NCBI GenBank assembly: GCA_027486415.1
Contig: JAIXPC010000008.1
Coordinates: forward strand, 124,001 to 188,000
Source of the DNA: Sphingomonadales bacterium
Lineage (GTDB): Bacteria > Pseudomonadota > Alphaproteobacteria > Sphingomonadales > Sphingomonadaceae
Reading direction: 5' to 3'
Length of the DNA: 64,000 bases
Shown here: positions 1 to 64,000 of the stretch, piece by piece
Layout: every line of letters begins with the position of its first letter
How positions within the stretch are numbered: position 1 is the first letter of the stretch
The notes under the pieces: model-generated
What the model was told of the DNA's origin: nothing
The model's input: only the letters and a program-made list of their open reading frames with translations
Databases searched by the model: none
Made by a program: the position numbers and the translations under genes

Positions 1-1
1 T

Positions 2-880
2 GCATCCGCGACCGTTGATCGCGGCGACGTGATCCCACAAGCCATTGAAATGGCGGGCGGCACCGTGGAACGGCTGGGCATGCCTGTCGATCCGGGCAAC
101 CTGCTTGTGCTTGGCTCCCTGAATGGTCGGCCCGTCATCGGATTGCCCGGCTGCGCCCGCAGTCCCAAGCGCAATGGCCTTGATCTGGTGATCGAACGGA
201 TCGTGGCCGGTCAGGCGGTGACGAGCGCCACCATCGCGGCGATGGGCGAAGGCGGGCTGCTGCCGGAAGCCGAGCGACCGGAGCCACGCGCCGTCGCCAG
301 CGCGCCGCGCAAGGTGGGGACTGTCGTTCTGGCAGCAGGCCGCGCCAGCCGGATGGGTGGGCCGCACAAGTTGCTGGAAACATGGCAGGATCGGCCGATC
401 ATTGCCCATGTGATCGATGCCATCGCTGCGTCCGGGCTGCCGCCGCCGGTCGTGGTTCTGGGCCATGATGCCGACGCCGTGCGGACGGCGATGGGTGACC
501 GGCCAGCGCACTTCGTGATGGCGCAGGATTGGGCCGAGGGCATGGGGCGCAGCCTCGCCAGCGGGATCGCTGCGGTGCCGGCGGACTGGGACGCGGCCAT
601 GCTGTTCCTGGCCGATATGCCGCGCATCGAACCCATCTTGATTCAACGGCTTGCGAGCACACCGGGGCAGATCGTGCTGCCGGTGTGGGACGGCCGGCGC
701 GGGCATCCGGTGCGCTGGCCACGGGCGGCATTTGCGCGTTTGATGGCCCTTGCCGGCGACGTTGGCGGGCGGGCGATCATGGATGAATTCCCCATCACCT
801 CCGTGCCGGCACCATCAGACGCGGTTCTGGACGATATCGACACACCGGCAGCGCTGGCCCGTTTGCGCGCACGCGGTTGA
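2..880 (+). CDS. Molybdopterin-binding / MobA-like nucleotidyltransferase fusion (5' truncated by window)
   Basis: The reading frame is open to the first base of the window, so the true start lies upstream; the GTG at 29 is probably internal. Residues before about 75 resemble the end of a MoeA/MogA-type molybdopterin-binding domain (GNLLVLG, VIGLPGCARSPK). The rest is a MobA/MocA-type nucleotidyltransferase with the nucleotide-binding LAAGRASRMGG loop, LADMP, and a DDIDTPAAL end. Such fusions are thought to transfer CMP or GMP to molybdopterin in the cytoplasm for xanthine-dehydrogenase-type enzymes. The nucleotide used cannot be read from the sequence. The family is usually about 530 residues, so roughly half is missing. 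Confidence 0.82.
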   Translation, partial: ASATVDRGDVIPQAIEMAGGTVERLGMPVDPGNLLVLGSLNGRPVIGLPGCARSPKRNGLDLVIERIVAGQAVTSATIAAMGEGGLLPEAERPEPRAVASAPRKVGTVVLAAGRASRMGGPHKLLETWQDRPIIAHVIDAIAASGLPPPVVVLGHDADAVRTAMGDRPAHFVMAQDWAEGMGRSLASGIAAVPADWDAAMLFLADMPRIEPILIQRLASTPGQIVLPVWDGRRGHPVRWPRAAFARLMALAGDVGGRAIMDEFPITSVPAPSDAVLDDIDTPAALARLRARG

Positions 881-904
881 TCATCTGCAATTGCAGGTTA
901 TTCT
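877..904 (+). promoter_or_regulatory. Candidate sigma-70 promoter of the marR operon
   Basis: TTGATC (877-882), a 16-base spacer, then TATTCT (899-904). The 12-base palindrome CTGCAATTGCAG fills most of the spacer, the expected place for a MarR repressor to block polymerase. The predicted transcription start falls at about 911, which is the A of the marR start codon, so the transcript may be leaderless. I saw no Shine-Dalgarno sequence upstream of the ATG. Confidence 0.45.
885..896. promoter_or_regulatory. Perfect palindrome, likely MarR operator 1
   Basis: CTGCAATTGCAG is a perfect 12-base inverted repeat 14 bases upstream of the marR start. Its core TGCAATTGCA recurs at 1374-1383 at the start of the next gene. 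Autoregulation through such a site is typical of MarR proteins; binding here is inferred. Confidence 0.55.
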
Positions 905-910
905 GCGCGC

Positions 911-1372
911 ATGACCGATCGCGCAGCCGATTCGACACCAGCCGGCCCCGCCGGCCTGTGCACAGCTGCCAAGGTGCGGCGGCTGTCGCGGCAGATAAGC
1001 CAGATCTATGACGACGCCCTGGGCCGGCACGGGTTGACCATCGGCCAGTTCGGACTGCTCGCCTGCCTGTCGCGGCGACGCGGGATCGGCATTGGCGCGC
1101 TGGCGGATCGGCTGGCGGCCGATGCTTCCACCGTATCGCGCCTCGTCAAACCCCTGGCTTCCGACGGCCTGATCCGCATCCAGACCGATCCGGATGACCG
1201 GCGTGGCCGCCTGGCGTGGCTGACCGATGCCGGCCATGCCCGCCGCGCTGCGGCCCAAGTCGGCTGGCAGGCTGCCCAGGATGATGTGGAGGCCAGGCTG
1301 GGCAACGGCCGGCTGCAAGCCCTGCGCTTCATGCTGGACGATGCCTTTGAGCGGCTGGAGGCTGCCGAATGA
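911..1372 (+). CDS. MarR family transcriptional regulator
   Basis: This 153-residue protein has the MarR winged-helix layout. An N-terminal dimer helix is followed by a helix-turn-helix around residues 60-85 (IGALADRLAADASTVSRLV). The wing then carries the family signature DPDDRRGR at about residues 95-102. The stop overlaps the ATG of the SDR gene (ATGA), so the two are translationally coupled. A palindrome in its promoter and another inside the SDR gene suggest autorepression, relieved by a ligand probably related to the substrate of the two downstream enzymes. The ligand cannot be told from sequence. Confidence 0.85.
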   Translation: MTDRAADSTPAGPAGLCTAAKVRRLSRQISQIYDDALGRHGLTIGQFGLLACLSRRRGIGIGALADRLAADASTVSRLVKPLASDGLIRIQTDPDDRRGRLAWLTDAGHARRAAAQVGWQAAQDDVEARLGNGRLQALRFMLDDAFERLEAAE

Positions 1373-2112
1373 CTGCAATTGCATATAATGAACGTGGGGC
1401 AGCGGTCGTGATCGGCGCTGGCGATGCCACTGGCGGCGCTGTGTCTGCGGCGTTTGCCAGAACCGGGCTCACCGCTGTCCCGGTGCGGCGATCGGCTGAC
1501 CCGTTGCGCCCGCTGGCTGACCGGATCGTGCAGGCAGGCGGCCAATGCGTGCCCATTGCTGGCGACGCCCGCGATGAAGAGGCGATGATCGCACTGTTCG
1601 ACCGGGTGGAGCGCGAGATCGGGCCGGTGGAGGTGCTGGTGTTCAACATCGGTGCCAATTCGCCGATGCCAGTTCTGGACGAAACCGTGCGCCGCTATCG
1701 CAAGATCTGGGAGATGTGCGCGCTCGCCGGCTTCATCACGGGCCGCGAGGCGGCGCGGCGGATGGTGGCGCGCGGGCGGGGCACCATCATCTTCACCGGG
1801 GCGACCGCATCGCTGCGCGGTTCGGCCGGATTTGCCGGCTTTTCGGGCGGCAAGTTCGCGCTGCGGAGCCTGGCGCAGGCGATGGCGCGGGAGCTGGGGC
1901 CAAAGGGCATCCATGTCGTCCATGCGATCATTGATGGCGCCATCGACACCGATTTCATCCGCAGCAATTTCCCCGACCGGTACGCGCTGAAGGACGAGGA
2001 TGGCATCCTGAACCCCGAGGCCATCGCCGCCGAATATGTGCGCCTGCACCAGCAGCCGCGGTCGGCCTGGACCCACGAGCTTGACGTGAGGCCGTGGATG
2101 GAACGCTGGTGA
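1369..2112 (+). CDS. SDR-family oxidoreductase lacking the catalytic Ser and Tyr
   Basis: A 247-residue Rossmann-fold protein with the glycine-rich loop GAGDATGG at 16-23 and NIGAN in place of NNAG. The usual active site Ser-Tyr-x3-Lys is broken: the Tyr position is Phe158 (GFSGGK, Lys162 kept), and the Ser 13 residues earlier is Ala145. The C-terminal half (ELGPKGIHVVH, DGAIDTDF) resembles a subgroup of SDR proteins that often sit beside isomerases. It lies between marR (4-base overlap) and a GST-kappa-type isomerase. Classical carbonyl reduction by Tyr proton transfer looks unlikely, so a non-redox, altered or binding role is possible. Confidence 0.85.
   Translation: MTAIAYNERGAAVVIGAGDATGGAVSAAFARTGLTAVPVRRSADPLRPLADRIVQAGGQCVPIAGDARDEEAMIALFDRVEREIGPVEVLVFNIGANSPMPVLDETVRRYRKIWEMCALAGFITGREAARRMVARGRGTIIFTGATASLRGSAGFAGFSGGKFALRSLAQAMARELGPKGIHVVHAIIDGAIDTDFIRSNFPDRYALKDEDGILNPEAIAAEYVRLHQQPRSAWTHELDVRPWMERW
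1374..1383. promoter_or_regulatory. Second copy of the TGCAATTGCA palindrome
   Basis: TGCAATTGCA lies in codons 2-5 of the SDR gene, 488 bases downstream of the copy in the marR promoter. It could be an auxiliary operator or a roadblock site for the MarR protein. Chance is possible, but two perfect 10-base copies within 500 bases of this GC-rich DNA is suggestive. Confidence 0.4.
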
Positions 2113-2123
2113 AGGAGACGAGA

Positions 2124-2708
2124 ATGCCGCAGACGATCGAGTTCCTGTTCGACGTGGGATCGCCCACCGCTTACCTCGCCTGGCACCGGCTGAAGGGCGT
2201 GGCGGCCCGCACCGGCGCGCCGCTGGTGCCGGTGCCGATCCTGCTGGGCGGCGTGTTCAAGGCGACAGGCGGTGCCCCTCCCGGCCAGGTGGCGGCCAAG
2301 GGGCGCTGGATGAACGAGGACATGGCGCGTTACGCGGCGCGCGATGGCGTCGAACTGGCGATGAACCCGCATTTCCCGGTCAACACGCTGGCGATGATGC
2401 GGATATTGGCCGGGCTGCAGGGCGATGCGCGCTTTGATGGCGTGACCGACACGCTGTTTGCCGCAATGTGGCAGCAAAAACGCAACATGGCCGACACGGA
2501 GCAGCTGGCCGAGGTGCTGACCGCCGGCGGCCATGATGCGGCGGCGCTGATGGAACTGGCGCAGTCACCGGAGGCCAAGCAGCGGCTGATTATCAATACC
2601 GAGGCCGCGGTGGCGCGCGGGGTGTTCGGGGCGCCGACGTGTTTCGTTGCCGGACAGATGCATTTCGGGCAGGACCGGATCGACTGGGTCGAGGCGGCGG
2701 CGGCTTGA
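2124..2708 (+). CDS. 2-hydroxychromene-2-carboxylate isomerase / DsbA-like (GST kappa fold)
   Basis: A 194-residue protein with the thioredoxin-like fold plus helical insertion of the HCCA isomerase/GST-kappa family: FDVGSPTAYLA near the N-terminus with the active-site Ser at 13, a helical middle part, and GVFGAPTCFV near residue 170. The ATG at 2124 follows AGGAG by about 7 bases; an in-frame ATG at 2094 overlaps the SDR gene and is less likely. Family members isomerise aromatic degradation intermediates using glutathione; many paralogues have unknown substrates. It is the third gene of the MarR operon, 11 bases after the SDR stop, and ends just before a strong terminator. Confidence 0.85.
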   Translation: MPQTIEFLFDVGSPTAYLAWHRLKGVAARTGAPLVPVPILLGGVFKATGGAPPGQVAAKGRWMNEDMARYAARDGVELAMNPHFPVNTLAMMRILAGLQGDARFDGVTDTLFAAMWQQKRNMADTEQLAEVLTAGGHDAAALMELAQSPEAKQRLIINTEAAVARGVFGAPTCFVAGQMHFGQDRIDWVEAAAA

Positions 2709-2728
2709 CCTTTACAGGGCAAAAGAAA

Positions 2729-2756
2729 AGGCCCGGCAGGTTCCCCTGCCGGGCCT
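2729..2756. terminator. Bidirectional rho-independent terminator
   Basis: A 12-base perfect stem (AGGCCCGGCAGG pairing with its complement) closes a TTCC loop. CTTTCTT follows on the plus strand, and the minus strand reads into TTTTCTTTT. It lies between the convergent isomerase and Bax-inhibitor genes and can serve both. Confidence 0.85.
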
Positions 2757-2778
2757 CTTTCTTGTCCGGTCGTTCCGC

Positions 2779-3522
2779 TTATTCGCGGTTGCCCATGAAG
2801 CTGAGCAGGAACTGGAACAGGTTGATGAAGTTCAGATACAGCGTCAGCGCACCCAGCACCGCCGACTTGCCGGCGAAATCGCTGCCGGCGACCTGGAAGT
2901 ACAGCTCGCGCAGGCGCTGCGTGTCATAGGCGGTCAGGCCGGCGAAGATCACCACGCCAAGGATGTTGATCGCCAGCTGCAGGCTGCCCGACTTGAAGAA
3001 GATGTTGGCCAGCGACGCCACGATGATGCCAATGAGGCCCATCATGAAGAAGCGGCCCATCGCCGACAGGTCGCGCTTGGTGGTGTAACCATAGAGGCTG
3101 AGGCCACCGAAGGCCGCCGCCGTCACGAAGAAGGTCTGCGCGATCGACGCGCCGGTGTAGCGGGCGAAGATGGTGCTCATCGACACGCCCATCAGCGCGG
3201 CAAAGCCCCAGAACAGCGCCTTCAGCGTGCCTTCGCTCATGCGGGCGAGGCCGAAGTTCATGGCAAGGATGATCGCCAGCGGCGACAGCATCGCCACCCA
3301 GCCCATCATCGTCGGCGCGCCGACCTGGTTGAAGAACACCGCGAACAGCGCCGGGGTCGAATAGACCAGCAGCGCAACGATGCCCGTCAGCAGCACGCCC
3401 GACGCCATGTAGTTGTAGATCGACAGCATGTAGCTGCGCAGGCCGGCGTCATAGCCAGCGTCGACCGCACCGGGGGCCTGGGCGCGGAAGGCACCAAGCC
3501 GGGGGTCAAAATTGTTGGCCAT
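2779..3522 (-). CDS. Bax inhibitor-1/YccA family membrane protein
   Basis: A 247-residue polytopic inner-membrane protein with about seven hydrophobic segments. It has the BI-1 family sequences GVALLTG-like around residue 50 (SGVLLTGIVALLV), AAFGGLSLYGYTTKRDLS in the middle, and ILGVVIFAGLTAYDTQ with the conserved C-terminal YDTQ. The start at 3522 is supported by AGGAGG (complement at 3531-3536) 8 bases upstream; the frame stays open further upstream but has no better start. The family is linked to calcium leak and FtsH-related membrane protein control in bacteria. It appears monocistronic. Confidence 0.9.
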   Translation of the reverse strand: MANNFDPRLGAFRAQAPGAVDAGYDAGLRSYMLSIYNYMASGVLLTGIVALLVYSTPALFAVFFNQVGAPTMMGWVAMLSPLAIILAMNFGLARMSEGTLKALFWGFAALMGVSMSTIFARYTGASIAQTFFVTAAAFGGLSLYGYTTKRDLSAMGRFFMMGLIGIIVASLANIFFKSGSLQLAINILGVVIFAGLTAYDTQRLRELYFQVAGSDFAGKSAVLGALTLYLNFINLFQFLLSFMGNRE

Positions 3523-3619
3523 CGAAAATTCCTCCTGTGGACGGCACCTGCCGTCCAACACCGCCAATATCGGTGATTGCGGCTGAACTTTCAATGACCA
3601 AGCCGCGCGCGGGCGCGCG

Positions 3620-6139
3620 TCAGTACTGTCGCAGCACCGTCGCAGGGCGGGCGGAGAGTGCCCGCCAGTTGCCGGCAAGCCCCAGCACCACGGTGACCAG
3701 CCCGCCGATGCCGACGGTGAGCAGCACGCGCGGCCAGTCCGGCGTCCAGTCCAGCTTGAACACCTGGGTGATGACGAACCAGCCGGCCGCGCTGCCCAGC
3801 ACCAGTGCCAGCACGGCGACGATGCTGGCCAGCAGCCCATATTCGGCCAGCGTGGCGCGCGCCACCTGCCCGCGCGTCGCCCCCAGCAGCTTCAGCAGCA
3901 CGGCATCATAGGTGCGCGCCCGCGCACCGGCCGCCAGCGCGCCGACCAGCACGGCGATGCCGGCGGCAACGGTGACGCTGGCCGCGGCGCGGATGGCCGC
4001 GGACAATTGGCCCAGCAGGGTCTGCACCTGGCCGATCACGTCCTTCACGCGCACCACCGAGGCGGTGGGATATTGCGCCGACAGGGCGCGGGCGACGCCG
4101 CGTTCCTGCGCCGGTTCCACCTGCACGGTCGCCATCCAGCCGTGCGGGGCCTGTTCCAGTGTGCCCGGCGCGAACAGGATGGCGAAGTTGAAGCCCAGCG
4201 ACTGCCAGTCGATCTTTCGCGTGTTGGCGATCTTCGCCGTGATTTCCACACCCAGCACCGAGACTGTGAGCGTGTCCCCCACCTTCAGGCCCAGCGCCTG
4301 CGCGGCCTGATCGTCCAATGAGATCAGCGGCGGGCCGGCATAATCGCGCGGCCACCATTTGCCCGAAACCAGCGTGTTGGCCGGCGGGAAATCGGCGGCG
4401 TAGGACAGGCCGCGATCACCGCGCAGGATCCAGCCCTCCGCCCCCGCCTTGATCTGATCCGCCGGCACACCGTTCACCGCCGTGACGGGCCCGCGCAGGG
4501 ATGGCACGATCACCGTTTCAGCGCCCGGCGCGGTGCGGGCGACCAGCGCGGTGAAGGCGTCTTTCTGATCGTTGGGAATATCGAGCACGAAAAAGCTGGG
4601 CGCCCTGGCCGGGATGGTGCGGTTGATCTGGCCAGCCAGATTGCCTTCGATCGTCGCCAGCGTGGCAAACAGGGTGAGGCCGAGGCCCAGCGCCACCACG
4701 AGGTTGCGGGTGGGCGCGCCGGGGCGGTGCAGGTTGGCCAGCGCCAGCCGGGCCAGCGTGCCCTTCGGCTTGGGCGCGCGGGCGGCGAGCCATTTCACCG
4801 CCGCTGCCAGCCCCCACAGCACGGCGATCAGGCCGATGGCGCCGGCGAGGAAGCCCATGACGAACAGGCGTTCATCGGCCAGCGCGACCACCAGCGCCAG
4901 CACGGAAACGGCAGCGGCTGCGACGATGGCGATGGTGCCGGTGCCGGGGCGGGCGCGGCGTTCGGTGAGGCTGCGGAGCAGGCGCGCGGCGGGCATGGCA
5001 GCGCCTTCGGCCAGCGGCCACAATGCGAAGGCCAGCGCGATGGCGATACCATACCAGGCGGCCTGCGCCAGCGCGGCCCATTGCAGGCCGGTGGCCGGCG
5101 GCACCGGCAGGCTGGCAGCGGCAAGCCGGGCAACGGCGGCCGGTGTCGCGGCACCGATGGCCAGCCCGATCAGCACGGCGCCGGCCGATACCAGCGCCAG
5201 CTGCCACAGATAGACGGCGCGTACCGTGGCGCTGTCCGCCCCCAGCACCTTCAGCGTGGCGATGGTGCGGGTGCGGGCACCCAGATAAGCGGAGACGCCG
5301 CCCGCCACCCCGACCCCGGCGACGACCAGAGCGGTGAGGCCTACGAGGCTGAGGAATTGCCCCAGCTGGGTGATGAAATTGCGGGTGCCCGGTGCGCCGT
5401 TGCTGCGATCGCGCACGCGGGCACCGTCGCCGGCCACCGCCTCCAGCGCTTCGCGCGCGGCGGTGACCGAGGTGCCGGGTTTCAGCTTCACGCGCAGTTC
5501 GCTGGTGTAGAGGCTGCCCAGCGTGATCAGGCCGGCGCGTGTCAGGTCGCTCTGGTCAACGACGATGCCGGGGCCAAAGCCGAAGCCGTCGCCGGCGCGA
5601 TCCGGCTCCTCGACCAAGGTGCCGGCGAGGGTGATGACAGCTTCGCCCAGTTGCAGTTGGTCACCGGGCTTCACGCCCAGCTTGTCGGCCAGCGCCGGCT
5701 GCACCGCCGCCTGCCCCGGCGCGACGCGGCCACCGCCGCTGATGACGACCCGGCCATAGAGCGGCCAGCTGGCATCGACGGCCTTGACCTCGGCCAGCAC
5801 GGCATCGCCCGAACCGCCGGCCCTGCTGACCATGGCGCGCAGTTTGGTGACCGCCCCCACCTGCCCCAGCCGATCGGCAGCGGCGCGCTGCTGCGCGGTC
5901 GGCACGCGGCCGGAGACGCGCAGCGAGACGTCGCCGCCCATGAGATATTGGCCGCGTTCAGCCAGGCCGGCGTTGATGGCACTGGCAAGGCTGCCGACAC
6001 CGGCCAGCGCCGCGACGCCGAGCACCAGGCACACGGCGAGGATGCGCAGGCCGGCAAGGCCGCCACGCAATTCCCTGAGCGCGAGGCGGAGTGCGAGGCT
6101 CAGAGGACTTCGGCCAGCAGGCCGGTCATTGCCGTCCAC
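3620..6139 (-). CDS. ybbP: ABC transporter permease, FtsX/YbbP type
   Basis: An 839-residue permease with an N-terminal membrane helix (about residues 30-55), a large periplasmic domain, three helices around 260-370, more around 400-460, and a second FtsX-type four-helix core at the C-terminus (from about 710). This duplicated architecture matches YbbP-like MacB/FtsX proteins. With the ATPase at 6812-7516 and the divergent GDSL esterase at 7544-8194 it forms the conserved TesA-YbbA-YbbP neighbourhood, thought to move or release lipids or lipoproteins at the inner membrane. The first 40 bases overlap the hydrolase gene that separates it from its ATPase. Confidence 0.88.
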   Translation of the reverse strand: MDGNDRPAGRSPLSLALRLALRELRGGLAGLRILAVCLVLGVAALAGVGSLASAINAGLAERGQYLMGGDVSLRVSGRVPTAQQRAAADRLGQVGAVTKLRAMVSRAGGSGDAVLAEVKAVDASWPLYGRVVISGGGRVAPGQAAVQPALADKLGVKPGDQLQLGEAVITLAGTLVEEPDRAGDGFGFGPGIVVDQSDLTRAGLITLGSLYTSELRVKLKPGTSVTAAREALEAVAGDGARVRDRSNGAPGTRNFITQLGQFLSLVGLTALVVAGVGVAGGVSAYLGARTRTIATLKVLGADSATVRAVYLWQLALVSAGAVLIGLAIGAATPAAVARLAAASLPVPPATGLQWAALAQAAWYGIAIALAFALWPLAEGAAMPAARLLRSLTERRARPGTGTIAIVAAAAVSVLALVVALADERLFVMGFLAGAIGLIAVLWGLAAAVKWLAARAPKPKGTLARLALANLHRPGAPTRNLVVALGLGLTLFATLATIEGNLAGQINRTIPARAPSFFVLDIPNDQKDAFTALVARTAPGAETVIVPSLRGPVTAVNGVPADQIKAGAEGWILRGDRGLSYAADFPPANTLVSGKWWPRDYAGPPLISLDDQAAQALGLKVGDTLTVSVLGVEITAKIANTRKIDWQSLGFNFAILFAPGTLEQAPHGWMATVQVEPAQERGVARALSAQYPTASVVRVKDVIGQVQTLLGQLSAAIRAAASVTVAAGIAVLVGALAAGARARTYDAVLLKLLGATRGQVARATLAEYGLLASIVAVLALVLGSAAGWFVITQVFKLDWTPDWPRVLLTVGIGGLVTVVLGLAGNWRALSARPATVLRQY

Positions 6140-6801
6140 GAACGACGATCGGCATCCGGGCTGTACATCGAGGCGCCGGGCGAATTGGCGTGTTCGTTGG
6201 TGAAGCTGTGGAAGGTGTGGCCATAGGCGTGGATCTGCCAGTCGGCACCGGCGGCGGTGAGTTCGGCGGCGAGCGCGTGGTGATCCTGCGGCGGGGTGTA
6301 GGGATCCTCCCAGCCGTGCAGCGCCATCACCTTGGCGGTGATCGGGCCCTGCTCACCGATGTTCGGCGGCGTGTAGATGCCGTGGAAGCTGACCGCGGCC
6401 TTGATGCGGGGATCGCCGGAGCGCGCCACGTCGAGCGCACACAGACCGCCGAAGCAATAGCCGATGATCGCCATGCGACCGGCATCGATGGCACTGTGGT
6501 TGGCGGCGGCATCGACGGCAGCGAGAAGGCGACGGCGCAGCGCGGCGCGATCCTGCACCCACGGGCCCATCAGGTGGCTGTTGTCACCGGCCGGATCGCC
6601 GCGGCGGCCCTTGCCATAGACGTCGATGGCCATGGCGGCGTAACCCAGCGCGGCGAGCTTGTCCGCCACCTTGTTGTCCCAAGGGGTCTGGCCGACCCAG
6701 TTGGGCGCGATCAGCACGCACGGGTGCGGGCCGGCACCGGCGGGCAGCGCCAGATAGGCTTCCAGCTCGTCGGTGTCGTCGAAATAGCTGAAGATGGTCA
6801 T
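6100..6801 (-). CDS. Dienelactone hydrolase family protein
   Basis: A 233-residue alpha/beta hydrolase. The nucleophile is Cys116 in GYCFGG, with Asp166 in HGWEDP and His195 in YGHTFHSF, giving the Cys-Asp-His triad of dienelactone hydrolases. Length matches the family. The start at 6801 gives the typical N-terminus; the open frame continues upstream across the ybbA stop but without family similarity. The gene sits between the ATPase and permease of an ABC transporter, 10 bases after the ATPase stop and overlapping the permease start by 40 bases. The substrate is unknown and need not be chloroaromatic. Confidence 0.88.
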   Translation of the reverse strand: MTIFSYFDDTDELEAYLALPAGAGPHPCVLIAPNWVGQTPWDNKVADKLAALGYAAMAIDVYGKGRRGDPAGDNSHLMGPWVQDRAALRRRLLAAVDAAANHSAIDAGRMAIIGYCFGGLCALDVARSGDPRIKAAVSFHGIYTPPNIGEQGPITAKVMALHGWEDPYTPPQDHHALAAELTAAGADWQIHAYGHTFHSFTNEHANSPGASMYSPDADRRSWTAMTGLLAEVL

Positions 6802-6811
6802 GAATGTCCCC

Positions 6812-7516
6812 TTATTCGGCGGCTTGCGCCAGGTTGTTGCGATCTTCGACGATGCGACCATCGCGCATGGTGATGATGCGATCGCACAGCGGTGCCAGAT
6901 CGGCATCGTGGGTGATCAGCACCAAAGTCGCGCCGGTTTCGGCGAGGCGGCCGAACAGCAGATCGATGATGGCCGCGCCGGTGGCGGCATCGAGATTGCC
7001 GGTGGGCTCATCGGCAAAGATCAGCGCCGGGCGGCCAACCAGCGCGCGGGCGATGGCAACACGCTGCTGTTCGCCGCCCGAAAGCTGGGTGGGATAATGG
7101 TGGAGGCGATGGCCGAGGCCGACCGCTTCCAGTTCGGCGCGGGCGCGGGCTTGGCAGTCGCTTTCCCCCGCCAGCTCCAGCGGGACGGCGACATTTTCCA
7201 GCGCGGTCATGGTGGGGATCAGGTGGAAGGCCTGCAGCACGATGCCGATGCGGCCACGGCGGGCGCGGGCAAGGCCGTCTTCGTCCATCCGGGTGAAATC
7301 GGCTCCAGCGACGCGCACCGAGCCGCCCGACGCGCGTTCCATGCCCGAAAGGACGGCCATGACCGACGATTTGCCCGAACCGGACGGCCCCAGGATGGCG
7401 AGGCGCTGGCCGGCGGGTACATCCAGCGACAGGCCGCGCAGCACGTCGACTGCGGCATCGCCGCTGCCCAGCCGCAGGGTGACATCGCGCGCTTCGATCA
7501 CCATATGGCTGGTCAT
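6812..7516 (-). CDS. ybbA: ABC transporter ATP-binding protein, YbbA/LolD type
   Basis: A 234-residue ATPase with Walker A GPSGSGKS at 43-50, Q-loop LQAFHLIP, signature LSGGEQQR, Walker B ALIFADEP and the H-loop THD. LolD/MacB/YbbA-type ATPases have the same EPTGNLD sequence after Walker B. The start could be 7516 or the internal ATG at 7504. Its partner is the permease at 3620-6139. It is divergent from the tesA-like gene, with only 27 bases between, so the promoters must overlap. Confidence 0.92.
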   Translation of the reverse strand: MTSHMVIEARDVTLRLGSGDAAVDVLRGLSLDVPAGQRLAILGPSGSGKSSVMAVLSGMERASGGSVRVAGADFTRMDEDGLARARRGRIGIVLQAFHLIPTMTALENVAVPLELAGESDCQARARAELEAVGLGHRLHHYPTQLSGGEQQRVAIARALVGRPALIFADEPTGNLDAATGAAIIDLLFGRLAETGATLVLITHDADLAPLCDRIITMRDGRIVEDRNNLAQAAE

Positions 7517-7543
7517 TGCGGTTCCCGTGGAGGAGTTTGAGTC

Positions 7544-8194
7544 ATGCCCGAATTAGGCGCTCGCAGAGGTCTTTACCAGATGGCGGCGATTGTGGGGGCG
7601 CTGTTCGTGTCGCAGGCGGCACTCGCCCGGCCGCTGGTGGTGCTGGCCTATGGCGACAGCCTGACCGCCGGGTATCAGCTGCCGCCGGGCCAGGGCTTTG
7701 CGCCCCAGCTGGAAAAGGCGCTGAAGGCCAAGGGTCATGATGTGACCGTGGTCGGCGCCGGCGTGTCGGGCGATACCAGCACGCAGGGGCGCGCGCGGAT
7801 GAACTGGGTTCTGGGCGGCATGAAGCAGAAGCCCGACCTGGTGGTGCTGGAATTGGGCGCCAACGACATGCTGCGCGGGCAATCGCCAAGGACGGCGCGC
7901 GAGAATATCGACGCGATGGTGAAGGCGTTCAAGGCGAAGGGCGCGCGCGTGCTGCTGGCCGGGATGCGCGCCAATCCGGCGCTGGGCAAACCCTATGTGG
8001 CGGAATTCGAAGGCCTGTTCCCGGCGGTGGCCAAGGCCAATGGCGTGGCGCTGTATCCCTTCTTCCTGGACGGCGTGGCGGCGCAGCGCGGCCTGTTGCT
8101 GGGTGACGGGATGCACCCCAATGCCAAGGGCGTGACACAGATCGTGGGTCGCATCCTGCCGGCGGTGGAGCGGGAGCTGAAACTGGTGAAGTGA
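7544..8194 (+). CDS. tesA: Periplasmic GDSL arylesterase / acyl-CoA thioesterase I-like (TesA)
   Basis: A 216-residue SGNH hydrolase. The signal peptide ends around Ala28 (SQAALA), and all four family blocks are visible: GDSLTAG with Ser39, VSGDTSTQGR, LGANDMLRG with the Asn, and DGMHPNAKG with the Asp-His pair. The start at 7544 is supported by GGAGGAG 8 bases upstream. It probably acts in the periplasm on short acyl esters or lysophospholipids. It is divergent from ybbA and overlaps thpR by one base (TGATG), so it is cotranscribed with it. Confidence 0.92.
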   Translation: MPELGARRGLYQMAAIVGALFVSQAALARPLVVLAYGDSLTAGYQLPPGQGFAPQLEKALKAKGHDVTVVGAGVSGDTSTQGRARMNWVLGGMKQKPDLVVLELGANDMLRGQSPRTARENIDAMVKAFKAKGARVLLAGMRANPALGKPYVAEFEGLFPAVAKANGVALYPFFLDGVAAQRGLLLGDGMHPNAKGVTQIVGRILPAVERELKLVK

Positions 8195-8709
8195 TGCGGC
8201 TGTTCGTCGGCCTCGACCTGCCCCAGCCGGTGAAGGCCGGGCTGCTGGCGGTGATGGGCGGCGTCGCCGGCGCGCGCTGGCAGACGGCGGCGCAACTGCA
8301 CCTGACGCTGCGTTTCATTGGCGAGGTCGATCGCCACCAGGCGCAGGATATCGCCGCCGCACTGGGCCGCGTGAATGTGCGGCCGTTCACGGCAGAATTG
8401 GGCGATCCCGGCCTGTTCGAGCATCGCGGCCGCATCGACACATTGTGGGTGGGCGTGCGCCCGGCCCCGCAGCTGGCGGCGCTGGCCAAGGCGGTGAACG
8501 CGGCGCTGGCCGGTGTCGGCGTGCCGGCAGAGGGTCGCGCCTTCGTGCCCCACATCACGCTGGCGCGCGGGCGCGGCATGATCGGCGCGGGCGACTGGCC
8601 GCAGGGGCCGGTGCCGGCGCTCAGCTGGACGGTGGCTGGTTTCGCGCTGTTCGAAAGCCGGATGGGCAAGGACGGCAGCGATTACACCGTCCTTGCCCGC
8701 TGGCCGTGA
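8194..8709 (+). CDS. thpR: RNA 2',3'-cyclic phosphodiesterase
   Basis: A 171-residue 2H phosphoesterase with both HxT motifs, HLTL at 36-39 and HITL at 120-123, which define the ThpR/LigT fold. It opens 2',3'-cyclic phosphates at RNA ends. The ATG at 8194 overlaps the tesA stop (TGATG); a GTG one codon earlier is in frame but less likely. It ends one base before the convergent gcvPB stop. Confidence 0.9.
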   Translation: MRLFVGLDLPQPVKAGLLAVMGGVAGARWQTAAQLHLTLRFIGEVDRHQAQDIAAALGRVNVRPFTAELGDPGLFEHRGRIDTLWVGVRPAPQLAALAKAVNAALAGVGVPAEGRAFVPHITLARGRGMIGAGDWPQGPVPALSWTVAGFALFESRMGKDGSDYTVLARWP

Positions 8710-8710
8710 G

Positions 8711-10270
8711 TTACGCGGCCTGATCCTTGTAACCCAGTACCGGCTTGCGCGCTGCCTGGGTCTCGTCCAGCCGGCGGCGCGGCGCGAAGTGCGGGGCCGA
8801 ACGCCAGGCATCGGGATCTTCCAGCATCTTCGTCGCGACGTGACGCATGGCCCCGATCAGCTGGTCAAGGCTGGCCTTGCTTTCCGTTTCGGTCGGCTCG
8901 ACCAGCATCGCACCGTGAACGACGAGCGGGAAATACATCGTCATCGGGTGGAAGCCTTCATCGATCAGCGCCTTGGCGAGATCGAGCGTGGTGAGCCCGG
9001 TGCCTTCGAGGAAATCATCCGAGAACAGGGCTTCGTGCATGCACGGGCCGCTGGCCGCGAACGGCGCGGTATAGATATCCTTCAGGCTGGCCAGCACATA
9101 GTTGGCGTTCAGCACGGCATCTTCCGCGACCTGGCGCAGGCCGTCGGCGCCGTGGCTCATCATGTAGGAGAGCGCGCGGACAAACATGCCCATCTGGCCG
9201 TGGAAGGCCACCATCCGGCCAAAGCTGTCGGGCGCCTGGGTGCCGGCGGTATCCTCTTCCACCAGTTCCAGGCCCTTCGCCGTTTTCCGCACGAACGGGA
9301 TCGGCGCGAACGGCGCGAGCGCTTCCGACAGCACGACCGGGCCGGAACCCGGGCCACCGCCGCCGTGGGGGGTGGAGAAGGTCTTGTGCAGGTTGATGTG
9401 CATGGCATCGACGCCCAGATCGCCGGGGCGGACGCGGCCGACGATGGCGTTGAAGTTGGCACCGTCGCAATAGACATAGCCGCCAGCGGCGTGGACCGCA
9501 TCGGCGATGGTCTTCAGGTCAGGCTCGAACAGGCCGCAGGTGTTGGGGTTGGTGATCATCACCGCCGCCACGTCCGGGCCAAGACGCGCCAGCAGTGCGT
9601 CGAGATCGACCCGCCCACGCGCGTTGGCCGGGATATTCTCCACGGTGAACCCGCAGAAGGCCGCCGTCGCCGGATTGGTCCCGTGCGCCGATTCCGGCAC
9701 CAGCACGACGCGGCGCGGATCGTTCTTGGCATCCAGCGCGGCGCGGATGGCGACCATCCCGCACAATTCGCCATGCGCGCCGGCCTTGGGGCTCATGGCC
9801 ACCGCCGGCATCCCGGTCAGCTTCATGAGCCAATCGGCCAGCACGTCGATCAATTCCAGCGCGCCCTGCACGGTCGATTGCGGCTGCAGCGGGTGGATGT
9901 CGGCAAAGCCGGGCAGCCGCGCCATCTTCTCATTGAGGCGCGGGTTGTGCTTCATCGTGCAGCTACCCAGCGGGAAGATGCCGAGATCGATGGCATAATT
10001 CTGGCGGCTGAGGCGGGTGTAGTGGCGCACGGCCTCCGGCTCGGAAAAGCCCGGCAGGCCGATCACGGCATCGCGGGCCAGGCCGCCGAGGCGATCCGGC
10101 ACCGGCGGCACCGGCGGCAGGTCAACGCCCGACGTGTCCAGCGAGCCGCGTTCGAACAGCAACGGTTCTTCCAGCATCAGGGCGCGGTTGCCGGTGAAGG
10201 TTTCCACGGCAGCGCCGGTGCCGGCGACAAGACGGGTGGGACGGCCCACGTTGTTCATTTCGGTCGCCAT
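8711..10270 (-). CDS. gcvPB: Glycine dehydrogenase (decarboxylating) subunit 2
   Basis: A 519-residue fold-type I PLP enzyme, the catalytic half of P-protein. It carries the PLP Lys in NLHKTFSTPHGGGGPG, preceded by DGANFNAIVGRVRPGD. Together with subunit 1 it decarboxylates glycine and passes the aminomethyl group to the lipoyl arm of GcvH. The two-polypeptide form of P-protein is used instead of a single 950-residue chain. The start overlaps the gcvPA stop by one base (TAATG). It is the last gene of the riboswitch-controlled operon. Confidence 0.96.
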   Translation of the reverse strand: MATEMNNVGRPTRLVAGTGAAVETFTGNRALMLEEPLLFERGSLDTSGVDLPPVPPVPDRLGGLARDAVIGLPGFSEPEAVRHYTRLSRQNYAIDLGIFPLGSCTMKHNPRLNEKMARLPGFADIHPLQPQSTVQGALELIDVLADWLMKLTGMPAVAMSPKAGAHGELCGMVAIRAALDAKNDPRRVVLVPESAHGTNPATAAFCGFTVENIPANARGRVDLDALLARLGPDVAAVMITNPNTCGLFEPDLKTIADAVHAAGGYVYCDGANFNAIVGRVRPGDLGVDAMHINLHKTFSTPHGGGGPGSGPVVLSEALAPFAPIPFVRKTAKGLELVEEDTAGTQAPDSFGRMVAFHGQMGMFVRALSYMMSHGADGLRQVAEDAVLNANYVLASLKDIYTAPFAASGPCMHEALFSDDFLEGTGLTTLDLAKALIDEGFHPMTMYFPLVVHGAMLVEPTETESKASLDQLIGAMRHVATKMLEDPDAWRSAPHFAPRRRLDETQAARKPVLGYKDQAA

Positions 10271-11637
10271 TACGCCATCACCTCATCCAGAGCGTCCTCG
10301 AACGCGTCAAAATCCTCGTCGGTCGCGGTTTCGGTCACCGCCACGATCATGCCGGTTTCCAGCGCCTTGTGGCCCGGCCACAGCCGGCCGAGCGAGACAC
10401 CGCCCAGCACGCCCTTTTCAGCGAGCTTGCGAACCACCGGCCGGGCTTCGCGGCCCAGATCCAGCGTGAATTCGTTGAAGAAGGCCCCATTCAGCAGCGC
10501 CACGCCGGGGATGCGGCCCAGCCGTTCGGCCAGCTGCACGGCGCGGGCGTGGTTGAGGGCAGCGAGATGGCGCAGGCCCTTTTCCCCCAGCAGCGTCAGG
10601 TGGGCGGAAAAGGCCAGCGCGATCAGGCCGGAGTTGGTGCAGATGTTGCTGGTCGCCTTTTCGCGGCGGATATGCTGCTCACGCGTCGACAGGGTGAGCA
10701 CAAAGCCGCGCTTGCCGCTGGCATCGACGGTTTCGCCGCACAGCCGGCCCGGCGCCTGGCGCACATGCTTTTCGCGGCAGGCGAACAGACCGAGATAAGG
10801 CCCGCCAAAGTTGAGGCCGGCGCCCAGCGACTGGCCTTCGCCCACCACGATATCGGCACCCATTTCGCCCGGCGACTTGATCGCACCCAGCGAGACGATT
10901 TCGGTGACGACAACGATCAGCAGCGCGCCGGCCTTGTGGCAGGCATCAGCGAGCGGCGTCAGATCGGCGATGTGGCCGAACAGATTGGGGTTCTGGACGA
11001 CGACGCAGCTCGTATCGGCGTCGATGGCGGCAATCAGGCCCGACAGGTCATCGCCGGGCGCGCCCCTGGTCAGCGCCGGCGTGCCGGCTTCGACGAGGTC
11101 GCCGGTGAAGCGGGTCAGCGTCTTCAGCACCGAGGTGTAGTGCGGGTGGACGCCGGCCGAGACGATGCACTTGTTTTTCCGGGTGATGCGGCGAGCCATG
11201 AACACGGCTTCGGTCATCGCGGTGGAGCCGTCGTACATCGAGGCGTTGGCGACTTCCATGCCGGTCAGGCGGGCGACCTGGGTCTGGAATTCGAACAGCA
11301 CCTGCAGCGTGCCCTGCGCGATTTCCGGCTGATAGGGCGTGTAGGCGGTAAGGAATTCGCCGCGCTGGATCACCATGTCCACCGATGCCGGCACGTGATG
11401 CTTGTAGGCCCCGCAGCCGACGAAGAAGGGCGTGGTGCTGGCAGTGGCGTTCTTGGCCGCCATCTTCACCAGCGCGCGTTCCACCGCCATTTCGCTGGCA
11501 TGGTTGGGCAAGCCGGCGATGGGGCCATCGAGCACGGCAGACGCGGGCACGTCGGCAAACAGGGCGTCAACACTGGGCGCACCGATGGTGGCCAGCATGG
11601 CGCTGCGATCAGCGTCGGAAAGAGGCAAGTAGCGCAA
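10270..11637 (-). CDS. gcvPA: Glycine dehydrogenase (decarboxylating) subunit 1
   Basis: A 455-residue protein matching the N-terminal half of P-protein. It begins [19 protein letters not shown] and includes [40 protein letters not shown] and VGEGQSLG, all typical of GcvPA. It is the structural partner of GcvPB and lacks the PLP lysine motif. It starts 5 bases after the methyltransferase stop, in the middle of the glycine cleavage operon. Confidence 0.95.
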
Positions 11638-11642
11638 GGGGC

Positions 11643-12413
11643 TTACTCCGGGAGGTGGGCGGAAAAACGGATACGGACGTAATCGGCGATCCAGTCGCCA
11701 TTGGCGGCCTGGAGCGCGGGTTTCAGCAGGGCGACGGTTTCGGCGACGATCTGGTCTTTCAATGCGGCGGGCACGCCAGCTGCATCGATGAAGCCGCCGC
11801 GGAAGGTTTCCAGCCAGCCCGCCATGCCGGTGGCCGGCAGTGGCGTCGGGCGCGGGATGATGGCGCAGGTGTCGACAATGAAGCCGGCACCTTCCAGCAC
11901 GGCGCGGAAGGCTTGCGCCGTCGGGTAATAACTCGTCTCGCTCGCCGCCGCCGGAAAGCCGTGGCGGGCAAGGACGGCGATCAGCGCGGTGCGGATGGCA
12001 GCGATGTTGGCGTGACCGCCAAATTCGCCGACATAGCGCCCGCCGGGCTTCAGCGCGCGCCTGACGCCCGCCGTCACCACCTCGGGCTGGCCAACCCAGT
12101 GCAGGGCAGCATTGGTGAAGACGGCATCGAATTCCTGGGCGAAATCGAGCGCGCGGGCATCGCCTGCCCGCGCATCGATGCCCCGGCCCCGCGCCGCCGC
12201 CACCATCGCCGGATCGGCATCGACCCCAACGACGGTGCAGCCGGCATCGACCAGCCGTTGCGTCAGCACGCCATCGCCGCAGCCCAGATCGAGGATATGC
12301 TCCCCGGCCCGAGGCGCCAGCAGATCCAGCACCGCCGCCCCCAGCGCCGGCACGAAGGCGGCGTTGGCGGCATAGAGCGCCGGATCCCAGCGTGTGGCGG
12401 TGCCTGACGTCAC
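11643..12413 (-). CDS. SAM-dependent class I methyltransferase inside the gcv operon
   Basis: A 256-residue Rossmann methyltransferase. Motif I is [11 protein letters not shown] at about 42-52, the acidic end of beta2 is VGVDADP, motif II is [14 protein letters not shown], and [10 protein letters not shown] follows. The overall pattern resembles trans-aconitate 2-methyltransferase-like proteins. The gene abuts gcvH with no gap and is 5 bases before gcvPA, so it shares the glycine riboswitch. That position suggests a role in glycine or one-carbon metabolism, for example methylation of glycine or of a cleavage-system component, but this is inference. Confidence 0.85.
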
Positions 12414-12785
12414 TTACAGGCCGGCGACGAACGCGTCGTAGGCGGCCTTGTCCATCAGGCCATCCAGTTCCGACGCATCGGACAGGGTGAGCTTGAAGAA
12501 CCAGCCTTCGCCTTCCGGGGCGCTGTTCACGAGGCTGGGATCGTCGGCCAGCGCCGGGTTGCTCTCGGTGACGGTGCCCGACACCGGGGCATAGACGTCG
12601 GACGCGGCCTTCACCGATTCGACGACGGCAGCCTCGCCGCCCTTTGTCACGGCGCGGCCCGAATCGGGCAGATCGACGAACACGACATCGCCCAGCTGGC
12701 CCTGCGCGTAATCGGTGATGCCAACGGTGGCTTCACCGCCGGCAACATCGATCCATTCGTGATCCTGGGTGTAAAGACGGCTCAT
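12414..12785 (-). CDS. gcvH: Glycine cleavage system H protein
   Basis: A 123-residue lipoyl carrier with the lipoylation Lys59 in the context [17 protein letters not shown] and the N-terminal HEWIDV. It shuttles the aminomethyl group among P, T and L proteins. The start overlaps the gcvT stop by 4 bases (ATGA). The L protein (lpd) is not in the window. Confidence 0.97.
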
Positions 12786-13921
12786 TTCGTGGCTCCTTCC
12801 CGCACGTAATTCTTTTGCTTGAACGGCATCGGCACGACCGTGGCGGCAATGCGCTTGCCCCTCACTTCGATGTCCACCGCCGTGCCATCGGCGGCGTGGT
12901 CGCTGGCAATCATCGCCATGGCGATCGGCATGTTGAGGCTGGGGGCGAAGCCGCCCGAGGTGAGCACGCCCACCTGCGTGTCGCCCACCGACACGGTCGC
13001 GCCTTCGCGCGCCGGCATCCGGCCTTCAACCGACAGGCCGACCCGCTTGCGCGGCGCGCCATTGAACAGCTGATCCAGCACGCGCGCCGCGCCGGGGAAG
13101 CCGCCTTCGGCCTTGCGGCGCTTGGAAATGGCGAAGGCCAGATCGGCCTCCACCGGCGTGATGCCGGGATCGAGATCATGGCCATAGAGCGGCAGGCCGG
13201 CTTCGAGGCGCAGCGAGTCGCGCGCACCAAGGCCGATGGGCTTCACCTCGGCATGGGCGAGCAGGGCTTCGGCCAGCGCCTCCGCATGGCTGTTGGGCAC
13301 GGAGATCTCGTAACCATCCTCGCCGGTGTAACCCGAACGCGTGATGCCCAGCTTGACGCCGTTCCACAGCCAGCGCGCGCCGGACATGAACTTCAGATCG
13401 GCAAAATCCGGCTGGTCGGCACTTTCGGGGGTGAGGTCAAAGCGGCTCATCACCGTCACCGCCTGCGGGCCCTGCAGGGCGAGCAGCGCGTGATCCTCCA
13501 TGTGGTGCAGCGTCAGCCCGGCAGGCAGGCGCGCCATCATGTGGGCGATATCGGCGTGCTTGGTGGCGCCGTTGACGACGAGATAGAAGCTTTTGCCGGT
13601 GTTGGTGACCATCAGGTCGTCGAGGATGCCGCCGTCGTCGTTCAGCAGCAGCGAATAGCGGACGCGGTGCGGCTGCAACGCCTTGAAGTCACCGGGCGCG
13701 ATGCTTTCCAGCCAGTCGGCAGCGCCTTCGCCTTCCACGAGGAGCTGGCCCATGTGGGAGACATCGAACAGGCCGGCGGCTTCGCGCGTCCACAGATGTT
13801 CGGCGATGATGCCATCATACTGGATCGGCATGGCATAGCCGGCGAACGGCACCATGCGCGCACCAAGGCGACGGTGCAGCGCATCCAGCGGCAATGGTTT
13901 CAGATCGGCAGCATCGGCCAT
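12782..13921 (-). CDS. gcvT: Glycine cleavage system aminomethyltransferase (T protein)
   Basis: A 379-residue tetrahydrofolate-dependent aminomethyltransferase with the family sequences [32 protein letters not shown] and [20 protein letters not shown]. It makes 5,10-methylene-THF and ammonia from the H-protein intermediate. The start at 13921 gives the standard N-terminus; the frame open to 13975 runs into the riboswitch and is not coding. It is the first gene of the operon, directly behind the riboswitch. Confidence 0.95.
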
Positions 13922-13971
13922 GGGAACCCCGGCAACAGTCACAGTTCGGCACCATGCCGAACCTGGTTCCC
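13922..13971 (-). promoter_or_regulatory. Candidate riboswitch expression platform at the gcvT start
   Basis: Reading the minus strand, GGGAACC (13971-13965) can pair with GGTTCCC (13928-13922), which touches the gcvT start codon. Inside that loop is a perfect 7-base hairpin, GTTCGGC/GCCGAAC (13944-13962). No U-run terminator is visible, so control at translation, by masking the ribosome site, is more likely than attenuation. No classical Shine-Dalgarno sequence is seen outside this structure. Confidence 0.4.
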
Positions 13972-13973
13972 CC

Positions 13974-14183
13974 ACTGTCGCCAGACCTGAGAGCTTTGAC
14001 CCCGGCTTGCGCCCGGGCTTACCCCTTCGGTGGGGTGACGGCGCAAGGCCACCACCCGCTTTCCAGAGTGTCGCTGATACGCCGGCGCGGTCCTTTTGCC
14101 TGAGAGATTCCGGGGGCGGCTTGCTCCTTCGGCGGTGACGCCAGCGGTTTCCCCCTGCCCGTCACACTCTCCCGCGCGCGGCG
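13974..14183 (-). ncRNA. Tandem glycine riboswitch
   Basis: On the minus strand, two consecutive glycine aptamers can be read. Aptamer 1 opens with CGGGAGAGTG and contains CGCCGAAGGAGCAA and AATCTCTCAGGCAAAAGGACC. It ends with GACACTCTGG, which pairs with the opening stem. Aptamer 2 contains CACCGAAGGGGTAAGCCC and AGCTCTCAGGT. This is the standard gcvT-type layout, in which glycine turns the operon on. It lies directly upstream of gcvT. Confidence 0.93.
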
Positions 14184-14209
14184 CCGGTGTTGCCACCGAC
14201 GACGTGTGC

Positions 14210-14238
14210 CGATTGGGCGATGGCGGGCGACGAGTCAA
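14210..14238 (-). promoter_or_regulatory. Candidate promoter of the gcv operon
   Basis: TTGACT (14238-14233 on the minus strand), a 17-base spacer, then CAATCG as a weak -10. It would start transcription near 14203, about 20 bases before aptamer 1. The -35 match is good and the -10 poor, but the position is right. Confidence 0.4.
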
Positions 14239-14272
14239 CTGCCCGAATGTCCACCCCCACCGGTGGCGGATG

Positions 14273-14908
14273 CTATTTCGCGATATTGTAGGCCAGCGCG
14301 CGATCGTCGAGCTGGAAGCCGATCAGCACTTCGAAGCTGGCGGCGCGCAGGGCGGCGCGCACTTCGGGATCGGCCATCGGATCGGTGGCGGCATCGGCCA
14401 TGCCGGCGGTGCGCTTGCGGTTGATCTTGTCAAGGATCGCCTGCGGCACGGCAGCAGCGGTGCGCGACACCGCCGCCGTGGCCGTGCCCTGTGCGACGGC
14501 GCGATCCTGGCCGGCGGCGAAGTTGACGGTGACGTTGGTCAACTGCTTGGCATTGATGATGTTGCCGGCCTGGACGACGGCGGCAAAGACCGGCAGCACC
14601 ACCTGCCGCGCCGGGCCAGCGTCATTGCGCCGCGCCACCACGTCATAGGTGATGCGCGCCACGAACTGATCGGCGGTTTCGGTGCATTCGTCGCGCACGT
14701 TGGTGATGGTGGCGACGGCATCGACATTGGCCGCATCGGGGGTGTTCCCACGGAACAGCGTGACATCGCCGGTATAGGCAGCGACCGCAACCGCCGGACA
14801 GGACGAGCGTTTGACGATCAGCGGGTTGCGTTCGCAGCCGGCGAGCAACAGCACGGGCAGCAGGACCAGGGCGAGAGTTGCGGGGCGGCGAAGGGCAAGG
14901 CGCGTCAT
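14273..14908 (-). CDS. Hypothetical lipoprotein
   Basis: A 211-residue protein with a lipoprotein signal: basic MTRLALRR, a hydrophobic run, and the lipobox LLAGC with Cys at about 25. The mature part is predicted secreted and ends with a polar region. I do not recognise a domain with confidence. The start at 14908 follows an AGGAG-type site (complement about 14917-14921). It is convergent with the riboswitch transcription unit's upstream region and divergent from ispH, about 100 bases away. Likely envelope-anchored, function unknown. Confidence 0.75.
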
Positions 14909-15011
14909 GGCCAATCTCCTATGGGGCAAAAGCGCCCACGGCAAGCCGCAAGCAGGCGCGGACATTACGGAGGCCTTCCGTTCGCAGGGCCAATCGCGTA
15001 TCAGCCGCGTC

Positions 15012-15983
15012 ATGATCCAGACCGCTGCCGCCCCCGCCGTTTCCGACAAGCCGGCCCTCAACGTGCTCGTGGCCGCGCCGCGCGGCTTTTGCGCCGGGGT
15101 TGACCGCGCCATCCACATCGTGGAGCTGGCGCTGGAACGCTGGGGTGCGCCGGTCTATGTCCGGCACGAGATCGTGCACAACAAGTTCGTGGTGGACAGC
15201 CTGAAGGCCAAGGGCGCGATCTTCGTCGAGGAACTGGACGAGGTGCCCGATGGCGTGCCGGTGGTGTTTTCGGCCCACGGCGTGCCCAAGGCGGTGCCGG
15301 CCAAGGCCGAGGAGCGCGGGCTGACCTATGTCGATGCCACCTGCCCGCTGGTATCGAAGGTGCACCGCCAGGCCGAACGGCTGGTGGCCGCCGGTCGCCA
15401 CATCCTGTTCATCGGCCACGAAGGCCATCCCGAAGTGATCGGCACCTTTGGCCAGGTGCCCGAAGGCGCGATGACGCTGATCGAGACGGTGGAAGATGCC
15501 GCCACGGTGCAACCCGCTGATGCGAACAATCTTGGCTTCCTCACCCAGACGACGCTGAGCGTGGACGACACTGCCGAGATGGTGGCCGAGCTGAAGCGGC
15601 GCTTCCCGGCCATCGAAGGCCCGCGCGGTGATGACATCTGCTATGCGACGTCGAACCGGCAGGCCGCCGTGAAGGCGATGGCGCCGCGCTGCGACCTGGT
15701 GCTGGTGATCGGCGCTGCCAACAGCAGCAACAGCCAGCGCCTGCGCGAAGTCGCAGAGCGCGAGGGCGCGCGCAGCTGGCTGATCCAGCGAGCGGCCGAG
15801 ATCGACTGGGCGTGGTTCGACGGTGTCGAGACGGTCGGCATCACCGCCGGTGCGTCGGCCCCGGAAGTGCTGGTGCAGGAAGTGCTGGCCGCGATGGGCG
15901 AGCGTTTCGCCGTCACCAGCGAGAATGTCACCACGGCGGTCGAAGAGGTGGTGTTCAAGCTGCCGCGCGCGCTGACCGCCTGA
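15012..15983 (+). CDS. ispH: 4-hydroxy-3-methylbut-2-enyl diphosphate reductase
   Basis: A 323-residue IspH/LytB, the last step of the MEP pathway, giving IPP and DMAPP. The three [4Fe-4S] cysteines are visible in [10 protein letters not shown] (Cys27), DATCPLV and [11 protein letters not shown], and the catalytic EHxG/TxxT region is present ([14 protein letters not shown]). The ATG at 15012 gives the normal N-terminus; the frame is open upstream to 14811 but antisense to the lipoprotein gene. It starts a cluster with thrB 4 bases downstream. Isoprenoid supply is also relevant to the carotenoid and bacteriochlorophyll tails made by this organism. Confidence 0.96.
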
Positions 15984-15987
15984 CCCC

Positions 15988-16947
15988 ATGGCCGTCTACA
16001 CGCCGGTGAGCGCGGCCGATCTGGCCGAGTTTCTGGCCGGCTATGATGTCGGTGAGGCGGTGAGCTTCAAGGGCATCGCGGAAGGCGTTGAAAACAGCAA
16101 TTTCCTTTTGGAAACAACGCGTAGTCGCTTCATCCTCACACTCTATGAAAAGCGCGTCGATGAAGGCGACCTGCCGTGGTTCCTGGCCCTGATGGGGCAT
16201 CTGGCGGCCAGGGGCCTGCCGGTGCCGGGGCCGATCGCCGACCGTCAGGGCCAGGTGCTGCAGCGGCTGAATGGCCGGCCTGCCTGCCTGATCGAGTTCC
16301 TGCCGGGCGTGAGCGTGACCGAGGCGACGCCGGCCGCCGCCCGCGCCGTCGGCGCCGCGCTTGGCCAGATGCACGCGGCGCTCAGTGACTTTACCGCGCC
16401 GCGCCCCAACGCGCTGGGGCCGGCATCCTGGCCACCGCTGGCCGCGCGCTGCGAAGGCCGGCTGGGCGAGATCGATGCTGATCTGCCCGATGCCGTGACG
16501 CGTGGGCTGGCCGCCTGTGCCGACTGGCCGGCGGGTCTGCCGCAATCGACCATCCATGCCGATCTGTTCCCCGACAACGTGCTGATGCGCGGGGCCGACG
16601 TCACCGGCCTCATCGATTTCTATTTCGCCTGCACCGATGCCCGCGCCTATGACGTGGCGGTGACGCATGCCGCCTGGTGCTTTTCCAGCGACGGGCGGCA
16701 GTTCTTCCCGGAACGATCGGCAGCGCTGATGGCCGGCTATCTGGGCGAGATCGCCCTGACGCCGGCCGAACGGGCCGCCCTGCCCCGGCTGGCGGCGGGC
16801 GCAGCGCTGCGCTTCACCCTCACCCGCGCCTTTGACTGGCTGAACACGCCGCCCGACGCGATGGTGACCCGCAAGGATCCGATGGCGTTCGCGCGGCGGC
16901 TGGGCTGGTATCTGGCAGCGACGCCGGAGCAGATGCATGGCCGCTGA
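15988..16947 (+). CDS. thrB: Homoserine kinase (aminoglycoside phosphotransferase fold)
   Basis: A 319-residue protein of the proteobacterial homoserine kinase type with a protein-kinase-like fold. It shows [12 protein letters not shown] near the N-terminus, the catalytic [10 protein letters not shown], and the metal-binding GLIDFYFA. It phosphorylates homoserine in threonine synthesis. It is 4 bases after ispH and overlaps rnhA by 11 bases, an arrangement common in alphaproteobacteria. Confidence 0.94.
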
Positions 16948-17401
16948 CGGTCTGCCGCGCGTCGCCATTTTCACTGATGGCGCCTGCAAGGGCAATCCGG
17001 GGCCGGGCGGCTGGGGCGCCATCCTGCGTTTCGGCGCCCAGGAAAAGGAACTGAACGGGGCGGACGCCCTGACCACCAACAACCGCATGGAATTGCAGGC
17101 GGCCATTTCCGGGCTGACAGCACTGACACGGCCGTGCCGCGTCGATCTGACCACCGACAGCGTCTATGTGCGCGACGGCATCACCAAGTGGGTGCATGGC
17201 TGGCAGCGGAATGGCTGGAAAACCGCCGACAAGAAGCCAGTGAAGAACGCCGATCTGTGGCAGGCCCTGCTGGCCGCGGCGCGGCCGCACCAGGTGACGT
17301 GGCATTGGGTGAAGGGCCATGCCGGCCACGCCGAAAATGAACGCGCCGACGCGCTGGCCAATGCCGCCATTGCCGCCATGCGGGCCGAGGCCACGGGCTG
17401 A
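16937..17401 (+). CDS. rnhA: Ribonuclease HI
   Basis: A 154-residue RNase H with the full active site: Asp14 in [17 protein letters not shown], Glu in NNRMELQA, Asp in TTDSVYV, and Asp in [10 protein letters not shown]. The basic protrusion ([20 protein letters not shown]) is the type I form. It removes RNA from RNA-DNA hybrids. It overlaps the 3' end of thrB. Confidence 0.97.
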
Positions 17402-17472
17402 ACCGCGGCGGGCGCAAGCGCAGCGCCAATCTGACCATTGCCATTCGGCGCGCAATCGGCTTTGGAGCGGCC

Positions 17473-18900
17473 ATGGCTTCCGAACCCACCGCCACGGCCG
17501 CCCCGCGCGGCATCAACGCCAAGATGGTCAAGGTCTGGATGACCTGGGGCAGCAAGTTCCTGCCCTTTGCCGATGTCGCCAGCCCGGAACTGCCGCTGTC
17601 CAAGCTGCTGCGGCTGTCGCTGATCCAGGTCAGCGTGGGCATGAGCCTGGTGCTGCTGGTGGGTACGCTCAATCGCGTGATGATCGTGGAACTGGGCGTG
17701 CCGGCGACGCTGGTCGGCGTCATGCTCGCCCTGCCGCTGCTGGCGGCACCGTTCCGCGCGCTGATCGGCCACAAGTCCGACACGCACAAATCGGCGCTCG
17801 GCTGGCGGCGCGTGCCCTATATCTATCTCGGCACCATGATCCAGTTCGGCGGGCTGGCGATCATGCCGTTCGCGCTGCTGGTGCTGGCCGGCGCGCAGGA
17901 AGCCTATGATGAACGCGTCTGGCTGGGCCAGCCGGCGGCGGCCTTGGCCTTCCTGCTGGTCGGCATCGGCATCCACACGACGCAGACGGTGGGCCTCGCG
18001 CTCGCCACCGATCTCACCAAGGAAGAGCAGCAGCCCAACGTTGTCGGCCTGATGTACGTGATGCTGCTGGTCGGATCGATCATCGCGTCGCTGTTCTTCG
18101 GCTGGGCGCTGAAGGATTTCAGCCAGGGCCGCCTGATCCAGGTCATCCAGGGCAGCGCCGTCATCACCATCCTGTTGAACTTCACCGCGCTGTGGAAGCA
18201 GGAAACCCGTGTGCCGCACTATCTGCGGACCGAGCCGGCGCAGGCCGATCCCACCTTCAGGGAAAGCTGGGACCTGTTTGTCGGCAAGGAAAAGACCGTG
18301 CTGCGCCTGCTCGCCGTCGGTCTGGGCACGCTGGCCTTTTCGATGTCGGATATCGTGCTGGAACCCTATGGCGGCGAAGTGCTGAAACTGGGCGTTGGCA
18401 CCACCACCCTTTTGACCGCGATCATGGCGTTCGGCAGCCTGCTGGGCTTTGCCTATGCCTCCTACATCCTGTCGCTGGGCTCTGACCCGTTCCGGATGGC
18501 GGGCCTTGGCGCGCTGATCGGCCTGCCGGCCTATGGCCTGATCATCATGGCAGCCGGATCGGACACGCCGGAACTGTTCACGCTGGGCGTGCTGCTCGCC
18601 GGCATCGGCACCGGCCTGTTCGGCCACGGCACCTTGACGGCCACGATGCGGCTGGCGCCGCAAAGCCAGGTCGGCATTGCGATGGGAGCGTGGGGCGCCG
18701 TGCAGGCGACCAGCCAGGGCGTGGGTGCCACCATCGGCGGCGTCGTGCGCGATCTGGCGCGCGGGCTTGATCTGGGCCTGGGCGTCGCACCGCAGGCCAG
18801 CGGCTATGTGCTGATCTTTGGCCTGGAACTGGCCCTGATGGCGGCGACGCTGGCAGCGATGTGGCCGCTGATGAACCGCGACGAAGGCCGCAGCGCCTGA
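17473..18900 (+). CDS. pucC: PucC-family (BCH) major facilitator antenna-assembly protein
   Basis: A 475-residue protein with about 12 hydrophobic segments. It has the family features FLPFADVASPELPLSKLLRLSL near residue 30-50, GHKSDTHKSALGWRRVPYI after helix 3, and LATDLTKEEQQPNVVGLMY in the middle, typical of PucC/LhaA/BCH transporters. These proteins help insert LH polypeptides or bacteriochlorophyll into the intracytoplasmic or inner membrane. An RBS (GGAG, 17464-17467) precedes the ATG. It is convergent with the LH genes pucBA, which are encoded on the other strand just downstream. Confidence 0.92.
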   Translation: MASEPTATAAPRGINAKMVKVWMTWGSKFLPFADVASPELPLSKLLRLSLIQVSVGMSLVLLVGTLNRVMIVELGVPATLVGVMLALPLLAAPFRALIGHKSDTHKSALGWRRVPYIYLGTMIQFGGLAIMPFALLVLAGAQEAYDERVWLGQPAAALAFLLVGIGIHTTQTVGLALATDLTKEEQQPNVVGLMYVMLLVGSIIASLFFGWALKDFSQGRLIQVIQGSAVITILLNFTALWKQETRVPHYLRTEPAQADPTFRESWDLFVGKEKTVLRLLAVGLGTLAFSMSDIVLEPYGGEVLKLGVGTTTLLTAIMAFGSLLGFAYASYILSLGSDPFRMAGLGALIGLPAYGLIIMAAGSDTPELFTLGVLLAGIGTGLFGHGTLTATMRLAPQSQVGIAMGAWGAVQATSQGVGATIGGVVRDLARGLDLGLGVAPQASGYVLIFGLELALMAATLAAMWPLMNRDEGRSA

Positions 18901-18911
18901 TCTGATCCGGG

Positions 18912-18933
18912 CGCCGGGCGGCACAGCCCGGCG
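18912..18933 (+). terminator. GC-rich hairpin after pucC
   Basis: An 8-base perfect stem (CGCCGGGC pairing with GCCCGGCG) with a GGCACA loop, 11 bases after the pucC stop. No T-run follows, so it may be a 3'-end stabilising hairpin or an inefficient terminator. Confidence 0.4.
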
Positions 18934-19022
18934 ACCTCCCTGACTGTCGATGCCGACATTTGCTCTGGCCCGGCCGCGGCGTGATCGGGGTGCGCCGGCA
19001 ATGCGTCACCGCATCAGGACAT

Positions 19023-19057
19023 GAAAAAGCCGGCGCTCCTTGTGGGGAGCGCCGGCT
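19023..19057 (-). terminator. Rho-independent terminator of pucBA
   Basis: A 12-base perfect stem (19046-19057 with 19028-19039) and a 6-base loop, followed on the minus strand by five T residues. It lies about 35 bases after the pucA stop. Confidence 0.88.
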
Positions 19058-19090
19058 CGTTCGTGTCAGCCCGGCGAACCGGGCAATGAC

Positions 19091-19357
19091 TTACTTGGCT
19101 TCCGGAGCAGCTTCGGCAGCCGGAGCAGCCTCGGCAGCCGGAGCTTCAGCAGCCGGAGCGGCTTCAGCGGCCGGAGCAGCTTCCATCGCCGGGGCAGCGG
19201 CGGCGGTCGCGGCAGAACCCTGCCAGTAGCTGCCGAACCAGCTGGTGTTCAGCAGGATCGAAGCGTGCACGATCAGAGCGATGGCGGCCACACCGATGAA
19301 GAACAGCGGCAGACCGACGGTGGGGCTGACATAAAGCCAGATACGACCTTCATTCAT
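19091..19357 (-). CDS. pucA: LH2-type light-harvesting alpha chain with long Ala-Pro-Glu tail
   Basis: An 88-residue single-span antenna polypeptide. The N-terminus MNEGRIW, the bacteriochlorophyll-ligand His31 in LIVHASIL, and Tyr44-Trp45 in SYWQG match LH2 (B800-850) alpha chains rather than LH1. Tyr44/Trp45 are the residues that hydrogen-bond the B850 acetyl groups. After Gly47 comes a 41-residue tail of near-repeats of EAAPAA ending EAK, likely disordered; an Ala/Pro-rich extension is known for the Rubrivivax gelatinosus LH2 alpha chain. GGGGAG stands 8 bases before the ATG. The gene follows pucB by 18 bases and ends in a strong terminator. Confidence 0.9.
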   Translation of the reverse strand: MNEGRIWLYVSPTVGLPLFFIGVAAIALIVHASILLNTSWFGSYWQGSAATAAAAPAMEAAPAAEAAPAAEAPAAEAAPAAEAAPEAK

Positions 19358-19375
19358 GAGTCAGACTCCCCGAGA

Positions 19376-19528
19376 TTACTGCAGCCACGGCGTAAGAGCA
19401 TACGCCAGGATGTGCGCCAGAACGGCGATGGCGCCGAAAATTCGGGTGCCCCACTTGAGGCCCTCGTTGATTTCGACGGCTTCCTTTTCGGTCAGCCCGG
19501 TCGGGTAGACCTTGGTATCTTCAGCCAT
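19376..19528 (-). CDS. pucB: LH2-type light-harvesting beta chain
   Basis: A 50-residue antenna polypeptide with one membrane span. His39 (VLAHILAY) ligates bacteriochlorophyll, Arg29 aligns with the B800-site Arg20 of the Rhodoblastus acidophilus LH2 beta chain, and the C-terminus LTPWLQ matches the TPWLH end of LH2 beta chains. The conserved His 18 residues before the ligand is replaced by Asn21 (EINEG). The start at 19528 has GGAG about 8 bases upstream (GAGGAGTTATCA-ATG); the open frame upstream is not coding. It forms an operon with pucA. Confidence 0.92.
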   Translation of the reverse strand: MAEDTKVYPTGLTEKEAVEINEGLKWGTRIFGAIAVLAHILAYALTPWLQ

Positions 19529-19695
19529 TGATAACTCCTCTCCCATTCGGAAAAGTCGCCCGCCCCGAAAACAATATAGGGCTACGTCTCCCCCACCTGT
19601 TTGCCGGGCTGGGGTGACAACCAAATGCGACCCAGTCCTTACTGAAACCGGCGACTGACGGGTTACGTCGCGTCAACTGGTCGCAGTGGAATCAC

Positions 19696-19743
19696 CCCAT
19701 AAACAAACTGCCGCATGTGTCAATCTGTCACCGTAGGTCTACG
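19696..19743 (-). promoter_or_regulatory. Candidate pucBA promoter with palindrome and direct repeat
   Basis: On the minus strand: TTGACA (19723-19718), 16 bases, then TATGGG (19701-19696), giving a leader of about 160 bases to pucB. Just upstream of the -35 is the palindrome CGTAGGTCTACG (19732-19743), with inexact central GT. A plus-strand direct repeat TGTCA-ATC-TGTCA (19718-19730) overlaps the -35. No TGT-N12-ACA site of the PpsR/CrtJ type was found between 19529 and 19824. The rest of that gap shows no gene. Confidence 0.45.
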
Positions 19744-19824
19744 TAATTCGGGCACACAGGCAGGTTTTTCAGTATTGCGATGCAGCATCGCAAGTGCAGC
19801 ACAAACGGGGTCGTCGCGTCCACT

Positions 19825-20916
19825 TCAGGCGCGAATGAAACGGTCCACCCCGCTGGAATCGCTCACTCGGTGCACGCGGCCGCGTTCTTCCAGCCAGTGC
19901 AGGTGCGCCACGGTTTCGCCGGTCGCCAGACCATAATCCGCTTCACCGATCGGGCGGCGGAACAGCGCGGCAAAGCAGTCCACCGCCGTGCGCGGCGTGG
20001 CGCAGAACGCCTCCAGCTTTTCTAGCTTGGCGGCGTGATCGGCGGCCAGCTGGTCAAGCCGGGTGTGAAGGCCCTGAAATGGTTCGTTGTGCGCCGGCAG
20101 CACCAGCACATCGTCGGGGATGGCGCGCAGCCGGTCGATCGATTCGAGCCAGTCACCCAGCGGATCGGCATAAGGTTCGGTGGGATAGACCGACACGTTG
20201 GACGTGATGCGCGGCAGCACCTGATCGCCGGAGATCATGACGCCATCCGACACCAGGCAGGCGTGTTCCGGCGCATGGCCGCGCCCCACCACCACCTGCC
20301 ACTGGCGCGCCCCGATATTGAGCACATCACCATCCTTCAGCCGTTTGAAGCCGGCGGGCATGCGGGTGATGATCTTGCCGAAACTGCCCCAGGCCTTGGC
20401 CTTCATGGCCGCCACCTGCTCCTCGCTCCAGCCGGCGCGCACCGAAAAGGCCACCGCTTCATCGGGCGGCGCATCGCGCACGTCGAGGATCAGGGTGCGG
20501 GCGAGCAGATATTCGGTGCGGGTGATTTCCAGCGGCACGTCATACTTGCGGCACAGCCAGCCCGCCATGCCAAGGTGATCGGGGTGATAATGGGTGACGA
20601 TGACGCGGGTGACCGGCTTGCCGGCGAACGGCCCGGCCAGCAGTGCCTCCCAACTGGCCTTGCTGGCGGGCAGGCCGACGCCGGTATCGACGATGGCCCA
20701 GCCATCACCGGCATCGAGCACCCAGAGGTTGATGTGATCCAGCCCGAACGGCAGGCCCATCCGCACCCAGAAGATGCCGGGCAGGATTTCATGGGTTTCG
20801 GCTGTGCCCGGCACCCAGCGGCCACAGGGGTAATGCAGCCCGTTGATGCTGTCGGGCGCCCGCGCCGCCGTGCTCGGCGCGAAATCGGGCACGGCGTTGA
20901 GGGGCGGCGGTTCCAT
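19825..20916 (-). CDS. MBL-fold metallo-hydrolase
   Basis: A 363-residue metallo-beta-lactamase-fold enzyme with the zinc motif HYHPDH (His109, His111, Asp113, His114), downstream GRGHAPEHACL with a metal His, and SGDQVLPRI with a metal Asp. The C-terminal part (LPAHNEPF, then helices) is the extra helical domain of the MBL-fold family associated with CoA-thioester or lactone hydrolysis. The start is taken at 20916; the frame is open to 20988 but the extra residues look non-family. It is divergent from the HAD phosphatase. The substrate is unknown. Confidence 0.87.
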   Translation of the reverse strand: MEPPPLNAVPDFAPSTAARAPDSINGLHYPCGRWVPGTAETHEILPGIFWVRMGLPFGLDHINLWVLDAGDGWAIVDTGVGLPASKASWEALLAGPFAGKPVTRVIVTHYHPDHLGMAGWLCRKYDVPLEITRTEYLLARTLILDVRDAPPDEAVAFSVRAGWSEEQVAAMKAKAWGSFGKIITRMPAGFKRLKDGDVLNIGARQWQVVVGRGHAPEHACLVSDGVMISGDQVLPRITSNVSVYPTEPYADPLGDWLESIDRLRAIPDDVLVLPAHNEPFQGLHTRLDQLAADHAAKLEKLEAFCATPRTAVDCFAALFRRPIGEADYGLATGETVAHLHWLEERGRVHRVSDSSGVDRFIRA

Positions 20917-21005
20917 GCCATCCGGTGTAGGTGACACAGTGACAGAGTCGACTCGCGCTGCTGATAGGCTAAGGGGGCGGCAATGCATCCCCGGAAGCCC
21001 ACACC

Positions 21006-21659
21006 ATGAAACTCGCCGTGTTCGATTGCGACGGAACGTTGATCGACAGCCAGATCAACATCATCCGCGCCATGGAAAGCAGCTTTGCCCGGCACGGCCT
21101 GCCGGCACCCGATCCCCATGCCACGCGGCGCATCGTCGGGCTTTCGCTGGTGGAGGCGATGCAGGCGCTGCTGCCGGAGGCGCCACATGATCTGCACCTG
21201 AGCCTGGCCGATGATTACAAGACCGCGTTCCAGCGGCTGCGGGCGGACAAGGCGCTGGATGCCGAGCCGCTGTATCCGGGCATCGCCAGATTGCTCGACA
21301 CGCTGGCGGATGCGGGCTGGCTGCTGGCGGTGGCGACGGGCAAATCCGATCGCGGGCTGAAACTGGCGCTGGAGCATCACGACATCCACCACCTGTTCAT
21401 CAGCCTGCAGACGGCGGACCGCCACCCATCGAAACCGCACCCATCGATGCTGCGCGCCGCGCTGGCCGATGCGGGGGCCGAGGAACATCAGGCGGTGATG
21501 ATCGGGGACACGATCTTCGACATCGCCATGGGCCAGGCCGCCGGCGTGAGGAGCATCGGTGTCGACTGGGGCTATCACGATGCCCACGAGCTGATCGATG
21601 CCGGTGCGGTTGGCGTGGCCAACGATGCCGATCACCTGCTGGCGTTGATGCATGGCTGA
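21006..21659 (+). CDS. HAD-family phosphatase (phosphoglycolate phosphatase-like)
   Basis: A 217-residue HAD hydrolase. Motif I is FDCDGTLIDS, motif II ATGKSDRG, a Lys lies in PHPSML, and motif IV is MIGDTIFDIAMG. The cap domain between motifs I and II is the helical C1 type seen in phosphoglycolate phosphatase and pyrophosphatase PpaX. The substrate cannot be settled by sequence. It overlaps the next small membrane-protein gene by 8 bases. Confidence 0.88.
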   Translation: MKLAVFDCDGTLIDSQINIIRAMESSFARHGLPAPDPHATRRIVGLSLVEAMQALLPEAPHDLHLSLADDYKTAFQRLRADKALDAEPLYPGIARLLDTLADAGWLLAVATGKSDRGLKLALEHHDIHHLFISLQTADRHPSKPHPSMLRAALADAGAEEHQAVMIGDTIFDIAMGQAAGVRSIGVDWGYHDAHELIDAGAVGVANDADHLLALMHG

Positions 21660-21882
21660 CGGGGAGCCCCCGGTTGGTTCGGGCGCGATGATCGCCCGGT
21701 TGCGGCGGGTGGGCCGGGTGCTGGCCATCCTGTCGCTGCTGTTCGGCGGCGCATTTGTGGTGCTGGCGCGGCGATCGGCCAGTGCCAGCGGCGGGGATAT
21801 CGCCTCGGCGCTGTTCTGGGTGGCCGCCGTGCTGCAATTCGCGCTGGCCTTTGTCTTGCTGTGGCGCGGTCGGCGCGGGTAA
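21652..21882 (+). CDS. Small hypothetical membrane protein
   Basis: A 76-residue protein with two predicted hydrophobic segments (about residues 23-40 and 51-70) and a basic C-terminus (WRGRRG). No family recognised. It overlaps the phosphatase stop and lies in the phosphatase-ATP12 chaperone gene string, so it is probably coexpressed. Inner-membrane location is inferred. Confidence 0.65.
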   Translation: MADGEPPVGSGAMIARLRRVGRVLAILSLLFGGAFVVLARRSASASGGDIASALFWVAAVLQFALAFVLLWRGRRG

Positions 21883-21891
21883 GGCTTGGGC

Positions 21892-22095
21892 ATGAGCGAT
21901 GCCCCCCTGCCCGCGGCCGAGGCCCGCAAGAAATATCTGGTCTTTCTCGCCGTCCGCCTGGCCGGGCTGGCGGTGATGTTTGCCGGCGTGTGGCTGATGC
22001 GCGAGGTGGGCCAGGGTCCGGGGCTGGTGGCGGTGCTGATCGGCGGCGCCACCCTGTTCATCCGCCCCCGCCATCTGGGGCTGACGCGCAAATGA
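21892..22095 (+). CDS. Small hypothetical membrane protein
   Basis: A 67-residue protein with two hydrophobic segments (about residues 14-36 and 42-58) and a basic tail ([10 protein letters not shown]). Its ATG at 21892 is 9 bases after the previous stop, and its own stop overlaps the ATP12 start (ATGA). Short two-helix proteins are often found before ATP12-type genes in sphingomonads, but I do not know its function. Confidence 0.68.
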   Translation: MSDAPLPAAEARKKYLVFLAVRLAGLAVMFAGVWLMREVGQGPGLVAVLIGGATLFIRPRHLGLTRK

Positions 22096-22787
22096 AGCGG
22101 TTCTGGACGACGGCCACCGCTGCGCCCGCCGATGGCGGCTGGACGGTGCTGCTGGATGGCCGCCCCGTCCGCACGCCGGCGCGCGCGCCGCTGATCGTGC
22201 CGGGCGAGGCGCTGGCCGAGGCGATCGCGGCGGAGTGGGCGGCGCAGGGCGAGACGGTGAACCCGCGCGCCATGCCGTTGACCGGTCTTGCCAATGCCGC
22301 CATCGACCGGGTCGCCGCCGATCCCGCCAGTTTCGTCACGCGGCTGGCGGCCTATGCCGGCAGCGACGTGATCGCCTACCGCGCCGATGGCCCGGCATCG
22401 CTGCTGGCGGCGCAGGCGGCGGCGTGGGACAGCTGGATCGACTGGCTGGCCCGGCGTTACGATGCCGCCATCACCGTCACCACCGGCATCGTTCACGTCG
22501 CCCAGCCGCCGGCCACGCTGGCGCGGGTGGAGGCCGCCTTTGCCGCCCTCACGCCGTTCCAGCTGGTGGCGATGGATCCGATCGTCACCATCACCGGTTC
22601 TGCCGTGCTGGCGCTGGCGGTGGCGGCGGGCGAACTGGATGCCGATGCCGCCTATGACGCCGCGCACGTCGATGCGCGCTGGCAGGAAGAACAATGGGGC
22701 CGCGATCCTCTTGCCGAACAGGCCGAAGCGGCGCGGCGGGCCGACCTGCAGGCGGCTGTCCGCTTCCTGCGGCTGGTGACAGGGTGA
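22092..22787 (+). CDS. ATP12 family chaperone
   Basis: A 231-residue protein of the ATP12 chaperone family, which assists F1-ATPase assembly by holding the alpha subunit. Recognisable parts are [12 protein letters not shown] at the N-terminus, [36 protein letters not shown] and [15 protein letters not shown] near the C-terminus. The start overlaps the preceding stop by 4 bases. It ends 67 bases before pccB. Confidence 0.92.
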
Positions 22788-22854
22788 CCAATCGCCTCTT
22801 GCCCGACTGCAATCCCATGATAGGGGCAAAGACCAGACGGAGTGGAACGCGCCC

Positions 22855-24387
22855 ATGTTGAAGCAACTGGAAGAACTGGAACGTCGCCGCGCTGCCGCCA
22901 AGCTGGGCGGCGGTGAAAAGCGCATTGCCGCGCAGCACGCCAAGGGCCGGCTGACGGCGCGCGAACGGCTGGACATCCTGCTCGATCCCGGCAGCTTCGA
23001 AGAGCTCGACATGTATGTGGAGCACAACTGCACCGATTTCGGCATGGCCGACCAGGTGATCCCCGGCGATGGCGTCGTCACCGGTTCGGGCACGATCAAC
23101 GGCCGGCTGGTGTTCGTGTTTTCGCAGGATTTCACCGTGTTCGGCGGTTCGCTGTCGGAACGCCACGCCCAGAAGATCTGCAAGATCATGGACATGGCGA
23201 TGAAGGTCGGCGCGCCGGTCATCGGCCTCAACGATTCGGGCGGCGCCCGCATCCAGGAAGGCGTGGCGTCCCTGGGCGGCTATGCCGAGGTGTTCCAGAG
23301 GAACGTGCTGGCATCGGGCGTGGTGCCGCAGATATCGCTGATCATGGGGCCCTGTGCCGGCGGCGCCGTCTATTCTCCGGCAATGACCGACTTCATCTTC
23401 ATGGTGAAGGATTCGAGCTATATGTTCGTCACCGGCCCCGACGTGGTGAAGACGGTGACCAACGAGGTGGTGACCCAGGAAGAACTGGGCGGCGCCATCA
23501 CCCACAGCACCAAATCGGGCGTGGCCGATCTGGCGCTGGAGGATGACATCGACGCTCTCCTCCGCACCCGGCAGTTCTTTGACTTCCTGCCGCTGAACAA
23601 TCGCGAGGATGCGCCGTTCCGCCCGACCAGCGATGATCCGCTGCGGATCGACGACAGCCTGGACACGCTGATCCCGGCCAGCGCCACCAAGCCCTATGAC
23701 ATGCACGAGCTGATCCAGAAGGTCGCCGACGACGGCGAATTCTTCGAACTTCAGCCGGGCCATGCCGGCAACATCATCATCGGTTTCGCCCGCATCGAAG
23801 GCCACACGGTGGGCATCGTCGCCAACCAGCCGATGGTGCTGGCCGGCTGTCTCGACATCGCGGCGTCGAAGAAGGCCGGGCGCTTCGTGCGCTTCTGCGA
23901 TGCCTTCAACATCCCGATCGTCACGTTCGTCGATGTGCCCGGCTTCCTGCCCGGCGTGGCGCAGGAATATGGCGGCATCATCAAGCATGGCGCCAAACTG
24001 CTGTTTGCCTATGCCGAAGCCACCGTGCCCAAGATCACCGTTATCACCCGCAAGGCGTATGGCGGCGCCTATGACGTGATGGCGTCCAAGCATCTGCGCG
24101 GCGATCTGAACTATGCGTGGCCGACCGCCGAAATCGCCGTGATGGGTGCCAAGGGCGCGGTGGAGATCATCTTTCGCCAGGATATCGGCGACAAGGACAA
24201 GATCGCGGCCCGCACCGCCGAATATGAAGCCCGCTTTGCCAACCCGTTCGTGGCGGCATCCAAGGGCTTCATCGACGAGGTGATCATGCCGCATTCGACC
24301 CGCCGCCGCATTGCGCTGGGCCTGAGGAAGCTGCGGACCAAGACGCTGGAAAACCCCTGGAAGAAGCACGACAACATCCCGCTGTAA
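22855..24387 (+). CDS. pccB: Propionyl-CoA carboxylase beta subunit (carboxyltransferase)
   Basis: A 510-residue carboxyltransferase with the two crotonase-like halves: [14 protein letters not shown] and [13 protein letters not shown] in the N-terminal half, and [22 protein letters not shown] and [12 protein letters not shown] in the C-terminal half. This length and these motifs match PccB. It carboxylates propionyl-CoA to methylmalonyl-CoA using biotin from the alpha subunit at 25888-27891. The two subunits are separated by two unrelated genes. Acetyl-CoA or mixed specificity is possible. Confidence 0.93.
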
Positions 24388-24394
24388 CCAGGCG

Positions 24395-24421
24395 GGCCGA
24401 CAGGGCGCAGCGTTGTCGGCC
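24395..24421 (+). terminator. Hairpin after pccB
   Basis: An 8-base perfect stem (GGCCGACA with TGTCGGCC) around an 11-base loop, 8 bases after the pccB stop. No T-run follows, so termination is uncertain. The rest of the gap to 24502 is very GC-rich with no visible gene. Confidence 0.4.
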
Positions 24422-24502
24422 GACCCTGGCACAGCCGGCGGGCGGGAGGGGCCGGGGGCGGGCCCGCGTGACAATCCCCCGCCACGCGCCTAAAGCCCGG
24501 CC

Positions 24503-24973
24503 ATGCCCGAAACCTATCTCGTCTGGAAATTCCTGCACCTCACCGGTGTGGTGATGCTGATGGGCAACATCACCGTCACCGCCATCTGGAAATTCTTTGC
24601 CGATCGCGACGGGCGCGGGCCGGTGCTGGCGTTCGCGCAGAAACTGATCACCTACACCGACTGGTCGATGACGGTGTGGGGCGTCGTGCTGCTGATGCTG
24701 GGCGGATACGGCATGGCGATTGCCGGGCAGTTCGATCTGACCCAGGGCTGGCTGCTGTGGTCGCAACTGCTGTTCGTCGCATCGGGGCTGATCTGGATGG
24801 GGCTGATCGTGCCGATCCAGATCCGATCAAGCCGGCTGGCAAGAGACTTCGATGGCGGCACCACCGTCCCCGATGCCTATCGAAGCCTTTCGAAACGCTG
24901 GATTTTCTGGGGCCTGATTTCGACCGTGCCGCTGGTTTCGGCGCTGTGGCTGATGATTGCCCGCCCGGCATGA
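24503..24973 (+). CDS. DUF2269 family membrane protein
   Basis: A 156-residue protein with four hydrophobic segments (about residues 6-28, 50-72, 84-105 and 130-150). The N-terminal LKFLHLTGVVMLMGN-like stretch (VWKFLHLTGVVMLMGNITV) and the GLIWMGLIVPIQIR region are typical of DUF2269 integral membrane proteins. Function unknown. It lies between the two propionyl-CoA carboxylase genes and is followed by the UrcA-family gene. Confidence 0.8.
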   Translation: MPETYLVWKFLHLTGVVMLMGNITVTAIWKFFADRDGRGPVLAFAQKLITYTDWSMTVWGVVLLMLGGYGMAIAGQFDLTQGWLLWSQLLFVASGLIWMGLIVPIQIRSSRLARDFDGGTTVPDAYRSLSKRWIFWGLISTVPLVSALWLMIARPA

Positions 24974-25087
24974 CGGGCGATGTTGCGATAAAATGACGTG
25001 CTCATGACAGTTTGATGACATTGTTGTTGCATTGATGTGACTTCAGGCGCATTCTCCCGGTGTGGATTGTTTTGCGGGAGATGTCGG

Positions 25088-25399
25088 ATGCGCGCGATGA
25101 TGGCCCTGGTGGTTGCAGCCACGCTGGCGATGCCGGCCATGGCAGCCGATGCCGGTTATGAACAATCGCGGGTGCGTGTGCAGACGGCGGATCTCGATCT
25201 GGCGTCGGCAAGCGGCCAGCGTCAGCTCGATCGCCGCCTGTCGCTGGCGATGACCCGCCTTTGCGGGGAGCCCGTGCTCCACACCCGCGACGAGCTGGCC
25301 GAACTCGCCGCCTGCCAGGCCGATGCGATGGCCGCAGCGGCACCGCAGATCGAGGCTGCGCGCGCGCGCCGCGCCGTCGCGGTCGCAACCAGCCGCTGA
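25088..25399 (+). CDS. UrcA family protein
   Basis: A 103-residue secreted protein with a signal peptide ending near MAA-DA (residue 20). The mature part matches the UrcA family: VQTADLDLASASGQRQLDRRL, a Cys at LCG, and a second Cys at AACQADAMAAA, probably disulfide-linked. The family is typical of sphingomonads and related alphaproteobacteria and has no settled role. The ATG at 25088 has GGGAG about 8 bases upstream. A strong terminator follows. Confidence 0.82.
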   Translation: MRAMMALVVAATLAMPAMAADAGYEQSRVRVQTADLDLASASGQRQLDRRLSLAMTRLCGEPVLHTRDELAELAACQADAMAAAAPQIEAARARRAVAVATSR

Positions 25400-25433
25400 T
25401 GTCCCTTTGGCGGGGCCTTCCCGCCTGAACCCG

Positions 25434-25468
25434 AAAGGCCGGTGCGATCCTGATCGTGCCGGCCTTTT
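25434..25468 (+). terminator. Rho-independent terminator after the UrcA gene
   Basis: AAAGGCCGG pairs with CCGGCCTTT, with an inner GCGATC/GATCGT stem, and is followed by TTTT. It lies 35 bases after the stop codon. Confidence 0.85.
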
Positions 25469-25828
25469 GCCGTTGGTGATCAGGGCTGCGGATCGCGGTG
25501 CAGCGGGGTGACATCGCCGACGAGCGCCGCAAGGGCGATGGTGATGGTGGCGAGGAAAAGGCGCATGGCGGGATGATCCGGGAAGGGGTGGCCGGCGCCG
25601 CCGGGGGCGGTCGGCGCCGGCCGATGTGTCAGGGCCACCGGGGGGAAAGCCCTGACAAGAGCGGCGATGACAAGGCGACCCCTTGCCGGATCGCCGGATG
25701 TGAGGGGACGTCACCGCCTGTGATCGATACGCGTCATCTGCGCGATGGTTGCCGAAAAAGGAAACCGGACGTTTCTGTCGCGGTCATCGTCATAATCGAT
25801 GTATTGCGCCGTGCCGCCGCGTCGTTAT
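25469..25828. other. Intergenic stretch without a supported gene
   Basis: About 360 bases between the UrcA terminator and the pccA promoter region. Short open frames exist on both strands but none has a ribosome site together with protein-like composition. A 28-codon minus-strand frame (25566-25480) begins with a hydrophobic run and is listed as rejected. No tRNA or repeat was seen. Confidence 0.5.
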
Positions 25829-25853
25829 GGAACAGGCACGGGGCCGGGGCGTG
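25829..25853 (+). promoter_or_regulatory. Possible EcfG-type stress promoter upstream of pccA
   Basis: GGAAC (25829-25833), 16 bases, then CGTG (25850-25853), one mismatch from the alphaproteobacterial general-stress consensus GGAAC-N16/17-CGTT. Transcription would start near 25860, about 28 bases before the pccA GTG. A single mismatch in a GC-rich window makes chance occurrence realistic. Confidence 0.3.
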
Positions 25854-25887
25854 ACACGCGCCGGCGCAGACGGGAGGCCGGAGCCAC

Positions 25888-27891
25888 GTGTTCAAGAAGA
25901 TCCTGATCGCCAACCGCGGTGAAATCGCCTGCCGCGTCATCCGCACGGCCCGCGCCATGGGCATCCAGACGGTGGCGGTCTATTCCGACGCCGACGCACA
26001 GGGCCTGCACGTGCGCGAGGCTGACGAGGCCGTGCACATCGGCGCATCGCCCGCGGCCGAATCCTATCTGCTGGCCGACAGGATCATTGCCGCCTGCCAG
26101 GCCACCGGAGCCGAGGCTGTCCACCCCGGCTATGGCTTCCTGTCGGAACGCGCCAGCTTTGTCGAAGCCCTGAGCGCCGCCGGCATCGCCTTCATCGGCC
26201 CGCCGGCCAGCGCCATTGCCGCCATGGGCGACAAGATCGAAAGCAAGCGCCGTGCCAAGGCCGCCGGCGTCAGTGTCGTGCCCGGTTTTGTGGGCGAGAT
26301 CAGCGGCACCGATCACGCCGTCGAGATCGCCAGCGGCATCGGTTACCCGGTGATGATGAAGGCTTCGGCCGGCGGCGGCGGCAAGGGCATGCGGCTGGCG
26401 TGGAGCGAGGCCGACGTGCGCGAGGGCTTTGACAGCGTCCGCCGCGAGGCACTGGCCAGCTTTGGCGACGACCGCGTGTTCATCGAGAAATTCGTCGAAC
26501 AGCCGCGCCATATCGAGATCCAGCTGATCGGCGACCAGCACGGCAACATCCTCTATCTGAACGAGCGCGACTGTTCGATCCAGCGCCGCCACCAGAAGGT
26601 GGTGGAGGAAGCCCCCTCACCCTTCGTCACGCCGGAAATGCGCAAGGCGATGGGCGAACAGGCGGTCGCGCTGGCCCGCAACGTCGGCTATTTCAGCGCC
26701 GGCACCGTGGAGTTCATCGCAGGCGCCGATCGCAGCTTCTACTTCCTTGAAATGAACACCCGCCTGCAGGTGGAGCATCCGGTGACCGAGTGCATCACCG
26801 GGCTGGACCTTGTCGAACTGATGATCCGTGTCGCCGCCGGTGAGAAACTGCCGCTGACGCAGGGCGATGTGCAGCTGAACGGCCACGCCATCGAAACCCG
26901 CGTGTATGCCGAGGATCCCTATCGCGGCTTCCTGCCCTCCATCGGTCGGCTGTCGCGCTGCCAGCCGCCGGAAGCCGGCCAGGACGATCAGGGCCGGCTG
27001 GTCCGCATCGATACCGGTGTGGTGGAAGGCGCCGAAATCTCGATGTTCTATGATCCGATGATCGCCAAGCTGATCACCTGGGGGCCGACGCGAGACGCTG
27101 CGATCGCGGCGCAAGCCGATGCCCTCGATCGCTATCTGATCAAGGGCATCAGCCACAATATCGATTTCCTGTCGGCGATCATGCAGCACGGCCGTTTCCA
27201 GGCCGGCGCCAACGTGACGACCGGGTTCATCGCCGAGGAATATCCTGACGGCTTCCACGGTGCGCCGATGAGCGCGGACACCCGCGACGCGCTGATCGCG
27301 GCGGCAGCCATCATCAATGCCGAGACGGTGGCGCGCGAACAGCTCATCGACGGGCAATTGTCCGGCGATGGCGCGGTTTACGGCATCAACTGGGTCGTCG
27401 ATCTGGATGGCGAGCAGGTGCCGGTGGAGGTGACCGGCGAGGCCGGCAGCCACGAAGTGCTGGTCGATGGCCGCGACCTTGTCGTGCAATCGGGCTGGCG
27501 TGTGGGCGATGCCCTGTTCACGGGGACCATCAACGGCACGGCCGTGGCCGTCGGTGTCGCGAAGAAGGGCAGTTTCCTGCACCTCACCCTGCGCGGCGCC
27601 ACCCACAAGTGCCGCGTGCTCACCCCCCGCGCGGCGGAACTGTCGAAGTTCATGATCGCCAAGGTGCCGCCGGACATGAGCAAATACCTGCTCTGCCCGA
27701 TGCCCGGCCTGATCGTGTCGATTGCCGTCAACGAAGGCGACAAGGTGGAGGCCGGTCAGCCGCTGGCGACGGTGGAAGCCATGAAGATGGAAAATATCCT
27801 GCGCGCCGAAAAATCGGGCGTGGTGTCGAAATTGCTGGCAAAGCCCGGCGACAGCCTGGCCGTCGACGCCGTCATCATGGAATTTGCCTGA
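25888..27891 (+). CDS. pccA: Propionyl-CoA carboxylase alpha subunit (biotin carboxylase and BCCP)
   Basis: A 667-residue protein. The biotin carboxylase domain fills residues 1-450, with KILIANRGEIACRVIRTA at the start, the ATP-grasp loop KASAGGGGKGMR, and EMNTRLQVEHPVTE. A middle BT domain and a C-terminal biotinyl domain follow, with the biotin Lys633 in EAMKMENIL. This is the PccA layout and pairs with pccB at 22855-24387. The start is GTG at 25888 with GGGAGG about 11 bases upstream. Together they feed propionyl-CoA into methylmalonyl-CoA and succinyl-CoA. Confidence 0.94.
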   Translation: MFKKILIANRGEIACRVIRTARAMGIQTVAVYSDADAQGLHVREADEAVHIGASPAAESYLLADRIIAACQATGAEAVHPGYGFLSERASFVEALSAAGIAFIGPPASAIAAMGDKIESKRRAKAAGVSVVPGFVGEISGTDHAVEIASGIGYPVMMKASAGGGGKGMRLAWSEADVREGFDSVRREALASFGDDRVFIEKFVEQPRHIEIQLIGDQHGNILYLNERDCSIQRRHQKVVEEAPSPFVTPEMRKAMGEQAVALARNVGYFSAGTVEFIAGADRSFYFLEMNTRLQVEHPVTECITGLDLVELMIRVAAGEKLPLTQGDVQLNGHAIETRVYAEDPYRGFLPSIGRLSRCQPPEAGQDDQGRLVRIDTGVVEGAEISMFYDPMIAKLITWGPTRDAAIAAQADALDRYLIKGISHNIDFLSAIMQHGRFQAGANVTTGFIAEEYPDGFHGAPMSADTRDALIAAAAIINAETVAREQLIDGQLSGDGAVYGINWVVDLDGEQVPVEVTGEAGSHEVLVDGRDLVVQSGWRVGDALFTGTINGTAVAVGVAKKGSFLHLTLRGATHKCRVLTPRAAELSKFMIAKVPPDMSKYLLCPMPGLIVSIAVNEGDKVEAGQPLATVEAMKMENILRAEKSGVVSKLLAKPGDSLAVDAVIMEFA

Positions 27892-27912
27892 TCCGGCAGG
27901 GCGGGCGCTTGC

Positions 27913-28410
27913 CTACAACAACGCCCCTTCGTGCCGGAGCAGCCAGGCCTTGCGCTCCACGCCACCTGCGTATCCCGTGAGCGCGCCACCGGCACCGATC
28001 ACGCGGTGGCAGGGCACGACGATGCCGATCGGGTTGGCGCCATTGGCCAGGCCGACGGCGCGGCTGGCGGACGGCTGGCCGATGGCGGCAGCGAGCTGGC
28101 CATAACTGCGGGTTTCACCGGCCGGGATGGCGCGCAGGGCGGCCCACACGCGGCGCTGGAACTCGCTGCCGATGGGGGCGACGGGCAGGCGATCCAGCGC
28201 GGCAAGATTGCCGGCGAAATAGGCGGCGAACGCGGCGATGATGGCGGGTGGGGCGCTGCCCTCGCCCAGCGTTGCGCCGGGATTGTGGCGGGCGAACAGC
28301 CGTTGCAGCCGCTCGTCGAAATCGGCGAAATCAAGGGCGTGGAGCGTATCTCCGTGGGTGACGGCGAGGAGGTCGCCCAATGGCGAGGCGATGCGCGAGA
28401 GGGTGAACAT
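27913..28410 (-). CDS. ogt: Methylated-DNA-[protein]-cysteine S-methyltransferase
   Basis: A 165-residue O6-alkylguanine-DNA alkyltransferase with the acceptor Cys134 in the PCHRVIG motif and the Arg-finger helix region SRAVGLANGANPIGIV. The N-terminal domain has the typical SPLGDLLAVTHGD. It repairs O6-methylguanine by suicidal transfer. It is convergent with pccA, 21 bases away. No Ada DNA-binding domain is fused. Confidence 0.93.
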   Translation of the reverse strand: MFTLSRIASPLGDLLAVTHGDTLHALDFADFDERLQRLFARHNPGATLGEGSAPPAIIAAFAAYFAGNLAALDRLPVAPIGSEFQRRVWAALRAIPAGETRSYGQLAAAIGQPSASRAVGLANGANPIGIVVPCHRVIGAGGALTGYAGGVERKAWLLRHEGALL

Positions 28411-28459
28411 GACCCTGTTTATCGCAGCATCGCCCGTCGTGGCTCGCGGAAATCGGCGT

Positions 28460-29947
<1,488 letters not shown>

Positions 29948-30024
29948 TTCGCCGTCTTTGCCCGGCGAAGTTTAAGCCGCCATGAATATGGGAGCGATGT
30001 TGGTTTTGCGAAGGGGTTGCGCCG

Positions 30025-30633
30025 ATGAAACTGTGGCATTGCAAGGACGCGCGCAGCTTTCGCGTGTTGTGGGCGCTGGAAGAACTGGGCCTGCCCTATG
30101 AGCTGAAGCTGCTGCCCTTCCCGCCGCGCTGGCTGAAGCCGGAGTATCTGGAGCTGAACCCGCTCGGCACCATCCCCTTCTTCACCGATGGTGATGTGCG
30201 GATGACCGAAAGCGCCGCCATCTGCCAGTATCTGGCCGACAAGGCTGGGCGGCTGCGGATTGCGCCCGACGATCCGCGCTATGGCGATTACCTCAATTTC
30301 CTGCACCAGTCGGATGCGACGCTGACCTTTCCGCAGACCCTGGTGTTCCGATACCTGCACCTCGAAAACCCGGAGAACCGCAACCCCAAGGTGGCCGAGG
30401 ATTATCGCCGCTGGTTCCTGGCCCGCACCATCTGGGCCGAGCGTGCGCTTGCCGATGGCCGGGAATGGTTGTGCGGAGACTTCACGGTGGCCGACATCGC
30501 GGTGGCCTATGCCCTGCTGTTTGCGAACACCCTCGGCCACCTGGGCGAGGTCGGCCCGCACCTGCTCTCGTTCTGGGAGCGATGCCAGGCCCGCGACGGC
30601 TTCCAGCGCGCCAAGGCGGCGCAGCGGGCCTAG
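30025..30633 (+). CDS. Glutathione S-transferase family protein
   Basis: A 202-residue cytosolic GST. The thioredoxin-like N-terminal domain (MKLWHCKDARSFRVLWALEE, then NPLGTIPFF and the glutathione gamma-Glu-binding TESAAICQYL) is joined to an all-helical C-terminal domain. The class is uncertain. Its last 4 bases overlap the 3' end of the convergent DUF952 gene. Confidence 0.88.
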   Translation: MKLWHCKDARSFRVLWALEELGLPYELKLLPFPPRWLKPEYLELNPLGTIPFFTDGDVRMTESAAICQYLADKAGRLRIAPDDPRYGDYLNFLHQSDATLTFPQTLVFRYLHLENPENRNPKVAEDYRRWFLARTIWAERALADGREWLCGDFTVADIAVAYALLFANTLGHLGEVGPHLLSFWERCQARDGFQRAKAAQRA

Positions 30634-30929
30634 GCCGGCTTTACGTCCACCACCTCGTCCAGCCTGAGCGGGCGATAGAGGTGCGGAAAGAGCTGGCCAC
30701 CGCGGCTGGGTTCCCATTTCAGATCGGGGCCCAGCGCATCGGCATCCAGCGTCAGCGCCACCACGCCCGCATCATCGGCAAACCACTTGGCCAGCGTGCC
30801 GGGCGCCTGTTCGGGTGTGGAGATGTGGATATAGCCATCGCGCAGATCGTCCGGCGACCCGGCAAACACGCGCGCCTTCTGAAACTGCGCCCATTCATCG
30901 GCGCGCAGCAGCTTGATGATCGGCGTCAT
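30630..30929 (-). CDS. DUF952 domain protein
   Basis: A 99-residue protein matching the small DUF952 family. Its features are IIKLLRADEWAQFQ at the N-terminus, the conserved DGYIHISTPEQAPGTLAKWF, and HLYRPLRLDEVV at the end. Function unknown. The start at 30929 overlaps the stop of the upstream peptidyl-prolyl isomerase gene by 4 bases, so it is translated from the same transcript. It is the last gene of the ruvX-msrB-isomerase string on the minus strand. Confidence 0.82.
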   Translation of the reverse strand: MTPIIKLLRADEWAQFQKARVFAGSPDDLRDGYIHISTPEQAPGTLAKWFADDAGVVALTLDADALGPDLKWEPSRGGQLFPHLYRPLRLDEVVDVKPA

Positions 30930-31849
30930 TTCACGTCGCTCTGGGCCACCTCGCGCACCGGCACGCGCAGAGTGCACAGATCGGCAGCGCCGGCCGGGCG
31001 GATGAAGAAGCCGGTGCGGTTGGCGCGGGCCTGCACCACGGCGGCAAAGCTGGCGCTGGCGGTGTCCATCATCTGCCAGCGCGAAAAGCCGGCAATCTGG
31101 CTGGCAAGGCGCACCTGCGTGATCTTCGTGCGCTGCGCCTCGTCCTTGTAGAAGCCCAGCGCCTCGCTGCCGCGCGGCAGGGCGGCGTGGGGCTCGATGC
31201 CGGCGAGCACGCGGCCGACATTGGCGATGTTGCGATCGAGGTGGCGCGGGCCGTGGCCGATGACGGTGTAGAGCTCGGCCCCGTCGCCCGTATCCGGCGG
31301 CATATCGCGGCCAACGCCCACGGTGCCATAGCAGTGCGCCAGCCAGGCCGTGCCGGTCTTGCGGTCGCGCGCCGCCTGCCAGCCGGAGACGAAGCCCGCT
31401 TCGGCATAGCTGTCCGTGTAAGGCGACGGCGTGAAGGTCAGCCCCTTCGCCGGCCGCTCATATTCGGCCGGCAGCGGCGTGGGGCGCACGCGCTGTTCGC
31501 GCACGTCGGGCGGCTGGCTCACGACCTCCTTGCCGTCGACGGGCCTTGCCGCCCATTGCACGACATAATTGTCCTGCACGCGCACGATGCGGCCATCATT
31601 GAACCGCCCGGCCTTCACCAGCGCCTTGATCGCCGCGACGTGCGCCGGAGCGAAATCGGGGGCAAGCTGGATCACCATGCGGCCGGCAGCGGTGTCCATC
31701 ACCATGATGTCGTCAGGGTTGATGGCGATCCAGTGGCTGGCCGGCGCCCTGGCAATGGCGTCGTCGGCCGTGGTGACGGTGAGCGAGGCCGGGGGTGCCG
31801 GCGCTTGCGCCATCAGCAGCGGCGCGGCGAGGATGGCGAGACGCTTCAT
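30926..31849 (-). CDS. Cyclophilin-type peptidyl-prolyl cis-trans isomerase, secreted
   Basis: A 307-residue protein with a short signal peptide ([16 protein letters not shown]). The domain has cyclophilin elements [41 protein letters not shown]-like at about 55-95 and [24 protein letters not shown] further on, with a long insertion between them. The match is to the unusual large periplasmic cyclophilin-like proteins of sphingomonads; catalytic residues are only partly recognisable. The start overlaps the msrB stop by 4 bases. Confidence 0.8.
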
Positions 31850-32208
31850 TCGCCGTCCGCCACGAAATCGAGCGCCAGACCGTTGATGCAGTGGCGCATC
31901 CCCGTCGGCGGCGGCCCATCGGGAAAGATATGCCCCAGATGGCCTTCACACCCGGCGCAATGGACTTCGGTGCGGACCATGCCGTGGCTGGTATCGACGG
32001 TGGTGGCAACCGCTCCCTCCTCCGCCGCCCAGAAGCTTGGCCAGCCGGAGCCGGAGTTGTACTTGGTGGCGGATTTGTAGAGCAGCGCGCCGCAGCCGGC
32101 GCAGTGATAATCGCCGCTGCGCTTTTCATCGTTCAGCGGCGAGGTGAACGGGCGTTCGGTGGCGTGATCATAGAGCACGGCACGGGCTTGGGGGGACAGA
32201 CAGCTCAT
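31846..32208 (-). CDS. msrB: Peptide-methionine (R)-S-oxide reductase
   Basis: A 120-residue MsrB. The structural zinc is held by Cys36/Cys39 (CAGC) and Cys84/Cys87 (CAGC). The catalytic Cys107 is in MRHCINGLAL, with NSGSGWPSF and GHLGHIFPDGPPPTG conserved. It repairs methionine-R-sulfoxide. The start overlaps the ruvX stop by one base and the stop overlaps the isomerase start by 4. Confidence 0.95.
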   Translation of the reverse strand: MSCLSPQARAVLYDHATERPFTSPLNDEKRSGDYHCAGCGALLYKSATKYNSGSGWPSFWAAEEGAVATTVDTSHGMVRTEVHCAGCEGHLGHIFPDGPPPTGMRHCINGLALDFVADGE

Positions 32209-32687
32209 CAGACTCTCCAGCGCGCTAACGCGTCGATTGCACCTTGCAGGATATAGCTGGCAGCCAGCCTGTCCACCCGTTCGGCACGGCGGGCGCGCGA
32301 CAGATCCTCGGCGATCATGGCGCGCTCCACCGCAGCGGTGGACCAGCGTTCATCCCACAGCAGCAGTGGCAGGCCGAGCACGGCGACATTGCGGGCAAAG
32401 GCGCGGACCGACTGGGTGCGCGGGGAATCGCTGCCATCCATGTTCAATGGCAGGCCGATGACAAGGCCGGCCAGCCGTTCCTTGCCCACCCAGTCCTTCA
32501 GTTGCGCCAGATCGGTGCTGAATTTCGTGCGGGCGATGGTTTGGGCCGGGCTGGCGAACGACCAGCCGGCATCGCAGGTGGCCAGCCCGATCGTCTTGGT
32601 GCCGACATCCAGCCCGCCCAGCCTGCCGCCAGCGGGCAGCGCCGCCGCATAGTCCGGCGCGGCAGTGGTGATCAGCGCGCTGTCCAC
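32208..32687 (-). CDS. ruvX: Holliday junction resolvase-like protein RuvX/YqgF
   Basis: A 159-residue YqgF-family nuclease-fold protein with [13 protein letters not shown] at the start, [23 protein letters not shown] in the middle and [15 protein letters not shown] plus a [14 protein letters not shown] end. It acts in ribosomal RNA maturation or in resolving recombination structures. The start is a GTG at 32687 that overlaps the DUF3089 gene by 16 bases; no ATG is available near the conserved N-terminus. Confidence 0.9.
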
Positions 32688-33796
32688 GCCGCCGACCGCG
32701 CTGCCGCGTCCTGCCGCACGGCGGCCCAGAACAGCGGATAATCGAACACGTGGAAATTGTTGCCCGGCATGACATAGGCCGGATAGCCCGACGGCGCCTC
32801 CCCGATCAGCAGCAAGCCCTTCGCATCGCAGCGGGCCGGCACGCCGGGCGCGATCAGATTGCCGGCGGTCAATGTGGCGTTGGGGACCAGGCTGCCGGGG
32901 TTGGCGCTGGCGGGCGCAGCGCCGCCGGTACCGCCGGTGAGCGGATTGGTGCACAGCATCGCCGTGCCGGCGCGCGCGATACCGGAAAGGCCCTGGCCGC
33001 GATAATAGACGTCCAGAATGGCGCCGGCATCGGCCGGTTCGGCAAAGCTCTGCCACGACAGGATGCAGCCGGCCTGATCGCGGCGCGTGCAGGCCGGCAG
33101 GCCCAGCGCCGGCAGATCGGCCGTCACCGAAATCGGCCAGCCAACGGCATAGGCCGCGACCACGCGCTTAGCGAGCGGCTGGCCGGCCACCTGTTCCTTC
33201 AGCAGGCGCAGCAGGTGCAGCGCGCCCTGGCTGTGGCCGGCAAGGATGATCGGCGCATCGGCGGGCTGGGCTTTCAGGAATTCGGCAAAGGCGGCCGCCA
33301 CGTCGGCATAGGCCAGATCCTGCGCGCGGGCCGCCGCCGCGCGGGTCTCGTCGGTATCGGCAAGGAAGCTGCCGAGCACGGCCTGACGATAATGCGGTGC
33401 CCACAACGGGCCGGCATCGGCGAGCGCGCTCGCCTCGGTCCGCAGGAAGCCGGCGAGGCGCTCGGCGGTGGCGGCCTCGCTGGTGCGGCCGTTCCATTGG
33501 CCATTCAGGAAGGCGGCGGTGGGCGGGATGAAGAACACCGCCGCCCGCCCCCTGGCCAGCGGCGCAGCGCCCTGCGGTCGCCAAATGGTGGGATCATCGG
33601 CCATGCCGGGACGCGCAGCCCAGCTGGCCGGCAGGGCATAATCATAGGGCGCGCCGGCAGCGGCGGCATCAAAGGCCCCGCCCGGCACCATGGCGGCAGA
33701 CAACAGACGGTTGCCGGCCAGCCGCCAGGCAAAGCCAAGGCAGATGACGATGAAGATGGCGATGGCCACCACCCACAGGAAACGACGTGCAAGCAT
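32672..33796 (-). CDS. DUF3089 family alpha/beta-fold protein
   Basis: A 374-residue protein with an N-terminal membrane anchor (residues about 8-28). It has a serine-hydrolase elbow GHSQGALH and a C-terminal HVFDYPLFW of the DUF3089 family. The fold is alpha/beta-hydrolase-like, with a probable periplasmic or membrane-attached enzyme domain. The start ATG at 33796 gives the anchor. The frame is open far upstream but antisense to the two-component genes, so that extension is not coding. It ends within the start of ruvX. Substrate unknown. Confidence 0.85.
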
Positions 33797-33861
33797 GGAC
33801 GCCGCATAGCAGCCACAATGGGCCCTTGCGAAGAAAAAGACCGGCAGCGGCCGTGAAGGCC

Positions 33862-33889
33862 TTGAGTTTTGGTAACATGGGGGCATAAA
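33862..33889 (+). promoter_or_regulatory. Candidate promoter of the two-component operon
   Basis: TTGAGT (33862-33867), 16 bases, CATAAA (33884-33889). Transcription would start at about 33896-33899, that is at the ATG of the response regulator, so this message too may be leaderless. No Shine-Dalgarno site is visible. Confidence 0.35.
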
Positions 33890-33898
33890 GTCGCAGGC

Positions 33899-34588
33899 AT
33901 GAGCAGCATCCTGTGCATTGAAGACGATGCCGCGGTGGCGGATCACATCGCCGACGGCCTGCGCGCTGCCGGTTATCAGGTCGATATCGCCAATACCGGC
34001 AAGCGAGGTCTGGAGATGGCGCAGGCCGGCCACTACACCGCCATCGTGCTGGATCGCATGCTGCCCGAACTGGATGGGCTGACGCTGCTGACCCGGCTGC
34101 GCGATGCCGGCAACCAGGTGCCGGTGGTGATGCTGTCGGCGCTGGCCAGCCTCGATGAACGGGTGCGCGGCCTGCGCGCCGGATCCGATGATTACCTCAC
34201 CAAGCCTTTCGAGCTGTCGGAGCTTCTGGCCCGGCTGGAGGCGGTGCAGCGCCGCGCCGCACCCGCCGGCGAGGTGACCAAGCTGGTGGAAGGCGATCTG
34301 GAACTGGATCTGCTCGCCCGCCGCGTGACCTGGGCCGGCCGCCGCATCGAACTGCAGCCGCGCGAATTCCGGCTGCTGGAATATCTGGTGCGGCACCGCG
34401 GCCAGGTCGTCACCCGGTCGATGCTGCTGGAAGGCGTGTGGGATTATCATTTCGATCCCGGCACCAACGTGATCGACGTGCATGTCAGCCGGCTTCGCAA
34501 GAAGCTGGATGAAGGCGGCGCCGGTTCCATCGTGCAAACCGTGCGCGGCACCGGCTATCGCGTCGGCACCGAACCGCAACCGGCCTGA
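33899..34588 (+). CDS. OmpR-family response regulator
   Basis: A 229-residue regulator. The receiver domain has the acidic pocket EDD at 8-10, the phosphoacceptor Asp52 (VLDRMLPELDG) and Lys in LTKPFELSELL. An OmpR-type winged helix-turn-helix follows (VTRSMLLEGVWDYHFDPGTNVIDVHVSRLRKKL-like, about residues 175-210). Its partner kinase follows after a 3-base gap. The regulon cannot be read from the window. Confidence 0.93.
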   Translation: MSSILCIEDDAAVADHIADGLRAAGYQVDIANTGKRGLEMAQAGHYTAIVLDRMLPELDGLTLLTRLRDAGNQVPVVMLSALASLDERVRGLRAGSDDYLTKPFELSELLARLEAVQRRAAPAGEVTKLVEGDLELDLLARRVTWAGRRIELQPREFRLLEYLVRHRGQVVTRSMLLEGVWDYHFDPGTNVIDVHVSRLRKKLDEGGAGSIVQTVRGTGYRVGTEPQPA

Positions 34589-34591
34589 TCG

Positions 34592-36025
34592 ATGCCCCGC
34601 GCGGGGCTGTCTCCCTGGAAGCCTTCGGGCGTCGGCGGCCTTTTGGCCGGAATGATGCCGCGCACGACCACGGCGCGGATCAGCCTGGTGGTGTTCGTCG
34701 TGTTGCTGGCCGGTTCGGCGCTGCTGCTGATCCTGCTGGAACGGGCCACCCACACCTTGATCGATCGCGAGGCGCAGGGCCGCGTGCAATCGATCGTTGA
34801 TGCCGCCAGCACCGCATGGCAGCGCGACGGCATCGAAGGGGCAGTGACCATCCTCGATGGCGAACTGCAGGTGCCGGGGCCGCTGGTGATCCATCTTGCT
34901 GCCGCCGATGGCAGCCTGCTGCTGGGCAATGTCGCGCGCTGGCCCGCCGATGTGCGCGCCGACGGGACATTCTATCGCGTGTCGGCCCTGCAGGCGGAAC
35001 AGGGCGATCCGGCACCCTATATGGTGATGGGGCGCCGGATGCCCGAAGGCTATCGCCTGCTGGTCGGGCGCAGCCTGGCGGCAGAGGTGCAGCTGCAATC
35101 CACATTGAACCTGATGCTGGGCCTGGCGCTGCCGCTGGCAGCGCTGCTGGCCTTTCTGAGCAGCCGGCTGATCACCGCCATCATCGCCGACAGGGCGCGC
35201 GGCATCGCCGACGTGGTGGGCGAGGTGACGGCGGGCAAGCTCCATGCGCGCGTGGCCGTGCCGCCGGGCACCCCGGCCGACGCCTTCGACACGATGGGCC
35301 AGGCCTTCAACGTCATGCTGGCCCGGATCGAGGCGCTGATCGACGAGCTTCGCACCATCACCGACGGGCTGGCGCATGATCTGCGCTCCCCGCTCACCCG
35401 GTTGAAGGCGCGCACCGATCGGCTGGGCCTGGGCAATGTTGTCGATGCCGCCGACCTGGCAGCGGTGTCGGCCGAGGCGGCGGCGCTGCTGGGCATGCTC
35501 GACAACAGCCTTGAGATCAGCCGCGCCGAGGCCGGCATCGGGCGCGACAGCTTCGCGCAGGTCGACCTGACGGCGATGGTGAACGACCTTGCCGAAATGT
35601 ACGAGCCGCTGGCCGAAGATGCTGGCGTGGAACTGACAGTGCAGCGGGCGCTGACGCCGGTGATGGCGCTGGCCCATCGCCAGCTGCTGGGCCGGGCGCT
35701 GGCCAACCTGATCGACAATGCCCTGCGCTATGGCGCGGCCGGCAAGGTGATCGAACTGGCCGCTGAAGCCACGCCCGACGGCACGCGGCTGGTGGTGGCC
35801 GACCACGGCCCCGGCATTGCGCCCGGCCAGCGCCGGGAAGCCCTGCGCCGCTTTGGCCGGCTGGATGCGGCCCGTGGGCGGCAGGGCAAGGTGCAGGGCG
35901 CCGGGCTGGGGCTGTCGCTGGCAGCCGCGGTGGCGCGACTGCACGGCGGCACCATCACGCTGGCCGACAACAAGCCCGGTCTGCGCGTCGCGATGGACCT
36001 GCCGGCGACGCCTGCCGCCGAATAG
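34592..36025 (+). CDS. Sensor histidine kinase
   Basis: A 477-residue kinase with membrane helices at about 31-50 and 172-195 and a periplasmic sensor domain of about 120 residues between them. A HAMP linker follows, then the dimerisation domain with the phosphoacceptor His262 in LAHDLRSPLTRL and the ATP-binding domain with N box LIDNALRYG, G1 ADHGPGIAP and G2 GAGLGLSLA. The architecture is that of QseC/EnvZ-type kinases. It is cotranscribed with the response regulator and convergent with tyrS 3 bases away. An internal ATG at 34652 is an alternative start. Confidence 0.92.
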   Translation: MPRAGLSPWKPSGVGGLLAGMMPRTTTARISLVVFVVLLAGSALLLILLERATHTLIDREAQGRVQSIVDAASTAWQRDGIEGAVTILDGELQVPGPLVIHLAAADGSLLLGNVARWPADVRADGTFYRVSALQAEQGDPAPYMVMGRRMPEGYRLLVGRSLAAEVQLQSTLNLMLGLALPLAALLAFLSSRLITAIIADRARGIADVVGEVTAGKLHARVAVPPGTPADAFDTMGQAFNVMLARIEALIDELRTITDGLAHDLRSPLTRLKARTDRLGLGNVVDAADLAAVSAEAAALLGMLDNSLEISRAEAGIGRDSFAQVDLTAMVNDLAEMYEPLAEDAGVELTVQRALTPVMALAHRQLLGRALANLIDNALRYGAAGKVIELAAEATPDGTRLVVADHGPGIAPGQRREALRRFGRLDAARGRQGKVQGAGLGLSLAAAVARLHGGTITLADNKPGLRVAMDLPATPAAE

Positions 36026-36028
36026 GCT

Positions 36029-37243
36029 TTACATCGAAACGATCATCCCGTGGCGCTTCTTGCCAGCGCTCACCTTCTGGCCGGGATTGACGAGCACGCC
36101 ATCATTGCCGGCGGCTTCACCATCGATGCGCGCCCCGCCCTGGGCAACCAGCTTCCTCGCCTCGTTCTTCGACGCGGCAAAGCCAAGGCCGATTAAAGCA
36201 TCCACGATGGTGACAGGCGCGCCCACGGCGAACTGCGGCAGCTCTTCGCCCGCGCCGCCTTCGGCGAAGGTCGTCTGCGCCGTGGCAGCAGCAGCTGCGG
36301 CCGCCTCGCGGCCACGGCACAGGGCGGTGGCTTCGGTGGCCAGCACCGCCTTGGCCGTGTTGATTTCGGCCCCCGGCAGCGCTTCCAGCCGGGCGATCTC
36401 GTCCAACGGAAGATCGGTGAACAGCCGCAGGAACTTGCCCACATCGGCATCGTGCGTGTTGCGCCAGAACTGCCAGTAATCGAAATGCGGCAGTTGGTCT
36501 TCGTGCAGCCACACGGCGCCCTTGGCCGTCTTGCCCATCTTGGCACCATCGGCGCGGGTGATCAGCGGCGTCGTCAGGCCGAAGGCGTCCCTGGCGTCGA
36601 TGCGGCGGATAAGATCGGTGCCGTTGACGATATTGCCCCACTGGTCACTGCCGCCCATCTGCAGGGTGCAGCCATAGCGGCGATTGAGTTCCAGGTAATC
36701 ATAGGCCTGGAAGATCATGTAGTTGAACTCGAGGAAGCTCAAAGGCTGTTCGCGATCCAGCCGCAACTTCACCGAGTCAAAGCTGAGCATCCGGTTGATC
36801 GAGAAATGCCGGCCGACGTCGCGCAGGAACGGGATATACTGAAGCTGCGACAGCCACTCATCATTGTTGACCATGATGGCATCGGTCGGCCCGTCGCCAA
36901 AGGTCAGGAAACGTTCGAAGATGCGGCGGATGCTGGCCATGTTGGCGCGGATCTGGTCGTCCGTCAGCAGCTGCCGCGCCTCGTCCTTGCCCGAAGGATC
37001 GCCGATCTTGGTGGTGCCGCCGCCCATCACCACGATCGGCCGATGCCCGGCCTGCTGCAGGTGCCGCAGCATCATGATCGAAACCAGGTTGCCGATGTGC
37101 AGCGACGGCGCGGTGCAGTCGAAACCCACGTAGGCGGTGATCGGACCCTTGCTGGCCGCGGCATCCAGCGCACCCGGATCGGTGATCTGGTGAATGAAAC
37201 CGCGCGTTTCGAGGCGCTGGAGGAAGTCGCTGCTGTAGGTCAT
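36029..37243 (-). CDS. tyrS: Tyrosyl-tRNA synthetase
   Basis: A 404-residue class I aminoacyl-tRNA synthetase with the HIGH-type motif HIGN at 49-52, a KMSKS-type motif KMGKT, the tyrosine-binding pocket sequence GGSDQWGNIVNG, and a C-terminal S4 RNA-binding domain (NEARKLVAQGGARIDG). Length and layout are the usual ones for proteobacterial TyrS. It is convergent with the sensor kinase. Confidence 0.97.
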   Translation of the reverse strand: MTYSSDFLQRLETRGFIHQITDPGALDAAASKGPITAYVGFDCTAPSLHIGNLVSIMMLRHLQQAGHRPIVVMGGGTTKIGDPSGKDEARQLLTDDQIRANMASIRRIFERFLTFGDGPTDAIMVNNDEWLSQLQYIPFLRDVGRHFSINRMLSFDSVKLRLDREQPLSFLEFNYMIFQAYDYLELNRRYGCTLQMGGSDQWGNIVNGTDLIRRIDARDAFGLTTPLITRADGAKMGKTAKGAVWLHEDQLPHFDYWQFWRNTHDADVGKFLRLFTDLPLDEIARLEALPGAEINTAKAVLATEATALCRGREAAAAAAATAQTTFAEGGAGEELPQFAVGAPVTIVDALIGLGFAASKNEARKLVAQGGARIDGEAAGNDGVLVNPGQKVSAGKKRHGMIVSM

Positions 37244-37339
37244 GGCAAGGTGGCTTTACGGTGTGCGACGGCGCTTGTCATGCCCTCCGATACCAGCCGC
37301 CCTTGCATCAAGCCGCCCAATCCCGCATCGGGCACGGGC

Positions 37340-38113
37340 ATGACCTTCTTCTACCTGCTGCTCGCCCTCGGCCTTGCCGTTGGCCTGAACCACCCCGCAA
37401 GGCTGTGGCGCGTGCTGGCGCAGGTGGGTGCGGCGGCGGCGCTCGCCATGATGGCGTGGTCGATCTGGCTTGCCAATGGCGATGGCACGTTCGCGGCCCG
37501 GCCGGCCGATGATGTGCGCCCCCTCCTGCTCAACATAATGGCGGCGATTGCCGGCTTGGTGATCCTGCTGTTGCTGCTGCTGCTGCCGGCGCAGGTGGTG
37601 CGGCAGGTGGAGGCGGTGCCGGACTGGAACCAGCGCAACCGCTGGGGCCAGATTGCCCGCATCCTGCACTGGACGAGTGCGGTGCTGATGCTGGTGGCGC
37701 TGCCGATGGGGCTGTTTGTCGCCGTGTTGAAGCCATCGGTGGAGCGGGCCAGCTTTGCCGACGCACACGTGGGCATCGGCCTCGCACTGATCTTCCTGTT
37801 GTTGCTGCGCCTGTTCGCGCAGGGCGCTTCGCCCGGCCCGGCCAGCCCCAACGGCGCGGCGCGGCTGAACAAGCTGGCGCTCTATCTGGCACTGGCCTGC
37901 CTGCCGGTGTCGGGCCTGGCGCTGGCGGCGGCGAGCGAAACTCTGGTCATGGGCCTGTATCTGCCCGCCGGCGTGCCGCTGGTGCCGGCGCGCCTGTTGC
38001 ACCAGGCGCTTTCCGGCCTGTTCGCGTTGGCCTTTGCGGCCCATGCCGGCGCTGTGGTGTGGCATCATTTCGTGCTGCGCGATCGCCAGCTGGTGCGGCG
38101 GATGTTGCGCTAG
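37340..38113 (+). CDS. Cytochrome b561-type membrane protein
   Basis: A 257-residue polytopic protein. Two N-terminal helices (about residues 3-18 and 29-45) precede a third, then a cytochrome b561/CybB core. The core has His residues in [27 protein letters not shown] and [13 protein letters not shown] positioned to bind two haems. It probably shuttles electrons between the ubiquinone pool and a periplasmic acceptor. An in-frame ATG at 37280 would add 20 polar residues; neither start has a clear ribosome site. It lies 32 bases before uvrB. Confidence 0.78.
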
Positions 38114-38145
38114 AACAAAGCGCGCACGGGGGCCATAGTGGGCCC

Positions 38146-38562
38146 ATGGCCGTCCAGATTCGCACCAACCTTGCCGAAACCGAGCTGGCGCAATTCACGC
38201 CGCACCGGCCGGCGCGCCCGGAAAAGTCGGAAGGTGGCCGCGCCTTCGTGATGAAGACCGAATACACGCCATCTGGTGACCAGCCGGCGGCGATTGCGGA
38301 ACTGGTGGCGCAGGCCGAGGCCGGCGAGCGCGACCAGGTGCTGCTGGGGGTCACCGGTTCGGGCAAGACCTTCACCATGGCCAAGGTGATCGAGGCGGTG
38401 CAGCGCCCAGCGCTGATCCTCGCGCCCAACAAGATCTTGGCCGCGCAATTGTACGGGGAATTCAAGAGCTTCTTCCCCGACAACGCGGTCGAATATTTCG
38501 TGTCCTATTACGACTATTACCAGCCCGAAGCCTATGTGCCGCGGTCCGACTCCTATATCTAG
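38146..38562 (+). CDS. UvrB N-terminal fragment ending at the amber codon
   Basis: If the TAG is real, this 138-residue product contains the Walker A region and part of domain 1a plus the start of the beta-hairpin region ([14 protein letters not shown]). Alone it cannot hydrolyse ATP or bind UvrA and DNA. Reported so the two pieces of the interrupted gene are visible. Confidence 0.4.
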
Positions 38563-38574
38563 AAGGAGTCGAGC

Positions 38575-40350
38575 GTGAACGAGGCCATCGACCGGATGCG
38601 CCATTCGGCCACCCGCGCGCTGCTGGAACGCGATGACGTGATCATCGTCGCGTCCGTCTCGTGCCTTTATGGCATCGGTTCGGTCGAGACCTATTCCGCG
38701 ATGACGTTCAGCCTGAAGAAGGGCGGGACAGCCGACCAGAAGGAGATCGTGCGGAAACTGGTGGCCATGCAGTACAAGCGCGGCGACCTGAGTTTCGCGC
38801 GCGGCAATTTCCGGGTGCGCGGCGACAGCCTGGAGATTTTCCCGTCCCACTATGAGGACAGTGCCTGGCGCATCAGTTTCTTTGGCGACGAAGTGGAGGC
38901 GATCAGCGAGTTTGATCCGCTGACCGGCGAGACGGTGGCCAAGCTGGATGCCATCAAGATCTACGCCAACAGCCATTATGTGACGCCAGGCCCGACGCTG
39001 AAGCAGGCATCGGAAGCCATCCGCCACGAGCTGAACGAGCGGTTGAAGGAGCTGAACGCCGAAGGCAAGTTGCTGGAAGCGCAGCGGCTGGAGCAGCGGA
39101 CGAATTTCGACCTGGAGATGATCGCGGCGACCGGCAGCTGCGCCGGGATCGAGAATTACAGCCGCTTCCTCACCGGTCGCCTGCCCGGTGAGCCGCCGCC
39201 GACCCTGTTTGAATATCTGCCCGAAAACGCCGTGCTGTTCATCGACGAAAGCCATGTGACGGTGCCGCAGATCGGCGCGATGGCCAAGGGCGACCATCGC
39301 CGCAAGGTGACGCTGGCCGAATATGGTTTCCGCCTGCCAAGCTGCATCGACAACCGGCCGCTGCGCTTTTCGGAATGGGATGCGATGCGGCCACAGACAT
39401 TGTTTGTTTCCGCCACGCCCGGCCCGTGGGAGATGGACCGCACCGGCGGCGTGTTCGTGGAGCAGGTCATCCGCCCGACCGGCCTCATTGACCCGCCGGT
39501 GCTGATCCGCCCGGTGGAAGACCAGGTGGAAGACCTGATCCAGGAAGCGAAGAAGACTGCCGCTGCCGGCTATCGCACGCTGGTAACGACGCTGACCAAG
39601 CGCATGGCAGAGGATCTGACCGAGTTCCTGCACGAGGCGGGCTTGCGCGTGCGTTACATGCACAGCGACGTGGAGACGCTGGAGCGCATCGAGCTGATCC
39701 GCGACCTGCGGCTGGGTGTCTATGACGTGCTCGTTGGCATCAACCTGCTGCGCGAAGGCCTCGACATTCCCGAGTGCGGCCTGGTGGCGATCCTGGATGC
39801 GGACAAGGAAGGATTTTTGCGATCGGAAACGTCGCTGATCCAGACCATCGGCCGCGCCGCGCGCAACGTCGAAGGCCGGGTGATCCTCTATGCCGATCGC
39901 ATCACCGGCAGCATGGAACGCGCGATGGCGGAGACCGACCGCCGCCGCGCCAAGCAGCAGGAATACAACGAACTTCACGGCATCACGCCCACCACCATCA
40001 AGCGCAACATCGGCGACGTGCTGGCCGACGTGTCGATGAAGGACGGGCTGGTGGTCGACACCGGTGATGACGAGACGCAGCACCTCGTCGGCCACAATCT
40101 CAAGGCCTATATCGCCGAGTTGGAAGAGCAGATGAAGAAGGCCGCGGCCGATCTGGAGTTCGAGACGGCGGCTGCCATCCGTGACCAGATCCGCCGGCTG
40201 GAAATGGACGAACTGGGCGTGCCGGTGGACGAACGCACCGCCCCGGTGAAGGGCCGCGCGACAGGCGGCGTGGCCGGAACGCGCACCACGCGCTTTTCCA
40301 AGATGCAGAAGAAGGGCTTCAGCGGCAAACGGCGCGGCGCGGGCCGCTGA
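38575..40350 (+). CDS. UvrB downstream fragment with its own possible start
   Basis: A 591-residue frame from GTG 38575 in register with uvrB, covering the rest of the hairpin region, domains 1b, 2 and 3 and the UVR C-terminus. AAGGAG (38563-38568) stands 6 bases before the GTG, giving a good ribosome-binding layout for reinitiation. The same bases encode the family-conserved KE residues, so the resemblance may be a by-product of coding. Walker A would be absent from this piece. Confidence 0.4.
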
Positions 40351-41166
40351 TCAGAAGCGCGCCGAGATGCCCGTATAGAGTTGCAGATCGGGCGTGTTGC
40401 GGTTGAGGCCGACATTGGCGCCGATATCGAATTGCAGCACCGGGTTCGCCAGCCAGGCCAGCGAGACATCATAGCTGTATTGGCGCACCGGGCCGGCCGG
40501 ATCGAAATTCTGGCTGGTCCACACTTCGTTGTAGAGCGTGAAGGCACCGAACTGGCGCGCGATGTTGACAAGGCCGGTCAGGCCGGCGTGGTGACCGCGG
40601 CCATCGGCATCGGCCAGGATATCGAGCTGCGGGCCGAGCGTGATCGTCCAGCCGCCGGGAGCCGAAAGGTTGATCGGCACCGCAATGCCGCCCTCCATGC
40701 GGCGATTGCCGATGGCCGCAGACGCAGTCGGCAATTTGACAAAGGGCAGCAGCGCGAGCTGGAAGGCCCCGGCAGGCGCGGTCAGCCGCTGCTTCAGGCG
40801 CAAGGTGACATCGCCAACGCTGGTGGCCGTCTGGCTGATGCCGGCGGCCGTGCGCGTGCGACTGCTGGCCAGCGGTGCCCAGTTGATCTGGATATCGGTG
40901 GCTTCGCCCAGCCCGTATTTCAGCGTGGGATTGGTGAACAGCAGCACATCGGTGCGGCCACCGTCCCGCCGGGTTGACGCCCAGTTGAAGACATCCATCT
41001 CGACCTGGAAGAAGCCCTTGGGCACCGTGCAGGCAAAATTGGATTTGGTCGGCCGATCGGTGCAGATCGGTGCATCGCTGGACGACGCCGTCGGCACGGT
41101 CTGCGCCGCGACCGGCATGGTGACCGGGATGCCGATCAGCAGCGACGTCAGGATGGCCCAGCGCAT
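40351..41166 (-). CDS. Outer-membrane transporter-like protein (phenol meta-pathway MetA family)
   Basis: A 271-residue secreted protein with a signal peptide ending near VAAQT. It starts the mature part with CTDRPTKSNFACTVPKGFFQVE. Alternating strands (YTGISARF with the aromatic final residue typical of outer-membrane beta-barrels) indicate a barrel. It resembles the putative MetA-pathway phenol degradation transporters, which are often over-annotated. The ligand is unknown. The start at 41166 gives the signal peptide. It is convergent with uvrB. Confidence 0.7.
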   Translation of the reverse strand: MRWAILTSLLIGIPVTMPVAAQTVPTASSSDAPICTDRPTKSNFACTVPKGFFQVEMDVFNWASTRRDGGRTDVLLFTNPTLKYGLGEATDIQINWAPLASSRTRTAAGISQTATSVGDVTLRLKQRLTAPAGAFQLALLPFVKLPTASAAIGNRRMEGGIAVPINLSAPGGWTITLGPQLDILADADGRGHHAGLTGLVNIARQFGAFTLYNEVWTSQNFDPAGPVRQYSYDVSLAWLANPVLQFDIGANVGLNRNTPDLQLYTGISARF

Positions 41167-41230
41167 GGCGCCGCCCTGCACCACTTCGACCGGCCATGCA
41201 AACGGCCCAGCAGCTTTTTTCCGGCGCTGA

Positions 41231-41602
41231 TCAAAAGCGGAAGCGGCGGCCACGGCCCGGCCAGGGTTCGCAGGCAACGCCATCGCCATCCTCGTCAAGT
41301 TCCGGGCGATAGGATGGCTCGAACGACTGGATACTGCCATAACCGGCCAGACGCGCTTCGTTGCAGCTGGTGAAGTGCCGATACGGTCGGCCGGTGGCGC
41401 TGCTGGCGGCCTCAACCTCGGGCGCTGGCTCGGACGGCCGCATCGCCCATTTGGCGCGAAACACGAGTTCGTCGCGCTGCCAGTCCTTCAAGGAAAGCCA
41501 CCAGCCGCCCGCACCGCCAATCATCAGGCCGACGCCAATCAGCAGCACCATTGGCAGATGCGGATATTTGACTTTTGCTCTCCAGACGAGACGTCGCAGC
41601 AT
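41231..41602 (-). CDS. Membrane-anchored excalibur-domain protein
   Basis: A 123-residue protein with an N-terminal hydrophobic anchor (about residues 17-37) and a C-terminal excalibur calcium-binding motif: HFTSCNEARLAGYGSI, then DEDGDGVACEPW. The excalibur motif resembles an EF-hand loop (DxDGDGVACE). The domain probably lies in the periplasm. Function unknown; such domains are often attached to secreted nucleases but none is present here. Confidence 0.8.
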   Translation of the reverse strand: MLRRLVWRAKVKYPHLPMVLLIGVGLMIGGAGGWWLSLKDWQRDELVFRAKWAMRPSEPAPEVEAASSATGRPYRHFTSCNEARLAGYGSIQSFEPSYRPELDEDGDGVACEPWPGRGRRFRF

Positions 41603-41636
41603 CCGACAATAATGCGGGAGCCGACTTAAAGGACAA

Positions 41637-41945
41637 TTAAATCAAACACCCGACCCCGGCGCGCAGGAATTCGGCGACAAGGCCGGGATCCTTCTCGTCG
41701 GTCAGCTTGTCGGCAATCTGGCGGATCGACATACGCTGCAAGCGTTCGGCGCGGATGCTGGTGATCTCCTGCAGCCGGCGCAACTGGCCCAGCGACAGCC
41801 GTTCGCCCAAACGGTTGCCCATGCACTGGGCCTGACGCGGCGGCACGCCCAGTTCCGACAGGTTGCGGGTGATGCGCTGCGACGGGGTGGCGCAGGCCGA
41901 AAGGGCCAGCGGCAGGGCGATCAGGGCGGGGAGGAAACGGCGCAT
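41637..41945 (-). CDS. Small hypothetical lipoprotein
   Basis: A 102-residue protein with a lipoprotein signal: MRRFLPALIALPLALSAC, lipobox Cys18. The mature part has a basic helical region (RLSLGQLRRLQEITSIRAERL) and two further Cys residues. No family recognised. The start at 41945 is the one giving the signal. It is divergent from crtZ, with about 80 bases between containing the inverted repeat GGGGTG/CACCCC. Confidence 0.7.
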   Translation of the reverse strand: MRRFLPALIALPLALSACATPSQRITRNLSELGVPPRQAQCMGNRLGERLSLGQLRRLQEITSIRAERLQRMSIRQIADKLTDEKDPGLVAEFLRAGVGCLI

Positions 41946-42026
41946 GCGTCTGGCGGCTCCGGTTGAGGGGGGGTGCGGCAACACCCCTAGTGATTAGGCA
42001 GAATTGTCTGGCTATAGCATGAACCC

Positions 42027-42620
42027 ATGTTGGAAACGCTTGGCAATCTGTCCACCCGCTACCCCGTGCTCGCCGATGTGAACTGGTGGCAGGGCATCAT
42101 GATTGCCTTGATCGTGGTCGCGATCATGGAAGTGGTGGCCATCGTCTCCCACAAGTACGTGATGCACGGTTTCCTGTGGAGCCTGCACAAGTCGCACCAC
42201 GAGCCGCGCACCGGGCGTTTTGAAAGGAACGACTGGTTTGGCGTGGCCGGGGCCATCCCGTCGATGATCCTGTTGATGATCGGCACGCATTATGGCCTGC
42301 ACATGATCACCGCGATCGGCGCCGGCATCACCATGTATGGCGCCATCTATTTCTTCCTGCACGACATTCTGGTCCATCGCCGCGTGAAGCATTCGTGGAA
42401 CCCGCAATGGGGCTACATGAAGCGCGTGGTGCAGGCGCACCGGCTGCATCACGTGGTGGAAACCAAGGAAGGCACGGTGAGCTTCGGCTTCATCTGGGCG
42501 CCGCCGATCCGCAAGCTGAAGGCGCAGCTGGAGGCGGATGGGCGCGGCCGGATTCGCGCTTCGGCCAAGATGAAGGCCGAAATGGGGATGATCGACAACG
42601 CCGAGCACTGGGCGCGGTAA
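42027..42620 (+). CDS. crtZ: Beta-carotene hydroxylase (fatty-acid hydroxylase superfamily)
   Basis: A 197-residue membrane di-iron hydroxylase. Its His clusters are HKYVMH, HKSHH, HDILVHRR and HRLHH, which place it in the CrtZ family, with about four hydrophobic segments between them. It would hydroxylate the 3 and 3' positions of beta-carotene to give zeaxanthin. It is convergent with crtB (16 bases between) in a carotenoid cluster that includes crtB, crtI and crtY. Confidence 0.93.
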   Translation: MLETLGNLSTRYPVLADVNWWQGIMIALIVVAIMEVVAIVSHKYVMHGFLWSLHKSHHEPRTGRFERNDWFGVAGAIPSMILLMIGTHYGLHMITAIGAGITMYGAIYFFLHDILVHRRVKHSWNPQWGYMKRVVQAHRLHHVVETKEGTVSFGFIWAPPIRKLKAQLEADGRGRIRASAKMKAEMGMIDNAEHWAR

Positions 42621-42636
42621 GGACGCCCCTGCGCGA

Positions 42637-43569
42637 TCAGTCCGGCATCGTCCACAGGCCCTCGCGGGGCGGGCCCGGCATCGGCCAGCGCTGCTTCCTC
42701 ACCATCGCATCACCGAGCGCCAGCGCCACGGCGCGGGCCTTTTCGCCCCTTGTGGTGGACACGCGGTTTTCCAGCCCGGCCTCCTCCAGCCCACGCACCT
42801 TGCGGCCGATGCCGCCATAGATGCGGGCGGCGGCCAGCACGGCCCAGGCAGCACGATTGCCCAGCGCCGACGTGCCAAAGCGCGCCGATTCCTCATATTC
42901 CTCGGCCTTGAACACCAGCCGGGCGACCAGGCGGGAGAGCTGCCGGCGGTTCTTGGCAAAGGCGAAGCTGTCCGGCTCCAGCCGCACGCTGGCCAGCCAG
43001 TCATCGGGGATGTAGCGGCGGCCGTTCATGGCGTCTTCCACCACGTCGCGCGCGATGTTGTTCAACTGGAAGCTCATGCCCAGATCGCAGGCGCGATCCA
43101 GCACCGGGCGGTTGTCGGGGCTGACCCCCATGACGATCGCCATCATCACGCCCACGCAGCCGGCGACGTGGTAGCAATAGGTCAGCGTGTCATCGAAGGT
43201 GAGGAACGGCCGCGCTTCCATGTCGATGCGAAAGCCGTGGATCAGGTCACGCGGGTAGCGCGCCGGCATGCCGGTCTGCTGCACCACCAGCGCCAGCGCC
43301 TCGTAAGGCGTGCCCGGCGTCGGATTGCCCGACAGCGCGCGTTCGGTTTCCCAGTGCACTTCGGCAAGACGCTCGGCCGGCGGGCGGCGATCATTGTTGC
43401 GCCCTTCCCCCAGCACCTGGCCGTCGATCACGTCGTCGGTATGGCGGCACCAGGCATAGAGCAGCATGGCGCGATCGCGCGTGGGCGCGTCGAACAGGCG
43501 GCTGGCCAGTGCGAAGCTTTTGGAACCGCGCGCAATGGCGTCGCGGGCATTGGCAAGAACATCGGACAC
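42637..43569 (-). CDS. crtB: Phytoene synthase
   Basis: A 310-residue squalene/phytoene synthase with both Asp-rich motifs: DDVID in YAWCRHTDDVIDGQ and the second in NIARDVVEDAMNGRRYIP. It condenses two GGPP into 15-cis-phytoene. I prefer the GTG start at 43569, which follows AGGAAG by 6 bases and gives the usual SDVLANARDAI N-terminus. An ATG at 43605 would add 12 residues. It follows crtI by about 70 bases on the same strand. Confidence 0.93.
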   Translation of the reverse strand: MSDVLANARDAIARGSKSFALASRLFDAPTRDRAMLLYAWCRHTDDVIDGQVLGEGRNNDRRPPAERLAEVHWETERALSGNPTPGTPYEALALVVQQTGMPARYPRDLIHGFRIDMEARPFLTFDDTLTYCYHVAGCVGVMMAIVMGVSPDNRPVLDRACDLGMSFQLNNIARDVVEDAMNGRRYIPDDWLASVRLEPDSFAFAKNRRQLSRLVARLVFKAEEYEESARFGTSALGNRAAWAVLAAARIYGGIGRKVRGLEEAGLENRVSTTRGEKARAVALALGDAMVRKQRWPMPGPPREGLWTMPD

Positions 43570-43641
43570 GGATGGCTTCCTGCCCGCATGGCGGGCGGGG
43601 CGCAAGCGGGGTGAATGGCGAACCCACTCACCCCATGCACA

Positions 43642-45134
<1,493 letters not shown>

Positions 45135-45138
<4 letters not shown>

Positions 45139-46301
45139 TTCATTCCCAATCCGTATTTCACCAATGTGCCCAGCGCCCGCAGCGGCGGGATGGGCGGCCG
45201 GCCCGAGAAGACCTGCGGCCAATCGGTCCAGCGATTGTCGGCGGCATAGAGCCGACCGACGAGATCGTCGGGGTGTTCGTAGAAGCGTTCCAGGATGGTC
45301 CGCCTTTCTTCGTCGTGCGCGGCCAGAAACAGCATCCTGTTGAGAATGCGATACATGCCCCGGCTGTTCCAGACACGCTCCGCATGGTCGCGGCAAGCGC
45401 GGTGGATGGTCGCGGCGTCGAACGAGGGCAGGCTGGCCACCATGTCGGCCATGCGCACGGCATCGGGGAAGCTGTAACCGGTGACAGGGTGGAACAGGCC
45501 AGCAGCCAGCCCGACGCGCGCCACGCCGGGCGTGCCTTCATCAAGGAAGGCGCGGATATTGCCGCCGATGGCCAGCGGCAGGATACCGGCCTCTTCCCGC
45601 GTCACCTTCGTGATCTGCCAGCCCTGCGCGACGGCATAATCGGCGATGTGGCGGCGCAGCAGATCGGGCGACAGGTCGCGACCGTCGGAGAAATAGGTGT
45701 CCTCGATCAGCACGTGGCGCGGGCCGAAGGGCAGCGTGTAGACGAAGCGATAGCCATCGGCCTGCGGCACCGTCGCGTCCATGATGATCGGGCCGGCCAG
45801 GCCGTGCGGTTCGGCCAGCTCCACCTCTTGCCCGAGGAATTTCTGCCACCTGAGATCGAGATTGCTGGTCTTGCTCTGGCCGCGGCCATCGATGACGCCG
45901 CTGCAGGTAAGCACGCGCTGATCGGCGAGCGTCACGCTGGTCGGGCTGATGGCGACGACCGGCACGCCGGTGATGACGCGCTCAGGCGGCAGGGCCTTGG
46001 CGATTTCCTCCGCCAGCTTATCGGAATTGCTGCTGCCATAACCCACGTTCAGCGTGCGGGCGTGGCGCGGAAAGCGGACCGAATAACAATCCCAGCGGTG
46101 GGCGAACAGCGGTTGGGTCCAGCGCCGCTGTTCCGCGTTGATGTCCAGACCAAACGACGACCAGGTGTGATCGCCGCCGACGCGCGGGCCGGCTTCGACA
46201 ATGGCAACACGCACGTCGGGGCGCGTCTGCGCCAGCCGCAGCGCGATCAGCCCGTTGGCAAGGCCACCCCCGGCCAGCACGAGATCGAAATCGGTGTTCA
46301 C
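45135..46301 (-). CDS. crtY: Lycopene beta-cyclase
   Basis: A 388-residue lycopene cyclase with the N-terminal dinucleotide fold DLVLAGGGLANGLIALRL, DHTWS, GVIDGRG and YSFPDAVRMAD near the C-terminus. It closes the beta-ionone rings of lycopene to beta-carotene. With crtZ, crtB and crtI the cluster yields a zeaxanthin-type xanthophyll. It is the first gene of the crtYIB transcript, divergent from the P450 gene. Confidence 0.93.
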
Positions 46302-46383
46302 TGGCCTGCTGTTAGCGGGCGGTGGGCCGGGGGGAAAGGGGATTGAATGTCGCCCTGCCCCAGCCGTGGCGCGCGTGTCGCAT

Positions 46384-46412
46384 TTGCACGGTCTGGCGAT
46401 TATGCGTATCCA
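46384..46412 (+). promoter_or_regulatory. Candidate promoter of the P450-hydrolase pair
   Basis: TTGCAC (46384-46389), 17 bases, TATCCA (46407-46412) about 44 bases before the P450 ATG. The -10 is weak. It lies in the 154-base crtY/P450 divergent gap, where I saw no TGT-N12-ACA site. Confidence 0.3.
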
Positions 46413-46455
46413 AACTCCGCATCAAATCCGCCGCATCCAATCGAGGTCTGCGCCC

Positions 46456-47841
46456 ATGAATGCCCCGACATCCAACAGCGAGTTCATCCCCGCCGATCTG
46501 CCGGAGCCGTCCTACCAGGAACTGAAGCATATTCCCGGCATGGAGCCGGCGCGCATCCCGATGCTGCGCACGATCAATTTCCTGCGCAACCCGCTGGGCC
46601 GCAGCAAGGCGGTGTTCGAACAATACGGCCGCATCGTGCGGCGGCAGGATTTCGGCGGCTGGGGCGTGTCGATGATCGGCCCGGAAGCCAACGAGATGGT
46701 GTTGTTCAACAAGGACAAGATCTTTTCGAGCGAACTGGGCTGGAACCCGGTGCTGGAACTGCTGTTCCCTCGCGGCCTGATGCTGATGGACTTCGAAGAG
46801 CATCGCATCCACCGCAAGACGCTGAGCGTCGCGTTCAAGACCGAACCGATGCAGCATTATTTCACCCAGCTGGACGAAGGCATCGCCCGCGGGCTGGCGC
46901 GTTGGCCGCGCGGCAAGTCGTTGAAATTCTATCCCAGCATCAAGGCGCTCACCCTTGATCTGGCCGCCACCAGCTTTCTGGGCGTGCCGTGGGGCGGTGA
47001 GGCCGACAAGATCAACAAGGCGTTCTGCGACATGGTGGCGGCCTCGGTGGGCGTGATCCGCAAGCCCCTGCCCTTCACAGCGATGAAGCGCGGCGTCGAG
47101 GGCCGGGCGTTCATGAGCCAGTATTTCGCCGGTGAAATCCCCAAGCGGCGCGGCGTCACTGCCAACGACATCTTCACCCAGGTCTGCAACGCACGCGACG
47201 AGAATGACCAGCTGCTGGGTGCGCAGGACATCATCGATCACATGAACTTCCTGATGATGGCGGCGCACGACACCACCACGTCATCGATCACCTCGATCGT
47301 CTGGTGCCTGGCCAAGTGGCCGGAATGGCAAGCGAAACTGCGCGAGGAGATCAAGGGCATCCGGACGCGCCACGGCAAGCTGACCTACCAGACGCTGGGC
47401 GAGATGGAGCTGATGGACATGGTGTTCAAGGAAGCCCTGCGGCTGATCCCGCCGGTGCCGTCCATGCCGCGCCGGGCGGTGAAGAGCTTCACCTTCCAGA
47501 ACCATGTCGTGCCGGCCGGCGCGCACGTCGGCATCAACCAGATGATCAGCCACCGCATGGAAGAATATTGGCCGAACCCCGAACATTTCGACCCGATGCG
47601 CTTCACGCCGGAAAACAGCCGGGGCCGCCACAAATATGCCTGGGTGCCGTTCGGCGGCGGCGCCCACATGTGCCTTGGCCAGCATTTCGCCTACATGCAG
47701 GTGAAGATGTTCTTCTTCGCGCTGCTGGAAAGCCATCGCATCGTGGCGGAAAAGCCGCTGGGTGACGTGGAAAGCGATTTCCGCATGTTCCCGATCCCGA
47801 AGCCCAAGGACGGCCTGCCCGTCCGCATTGAGGCGATCTGA
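46456..47841 (+). CDS. Cytochrome P450
   Basis: A 461-residue P450. The heme ligand is Cys406 in FGGGAHMCLGQ, the I-helix has AAHDTTTSS, and the K-helix has EALRL. It is a soluble bacterial-type enzyme without a membrane anchor. It starts with ATG at 46456; the frame is open upstream through the divergent gap, but that part is antisense to crtY. It is divergent from crtY and overlaps the following hydrolase stop/start (TGATG). Carotenoid or retinoid oxidation is suggested by the location only; a terpene or fatty-acid substrate is equally possible. Confidence 0.92.
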   Translation: MNAPTSNSEFIPADLPEPSYQELKHIPGMEPARIPMLRTINFLRNPLGRSKAVFEQYGRIVRRQDFGGWGVSMIGPEANEMVLFNKDKIFSSELGWNPVLELLFPRGLMLMDFEEHRIHRKTLSVAFKTEPMQHYFTQLDEGIARGLARWPRGKSLKFYPSIKALTLDLAATSFLGVPWGGEADKINKAFCDMVAASVGVIRKPLPFTAMKRGVEGRAFMSQYFAGEIPKRRGVTANDIFTQVCNARDENDQLLGAQDIIDHMNFLMMAAHDTTTSSITSIVWCLAKWPEWQAKLREEIKGIRTRHGKLTYQTLGEMELMDMVFKEALRLIPPVPSMPRRAVKSFTFQNHVVPAGAHVGINQMISHRMEEYWPNPEHFDPMRFTPENSRGRHKYAWVPFGGGAHMCLGQHFAYMQVKMFFFALLESHRIVAEKPLGDVESDFRMFPIPKPKDGLPVRIEAI

Positions 47842-48842
47842 TGGCCGCGAAGAAGCGCAATTTCTGGCGCGGGTTGGGGTACGGACTGGCGGTTGTCGTC
47901 GGCCTGATCGCGGTTTTGTGGGCGGTGTTCGCCACGCCCGACATTCCGGTCGCCACGCTGAAGGCCAAATATACCAATGACGCCAGCCAGTTCGTCGAAC
48001 TGTCGCCCGGCACGGTGATCCATGTGCGCGACGAAGGCCCGCGCGACGGCTTTCCGATCGTGCTGGTCCACGGCAGCAACGCCTCGCTCCACACCTGGGA
48101 GCCGTGGGTGCAGCGGCTGACGGCCAAGGGCTATCGCGTCGTCACGCTCGACCTGCCGGCGCATGGCCTGTCGGGGCCGACGCCGCAGGGCCTCTATACC
48201 AATGCGGCCTATGTCGGGATTGTCGAACAGCTGGTTGATCGGCTCCAGCTCCAGCGGTTCGTGCTCGGCGGCAATTCGATGGGGGGCGGCGTGTCGTGGC
48301 GCTATGCCGTCGCGCATCCGGACCGGCTGGCGGGCCTGATCCTCGTCGATGCCAGCGGCAAGCCGATGCCGAAGGGCTCCTCGCCGCCACTGGGTTTCCG
48401 GCTGGCGCGCGTTCCGATCGCGCGCGACATCCTCGCCACCGTCACGCCGCGCGGGCTGATCGACACCAGCTTCAAGCAATCGGTTTCCAACCAGGCCATC
48501 GCGACGCCGGCAATGATCGACCGTTACTGGGAGCTTCTGCTCTATCCCGGCAACCGCCGCGCCACGGTGCAGCGGTTCGGCCAGTACCAGGGTGACGACG
48601 GTGCCGCCGCGAAGCTGAAGGGCCTCACAGTGCCGACGCTGATCCTGTGGGGGCGTGAAGACAAGCTGATCCCGGTCGAGGTCGCGGAATGGTTCAATAG
48701 CCAGATCCCCGGCAGCCGCGTCACCATCCTCGACAACATCGGCCATATCCCGATGGAGGAAGCCCCCGACCGCAGCCTGGCTCCGGTTCTTGAGCTTCTG
48801 TCCCGCGTCAGCGCAGCTGAAACGCCGTCGCAAAGCGTCTGA
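47841..48842 (+). CDS. Alpha/beta hydrolase with membrane anchor
   Basis: A 333-residue alpha/beta hydrolase. An N-terminal helix (about residues 8-32) anchors it, and HGSNASLHTWEPW forms the oxyanion region. The nucleophile Ser lies in GGNSMGGG, the Asp in WGREDKLIP and the His in NIGHIPMEE. It starts one base before the P450 stop, so the two are translationally coupled and probably act on the same pathway. The substrate is unknown. The 3' end overlaps the convergent regulator gene by 35 bases. Confidence 0.88.
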   Translation: MAAKKRNFWRGLGYGLAVVVGLIAVLWAVFATPDIPVATLKAKYTNDASQFVELSPGTVIHVRDEGPRDGFPIVLVHGSNASLHTWEPWVQRLTAKGYRVVTLDLPAHGLSGPTPQGLYTNAAYVGIVEQLVDRLQLQRFVLGGNSMGGGVSWRYAVAHPDRLAGLILVDASGKPMPKGSSPPLGFRLARVPIARDILATVTPRGLIDTSFKQSVSNQAIATPAMIDRYWELLLYPGNRRATVQRFGQYQGDDGAAAKLKGLTVPTLILWGREDKLIPVEVAEWFNSQIPGSRVTILDNIGHIPMEEAPDRSLAPVLELLSRVSAAETPSQSV

Positions 48843-49572
48843 GCCAGGCCACCACCGCGTCAAAAGCCTCGTCCGACAGGCCGATGAAGGCACGGCGCGC
48901 ATCCAGCGGATCGGTGCGGCGCACGAAGATGCCGGCATGATTGAGGCTTCTGACCCAGCGCAGCGCCGTGGTGGTGGGCACGGCTGCTGCAAGGCACAGG
49001 CTGGAGACGGCGACATCCGCCCCCTCCATGCGGGCAGCGGCCAGATCGAGCAGCATATCCCATGCCGGATCGGCAAAGAGTTCGGCCGGAAAATGGCGAT
49101 CGCGATCGCGGCGGAGGCGGATCAGGCGGCGGACCAGCGGCGCGGACACTGGCGTCTGGGCGGCGCCATCGTTTTCGCGCGCCAATCGTGACAGGGCGTC
49201 GGCCAGTCGCTGCGCCTCGGCAGACAGGCCGGACAGATGCTGCGATGCATCCGACTGTTCGGCAACGCCCCACGGCCGCGCCGCCGCCACGATGGCGCGC
49301 GCCACGGCGGCAATGGCATCGCCATCGTCGCCGGCCAGCACATAATCATCGGCGCGATCCAGCCAGTACGGACGCGGCGGCGCCGCCCCCACCCCGACGA
49401 TCAGCGGCAGCGCCAGGCGATCGATGGCGGCTGCGTCGACGGCAGAATCGGCAGGCACAAGCACCAGATCGGCGGAAATTCGCGCCAGATCAGCGCCTGG
49501 CGGCAGTATTTGCCACCCCGGCCCGGCCTGCGGCCAGTCTCCACCCAGTGAAACGATACGCAATTCAGCCAT
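48808..49572 (-). CDS. Putative winged-helix regulator with degenerate N-terminal domain
   Basis: A 254-residue protein. The first 100 residues are an alternating beta/alpha arrangement (LRIVSLGG, VLVPADSAVD, PLIVGVGA) that looks receiver-like but lacks the phosphoacceptor Asp cluster. The last 100 residues (AWDMLLDLAAARMEGADVAVSS, then CLAAAVPTTTALRWVRSL with helix-turn-helix look, and DARRAFIGLSD) resemble a MarR-type winged helix. It sits between the P450 cluster and the flagellar cluster, 161 bases from the divergent sigma-54 activator. A regulatory role is inferred; the target is not known. Confidence 0.65.
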   Translation of the reverse strand: MAELRIVSLGGDWPQAGPGWQILPPGADLARISADLVLVPADSAVDAAAIDRLALPLIVGVGAAPPRPYWLDRADDYVLAGDDGDAIAAVARAIVAAARPWGVAEQSDASQHLSGLSAEAQRLADALSRLARENDGAAQTPVSAPLVRRLIRLRRDRDRHFPAELFADPAWDMLLDLAAARMEGADVAVSSLCLAAAVPTTTALRWVRSLNHAGIFVRRTDPLDARRAFIGLSDEAFDAVVAWLRRFATAFQLR

Positions 49573-49733
49573 GTTTCATCCGATCCGGAGAGATTGCAGC
49601 GTCGGCAAAGCAAGACCTCCCTCAATGTGGTTGAAGTCCAGCTTAGCGCGGGTGCTGTCCCGTCTCTATACGGAAGTGGGCAGAATTCCGAAGCTTTCAG
49701 GTTCGCCTGTGTTTTTGTTGAGGAGTTGTCGAC

Positions 49734-50921
49734 TTGCGGCCGCAAACCCGTCGTCTGACGCCCGCTGATCGGGCCATTGGTGAATTGCAATTGGCAGCCC
49801 TTGTGGGAGACAGCCCGGCCATCGCTGCCATTCGGGAGGAAATCGAAACGGTGGCGGACGCCAGGGCGTCTGTCCTGATCACCGGGCCATCGGGCAGCGG
49901 CAAGGATGTCGTTGCCCGCCTGCTCCACCAGAAAAGCCGGCGTGCAACGCGCCCGTTCGTGGCGCTGAACTGCGCCGCCTTGCCGGCGGACCTGCTGGAA
50001 TCGGAACTGTTCGGTCATGAACTTGGTGCCTTCACCGGCGCCGTGAAGGCGCGCGTTGGCCGGTTTGAACTGGCCCATGGCGGCACCCTGTTTCTGGACG
50101 AGGTGGGCGACATGGCCGCCGCGATGCAGGCCAAGTTGCTGCGGACACTGGAAACCGGCGTCATCGAACGCGTGGGCGGCATGCTGCCGATCACTGTCGA
50201 TGTGCGGGTGGTGGCGGCGACCAGTGTCGATCTGGCGGGCGCGATCGCGGCGGGCCGGTTCCGCGCCGATCTCCTCTATCGCCTTGATGTCATCCACATT
50301 GCGATGCCGTCACTGGCGGAGCGGGCAGAAGATGTGCCGCTTCTGGTGCAGCATTTCCTGGACACCGCTGGCCACCGTGTGCGCTTCACCAGCGCGGCCA
50401 TGGAAACGCTGGCGGCGCAGGCCTGGCCCGGCAATGTGCGCGAGCTCAGGAACTTCGTGGAGCGCGCCTGCGTGCATCATGATGGCGACATCATCGGCTG
50501 CGATGCGCTCGCGGCCCTGCTGCGTCGCCGCTCGGCCTTGCAGCAAAGACCGGCGCCGGCGCGGGCCAGCGCACCAGCACCGGTGGCAGCCGGGTTGCTC
50601 GGCCCCGACGGCGTCGATCTGAAGCGGCTGCTGGCCGATCTGGAGGAGGCCTATATCCGCGAGGCGCTGGCGATGGCGGGCGGGACCATCGCGCAATCGG
50701 CGCGGCTGCTGGGCCTGCAGCGCACGACGTTGATCGAAAAGATGCGCCGCCTGCAGATCGATGGGCGCGACGATGGCCGCGACGATGCCGCTGTCTATCG
50801 TCCCGACGATGCCGCGATCAATCGTCCCGCCGGGTCCACATCGCGATCTGCTGATCCAGCTGTGCGCCCACGGCCCGCGATTGCGCCACCGCCCGGTCCA
50901 TCGCGGCGAACTGCCGGGTGA
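49734..50921 (+). CDS. Sigma-54 dependent transcriptional activator without receiver domain
   Basis: A 395-residue protein. The AAA+ domain (about residues 22-255) has Walker A GPSGSGKD at 51-58, the sigma-54 contact motif GAFTGA at 98-103, Walker [11 protein letters not shown] and the C-terminal AAA+ [13 protein letters not shown] Fis-type helix-turn-helix ([22 protein letters not shown]) follows, then a Pro/Arg-rich tail of about 55 residues. No receiver domain precedes it, as in some FleQ-like flagellar master regulators. The start is TTG at 49734 with GAGGAG about 9 bases upstream. Its 3' end overlaps the convergent fliD by 104 bases. It probably controls sigma-54 flagellar promoters. Confidence 0.85.
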
Positions 50922-52227
50922 GGAGGGTGCGCTGCGTTTCCGCGGCGCGCTCCACCTTGGCCAGATCGCGATTGGCGGCATCGCGCTGGCGCACCAATCC
51001 CTCGCTGGCCGTCACCGCCAGCTGCGCGATGCTCTGCAGCCGAGCCGGCCGGGTCGGGCTGGCCGGCCCTGACAGTTCGCGCAACAGGGCTTCGGCATCG
51101 GCCAGGCGATTGGCCGGCAGATTGGCCAGCCGGGCGGTATCGACAGTGATGGTGCCATCGCGCTGGATGCTGACCCCCAGATCGGCGAGCCGAAGATTGC
51201 CCGCCTGTGCCACCGGCTGCGTGACCAGCCGCGTGATGCGCTGATCAAGCGCGCGGGCCGTCGGATCATTCTGCAATGGCCCCGGCGCCTCGCCATCGGC
51301 CACCGGGCGGCGGAAATCGCCGATCAGCTGGCGCATTGCCTGGAGCGTGCCGACGAAATCGGCAAGCGCGCCCGATATGGCCTGGCCATCACGCGATGCG
51401 GTGATCGCCACCCCGGCAGTGGTGGTGCGCCTGAGGGTCAATCGCGCGCCGGGGATGGCGTCGTCGATGCGGTTGGACGGCCGGGTGATGGCCACACCGT
51501 CCAGCACGAGTTCGGCATCCTGCGCCGCTTCCCCCAGCACCATCGTTTCGCTGCCGGGTGTGTGATTGAAGCGTTCAAGGCCCGGCCCGGGGCCAGTGGG
51601 CGCAGCGCTGATGATGAAGGCGTTGTCGGCCCCTTCGCTGCCGCGCAAGACAAGCGTGGCGCTGCCGGCCGACGCGACGATGCTGGCGGTGACCCCGGCA
51701 TTGGCATCGTTGATTGCCTTGGCCAGCCCGGCCAGAGTGTTGTTGGCCGGCGTGATGGTGACATTGACCGACGGAGTGCTGCCCGCGGCAAAGGTGAAGC
51801 CGCCGCCATCAACCCCCGTCCGCCGGCCGGTGATGATGGTGAGCGTGCCTTCGCCAACCGGTGCCGTGCCGCCGGCCAGCGCCCGGCTGTTCAGCCGCTG
51901 CCCCGCCGCCAGCCGGTTGACGACAATGCCGCTTGCCACCGGGCCGCCGGGGCCAGGGCCCGTGCGTTCCACCGTGATGGCGGCATCGCTGCTGGCCAGC
52001 TGCAGGCCCAGTTCACCCGATCGCACCCGCGTGTCGAGCGAACTGGCGATGCCCGACAGCGCCGATCGCAGCTGGCCGAGCGCGGAGATACGCGCCGTCA
52101 ACAGTTCGACGCGGGCCGTGATGGGTTTTGCACGGTTGGTGCGTTCGACATCCACCAGCCCATCGACCAGCGCCTTGCTGTCGAGGCCCGATCCGGCGCC
52201 GAAGGATGTGAGCGGATTGGTGGCCAT
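50818..52227 (-). CDS. fliD: Flagellar filament cap protein FliD
   Basis: A 469-residue protein with an N-terminal FliD domain ([23 protein letters not shown]), a central beta-rich part and a C-terminal coiled coil (about residues 395-460: [32 protein letters not shown]). It caps the filament tip and guides flagellin assembly. It is the last gene of the long minus-strand flagellar transcript, 18 bases after the flhB stop. Confidence 0.9.
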
Positions 52228-52245
52228 GGCGGTTCCTTCAAGCCG

Positions 52246-53349
52246 CTATAACGGCAGTGGCGCGCCGGCCTTGCGGGGCTGGCCATGCTCATCGAAATCC
52301 AGCGCCGGCGGCACGAACACATCGGGCACCGCCTCGCCTTCCGGATCGTCAAAGCGCATGACGAAGGCGAGGATGGTGGCGACCGCCTGGAACAGTTCGG
52401 GGCGCACCATCTGGCCCCTCGCCGCCGACCAGAACAGAGCGCGCGCCAGGCGGGGCGTGCGGATGATCGGCACCTTCAGCTCGCGCGCGGCGGCAATCAG
52501 CGCCAGCGCCATGTCGAGCCGGCCCTTTTCCAGCACCACCGGCGCCTCGTCCTCGCCGGCGCGATAGCGCAGCGCCACGGCAAAATGGACGGGGTTGACC
52601 ACCACCACCGAGGCGTTGGCCAGCCCCTGCTTCATCCGCCCCTGTGCCGCCGCCATCTGCGCCCGGCGCAGCGCCGCCTTCAGTTCGGGCGCACCATCAT
52701 TTTCGCGGCTTTCGCGCTTCACCTCGTCGCGGGTCATCATCAACTGCTGTTCGCGCCGCCACCAGGCAAAGCCGGCATCGCCAGCCGCCACCACGATGAG
52801 CAGCAGGGTGGCCGCCAGCGCCAGCCGCAGGATGGCAGCGCCGATCACCGGCAGCCCGCCCTCCTCCAGCCCCACCAGCGCGGGCAGCAGCGGCTGCAGC
52901 ACCACCACCGCCAGCGACGCCATGCCACCGATCTTGAGCAGCGCCGTCGCCGCCCCGGCCAGCCCCTGCCAGCCAAACAGCCGCTTCAACCCGGCCAGTG
53001 GAGACAGGCGGGCAAGTTTGGGCGCGGCCAGCCGCGTGCTGACATGGCGCGTGACGGCCACCTGCAGCCCGAACGCCGCCACCGCCACACAGGCGAACAG
53101 CGCCAGCGGCCACAGCACGGGCAGCCGGCGCAACAGGCTGCGTGGATCGGCGCTGGCCGCGCGGGCCAGGCTGTCAGCCAGGAAGCCGGCCAGATCCTGC
53201 CACAGCGCCGGGCCGGCAAGGCTGAGGAACAAGGTGGTGGCGGCAAGGCTGGCAGCGGTGCCCAGCTCACGCGGGGCCAGCACATTGCCATCCTCCAGCG
53301 CCTTTTCGCGGCGGCGCGGTGTCGGCTTTTCGGTCTTGTCGCCCGCCAT
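52246..53349 (-). CDS. flhB: Flagellar biosynthesis protein FlhB
   Basis: A 367-residue export-switch protein. Four membrane helices occupy about residues 35-215, and the cytoplasmic domain follows, starting MMTRDEVKRESRENDG. The autocleavage site reads N252-P253-V254-H255 instead of the near-universal NPTH; Asn and Pro, which carry out the cleavage, are kept. The C-terminal domain continues ALRYRAGEDEAPVVLEKG. The start at 53349 overlaps the fliR stop (TGATG). It controls the rod/hook to filament substrate switch. Confidence 0.92.
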   Translation of the reverse strand: MAGDKTEKPTPRRREKALEDGNVLAPRELGTAASLAATTLFLSLAGPALWQDLAGFLADSLARAASADPRSLLRRLPVLWPLALFACVAVAAFGLQVAVTRHVSTRLAAPKLARLSPLAGLKRLFGWQGLAGAATALLKIGGMASLAVVVLQPLLPALVGLEEGGLPVIGAAILRLALAATLLLIVVAAGDAGFAWWRREQQLMMTRDEVKRESRENDGAPELKAALRRAQMAAAQGRMKQGLANASVVVVNPVHFAVALRYRAGEDEAPVVLEKGRLDMALALIAAARELKVPIIRTPRLARALFWSAARGQMVRPELFQAVATILAFVMRFDDPEGEAVPDVFVPPALDFDEHGQPRKAGAPLPL

Positions 53350-54065
53350 CAGCCCAGCAGCCCCATCCCGCTGGCCAGCGCCTGGGCCAGCCGGCCAAAG
53401 AGATGGCCAAACAGCAGCGGCAGCAGCGTCACGAAGGCCAGCAGCAGCGCCGCCGGCCCCACCGCCATCGCCGACAATTGCGGCGCGGCGCGTGTGGCGA
53501 TGGCAACAACGGCATTGGCGAGCAGCAGCACGGCAAGGATGGGCAGTGCGACCTTCAGCCCCCACAGGAACATCAGGCCGCCAAAGCCTGCGATATCACC
53601 CAGCCCCAGTCCGCCTGACGGCACCAGCGCCGTGCCGCTGGCCAGCAGGGCAAAGAGTTCCAGATGCACATCGTTCGCCAGCAATGCCGCCCACGCCAGC
53701 GTGGTGAACAGCGCCGACAGCACGCCGGTGTTGGCCGATGCCAGCTGGGCAAAGCCCAGGCCCACCATCTGCGCCAGCATCTCCCCGGCCAGCCCGGCCG
53801 CGCCAAAGGCCAGCGCCAGCGCCAGCCCGGCAACCAGTCCGGCAAGGATCTCGCCCGGAATATCAGCCCCATTCAGATCGGGCGCACCCGGTCGGAACGC
53901 ACCGAACACCGCCAGCGCCGCCACCAGCGCCAGCCGCCCGCGCCACGGCAATTCTGCCCCGGCAACGGGCGGCAGCAGCACCACCATCGCCAGTGGACGC
54001 AGCGATGCCAGCGTGAAGCGGATCAGCCATTCAAGGCCATCGAACGACGGAATGGCAAGGATCAC
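53349..54065 (-). CDS. fliR: Flagellar biosynthesis protein FliR
   Basis: A 238-residue polytopic protein with six hydrophobic segments, forming the export gate with FliP and FliQ. The sequence is strongly hydrophobic (LRPLAMVVLLPPVAGAELPWR, ASANTGVLSALFTTLAWAA). The identity rests on length, hydrophobic profile and position between fliQ and flhB. It starts 13 bases after the fliQ stop. Confidence 0.9.
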   Translation of the reverse strand: MILAIPSFDGLEWLIRFTLASLRPLAMVVLLPPVAGAELPWRGRLALVAALAVFGAFRPGAPDLNGADIPGEILAGLVAGLALALAFGAAGLAGEMLAQMVGLGFAQLASANTGVLSALFTTLAWAALLANDVHLELFALLASGTALVPSGGLGLGDIAGFGGLMFLWGLKVALPILAVLLLANAVVAIATRAAPQLSAMAVGPAALLLAFVTLLPLLFGHLFGRLAQALASGMGLLG

Positions 54066-54078
54066 CGGCGCCTGTCCT

Positions 54079-54369
54079 TCACCTGATCGCCCCCACCATG
54101 TCGATAAGGCCGCGTTCCAGGAAATCGGCCAGGCCCAGCATCAGGCCTTCGCCGGCAACGCCGGTCACCAGCACCAGCACCGCCAGCTTGGGCAGGAAGG
54201 AAATGCTGCTTTCCTGCACCGAAAAGATCGTCTGGATGAGGCCGACGACAACAGCGACGATCAGCAATGGCACCAGGAACGTCGCTGCGCTGCCGGCAAA
54301 CAGCAGCACCGCCTCGCGCGCCAGATCGCCAAGCATGACATCGTCGGGGGCGGGAGCAAGGCCAGCCAT
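54079..54369 (-). CDS. fliQ: Flagellar biosynthesis protein FliQ
   Basis: A 96-residue protein with two long hydrophobic segments (about residues 22-42 and 57-75). The family motif region is IQTIFSVQESSISFLPKL. It is a small subunit of the FliPQR export gate. The start at 54369 overlaps the fliP stop (TGATG). Confidence 0.93.
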   Translation of the reverse strand: MAGLAPAPDDVMLGDLAREAVLLFAGSAATFLVPLLIVAVVVGLIQTIFSVQESSISFLPKLAVLVLVTGVAGEGLMLGLADFLERGLIDMVGAIR

Positions 54370-55025
54370 CAGCTGCCACCAAAGCTCTTGGCGAGCGCGC
54401 CGAGCACCAGGGTCCAGCCATCGACGATGACGAACAGCGCGATCTTGACGGGCAGCGAGACGGTGGCGGGTGACACCATCATCATCCCCATCGCCATCAG
54501 GATCGACGCCACGATCAGATCGATGACGAGGAAGGGCAGATAGATGACGAGGCCGATCTCCAGCGCGGTCTTCAACTCGCTGGCGACGAAGGCCGGCATC
54601 ACCACCGGCAGCGGCACGTCGCTGGGCCTGGCATAAGGGCCGCCGCCGGCGATTTCGGCAAAGCGGGTGAGATCCTTTGAACGCGTCTGGGTCAGCATGA
54701 AGGCCTTCAGTTCCGCGCCGGTGCGGGCCAGCGCGGTTTCGGCGGGCAGGCTGCCGGCCACCATCGGTTTCCACGCCGTATCGTAAATCCGGTCAAACTG
54801 CGGCTTCATCACGAAGATGGTGAGCAGCAGCGCCGTGCCGACAAGCAATTGATTTGGCGGGCTTTGCCCCAGCCCCAGCGCCTGCCGCAGGATCGCCAGC
54901 ACGATGGTGATGCGGGTAAAGGCCGTCATCATCAGCAGCGCCGCCGGCAGCAGGGTGAGCGCCGACATCAGCAGCAGGATCTGCAACGATGCCGACAGCG
55001 GCGGCAGGGACAGGGTTTCGGTCAT
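54369..55025 (-). CDS. fliP: Flagellar biosynthesis protein FliP
   Basis: A 218-residue membrane protein with four helices. Recognisable elements are AFTRITIVLAILRQALGLGQSPPNQ, FVASELKTALEIGLVIYLPFLVIDLIVAS, and the C-terminal VSLPVKIALFVIVDGW. These match FliP closely. No separate N-terminal signal peptide is obvious, and the N-terminus is short compared with the enteric protein. It forms the core of the export gate. It overlaps fliO by 4 bases. Confidence 0.95.
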   Translation of the reverse strand: MTETLSLPPLSASLQILLLMSALTLLPAALLMMTAFTRITIVLAILRQALGLGQSPPNQLLVGTALLLTIFVMKPQFDRIYDTAWKPMVAGSLPAETALARTGAELKAFMLTQTRSKDLTRFAEIAGGGPYARPSDVPLPVVMPAFVASELKTALEIGLVIYLPFLVIDLIVASILMAMGMMMVSPATVSLPVKIALFVIVDGWTLVLGALAKSFGGS

Positions 55026-55234
55026 TCGGCGGCAGCTTCGGCCAGCGTGGCAAGACCGGCGCGCGACTGGCCGACCAGCAGGCGGCGGCCGGCAAATTCC
55101 ACCACCAGCAGCCGGCTGCCCGGCCCCAGCGGCAGCGCCTGCACCACCGCCGCGTGGCGATTGCCAGGGGCCAGCGCGGCGGCGCGCTGGCGCAGACCGT
55201 CAACCAGCGTGGCGACAGTGACGGCCATCGTCAC
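55022..55234 (-). CDS. fliO: FliO-like protein without transmembrane segment
   Basis: A 70-residue protein in the position of fliO, between fliN and fliP. The soluble part LPLGPGSRLLVVEFAGRRLLVGQSRAGL matches the cytoplasmic domain of FliO. I see no hydrophobic run long enough to cross the membrane, whereas FliO normally has one near the N-terminus. The start at 55234 overlaps fliN by 4 bases; an internal ATG at 55228 is an alternative. Confidence 0.68.
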   Translation of the reverse strand: MTMAVTVATLVDGLRQRAAALAPGNRHAAVVQALPLGPGSRLLVVEFAGRRLLVGQSRAGLATLAEAAAE

Positions 55235-55530
55235 AGCCCGCCGCCGGGCATGACTTCGGTCAGGCGCACGCCGAACTTGTCGCCAACGCTGACGATCTCG
55301 CCGCGTGCCACCAGGCGATCGGAAATCAGCACGTCCACCGGCTGGTCCACACGCCGATCAAGCACGTGCACCTGCCCCGGTGCCATTGCCAGGACATCGG
55401 CCAGTTTCAGGCGGATACCGCCCACTTCGATGGCCAGCCGCACACTGATGGCACCAAAGGCTCCCAACCGGGCGACGTCGCCCGGAGGATCGGTGGGCTG
55501 GCCGTCCATCGGGCCGGGGTCAACAGTCAT
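55231..55530 (-). CDS. fliN: Flagellar motor switch protein FliN
   Basis: A 99-residue protein, mostly the SpoA domain (RLAIEVGGIRLKLADVLAMAPGQVHVLDRRVDQPVDVLI, then GEIVSVGDKFGVRLTEV). It forms the C-ring with FliM and FliG. It lacks the long N-terminal extension found in some FliN proteins. The start overlaps fliM by 4 bases. Confidence 0.94.
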   Translation of the reverse strand: MTVDPGPMDGQPTDPPGDVARLGAFGAISVRLAIEVGGIRLKLADVLAMAPGQVHVLDRRVDQPVDVLISDRLVARGEIVSVGDKFGVRLTEVMPGGGL

Positions 55531-56258
55531 GCGCGGTCTCCAAGCGGTTTCAGGTCAACAAGGATCAGGCTCGCCTGCTGGCGGCCGTCGGGAAGCGGGG
55601 CGAGGCTGGCGAGGCCGACCTGATGATCCCCCAGCAGCACCGGCATCTCGGCACAGGCGTTGAAACCGATGACAAGGCCGGGGCGCAGCGGCAGCAGGCG
55701 GCTGAGCGGCACATCCTCATGGGCGATGCGGATGGGCAGGCGCAGCGGCAGATCGAATGCGGCAGCCCCCAGCGGCGTGGCCGGCTGGGCCGGCACCGGA
55801 TCGGGCGGGGCAGCAAGGCGGATGCTGCCGACGACGCTGACATCAGGCGCGACGGTGGCCAGCACATCGACGATCATGGTCGGCCGCCGCCGCCCCGCAG
55901 GCCACAGGCGATGGATCAGCGGGAGGAGCTGGTCACCAAGGAGACGGGCGTGGCGGGCGGTGGTGACACCGGTCAGGGTCGCCACCGCCCGCGCCGGGTC
56001 GCCGCCCAGCCTGACCGTGGCATAAAGGGCGCCAAGTTCGAGGGCGACATCGGGCGCACCGGGCGAAAGGTTGCGGCCGGGATGGACGCTGACGGCCACG
56101 CCGAAGCATTGGGCAAGTTCGGATTCCAGCGCCAATATCAATGGCATGAAGGGGGCATCATCGCCGTCGTCTGGCGGTGCCTGCGCCGATCGGGGACGCC
56201 AGTCGTCGACGAACTGGGGGGGCGGCGGCGCTTCGGTGCGGATGAGCAGATCGCTCAT
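55527..56258 (-). CDS. fliM: Flagellar motor switch protein FliM, short form
   Basis: A 243-residue protein. The C-terminal part LRLPIRIAHEDVPLSRLLPLRPGLVIGF is a SpoA domain like that of FliM. FliM usually has 320-350 residues and an N-terminal EIDALL-type motif that binds phosphorylated CheY. This protein instead begins MSDLLIRTEAPPPPQFVDDW without that motif, and the middle CheC-like domain appears shrunken. The position between fliL and fliN supports the identification. It overlaps fliL by 4 bases. Motor switching by CheY may work differently in this organism. Confidence 0.72.
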   Translation of the reverse strand: MSDLLIRTEAPPPPQFVDDWRPRSAQAPPDDGDDAPFMPLILALESELAQCFGVAVSVHPGRNLSPGAPDVALELGALYATVRLGGDPARAVATLTGVTTARHARLLGDQLLPLIHRLWPAGRRRPTMIVDVLATVAPDVSVVGSIRLAAPPDPVPAQPATPLGAAAFDLPLRLPIRIAHEDVPLSRLLPLRPGLVIGFNACAEMPVLLGDHQVGLASLAPLPDGRQQASLILVDLKPLGDRA

Positions 56259-56746
56259 TGCACGACCAGGGAGGTGAAGAACACCTCCTCCACACCGCCG
56301 GGTTCACCCTTTGATTTCAGTGTGTTGTTGACGACGACCTTGAGCCGGTCGCGCAGCGCGTCCTTGGCCTTGGCGTTTTCGATATCGGCTTCGCGCACTT
56401 CGCCAAGGGTAGCCAGCACGGCCGAGACGATGGCGGGCTGGTGCTTGCCGATGGCAGCGACGGCATCGGGGCCGCCAAAGGTGGAAAGCGAGACCTTGAC
56501 CTGCAGATAGCGGCCGCTGTCAGCCAGGTTGCTGGTGAAGGCATTGTCAACAGGGACATATTCCAGCGGGCCGGCCGGGGCGGGTTCGGGTGGCGGGGCC
56601 TTGGCGTGGCTGGTGGGGGCACCGCCGAACTGCACGATGGCGATGCCAGCGCCGGCTCCCCCGGCACCGGCCCCGGCGACGAAGGCCAGCACCGGGACGA
56701 TTGCGCCCAACATTTTCTTTTTCTTTGGTTTTTCAGCGTCGGCCAT
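56255..56746 (-). CDS. fliL: Flagellar basal body protein FliL
   Basis: A 163-residue protein with a basic N-terminus (KPKKKK), one membrane helix at about 12-34, a linker rich in Pro/Ala, and a periplasmic domain ending VNNTLKSKGEPGGVEEVFFTSLVVQ-like. It stabilises stators at the basal body. The start at 56746 is preceded by AAGGA 8 bases upstream; an ATG at 56764 is less likely because it overlaps fliK. Confidence 0.9.
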   Translation of the reverse strand: MADAEKPKKKKMLGAIVPVLAFVAGAGAGGAGAGIAIVQFGGAPTSHAKAPPPEPAPAGPLEYVPVDNAFTSNLADSGRYLQVKVSLSTFGGPDAVAAIGKHQPAIVSAVLATLGEVREADIENAKAKDALRDRLKVVVNNTLKSKGEPGGVEEVFFTSLVVQ

Positions 56747-56756
56747 GATGGGTCCT

Positions 56757-57974
56757 TCAGGCAAATCGGTCGGCAGTGGCGGTGGTGGTGGTGTGGTCAG
56801 GGGGCAGGCGGGTGGCGGCGATCACGGCGTCGCGGCGGGGTTGCGGGCGCTGCCGTCCCTGCTGGCCCTGCTGGCCCTGCTGGCCGGTGCCGAGATCGGC
56901 GCGCTGGCCGTTGATCGAAAGCGCGCTCAGCGACACGCCGGCATTGGCCATATCCTGTTGCAATCGCTGGGTTTCAGCACCGATCAGAACGGCGGCGGCG
57001 GGCTGCGCCTGCAGGCTGACCTGAAGGTTTTCGGCACTGCCGTTCATGCGCACGGCGACCTCGCCCAGCCGGTCACTGGCGATGGCGATGGCCGGGCCGG
57101 GTGCGGGTTCAGACGGCGCTGCGGGCGGGAGGGGCGCGGCGGTACGTGTTGCCAGCGGCGCGGCTTGTGTTGCCAATGGTTGGACCGGGGCGGCAATCGC
57201 TGGGCCCGGGTCGCCCATGACGCCGGTTTCGCTGACCTCTTCGCGGCGCGGCGCGCTACCGGGAAGGGGCGCGTTGGCTGGCAACGGCTGGACGGCGTTG
57301 ACCAGCGTCGGTGGCGGGTTGACCATCGTTGCCGGCGGGTCGGCCAGCGCCGGGATTGCGCCCGGATCGGGCTGAATCCGGGCGGGCATGACCAGCGTCG
57401 GGCTGGCGGGTTCAGGCCAGAAGGGCTGATCGGTGGCGGGAATGGGGCTGACCGGCGCAGTGGACGGTGGCGCTGTGGACGGCGGCGCGGCGGACGGCGG
57501 CGCGGTGATGGCCGGCAGGGTGGCCTGCCAATTGGCGGCAGATGGCACGGCGCGGGGCACGGCACCGGGCACGGCACGCGGCATTGGGCGGGCAGCATCC
57601 GGCACCAGCCCCGGCAGGGCACGCCGAGGCCACGGCGCAACGCCTTCCACGCCCCCTTCGGCGGGATCGGCCACGACAAGGGCCGGCAGATTGGCCAGTT
57701 CCGGCACCAGCGCCAACGCCCAGGGTTGCGCGCTGGGGGGCGGTTCGGGCGGTGCAGGCGGCGCATCCAGCATCAGCGCCTCCGGGGCCGGCGCGTCATC
57801 CCCTTCCCCCGCCGTCAGCGCAATCAGATCGGCAAAGCCGTCAACCGCAGGCATCGCATCAGCGGGCGCGGGCGGAAGGGGCGGCGGCGCATCAGCGCCC
57901 GGCAACGACGAGGCGGGCAACGACGAGGCGGGCAGCAACGGGCCGGGCAGCGACGGGGCGGGCAGGGTCAGCAT
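56757..57974 (-). CDS. fliK: Flagellar hook-length control protein FliK
   Basis: A 405-residue protein, extremely rich in Pro and Ala over about residues 1-270. The C-terminal globular FliK domain contains RLGEVAVRMNGSAENLQVSLQAQ and AETQRLQQDMANAGVSL. It measures hook length and triggers the FlhB export switch. In-frame repeats in the low-complexity part (LLPASSLPASSLP, AVPGAVPRAVP, PPSAAPPSTAPPST) suggest length variation. The start at 57974 overlaps the fliJ stop (TGATG). Confidence 0.85.
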   Translation of the reverse strand: MLTLPAPSLPGPLLPASSLPASSLPGADAPPPLPPAPADAMPAVDGFADLIALTAGEGDDAPAPEALMLDAPPAPPEPPPSAQPWALALVPELANLPALVVADPAEGGVEGVAPWPRRALPGLVPDAARPMPRAVPGAVPRAVPSAANWQATLPAITAPPSAAPPSTAPPSTAPVSPIPATDQPFWPEPASPTLVMPARIQPDPGAIPALADPPATMVNPPPTLVNAVQPLPANAPLPGSAPRREEVSETGVMGDPGPAIAAPVQPLATQAAPLATRTAAPLPPAAPSEPAPGPAIAIASDRLGEVAVRMNGSAENLQVSLQAQPAAAVLIGAETQRLQQDMANAGVSLSALSINGQRADLGTGQQGQQGQQGRQRPQPRRDAVIAATRLPPDHTTTTATADRFA

Positions 57975-58306
57975 CAATCCTCCTGTTCGGCGCGGCGGGC
58001 GATGGCGGCATCGACAGCGGCGCGGGCGGCGGCCAGCGCGCGGGCCGCGTCATCACGGGTCGCCAGCGATCGGTCGCGGCGGATGGCGACATCGGCGGCG
58101 ATATCCTGCACCTGTGCGTCGATGCGGGCGCGCGAGGCGCGCTCACCGGCGCTGGCGATACCGGCCGCCTGCCCGCCCACCAGCGCCCGCACCCGCGCCA
58201 GCAGGGCGGCATCGGCCGCCGCCTGCCCCTGCGCGCGGGCGAGATCGGCCAGGGCCAGCCGTTCGCGGATCTGGCGCACGCGGATCAGGCGATCGAGCAC
58301 GCTCAT
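57974..58306 (-). CDS. fliJ: Flagellar export protein FliJ
   Basis: A 110-residue coiled-coil protein: SVLDRLIRVRQIRERLALADLARA at the start, then Ala/Arg/Asp-rich heptads. It is the FliJ-type chaperone-escort protein that binds FliI and FlhA. Low similarity makes position important: it lies between fliI (4-base overlap) and fliK. Confidence 0.8.
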   Translation of the reverse strand: MSVLDRLIRVRQIRERLALADLARAQGQAAADAALLARVRALVGGQAAGIASAGERASRARIDAQVQDIAADVAIRRDRSLATRDDAARALAAARAAVDAAIARRAEQED

Positions 58307-59616
58307 GATTCGGCCACCACCTCTGCCAGCGTCGCCACGCTGTCGGCCCAATCGGCCTGTTGCCCGCGATCCTGCGTGATGAAGGCGGTGAGCACCGGCG
58401 CCAGTGCCAGCGCCAGATCAAGCTCGGCATCCTGCCCCGGCGCATAGGCGCCCATCAGCACCAGGTCGCGATTGTCATCGGCCAGCGACAGCAGCCGGCG
58501 GAAACGGCGGGCGGCCGCGTTGTGATCGGCGCTGGCAACGTCGATCATCACCCGGCTGGCGGAACTGGCCAGATCGATGGCCGGAAACTGCCCGCGCCCC
58601 GCCAGCTTGCGCGACAACAGCACGTGGCCATCCATCACGCCGCGCGCCGCATCCACCACCGGATCGGCACGGTCATCGCTTTCGGCCAGCACGGTCGCCA
58701 CCAGCGTGATCGCGCCGCCCGTGCGGCGATCGCCGCCGGCGCGTTCCGCCAGATCGGCGACCAGTTGCAGCGCCGATGGCGGGAAGCCGCGCGCGCCCGC
58801 CGGTTCGCCGCGCGCCATGGCGATCTCGCGGGCGCCGTGAACCACGCGCGACAGGCTGTCGAGGATCAGCAGCACCTGTTTGCCCTGGTCGCGAAACCAT
58901 TCCGCGATCGCAAACGCCCGCTGTGCGCCGCGCACCCGGCACAGCATCGCGTCTGACGCCGGCACCGCGATGGTGACGGTGCGCGCCTTTGCCTCGCCGG
59001 AAAGTTCCGTATCGATGAAGTCGCTGATCTCGCGGCTGCGCTCGCCAATCAGGGCCATCACCACCACATCGGCCTGCGCCCAACGGGTGATCTGGCCGAG
59101 CAGAACGGATTTGCCCACGCCCGTGCCGGCCATGATGCCGATGCGTTGCCCCACGCCGAAGGTGAGCAGCGCATCCAGCGCCCGCACGCCGGTGGGCAGC
59201 GCCTGGGTCACCCGCATCCGCGCGTGCGGCGGCAGCGGCGCGGGCGTGGCCGGCACCGGGTGGACATCACGGATGGCCCCCTGCCCGTCCAACGGCGCGC
59301 CCAGTCCGTCGATCACCCGGCCCAACAGGCCATTGCCAGCCAGCACGTCGCCGCCGGCGGGTTCAGCCAGCACCAGCGCGCCCGGCGCGATGCCGGCGAG
59401 CGGGCTGAGGCCCATCAGCAACGCGCGGCCATCGCGAAAGCCGACGATCTCCCCGGCCAGCCCGGATATGGTCACCCGGTGGCCGATGGCGCCGGTGATG
59501 CCCACCGCCTCGACGATCTGGCCATCGGCGGCGACCACGCAGCCACCGCGCTGCACCGGCAATGGTGGCACGCAAGCCGCAGCGATCAGGCGGGACAGGG
59601 CAGCGGTCGCGGTCAT
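58303..59616 (-). CDS. fliI: Flagellum-specific ATP synthase FliI
   Basis: A 437-residue F1-like ATPase. The P-loop lies in GIMAGTGVGKSVLLGQI, with LIGERSREISDFI and the Walker B region VLLILDSLSRV downstream. It powers loading of export substrates. The start overlaps the fliH stop by 4 bases. Confidence 0.96.
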   Translation of the reverse strand: MTATAALSRLIAAACVPPLPVQRGGCVVAADGQIVEAVGITGAIGHRVTISGLAGEIVGFRDGRALLMGLSPLAGIAPGALVLAEPAGGDVLAGNGLLGRVIDGLGAPLDGQGAIRDVHPVPATPAPLPPHARMRVTQALPTGVRALDALLTFGVGQRIGIMAGTGVGKSVLLGQITRWAQADVVVMALIGERSREISDFIDTELSGEAKARTVTIAVPASDAMLCRVRGAQRAFAIAEWFRDQGKQVLLILDSLSRVVHGAREIAMARGEPAGARGFPPSALQLVADLAERAGGDRRTGGAITLVATVLAESDDRADPVVDAARGVMDGHVLLSRKLAGRGQFPAIDLASSASRVMIDVASADHNAAARRFRRLLSLADDNRDLVLMGAYAPGQDAELDLALALAPVLTAFITQDRGQQADWADSVATLAEVVAES

Positions 59617-60263
59617 GCCAGCGTCTTCGCGATGCGGGCCAGCCGTTCCTCCAGCCCGGCCTCCACCCGGTAATCCGGGCCGGAAAGCACGATGTGCTGG
59701 GCGGGCAGTGCCGGATCGGCGGCGATGGCAAGGCCGGGCGGCAGCTCGCGGGCCAGATATGTCAGCGTCTCCGGGTGTGCGCTCAACGTCGGCAGCGCGC
59801 CCTCGGCAACCTCGGCCAGCGCGGCTTCGACCAGCGGCATCAGCACCCGCGCCCCGGCCTTCAGTTCGGTCATCAGCACGGCGCGCGTCACCGTGGCCAC
59901 CAGATCGGCCAGCAGCGGCCGCAGCGCGGCATCATCGATGGCGACAGCGGCGCGGGCGGCGGCCATGGCGCTTTCCATCGCGGCCTTCAGCGGCGCCAGT
60001 TCCGCCGTGGCGGCAGCATGGCCGGCCGCATGGCCGGCGGCATGGCCGGCAGCCTCCCCTTCGCTGCGCGCTTCGGCCAGCAGGGCAGCCAGATCGATGG
60101 CGGGCGGTGGCGGCGGTTCCTCCTGCGCCGGCCTTGGCATCAGGCTGGTCAGCAGCCGGGCAAGACCGGGCGCGCGGGCTTCGCCGGGCACGCCGGCCAG
60201 CAGCGCGGCGACACGCTGATCGGCTCGTTGCTGATCGGCGAAACGGGGGTCATGCAGGGTCAC
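59613..60263 (-). CDS. fliH: Flagellar assembly protein FliH
   Basis: A 216-residue protein with an acidic/Pro-rich N-terminus, an [13 protein letters not shown] repeat at about 72-84 and a C-terminal FliH/V-ATPase-E-like domain. It regulates FliI. The start is GTG at 60263, overlapping the fliG stop by 4 bases (GTGA); the nearest upstream ATG is not close. Confidence 0.85.
   Translation of the reverse strand: MTLHDPRFADQQRADQRVAALLAGVPGEARAPGLARLLTSLMPRPAQEEPPPPPAIDLAALLAEARSEGEAAGHAAGHAAGHAAATAELAPLKAAMESAMAAARAAVAIDDAALRPLLADLVATVTRAVLMTELKAGARVLMPLVEAALAEVAEGALPTLSAHPETLTYLARELPPGLAIAADPALPAQHIVLSGPDYRVEAGLEERLARIAKTLA
60016..60051. repeat. Three tandem 12-base units in fliH
   Basis: GCATGGCCGGC(C/G/A) occurs three times without gaps, encoding the (AGHA)3 part of FliH. 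Each unit differs only in its last base. Such in-frame repeats can change by slippage without shifting the frame. Confidence 0.85.
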
Positions 60264-61276
60264 AGCATCGCCTCCCCGGCGCTGGGCAGGGTGAGCGCGC
60301 CACTGTCGCCCAGGCGGCGGACGATGCGGCACAGCTCGCGCTGGGCGGCCTCGACCTCGCTGCGCTTCATCGGGCCACGTTCGGCCAGGTCATCCTGCAA
60401 TTGCGAGGCGGCACGTTTCGACATGGCGCCAAAGATCATGTCTTTCAGGGCAGCATCGGCCCCCTTCATGGCGACGGCCAGCAGCGCCGGATCCACCTCG
60501 CGCAGCACCAGCTGCATATCCTTCTGGGACAGGCCAATCAGGTCGGCAAAGATGAACTGCTGCGCCTCCAGCTCGGCGGCGAGATCGGCGTTCAGCGCCA
60601 TCAATGTTTCCAGGAGCGCGCCGCGCCCGCGCGCCTTCTTGATGACGGCGGCGGTGAAATCGGTGCCGGCGAGCCGCGTCTGGTCGCGATCCGTGCCGAC
60701 GCCCTTCAGCTTTGATTCCAGATCGGATTCCAGCGCGGCCAGATCGCTGATGTTGACCGGGCGGATGGTGGCGAGCCGCGCTGCCACATCCGGTTGCAGT
60801 TCTTCGGGCAGCGCATCCAGCGTCTGCGCCGCGCGCGCTTCGGGCAGATGGGCCAGCACGACGGCGATGGCCTGCGGATGTTCATCGGCGATCAGCTTGG
60901 CCAGCCCGGCGCCATCCACCCAATCGAGCACGGCAAAGCGCCGGCCGGCCGCGGGAGGCCCGATCTTTTCGATCATGGTTTCGGCGCGCGGGGTGCCCAG
61001 CGCCGCGCCCAGCCGCTGGCGCACCTGCCGGCCCTGGTGATCCAGCGCGGCCACCTGCGCGGTGCGGGCGAGAAATTCATCCAGCACGTGATCGATGGCA
61101 ACGGGATCGATGGCAGCGACGGTGAGCATCGCCTCACCCACCTGCTGCACTTCATCGGGCGACATGCCGGCCAGCATCTCGGCGGCCTGCGCCTCTTCCA
61201 GCACCAGCAGCAGGATGGCGCATTTCTGCGCGCCGGTCAGGCTGGCGGCGGGACTGGTGGCGGGAATCGTCGTCAT
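60260..61276 (-). CDS. fliG: Flagellar motor switch protein FliG
   Basis: A 338-residue protein with FliG sequences at both ends: AQKCAILLLVLEEAQAAEML at the N-terminus, EHPQAIAVVLAHLPEARAAQTLDALPEELQPDVAARLA in the middle, and the torque helix region with charged residues KDMIFGAMSKRAASQLQDDL near the C-terminus. It links the MS-ring to the stators. It overlaps fliF by 4 bases. Confidence 0.95.
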   Translation of the reverse strand: MTTIPATSPAASLTGAQKCAILLLVLEEAQAAEMLAGMSPDEVQQVGEAMLTVAAIDPVAIDHVLDEFLARTAQVAALDHQGRQVRQRLGAALGTPRAETMIEKIGPPAAGRRFAVLDWVDGAGLAKLIADEHPQAIAVVLAHLPEARAAQTLDALPEELQPDVAARLATIRPVNISDLAALESDLESKLKGVGTDRDQTRLAGTDFTAAVIKKARGRGALLETLMALNADLAAELEAQQFIFADLIGLSQKDMQLVLREVDPALLAVAMKGADAALKDMIFGAMSKRAASQLQDDLAERGPMKRSEVEAAQRELCRIVRRLGDSGALTLPSAGEAML

Positions 61277-62952
61277 GCCGCGTCCGCCTCGTCAGGGACC
61301 GGCGGTGGCGGCGGGGGTTCGCCTTCGGTCTTGGACAGATCGGCCAGCAGCATCTGGCGGGCGACGGCCATGGCGCGATCACGGTCGCCGGTGACCAGCG
61401 TGCGGGCGATATCGAGCTTGCCGCTGTAATCGCGGGCGGTGGCCGGGCGAAGCAGTTCGCCGCCGTCGATCATCGCGGCCAGTGCCTCGTTGTCGGGCGT
61501 GCCTTCGGCAAACAGGGTGGACACCGGCGGGCCGGGGGCGGCTGTGGCGGCGGGTTCGGCGGCCAGGGCGGCCTGCTTGCGGCGGCGCAGCCACCACCAC
61601 AGGCCGGCCCCGCCGGCGATCAGCAGCAGCGCGGCGATGGCGGCGATGGGGGCATAATCGCGCACCGCGGGATTTTCATACCAGGCAATGCTGGCCGGGG
61701 TGTCGCTGGCAAAGGCGCGGATCTGTACCTCCACGATGTCGCCGCGCGCCGCGTCATACCCCACCGCGCCGCGCACCAGCCGCTGGATGTTGGCAAGGTC
61801 GCGTGCGCCATTTTTCCCCAGCGCGGCGGCATCGACGACGACCGCGACGGAGAGGCGTTTCAGGCGCGGCGCGCCGGCACGGGTGACGGAGACATCCTTG
61901 CCGATCTCGTAATTGCGCGCGGCGGTTTCGGCGGTGACGACGGGCGGGGCCGGCGGTGCGGCGGGCGCAGCCGGCGGCGTTGCCGTCACCTGTGCTGCCT
62001 GCGGCACGGTGTTGGTGAGCGCGCCGGGAATGCCGGCGGCGGGCGGCGGCGCGGCTTCCGAATTGCGGCTGGTCTGTTCGGAACGGATGGTGCCGGCGGG
62101 CTGGAACCGCTCGGTGGCGGCTTCGTTCTCGGAAAAATCGACATCGGCGGCGACTTCGGCGGTGAATTTCTGCGGGCCGAGCATGGGGGTGAGCAGTTTC
62201 ACCAGCCGTTCGCGGGTGAGGGTTTCCAGGCGCTGCTGATAGGCGAGGTGCTGGGCATCGCCGGAGACGCCGGCTGACAGCAGCGCGCCCGATTGATCGA
62301 CGACCGAGACGCGGTCGCTGGCAAGGCCGGGCACGGACGTGGCGACCAGCCAGATGATGGCGCGCACCTGCGCTTCGGACAGGCTGCGGCCCGGTGCCAG
62401 CGTGACGAAGACGCTGGCCGACGGCTGGGCGCGATCACGGATGAACACGGATGGTTCGGGCGTGGCAACGTGGACGCGGGCGGCCTTCACCCCGTCGATG
62501 GCCTCCACCGAGGCCGCGAGTTCGCGTTCGAGCGCGGCCTTGAGCCGGGCGGCCTCCACCGATCGGGACGCGCCCAGCGGCATGTCGTCCAGCGCGGGAT
62601 TGCCGGCGCTGGCCTTGGGCAGGCCCTGGCCGGCGAGCAGGATGCGGGCGCGGGCGGCATCGGCGGCGGCGACCTCGATGGTGCCGGTATCGGGGTTGAT
62701 GCGATGTTCGAAATTGGCCGCGGCCAGCGCGTCGGCAACGGCGGCGGCATCGGCCTCGGCCAGGCCGGGATAGAGCGGCCGCCAATCGGGCTGGCGCAGG
62801 GCCATGACGGCGAGTGCCAGCGCGGCCAATGCACCGACGACGATCAGCGCCGGGCGCGCCTGCACCACGGCGGGGCTGGCCCACAGGTTGCGCGCCCGCG
62901 CTGTCAGCGTGGCCAGCGGCGTTTGCGCGGGGATGACGGCAAGATCGCTCAT
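61273..62952 (-). CDS. fliF: Flagellar M-ring protein FliF
   Basis: A 559-residue MS-ring protein. One helix is at about 33-52, a YscJ-type secretin domain follows (LYPGLAEADAAAVADALAAANFEHRINPD), then a long periplasmic part with low-complexity Ala/Pro around 300-350, a second helix at about 440-462 and a C-terminal FliG-binding tail. It is the base of the motor. It lies 4 bases after the fliE stop. Confidence 0.94.
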   Translation of the reverse strand: MSDLAVIPAQTPLATLTARARNLWASPAVVQARPALIVVGALAALALAVMALRQPDWRPLYPGLAEADAAAVADALAAANFEHRINPDTGTIEVAAADAARARILLAGQGLPKASAGNPALDDMPLGASRSVEAARLKAALERELAASVEAIDGVKAARVHVATPEPSVFIRDRAQPSASVFVTLAPGRSLSEAQVRAIIWLVATSVPGLASDRVSVVDQSGALLSAGVSGDAQHLAYQQRLETLTRERLVKLLTPMLGPQKFTAEVAADVDFSENEAATERFQPAGTIRSEQTSRNSEAAPPPAAGIPGALTNTVPQAAQVTATPPAAPAAPPAPPVVTAETAARNYEIGKDVSVTRAGAPRLKRLSVAVVVDAAALGKNGARDLANIQRLVRGAVGYDAARGDIVEVQIRAFASDTPASIAWYENPAVRDYAPIAAIAALLLIAGGAGLWWWLRRRKQAALAAEPAATAAPGPPVSTLFAEGTPDNEALAAMIDGGELLRPATARDYSGKLDIARTLVTGDRDRAMAVARQMLLADLSKTEGEPPPPPPVPDEADAA

Positions 62953-62956
62953 GCGC

Positions 62957-63283
62957 TCACAGCGGCATGTTCATCACGTCCTTGTAGGCCCCGATCAGGC
63001 GATTGCGCGCCTGCAGCGTGGCTTCGAAGGCGATGGAGGCTTTCTGGCGGGCGATCATCACGCTGGCGAGATCGTGGGTCTGCCCGGTTTCAAAGGCGGT
63101 GGTGGCGGCGCTGGCCTGATCCTGGATGGCGTTGACGCTGCGCAGCGCCTCGGTGAGCGCGGTGCCGAACTGCGGGGTTTCGGCGGCCGGCTGCGGCGCA
63201 ATCGCGTTGCTGCGCGCCAGGATCTGCTGGCGCAGCTTGAGGATCGACGAGGTGTCGATGGGGGCAATTGTGCCGATGCTCAT
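62957..63283 (-). CDS. fliE: Flagellar hook-basal body protein FliE
   Basis: A 108-residue protein of the FliE type with the C-terminal part VMIARQKASIAFEATLQARNRLIGAYKDVMNMPL-like that packs against FliF. It connects the MS-ring to the rod. The start at 63283 overlaps the stop of the sigma-54 activator gene (TGATG). Confidence 0.93.
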   Translation of the reverse strand: MSIGTIAPIDTSSILKLRQQILARSNAIAPQPAAETPQFGTALTEALRSVNAIQDQASAATTAFETGQTHDLASVMIARQKASIAFEATLQARNRLIGAYKDVMNMPL

Positions 63284-64000
63284 CACTGCACCGTGGCGGC
63301 TGCGGGATCGCGCAGGGCGGCAAGCTTGTAGCGCAGGGTGCGTTCGGAGATGCCAAGCCGGCGGGCGGCGTCACGGCGGCTGGCGCTGCTGGCGATGGCG
63401 CGGGCGATGCTCTGCTGTTCGGCGGCGCGCACCTGGCCGGGCAGCGTCGCCGGTGCGGGCGCAAGGCCGGGCAGCGCATCGATGTGGATGTGGGCGGCGG
63501 CGATATCCGGCCCGTCGCACAGCACCAGCGCACGATCCAGCACATTGCCCAGCTCCCGCACATTGCCGGGCCAATTGTGCGCCAGCAGGCGGCCGCGGGC
63601 GCAGGGCAGCAGCCACGGCACCAGGCCATCACCGCCGGCGCGGTTCAGCAGCCAGTGCGCGGCAATGGCGATGATGTCGGCCGGGCGCTCCGCCAGCGGC
63701 AGGGTGCGGAGCGGAAAGACGGCAAGCCGCCAATAGAGATCCGCGCGGAAGCGGCCGGCCTCCACCTCGGCGGCGAGATCGCGGTTGCCGGCAGCGATGA
63801 TGCGGACGTCGGCCGGCACGGGTCGGGTGGCGCCCACCGCCAGCACCTCGCGTTCCTGCAGCACGCGCAGCAGCTTGGCCTGCGCCGGCAGCGGCAGTTC
63901 GGCGATCTCGTCAAGGAACAGCGTGCCGCCGTCGGCGCTGCGGATGAGGCCGGGGCTGGCGCCGACGGCACCGGTGAAGGCGCCGCGCTCGTGCCCGAAC
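63283..64000 (-). CDS. Sigma-54 dependent transcriptional activator (5' truncated by window)
   Basis: The frame runs off the end of the window. The visible 238 residues include [12 protein letters not shown], Walker [41 protein letters not shown] and [16 protein letters not shown] Fis-type C-terminus ([20 protein letters not shown]) follows. The N-terminal part, which would show whether a receiver is present, is missing. It overlaps fliE by one base, so it is the first visible gene of the long flagellar transcript, resembling FlbD or FleR. Confidence 0.88.

Follow-up and report, generated by a model that had tools for sequence, protein, structure and literature searches.

An in-frame TAG interrupts the only uvrB gene found in a Sphingomonadales assembly

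A stop codon inside uvrB, a gene of bacterial nucleotide excision repair, raises the question of whether it is a genuine lesion, a device of the organism or a fault of the assembly. Such a stop occurred in the window analysed here (the whole stretch of 64,000 nucleotides), for which the initial annotation had listed four options: nonsense mutation, sequence error, amber readthrough and a two-piece UvrB. The first two survived our analysis, whereas readthrough and the two-piece protein lost support. From sequence comparison we assign a probability of about one half to a nonsense mutation that arose very recently in the sole uvrB found in the genome; a base-call or consensus error is close behind. 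The locus is organized as follows.

38146..40350, + strand: whole uvrB frame from ATG 38146, with one internal TAG (TIGR00631, 998.2 bits, profile positions 2-657)
38146..38559, + strand: upstream uvrB part, 138 codons, with the GVTGSGKT stretch plus the initial portion of the beta-hairpin (matching solved UvrB residues 5-109; ResIII/DEAD)
38551..38553, + strand: Ser codon private to this genome; all 100 other covering loci have Thr (locus comparison)
38560..38562, + strand: in-frame TAG (reading frame, profile match, locus comparison)
38563..38577, + strand: AAGGAGTCGAGCGTG, a Shine-Dalgarno-like string plus GTG, sense codons in intact relatives (sequence)
38575..40350, + strand: downstream uvrB part lacking Walker A, 591 aa when started at GTG (residues 116-656 of 9gy7; Pfam)

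The TAG at 38560-38562 is read in phase with the start codon ATG 38146 and the terminal stop, which ends at 40350. Profile TIGR00631 was matched straight through it over positions 2-657 of 658 (998.2 bits, cut-off 750.1), so that the whole profile of the UvrB of bacterial nucleotide excision repair (structures 1d9x, 2fdc and 9gy7) is present across the stop. Both halves are in register with these solved chains, the upstream part matching residues 5-109 and the downstream part residues 116 onward (116-656 of 9gy7). Unlike in the solved chains, the frame is not continuous here, an internal TAG standing at the equivalent of residue 110. No single uninterrupted frame carried all motifs: the upstream part displayed the GVTGSGKT stretch, which we take to be Walker A, and the downstream part the UvrB interaction domain, Helicase_C, UvrB and UVR motifs (Pfam). 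Promoter-like or terminator-like sites were not found at 38000-38700. The search for a second uvrB suggested by the initial annotation was carried out with the TIGR00631 profile and found none in the assembly (2.71 Mb, 14 contigs, 97.51% complete, 0.03 contamination); the next-best match reached 52.1 bits, and such matches were short.

Conservation at the stop column was examined in relatives. The same-genus search comprised 24 genomes, the window's own included, and 20 of the 23 others had a locus covering the codon (G014, G018 and G022 had no coverage). Added to these were the best 80 loci from named genomes, mostly sphingomonads, some possibly of the same species as genomes of the genus set, the two sets not being independent. 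Altogether 114 loci were examined, 13 of them off-site (helicase side hits and fragments) and one being the window's own, which left 100 others that were informative. All 100 displayed Glu (GAG or GAA) at the stop column, including the 20 same-genus ones; with the frame continuous on both sides, this confirmed the initial description of a uvrB split by an in-frame TAG at a conserved Glu codon. That annotation had also set sister genomes with a sense codon against its own reading. The GAG or GAA found in all 20 covering same-genus loci does speak against a lineage-wide device, but leaves a private mutation unaffected. At the level of the family, uvrB was present in 386 of 397 genomes (E <= 1e-150), and among the matches listed in this search the stop occurred only in the window's own genome.

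The locus resembles a housekeeping gene of single copy that carries a private nonsense allele or has recently become a pseudogene, with one stop in one genome, the remaining gene conserved, the stop absent from close relatives and no other working copy in the assembly. What sets it apart is another private change, nine bases farther upstream, and a stop that is read from the assembled sequence.

This second change was characterized in 89 sequences, obtained from 101 with the motif by removing nine without a start motif (before alignment) and three short ones (before the count). Invariant columns amounted to 368 of 696. At columns that were otherwise invariant, the window protein had exactly two states of its own, Ser in place of Thr at column 98 and the stop at column 101 (n = 89); such private changes averaged 0.51 in the 88 other sequences. 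The chance of one private change within three codons of the stop was about 0.8%, a value calculated post hoc. Thr occupied this position, three codons before the stop, in all 100 other covering loci; since solved UvrB 7egt has Leu there, the Ser change by itself is probably mild. The nearest relative was 95.8% identical, and the 54 private bases relative to the nine nearest relatives fell on 40 third, nine first and five second codon positions. The gene shows no decay and, judged from its sequence, was under strong selection until very recently.

Two changes this close together suit a single local event, be it a mutation of several bases or a local error in the sequence. With the private base at 38551, a 7-bp inverted repeat becomes perfect (GACTCCT ... 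AGGAGTC, 38548-38554 with 38564-38570); it has one mismatch in the nearest relative. A quasipalindrome origin was considered and rejected: in the gene of the nearest relative, 70 of the 6264 possible substitutions would create such a repeat, the observation was made post hoc, and the stop lies outside the repeat. A templated origin or gene conversion was likewise rejected, as the 16-base string around the stop occurred only once in the assembly (at most two mismatches).

An error of base calling, polishing or strain mixing, with the organism's uvrB intact, is a reading that we place somewhat below even odds. It would account for the presence of two private changes, separated by nine bases, in a gene otherwise perfectly conserved, and for a stop private to one genome. 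The assembly moreover has no matched 16S gene and no tRNA-Ile(GAT), as is common in metagenome-derived or short-read assemblies. For these two reasons an rRNA operon may be missing from it; the search that gave no 16S match in this genome also missed the gene in five of 14 control genomes. Yet both changes are clean substitutions rather than indels, the 14-contig assembly is compact, with 0.03 contamination, and no other equally supported broken gene was found on the contig that carries uvrB, where three smaller candidates remain.

This last point derives from a scan of the 391-kb contig (contig C8, about 14% of the assembly), in which 282,035 bases lay under matches with 60% identity or more. 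Of the many stops inside matches, fourteen, uvrB included, had at least half of the 20 residues on either side conserved in at least one match. The uvrB stop was the one supported by seven relatives (flanks 95% and 100% identical in one match), the others being supported by one to three. Nine of the other 13 were compared with overlapping ORFs and represented eight places (125348 adjoins 125282). General decay or codon reassignment was rejected, seven of these eight places being interpreted as antisense shadows or as lying ahead of an intact start. Stops 136405 and 249955 displayed no third-position bias and look like shadows. The remaining candidate mid-gene stops are 256416, 219991 and 266306, each supported by one to three relatives. 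The first of them (+ strand, outside the window) is a TAG that falls in frame within a match to a long ORF of a relative (75.6% identity) and may mark a gene or a shadow frame. Within the window, where relatives' ORFs were matched over 55,591 bases, no other mid-gene stop was as well supported as 38560, and the other stops were attributed to weak matches, to shadow frames or to the vicinity of an ORF end. The uvrB lesion looks isolated on the contig and so fits one mutation or one error.

Amber readthrough or suppression, by which full-length UvrB would still be made, is in keeping with a normal protein frame that carries on at either side of a single stop. It was nevertheless judged unlikely, indeed to have very little chance, because no tRNA with a CTA anticodon was present among the 40 found, release factor RF1 was present without stops, and TAG is an ordinary stop, used at the end of 25 of the 254 conserved genes on contig C8. 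No relative examined displayed a stop at this column, which means that there is no conserved readthrough signal. The initial annotation had asked for a search for an amber-suppressor tRNA; this was run on 40 Rfam tRNA matches, with the anticodon of each taken from ARAGORN, and gave none in a list that is incomplete, as it has no tRNA-Ile(GAT). ARAGORN also reported a tRNA with a two-base anticodon at window positions 54240-54331 (- strand), which is probably a false hit since no Rfam tRNA match occurs there.

Directly after the stop, AAGGAG, a six-base spacer and GTG form what had been called a "ready-made" ribosome site. The string does exist, but the label is misleading because the same 15 bases, AAGGAGTCGAGCGTG, are the K-E-S-S-V codons of intact relatives. 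The exact string was present in eight of 91 other sequences, four of them within the genus and the nearest relative included, which speaks against adaptation; the restart-like string is probably older than the stop. A pattern scan for the site in viral contigs gave 0 matches.

The string bears directly on a two-piece UvrB, whose halves would be made separately through restart at GTG 38575 and then reassemble. The good spacing of AAGGAG and GTG and the conservation of both halves suit such a protein, which we nonetheless regard as improbable: the string, already present in intact relatives, did not evolve for it, the stop was seen in no relative examined, Walker A would lie on the small piece, and the open-licence papers searched included none on a split uvrB. 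The break also falls within the DNA clamp described as crucial in PMC7616783. The more specific picture of two UvrB chains meeting in the DNA-clamping hairpin, with a restart signal drawn from the conserved K-E-S-S-V codons, seems more doubtful still; were it true, the stop would have converted one gene, in one step, into a split helicase encoded by two cistrons. The string could permit some restart but is not evidence that a second gene has evolved.

The nonsense allele remains our preferred reading. In its favour we counted the single uvrB, the Glu in 100 of 100 other loci, the lack of decay, the isolation of the lesion on the contig, the intact RF1, the ordinary use of TAG as a stop and the lack of a CTA-anticodon tRNA among the 40 found. 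Against it stand the second private change nine bases upstream, which fits a local sequence error equally well, the otherwise perfect conservation of the gene, from which tolerance of the stop gains no independent support, and the almost constant retention of uvrB in the family (386 of 397 genomes). On this reading the stop base would really be present in the organism, an inference from the assembled sequence. No open-licence paper was found on a uvrB nonsense mutation in Sphingomonas, or on Polymorphobacter together with uvrB; the phrase "truncated uvrB" does occur in this literature, once in each of two papers, of which PMC6750098 is one.

A real stop would terminate translation after codon 138, within the DNA-clamping beta-hairpin, and separate the Walker A segment from the remainder. 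Full-length UvrB would then not be made, which should abolish nucleotide excision repair or leave very little of it. If the older AAGGAG-GTG allowed weak restart, the product could be a piece of 591 aa that lacks Walker A and is presumably inactive. Tyrosines 92, 93, 95 and 96 of the hairpin contact DNA, according to PMC6750098, and in the UvrB studied in PMC7616783 residues 112 and 115 lie at flipped bases and atop the hairpin, whose clamping is described there as crucial to UvrB function. A loss of UvrB function is accordingly what the position of the break suggests.

UvrA and UvrC gave full-length matches without stops. The "phototroph" label given to the organism is supported by two reaction-centre-family matches in the genome; these genes, L192 and L193, are adjacent (G000 C14 669246-670907). 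The loss of UvrB, which the initial annotation expected to matter under light, would be cushioned by photolyase-type genes: three FAD_binding_7 (photolyase/cryptochrome) matches were found, none with a stop and the third partial, and such enzymes could cover light-reversible damage.

Real allele or error alike, the present evidence gives no pointer to a new mechanism. Should the stop be an error, it calls for caution in the annotation of this genome. Should it be real, this would be a natural uvrB-null strain, without nucleotide excision repair though carrying photosynthesis genes, and leaning on photolyase-type enzymes.
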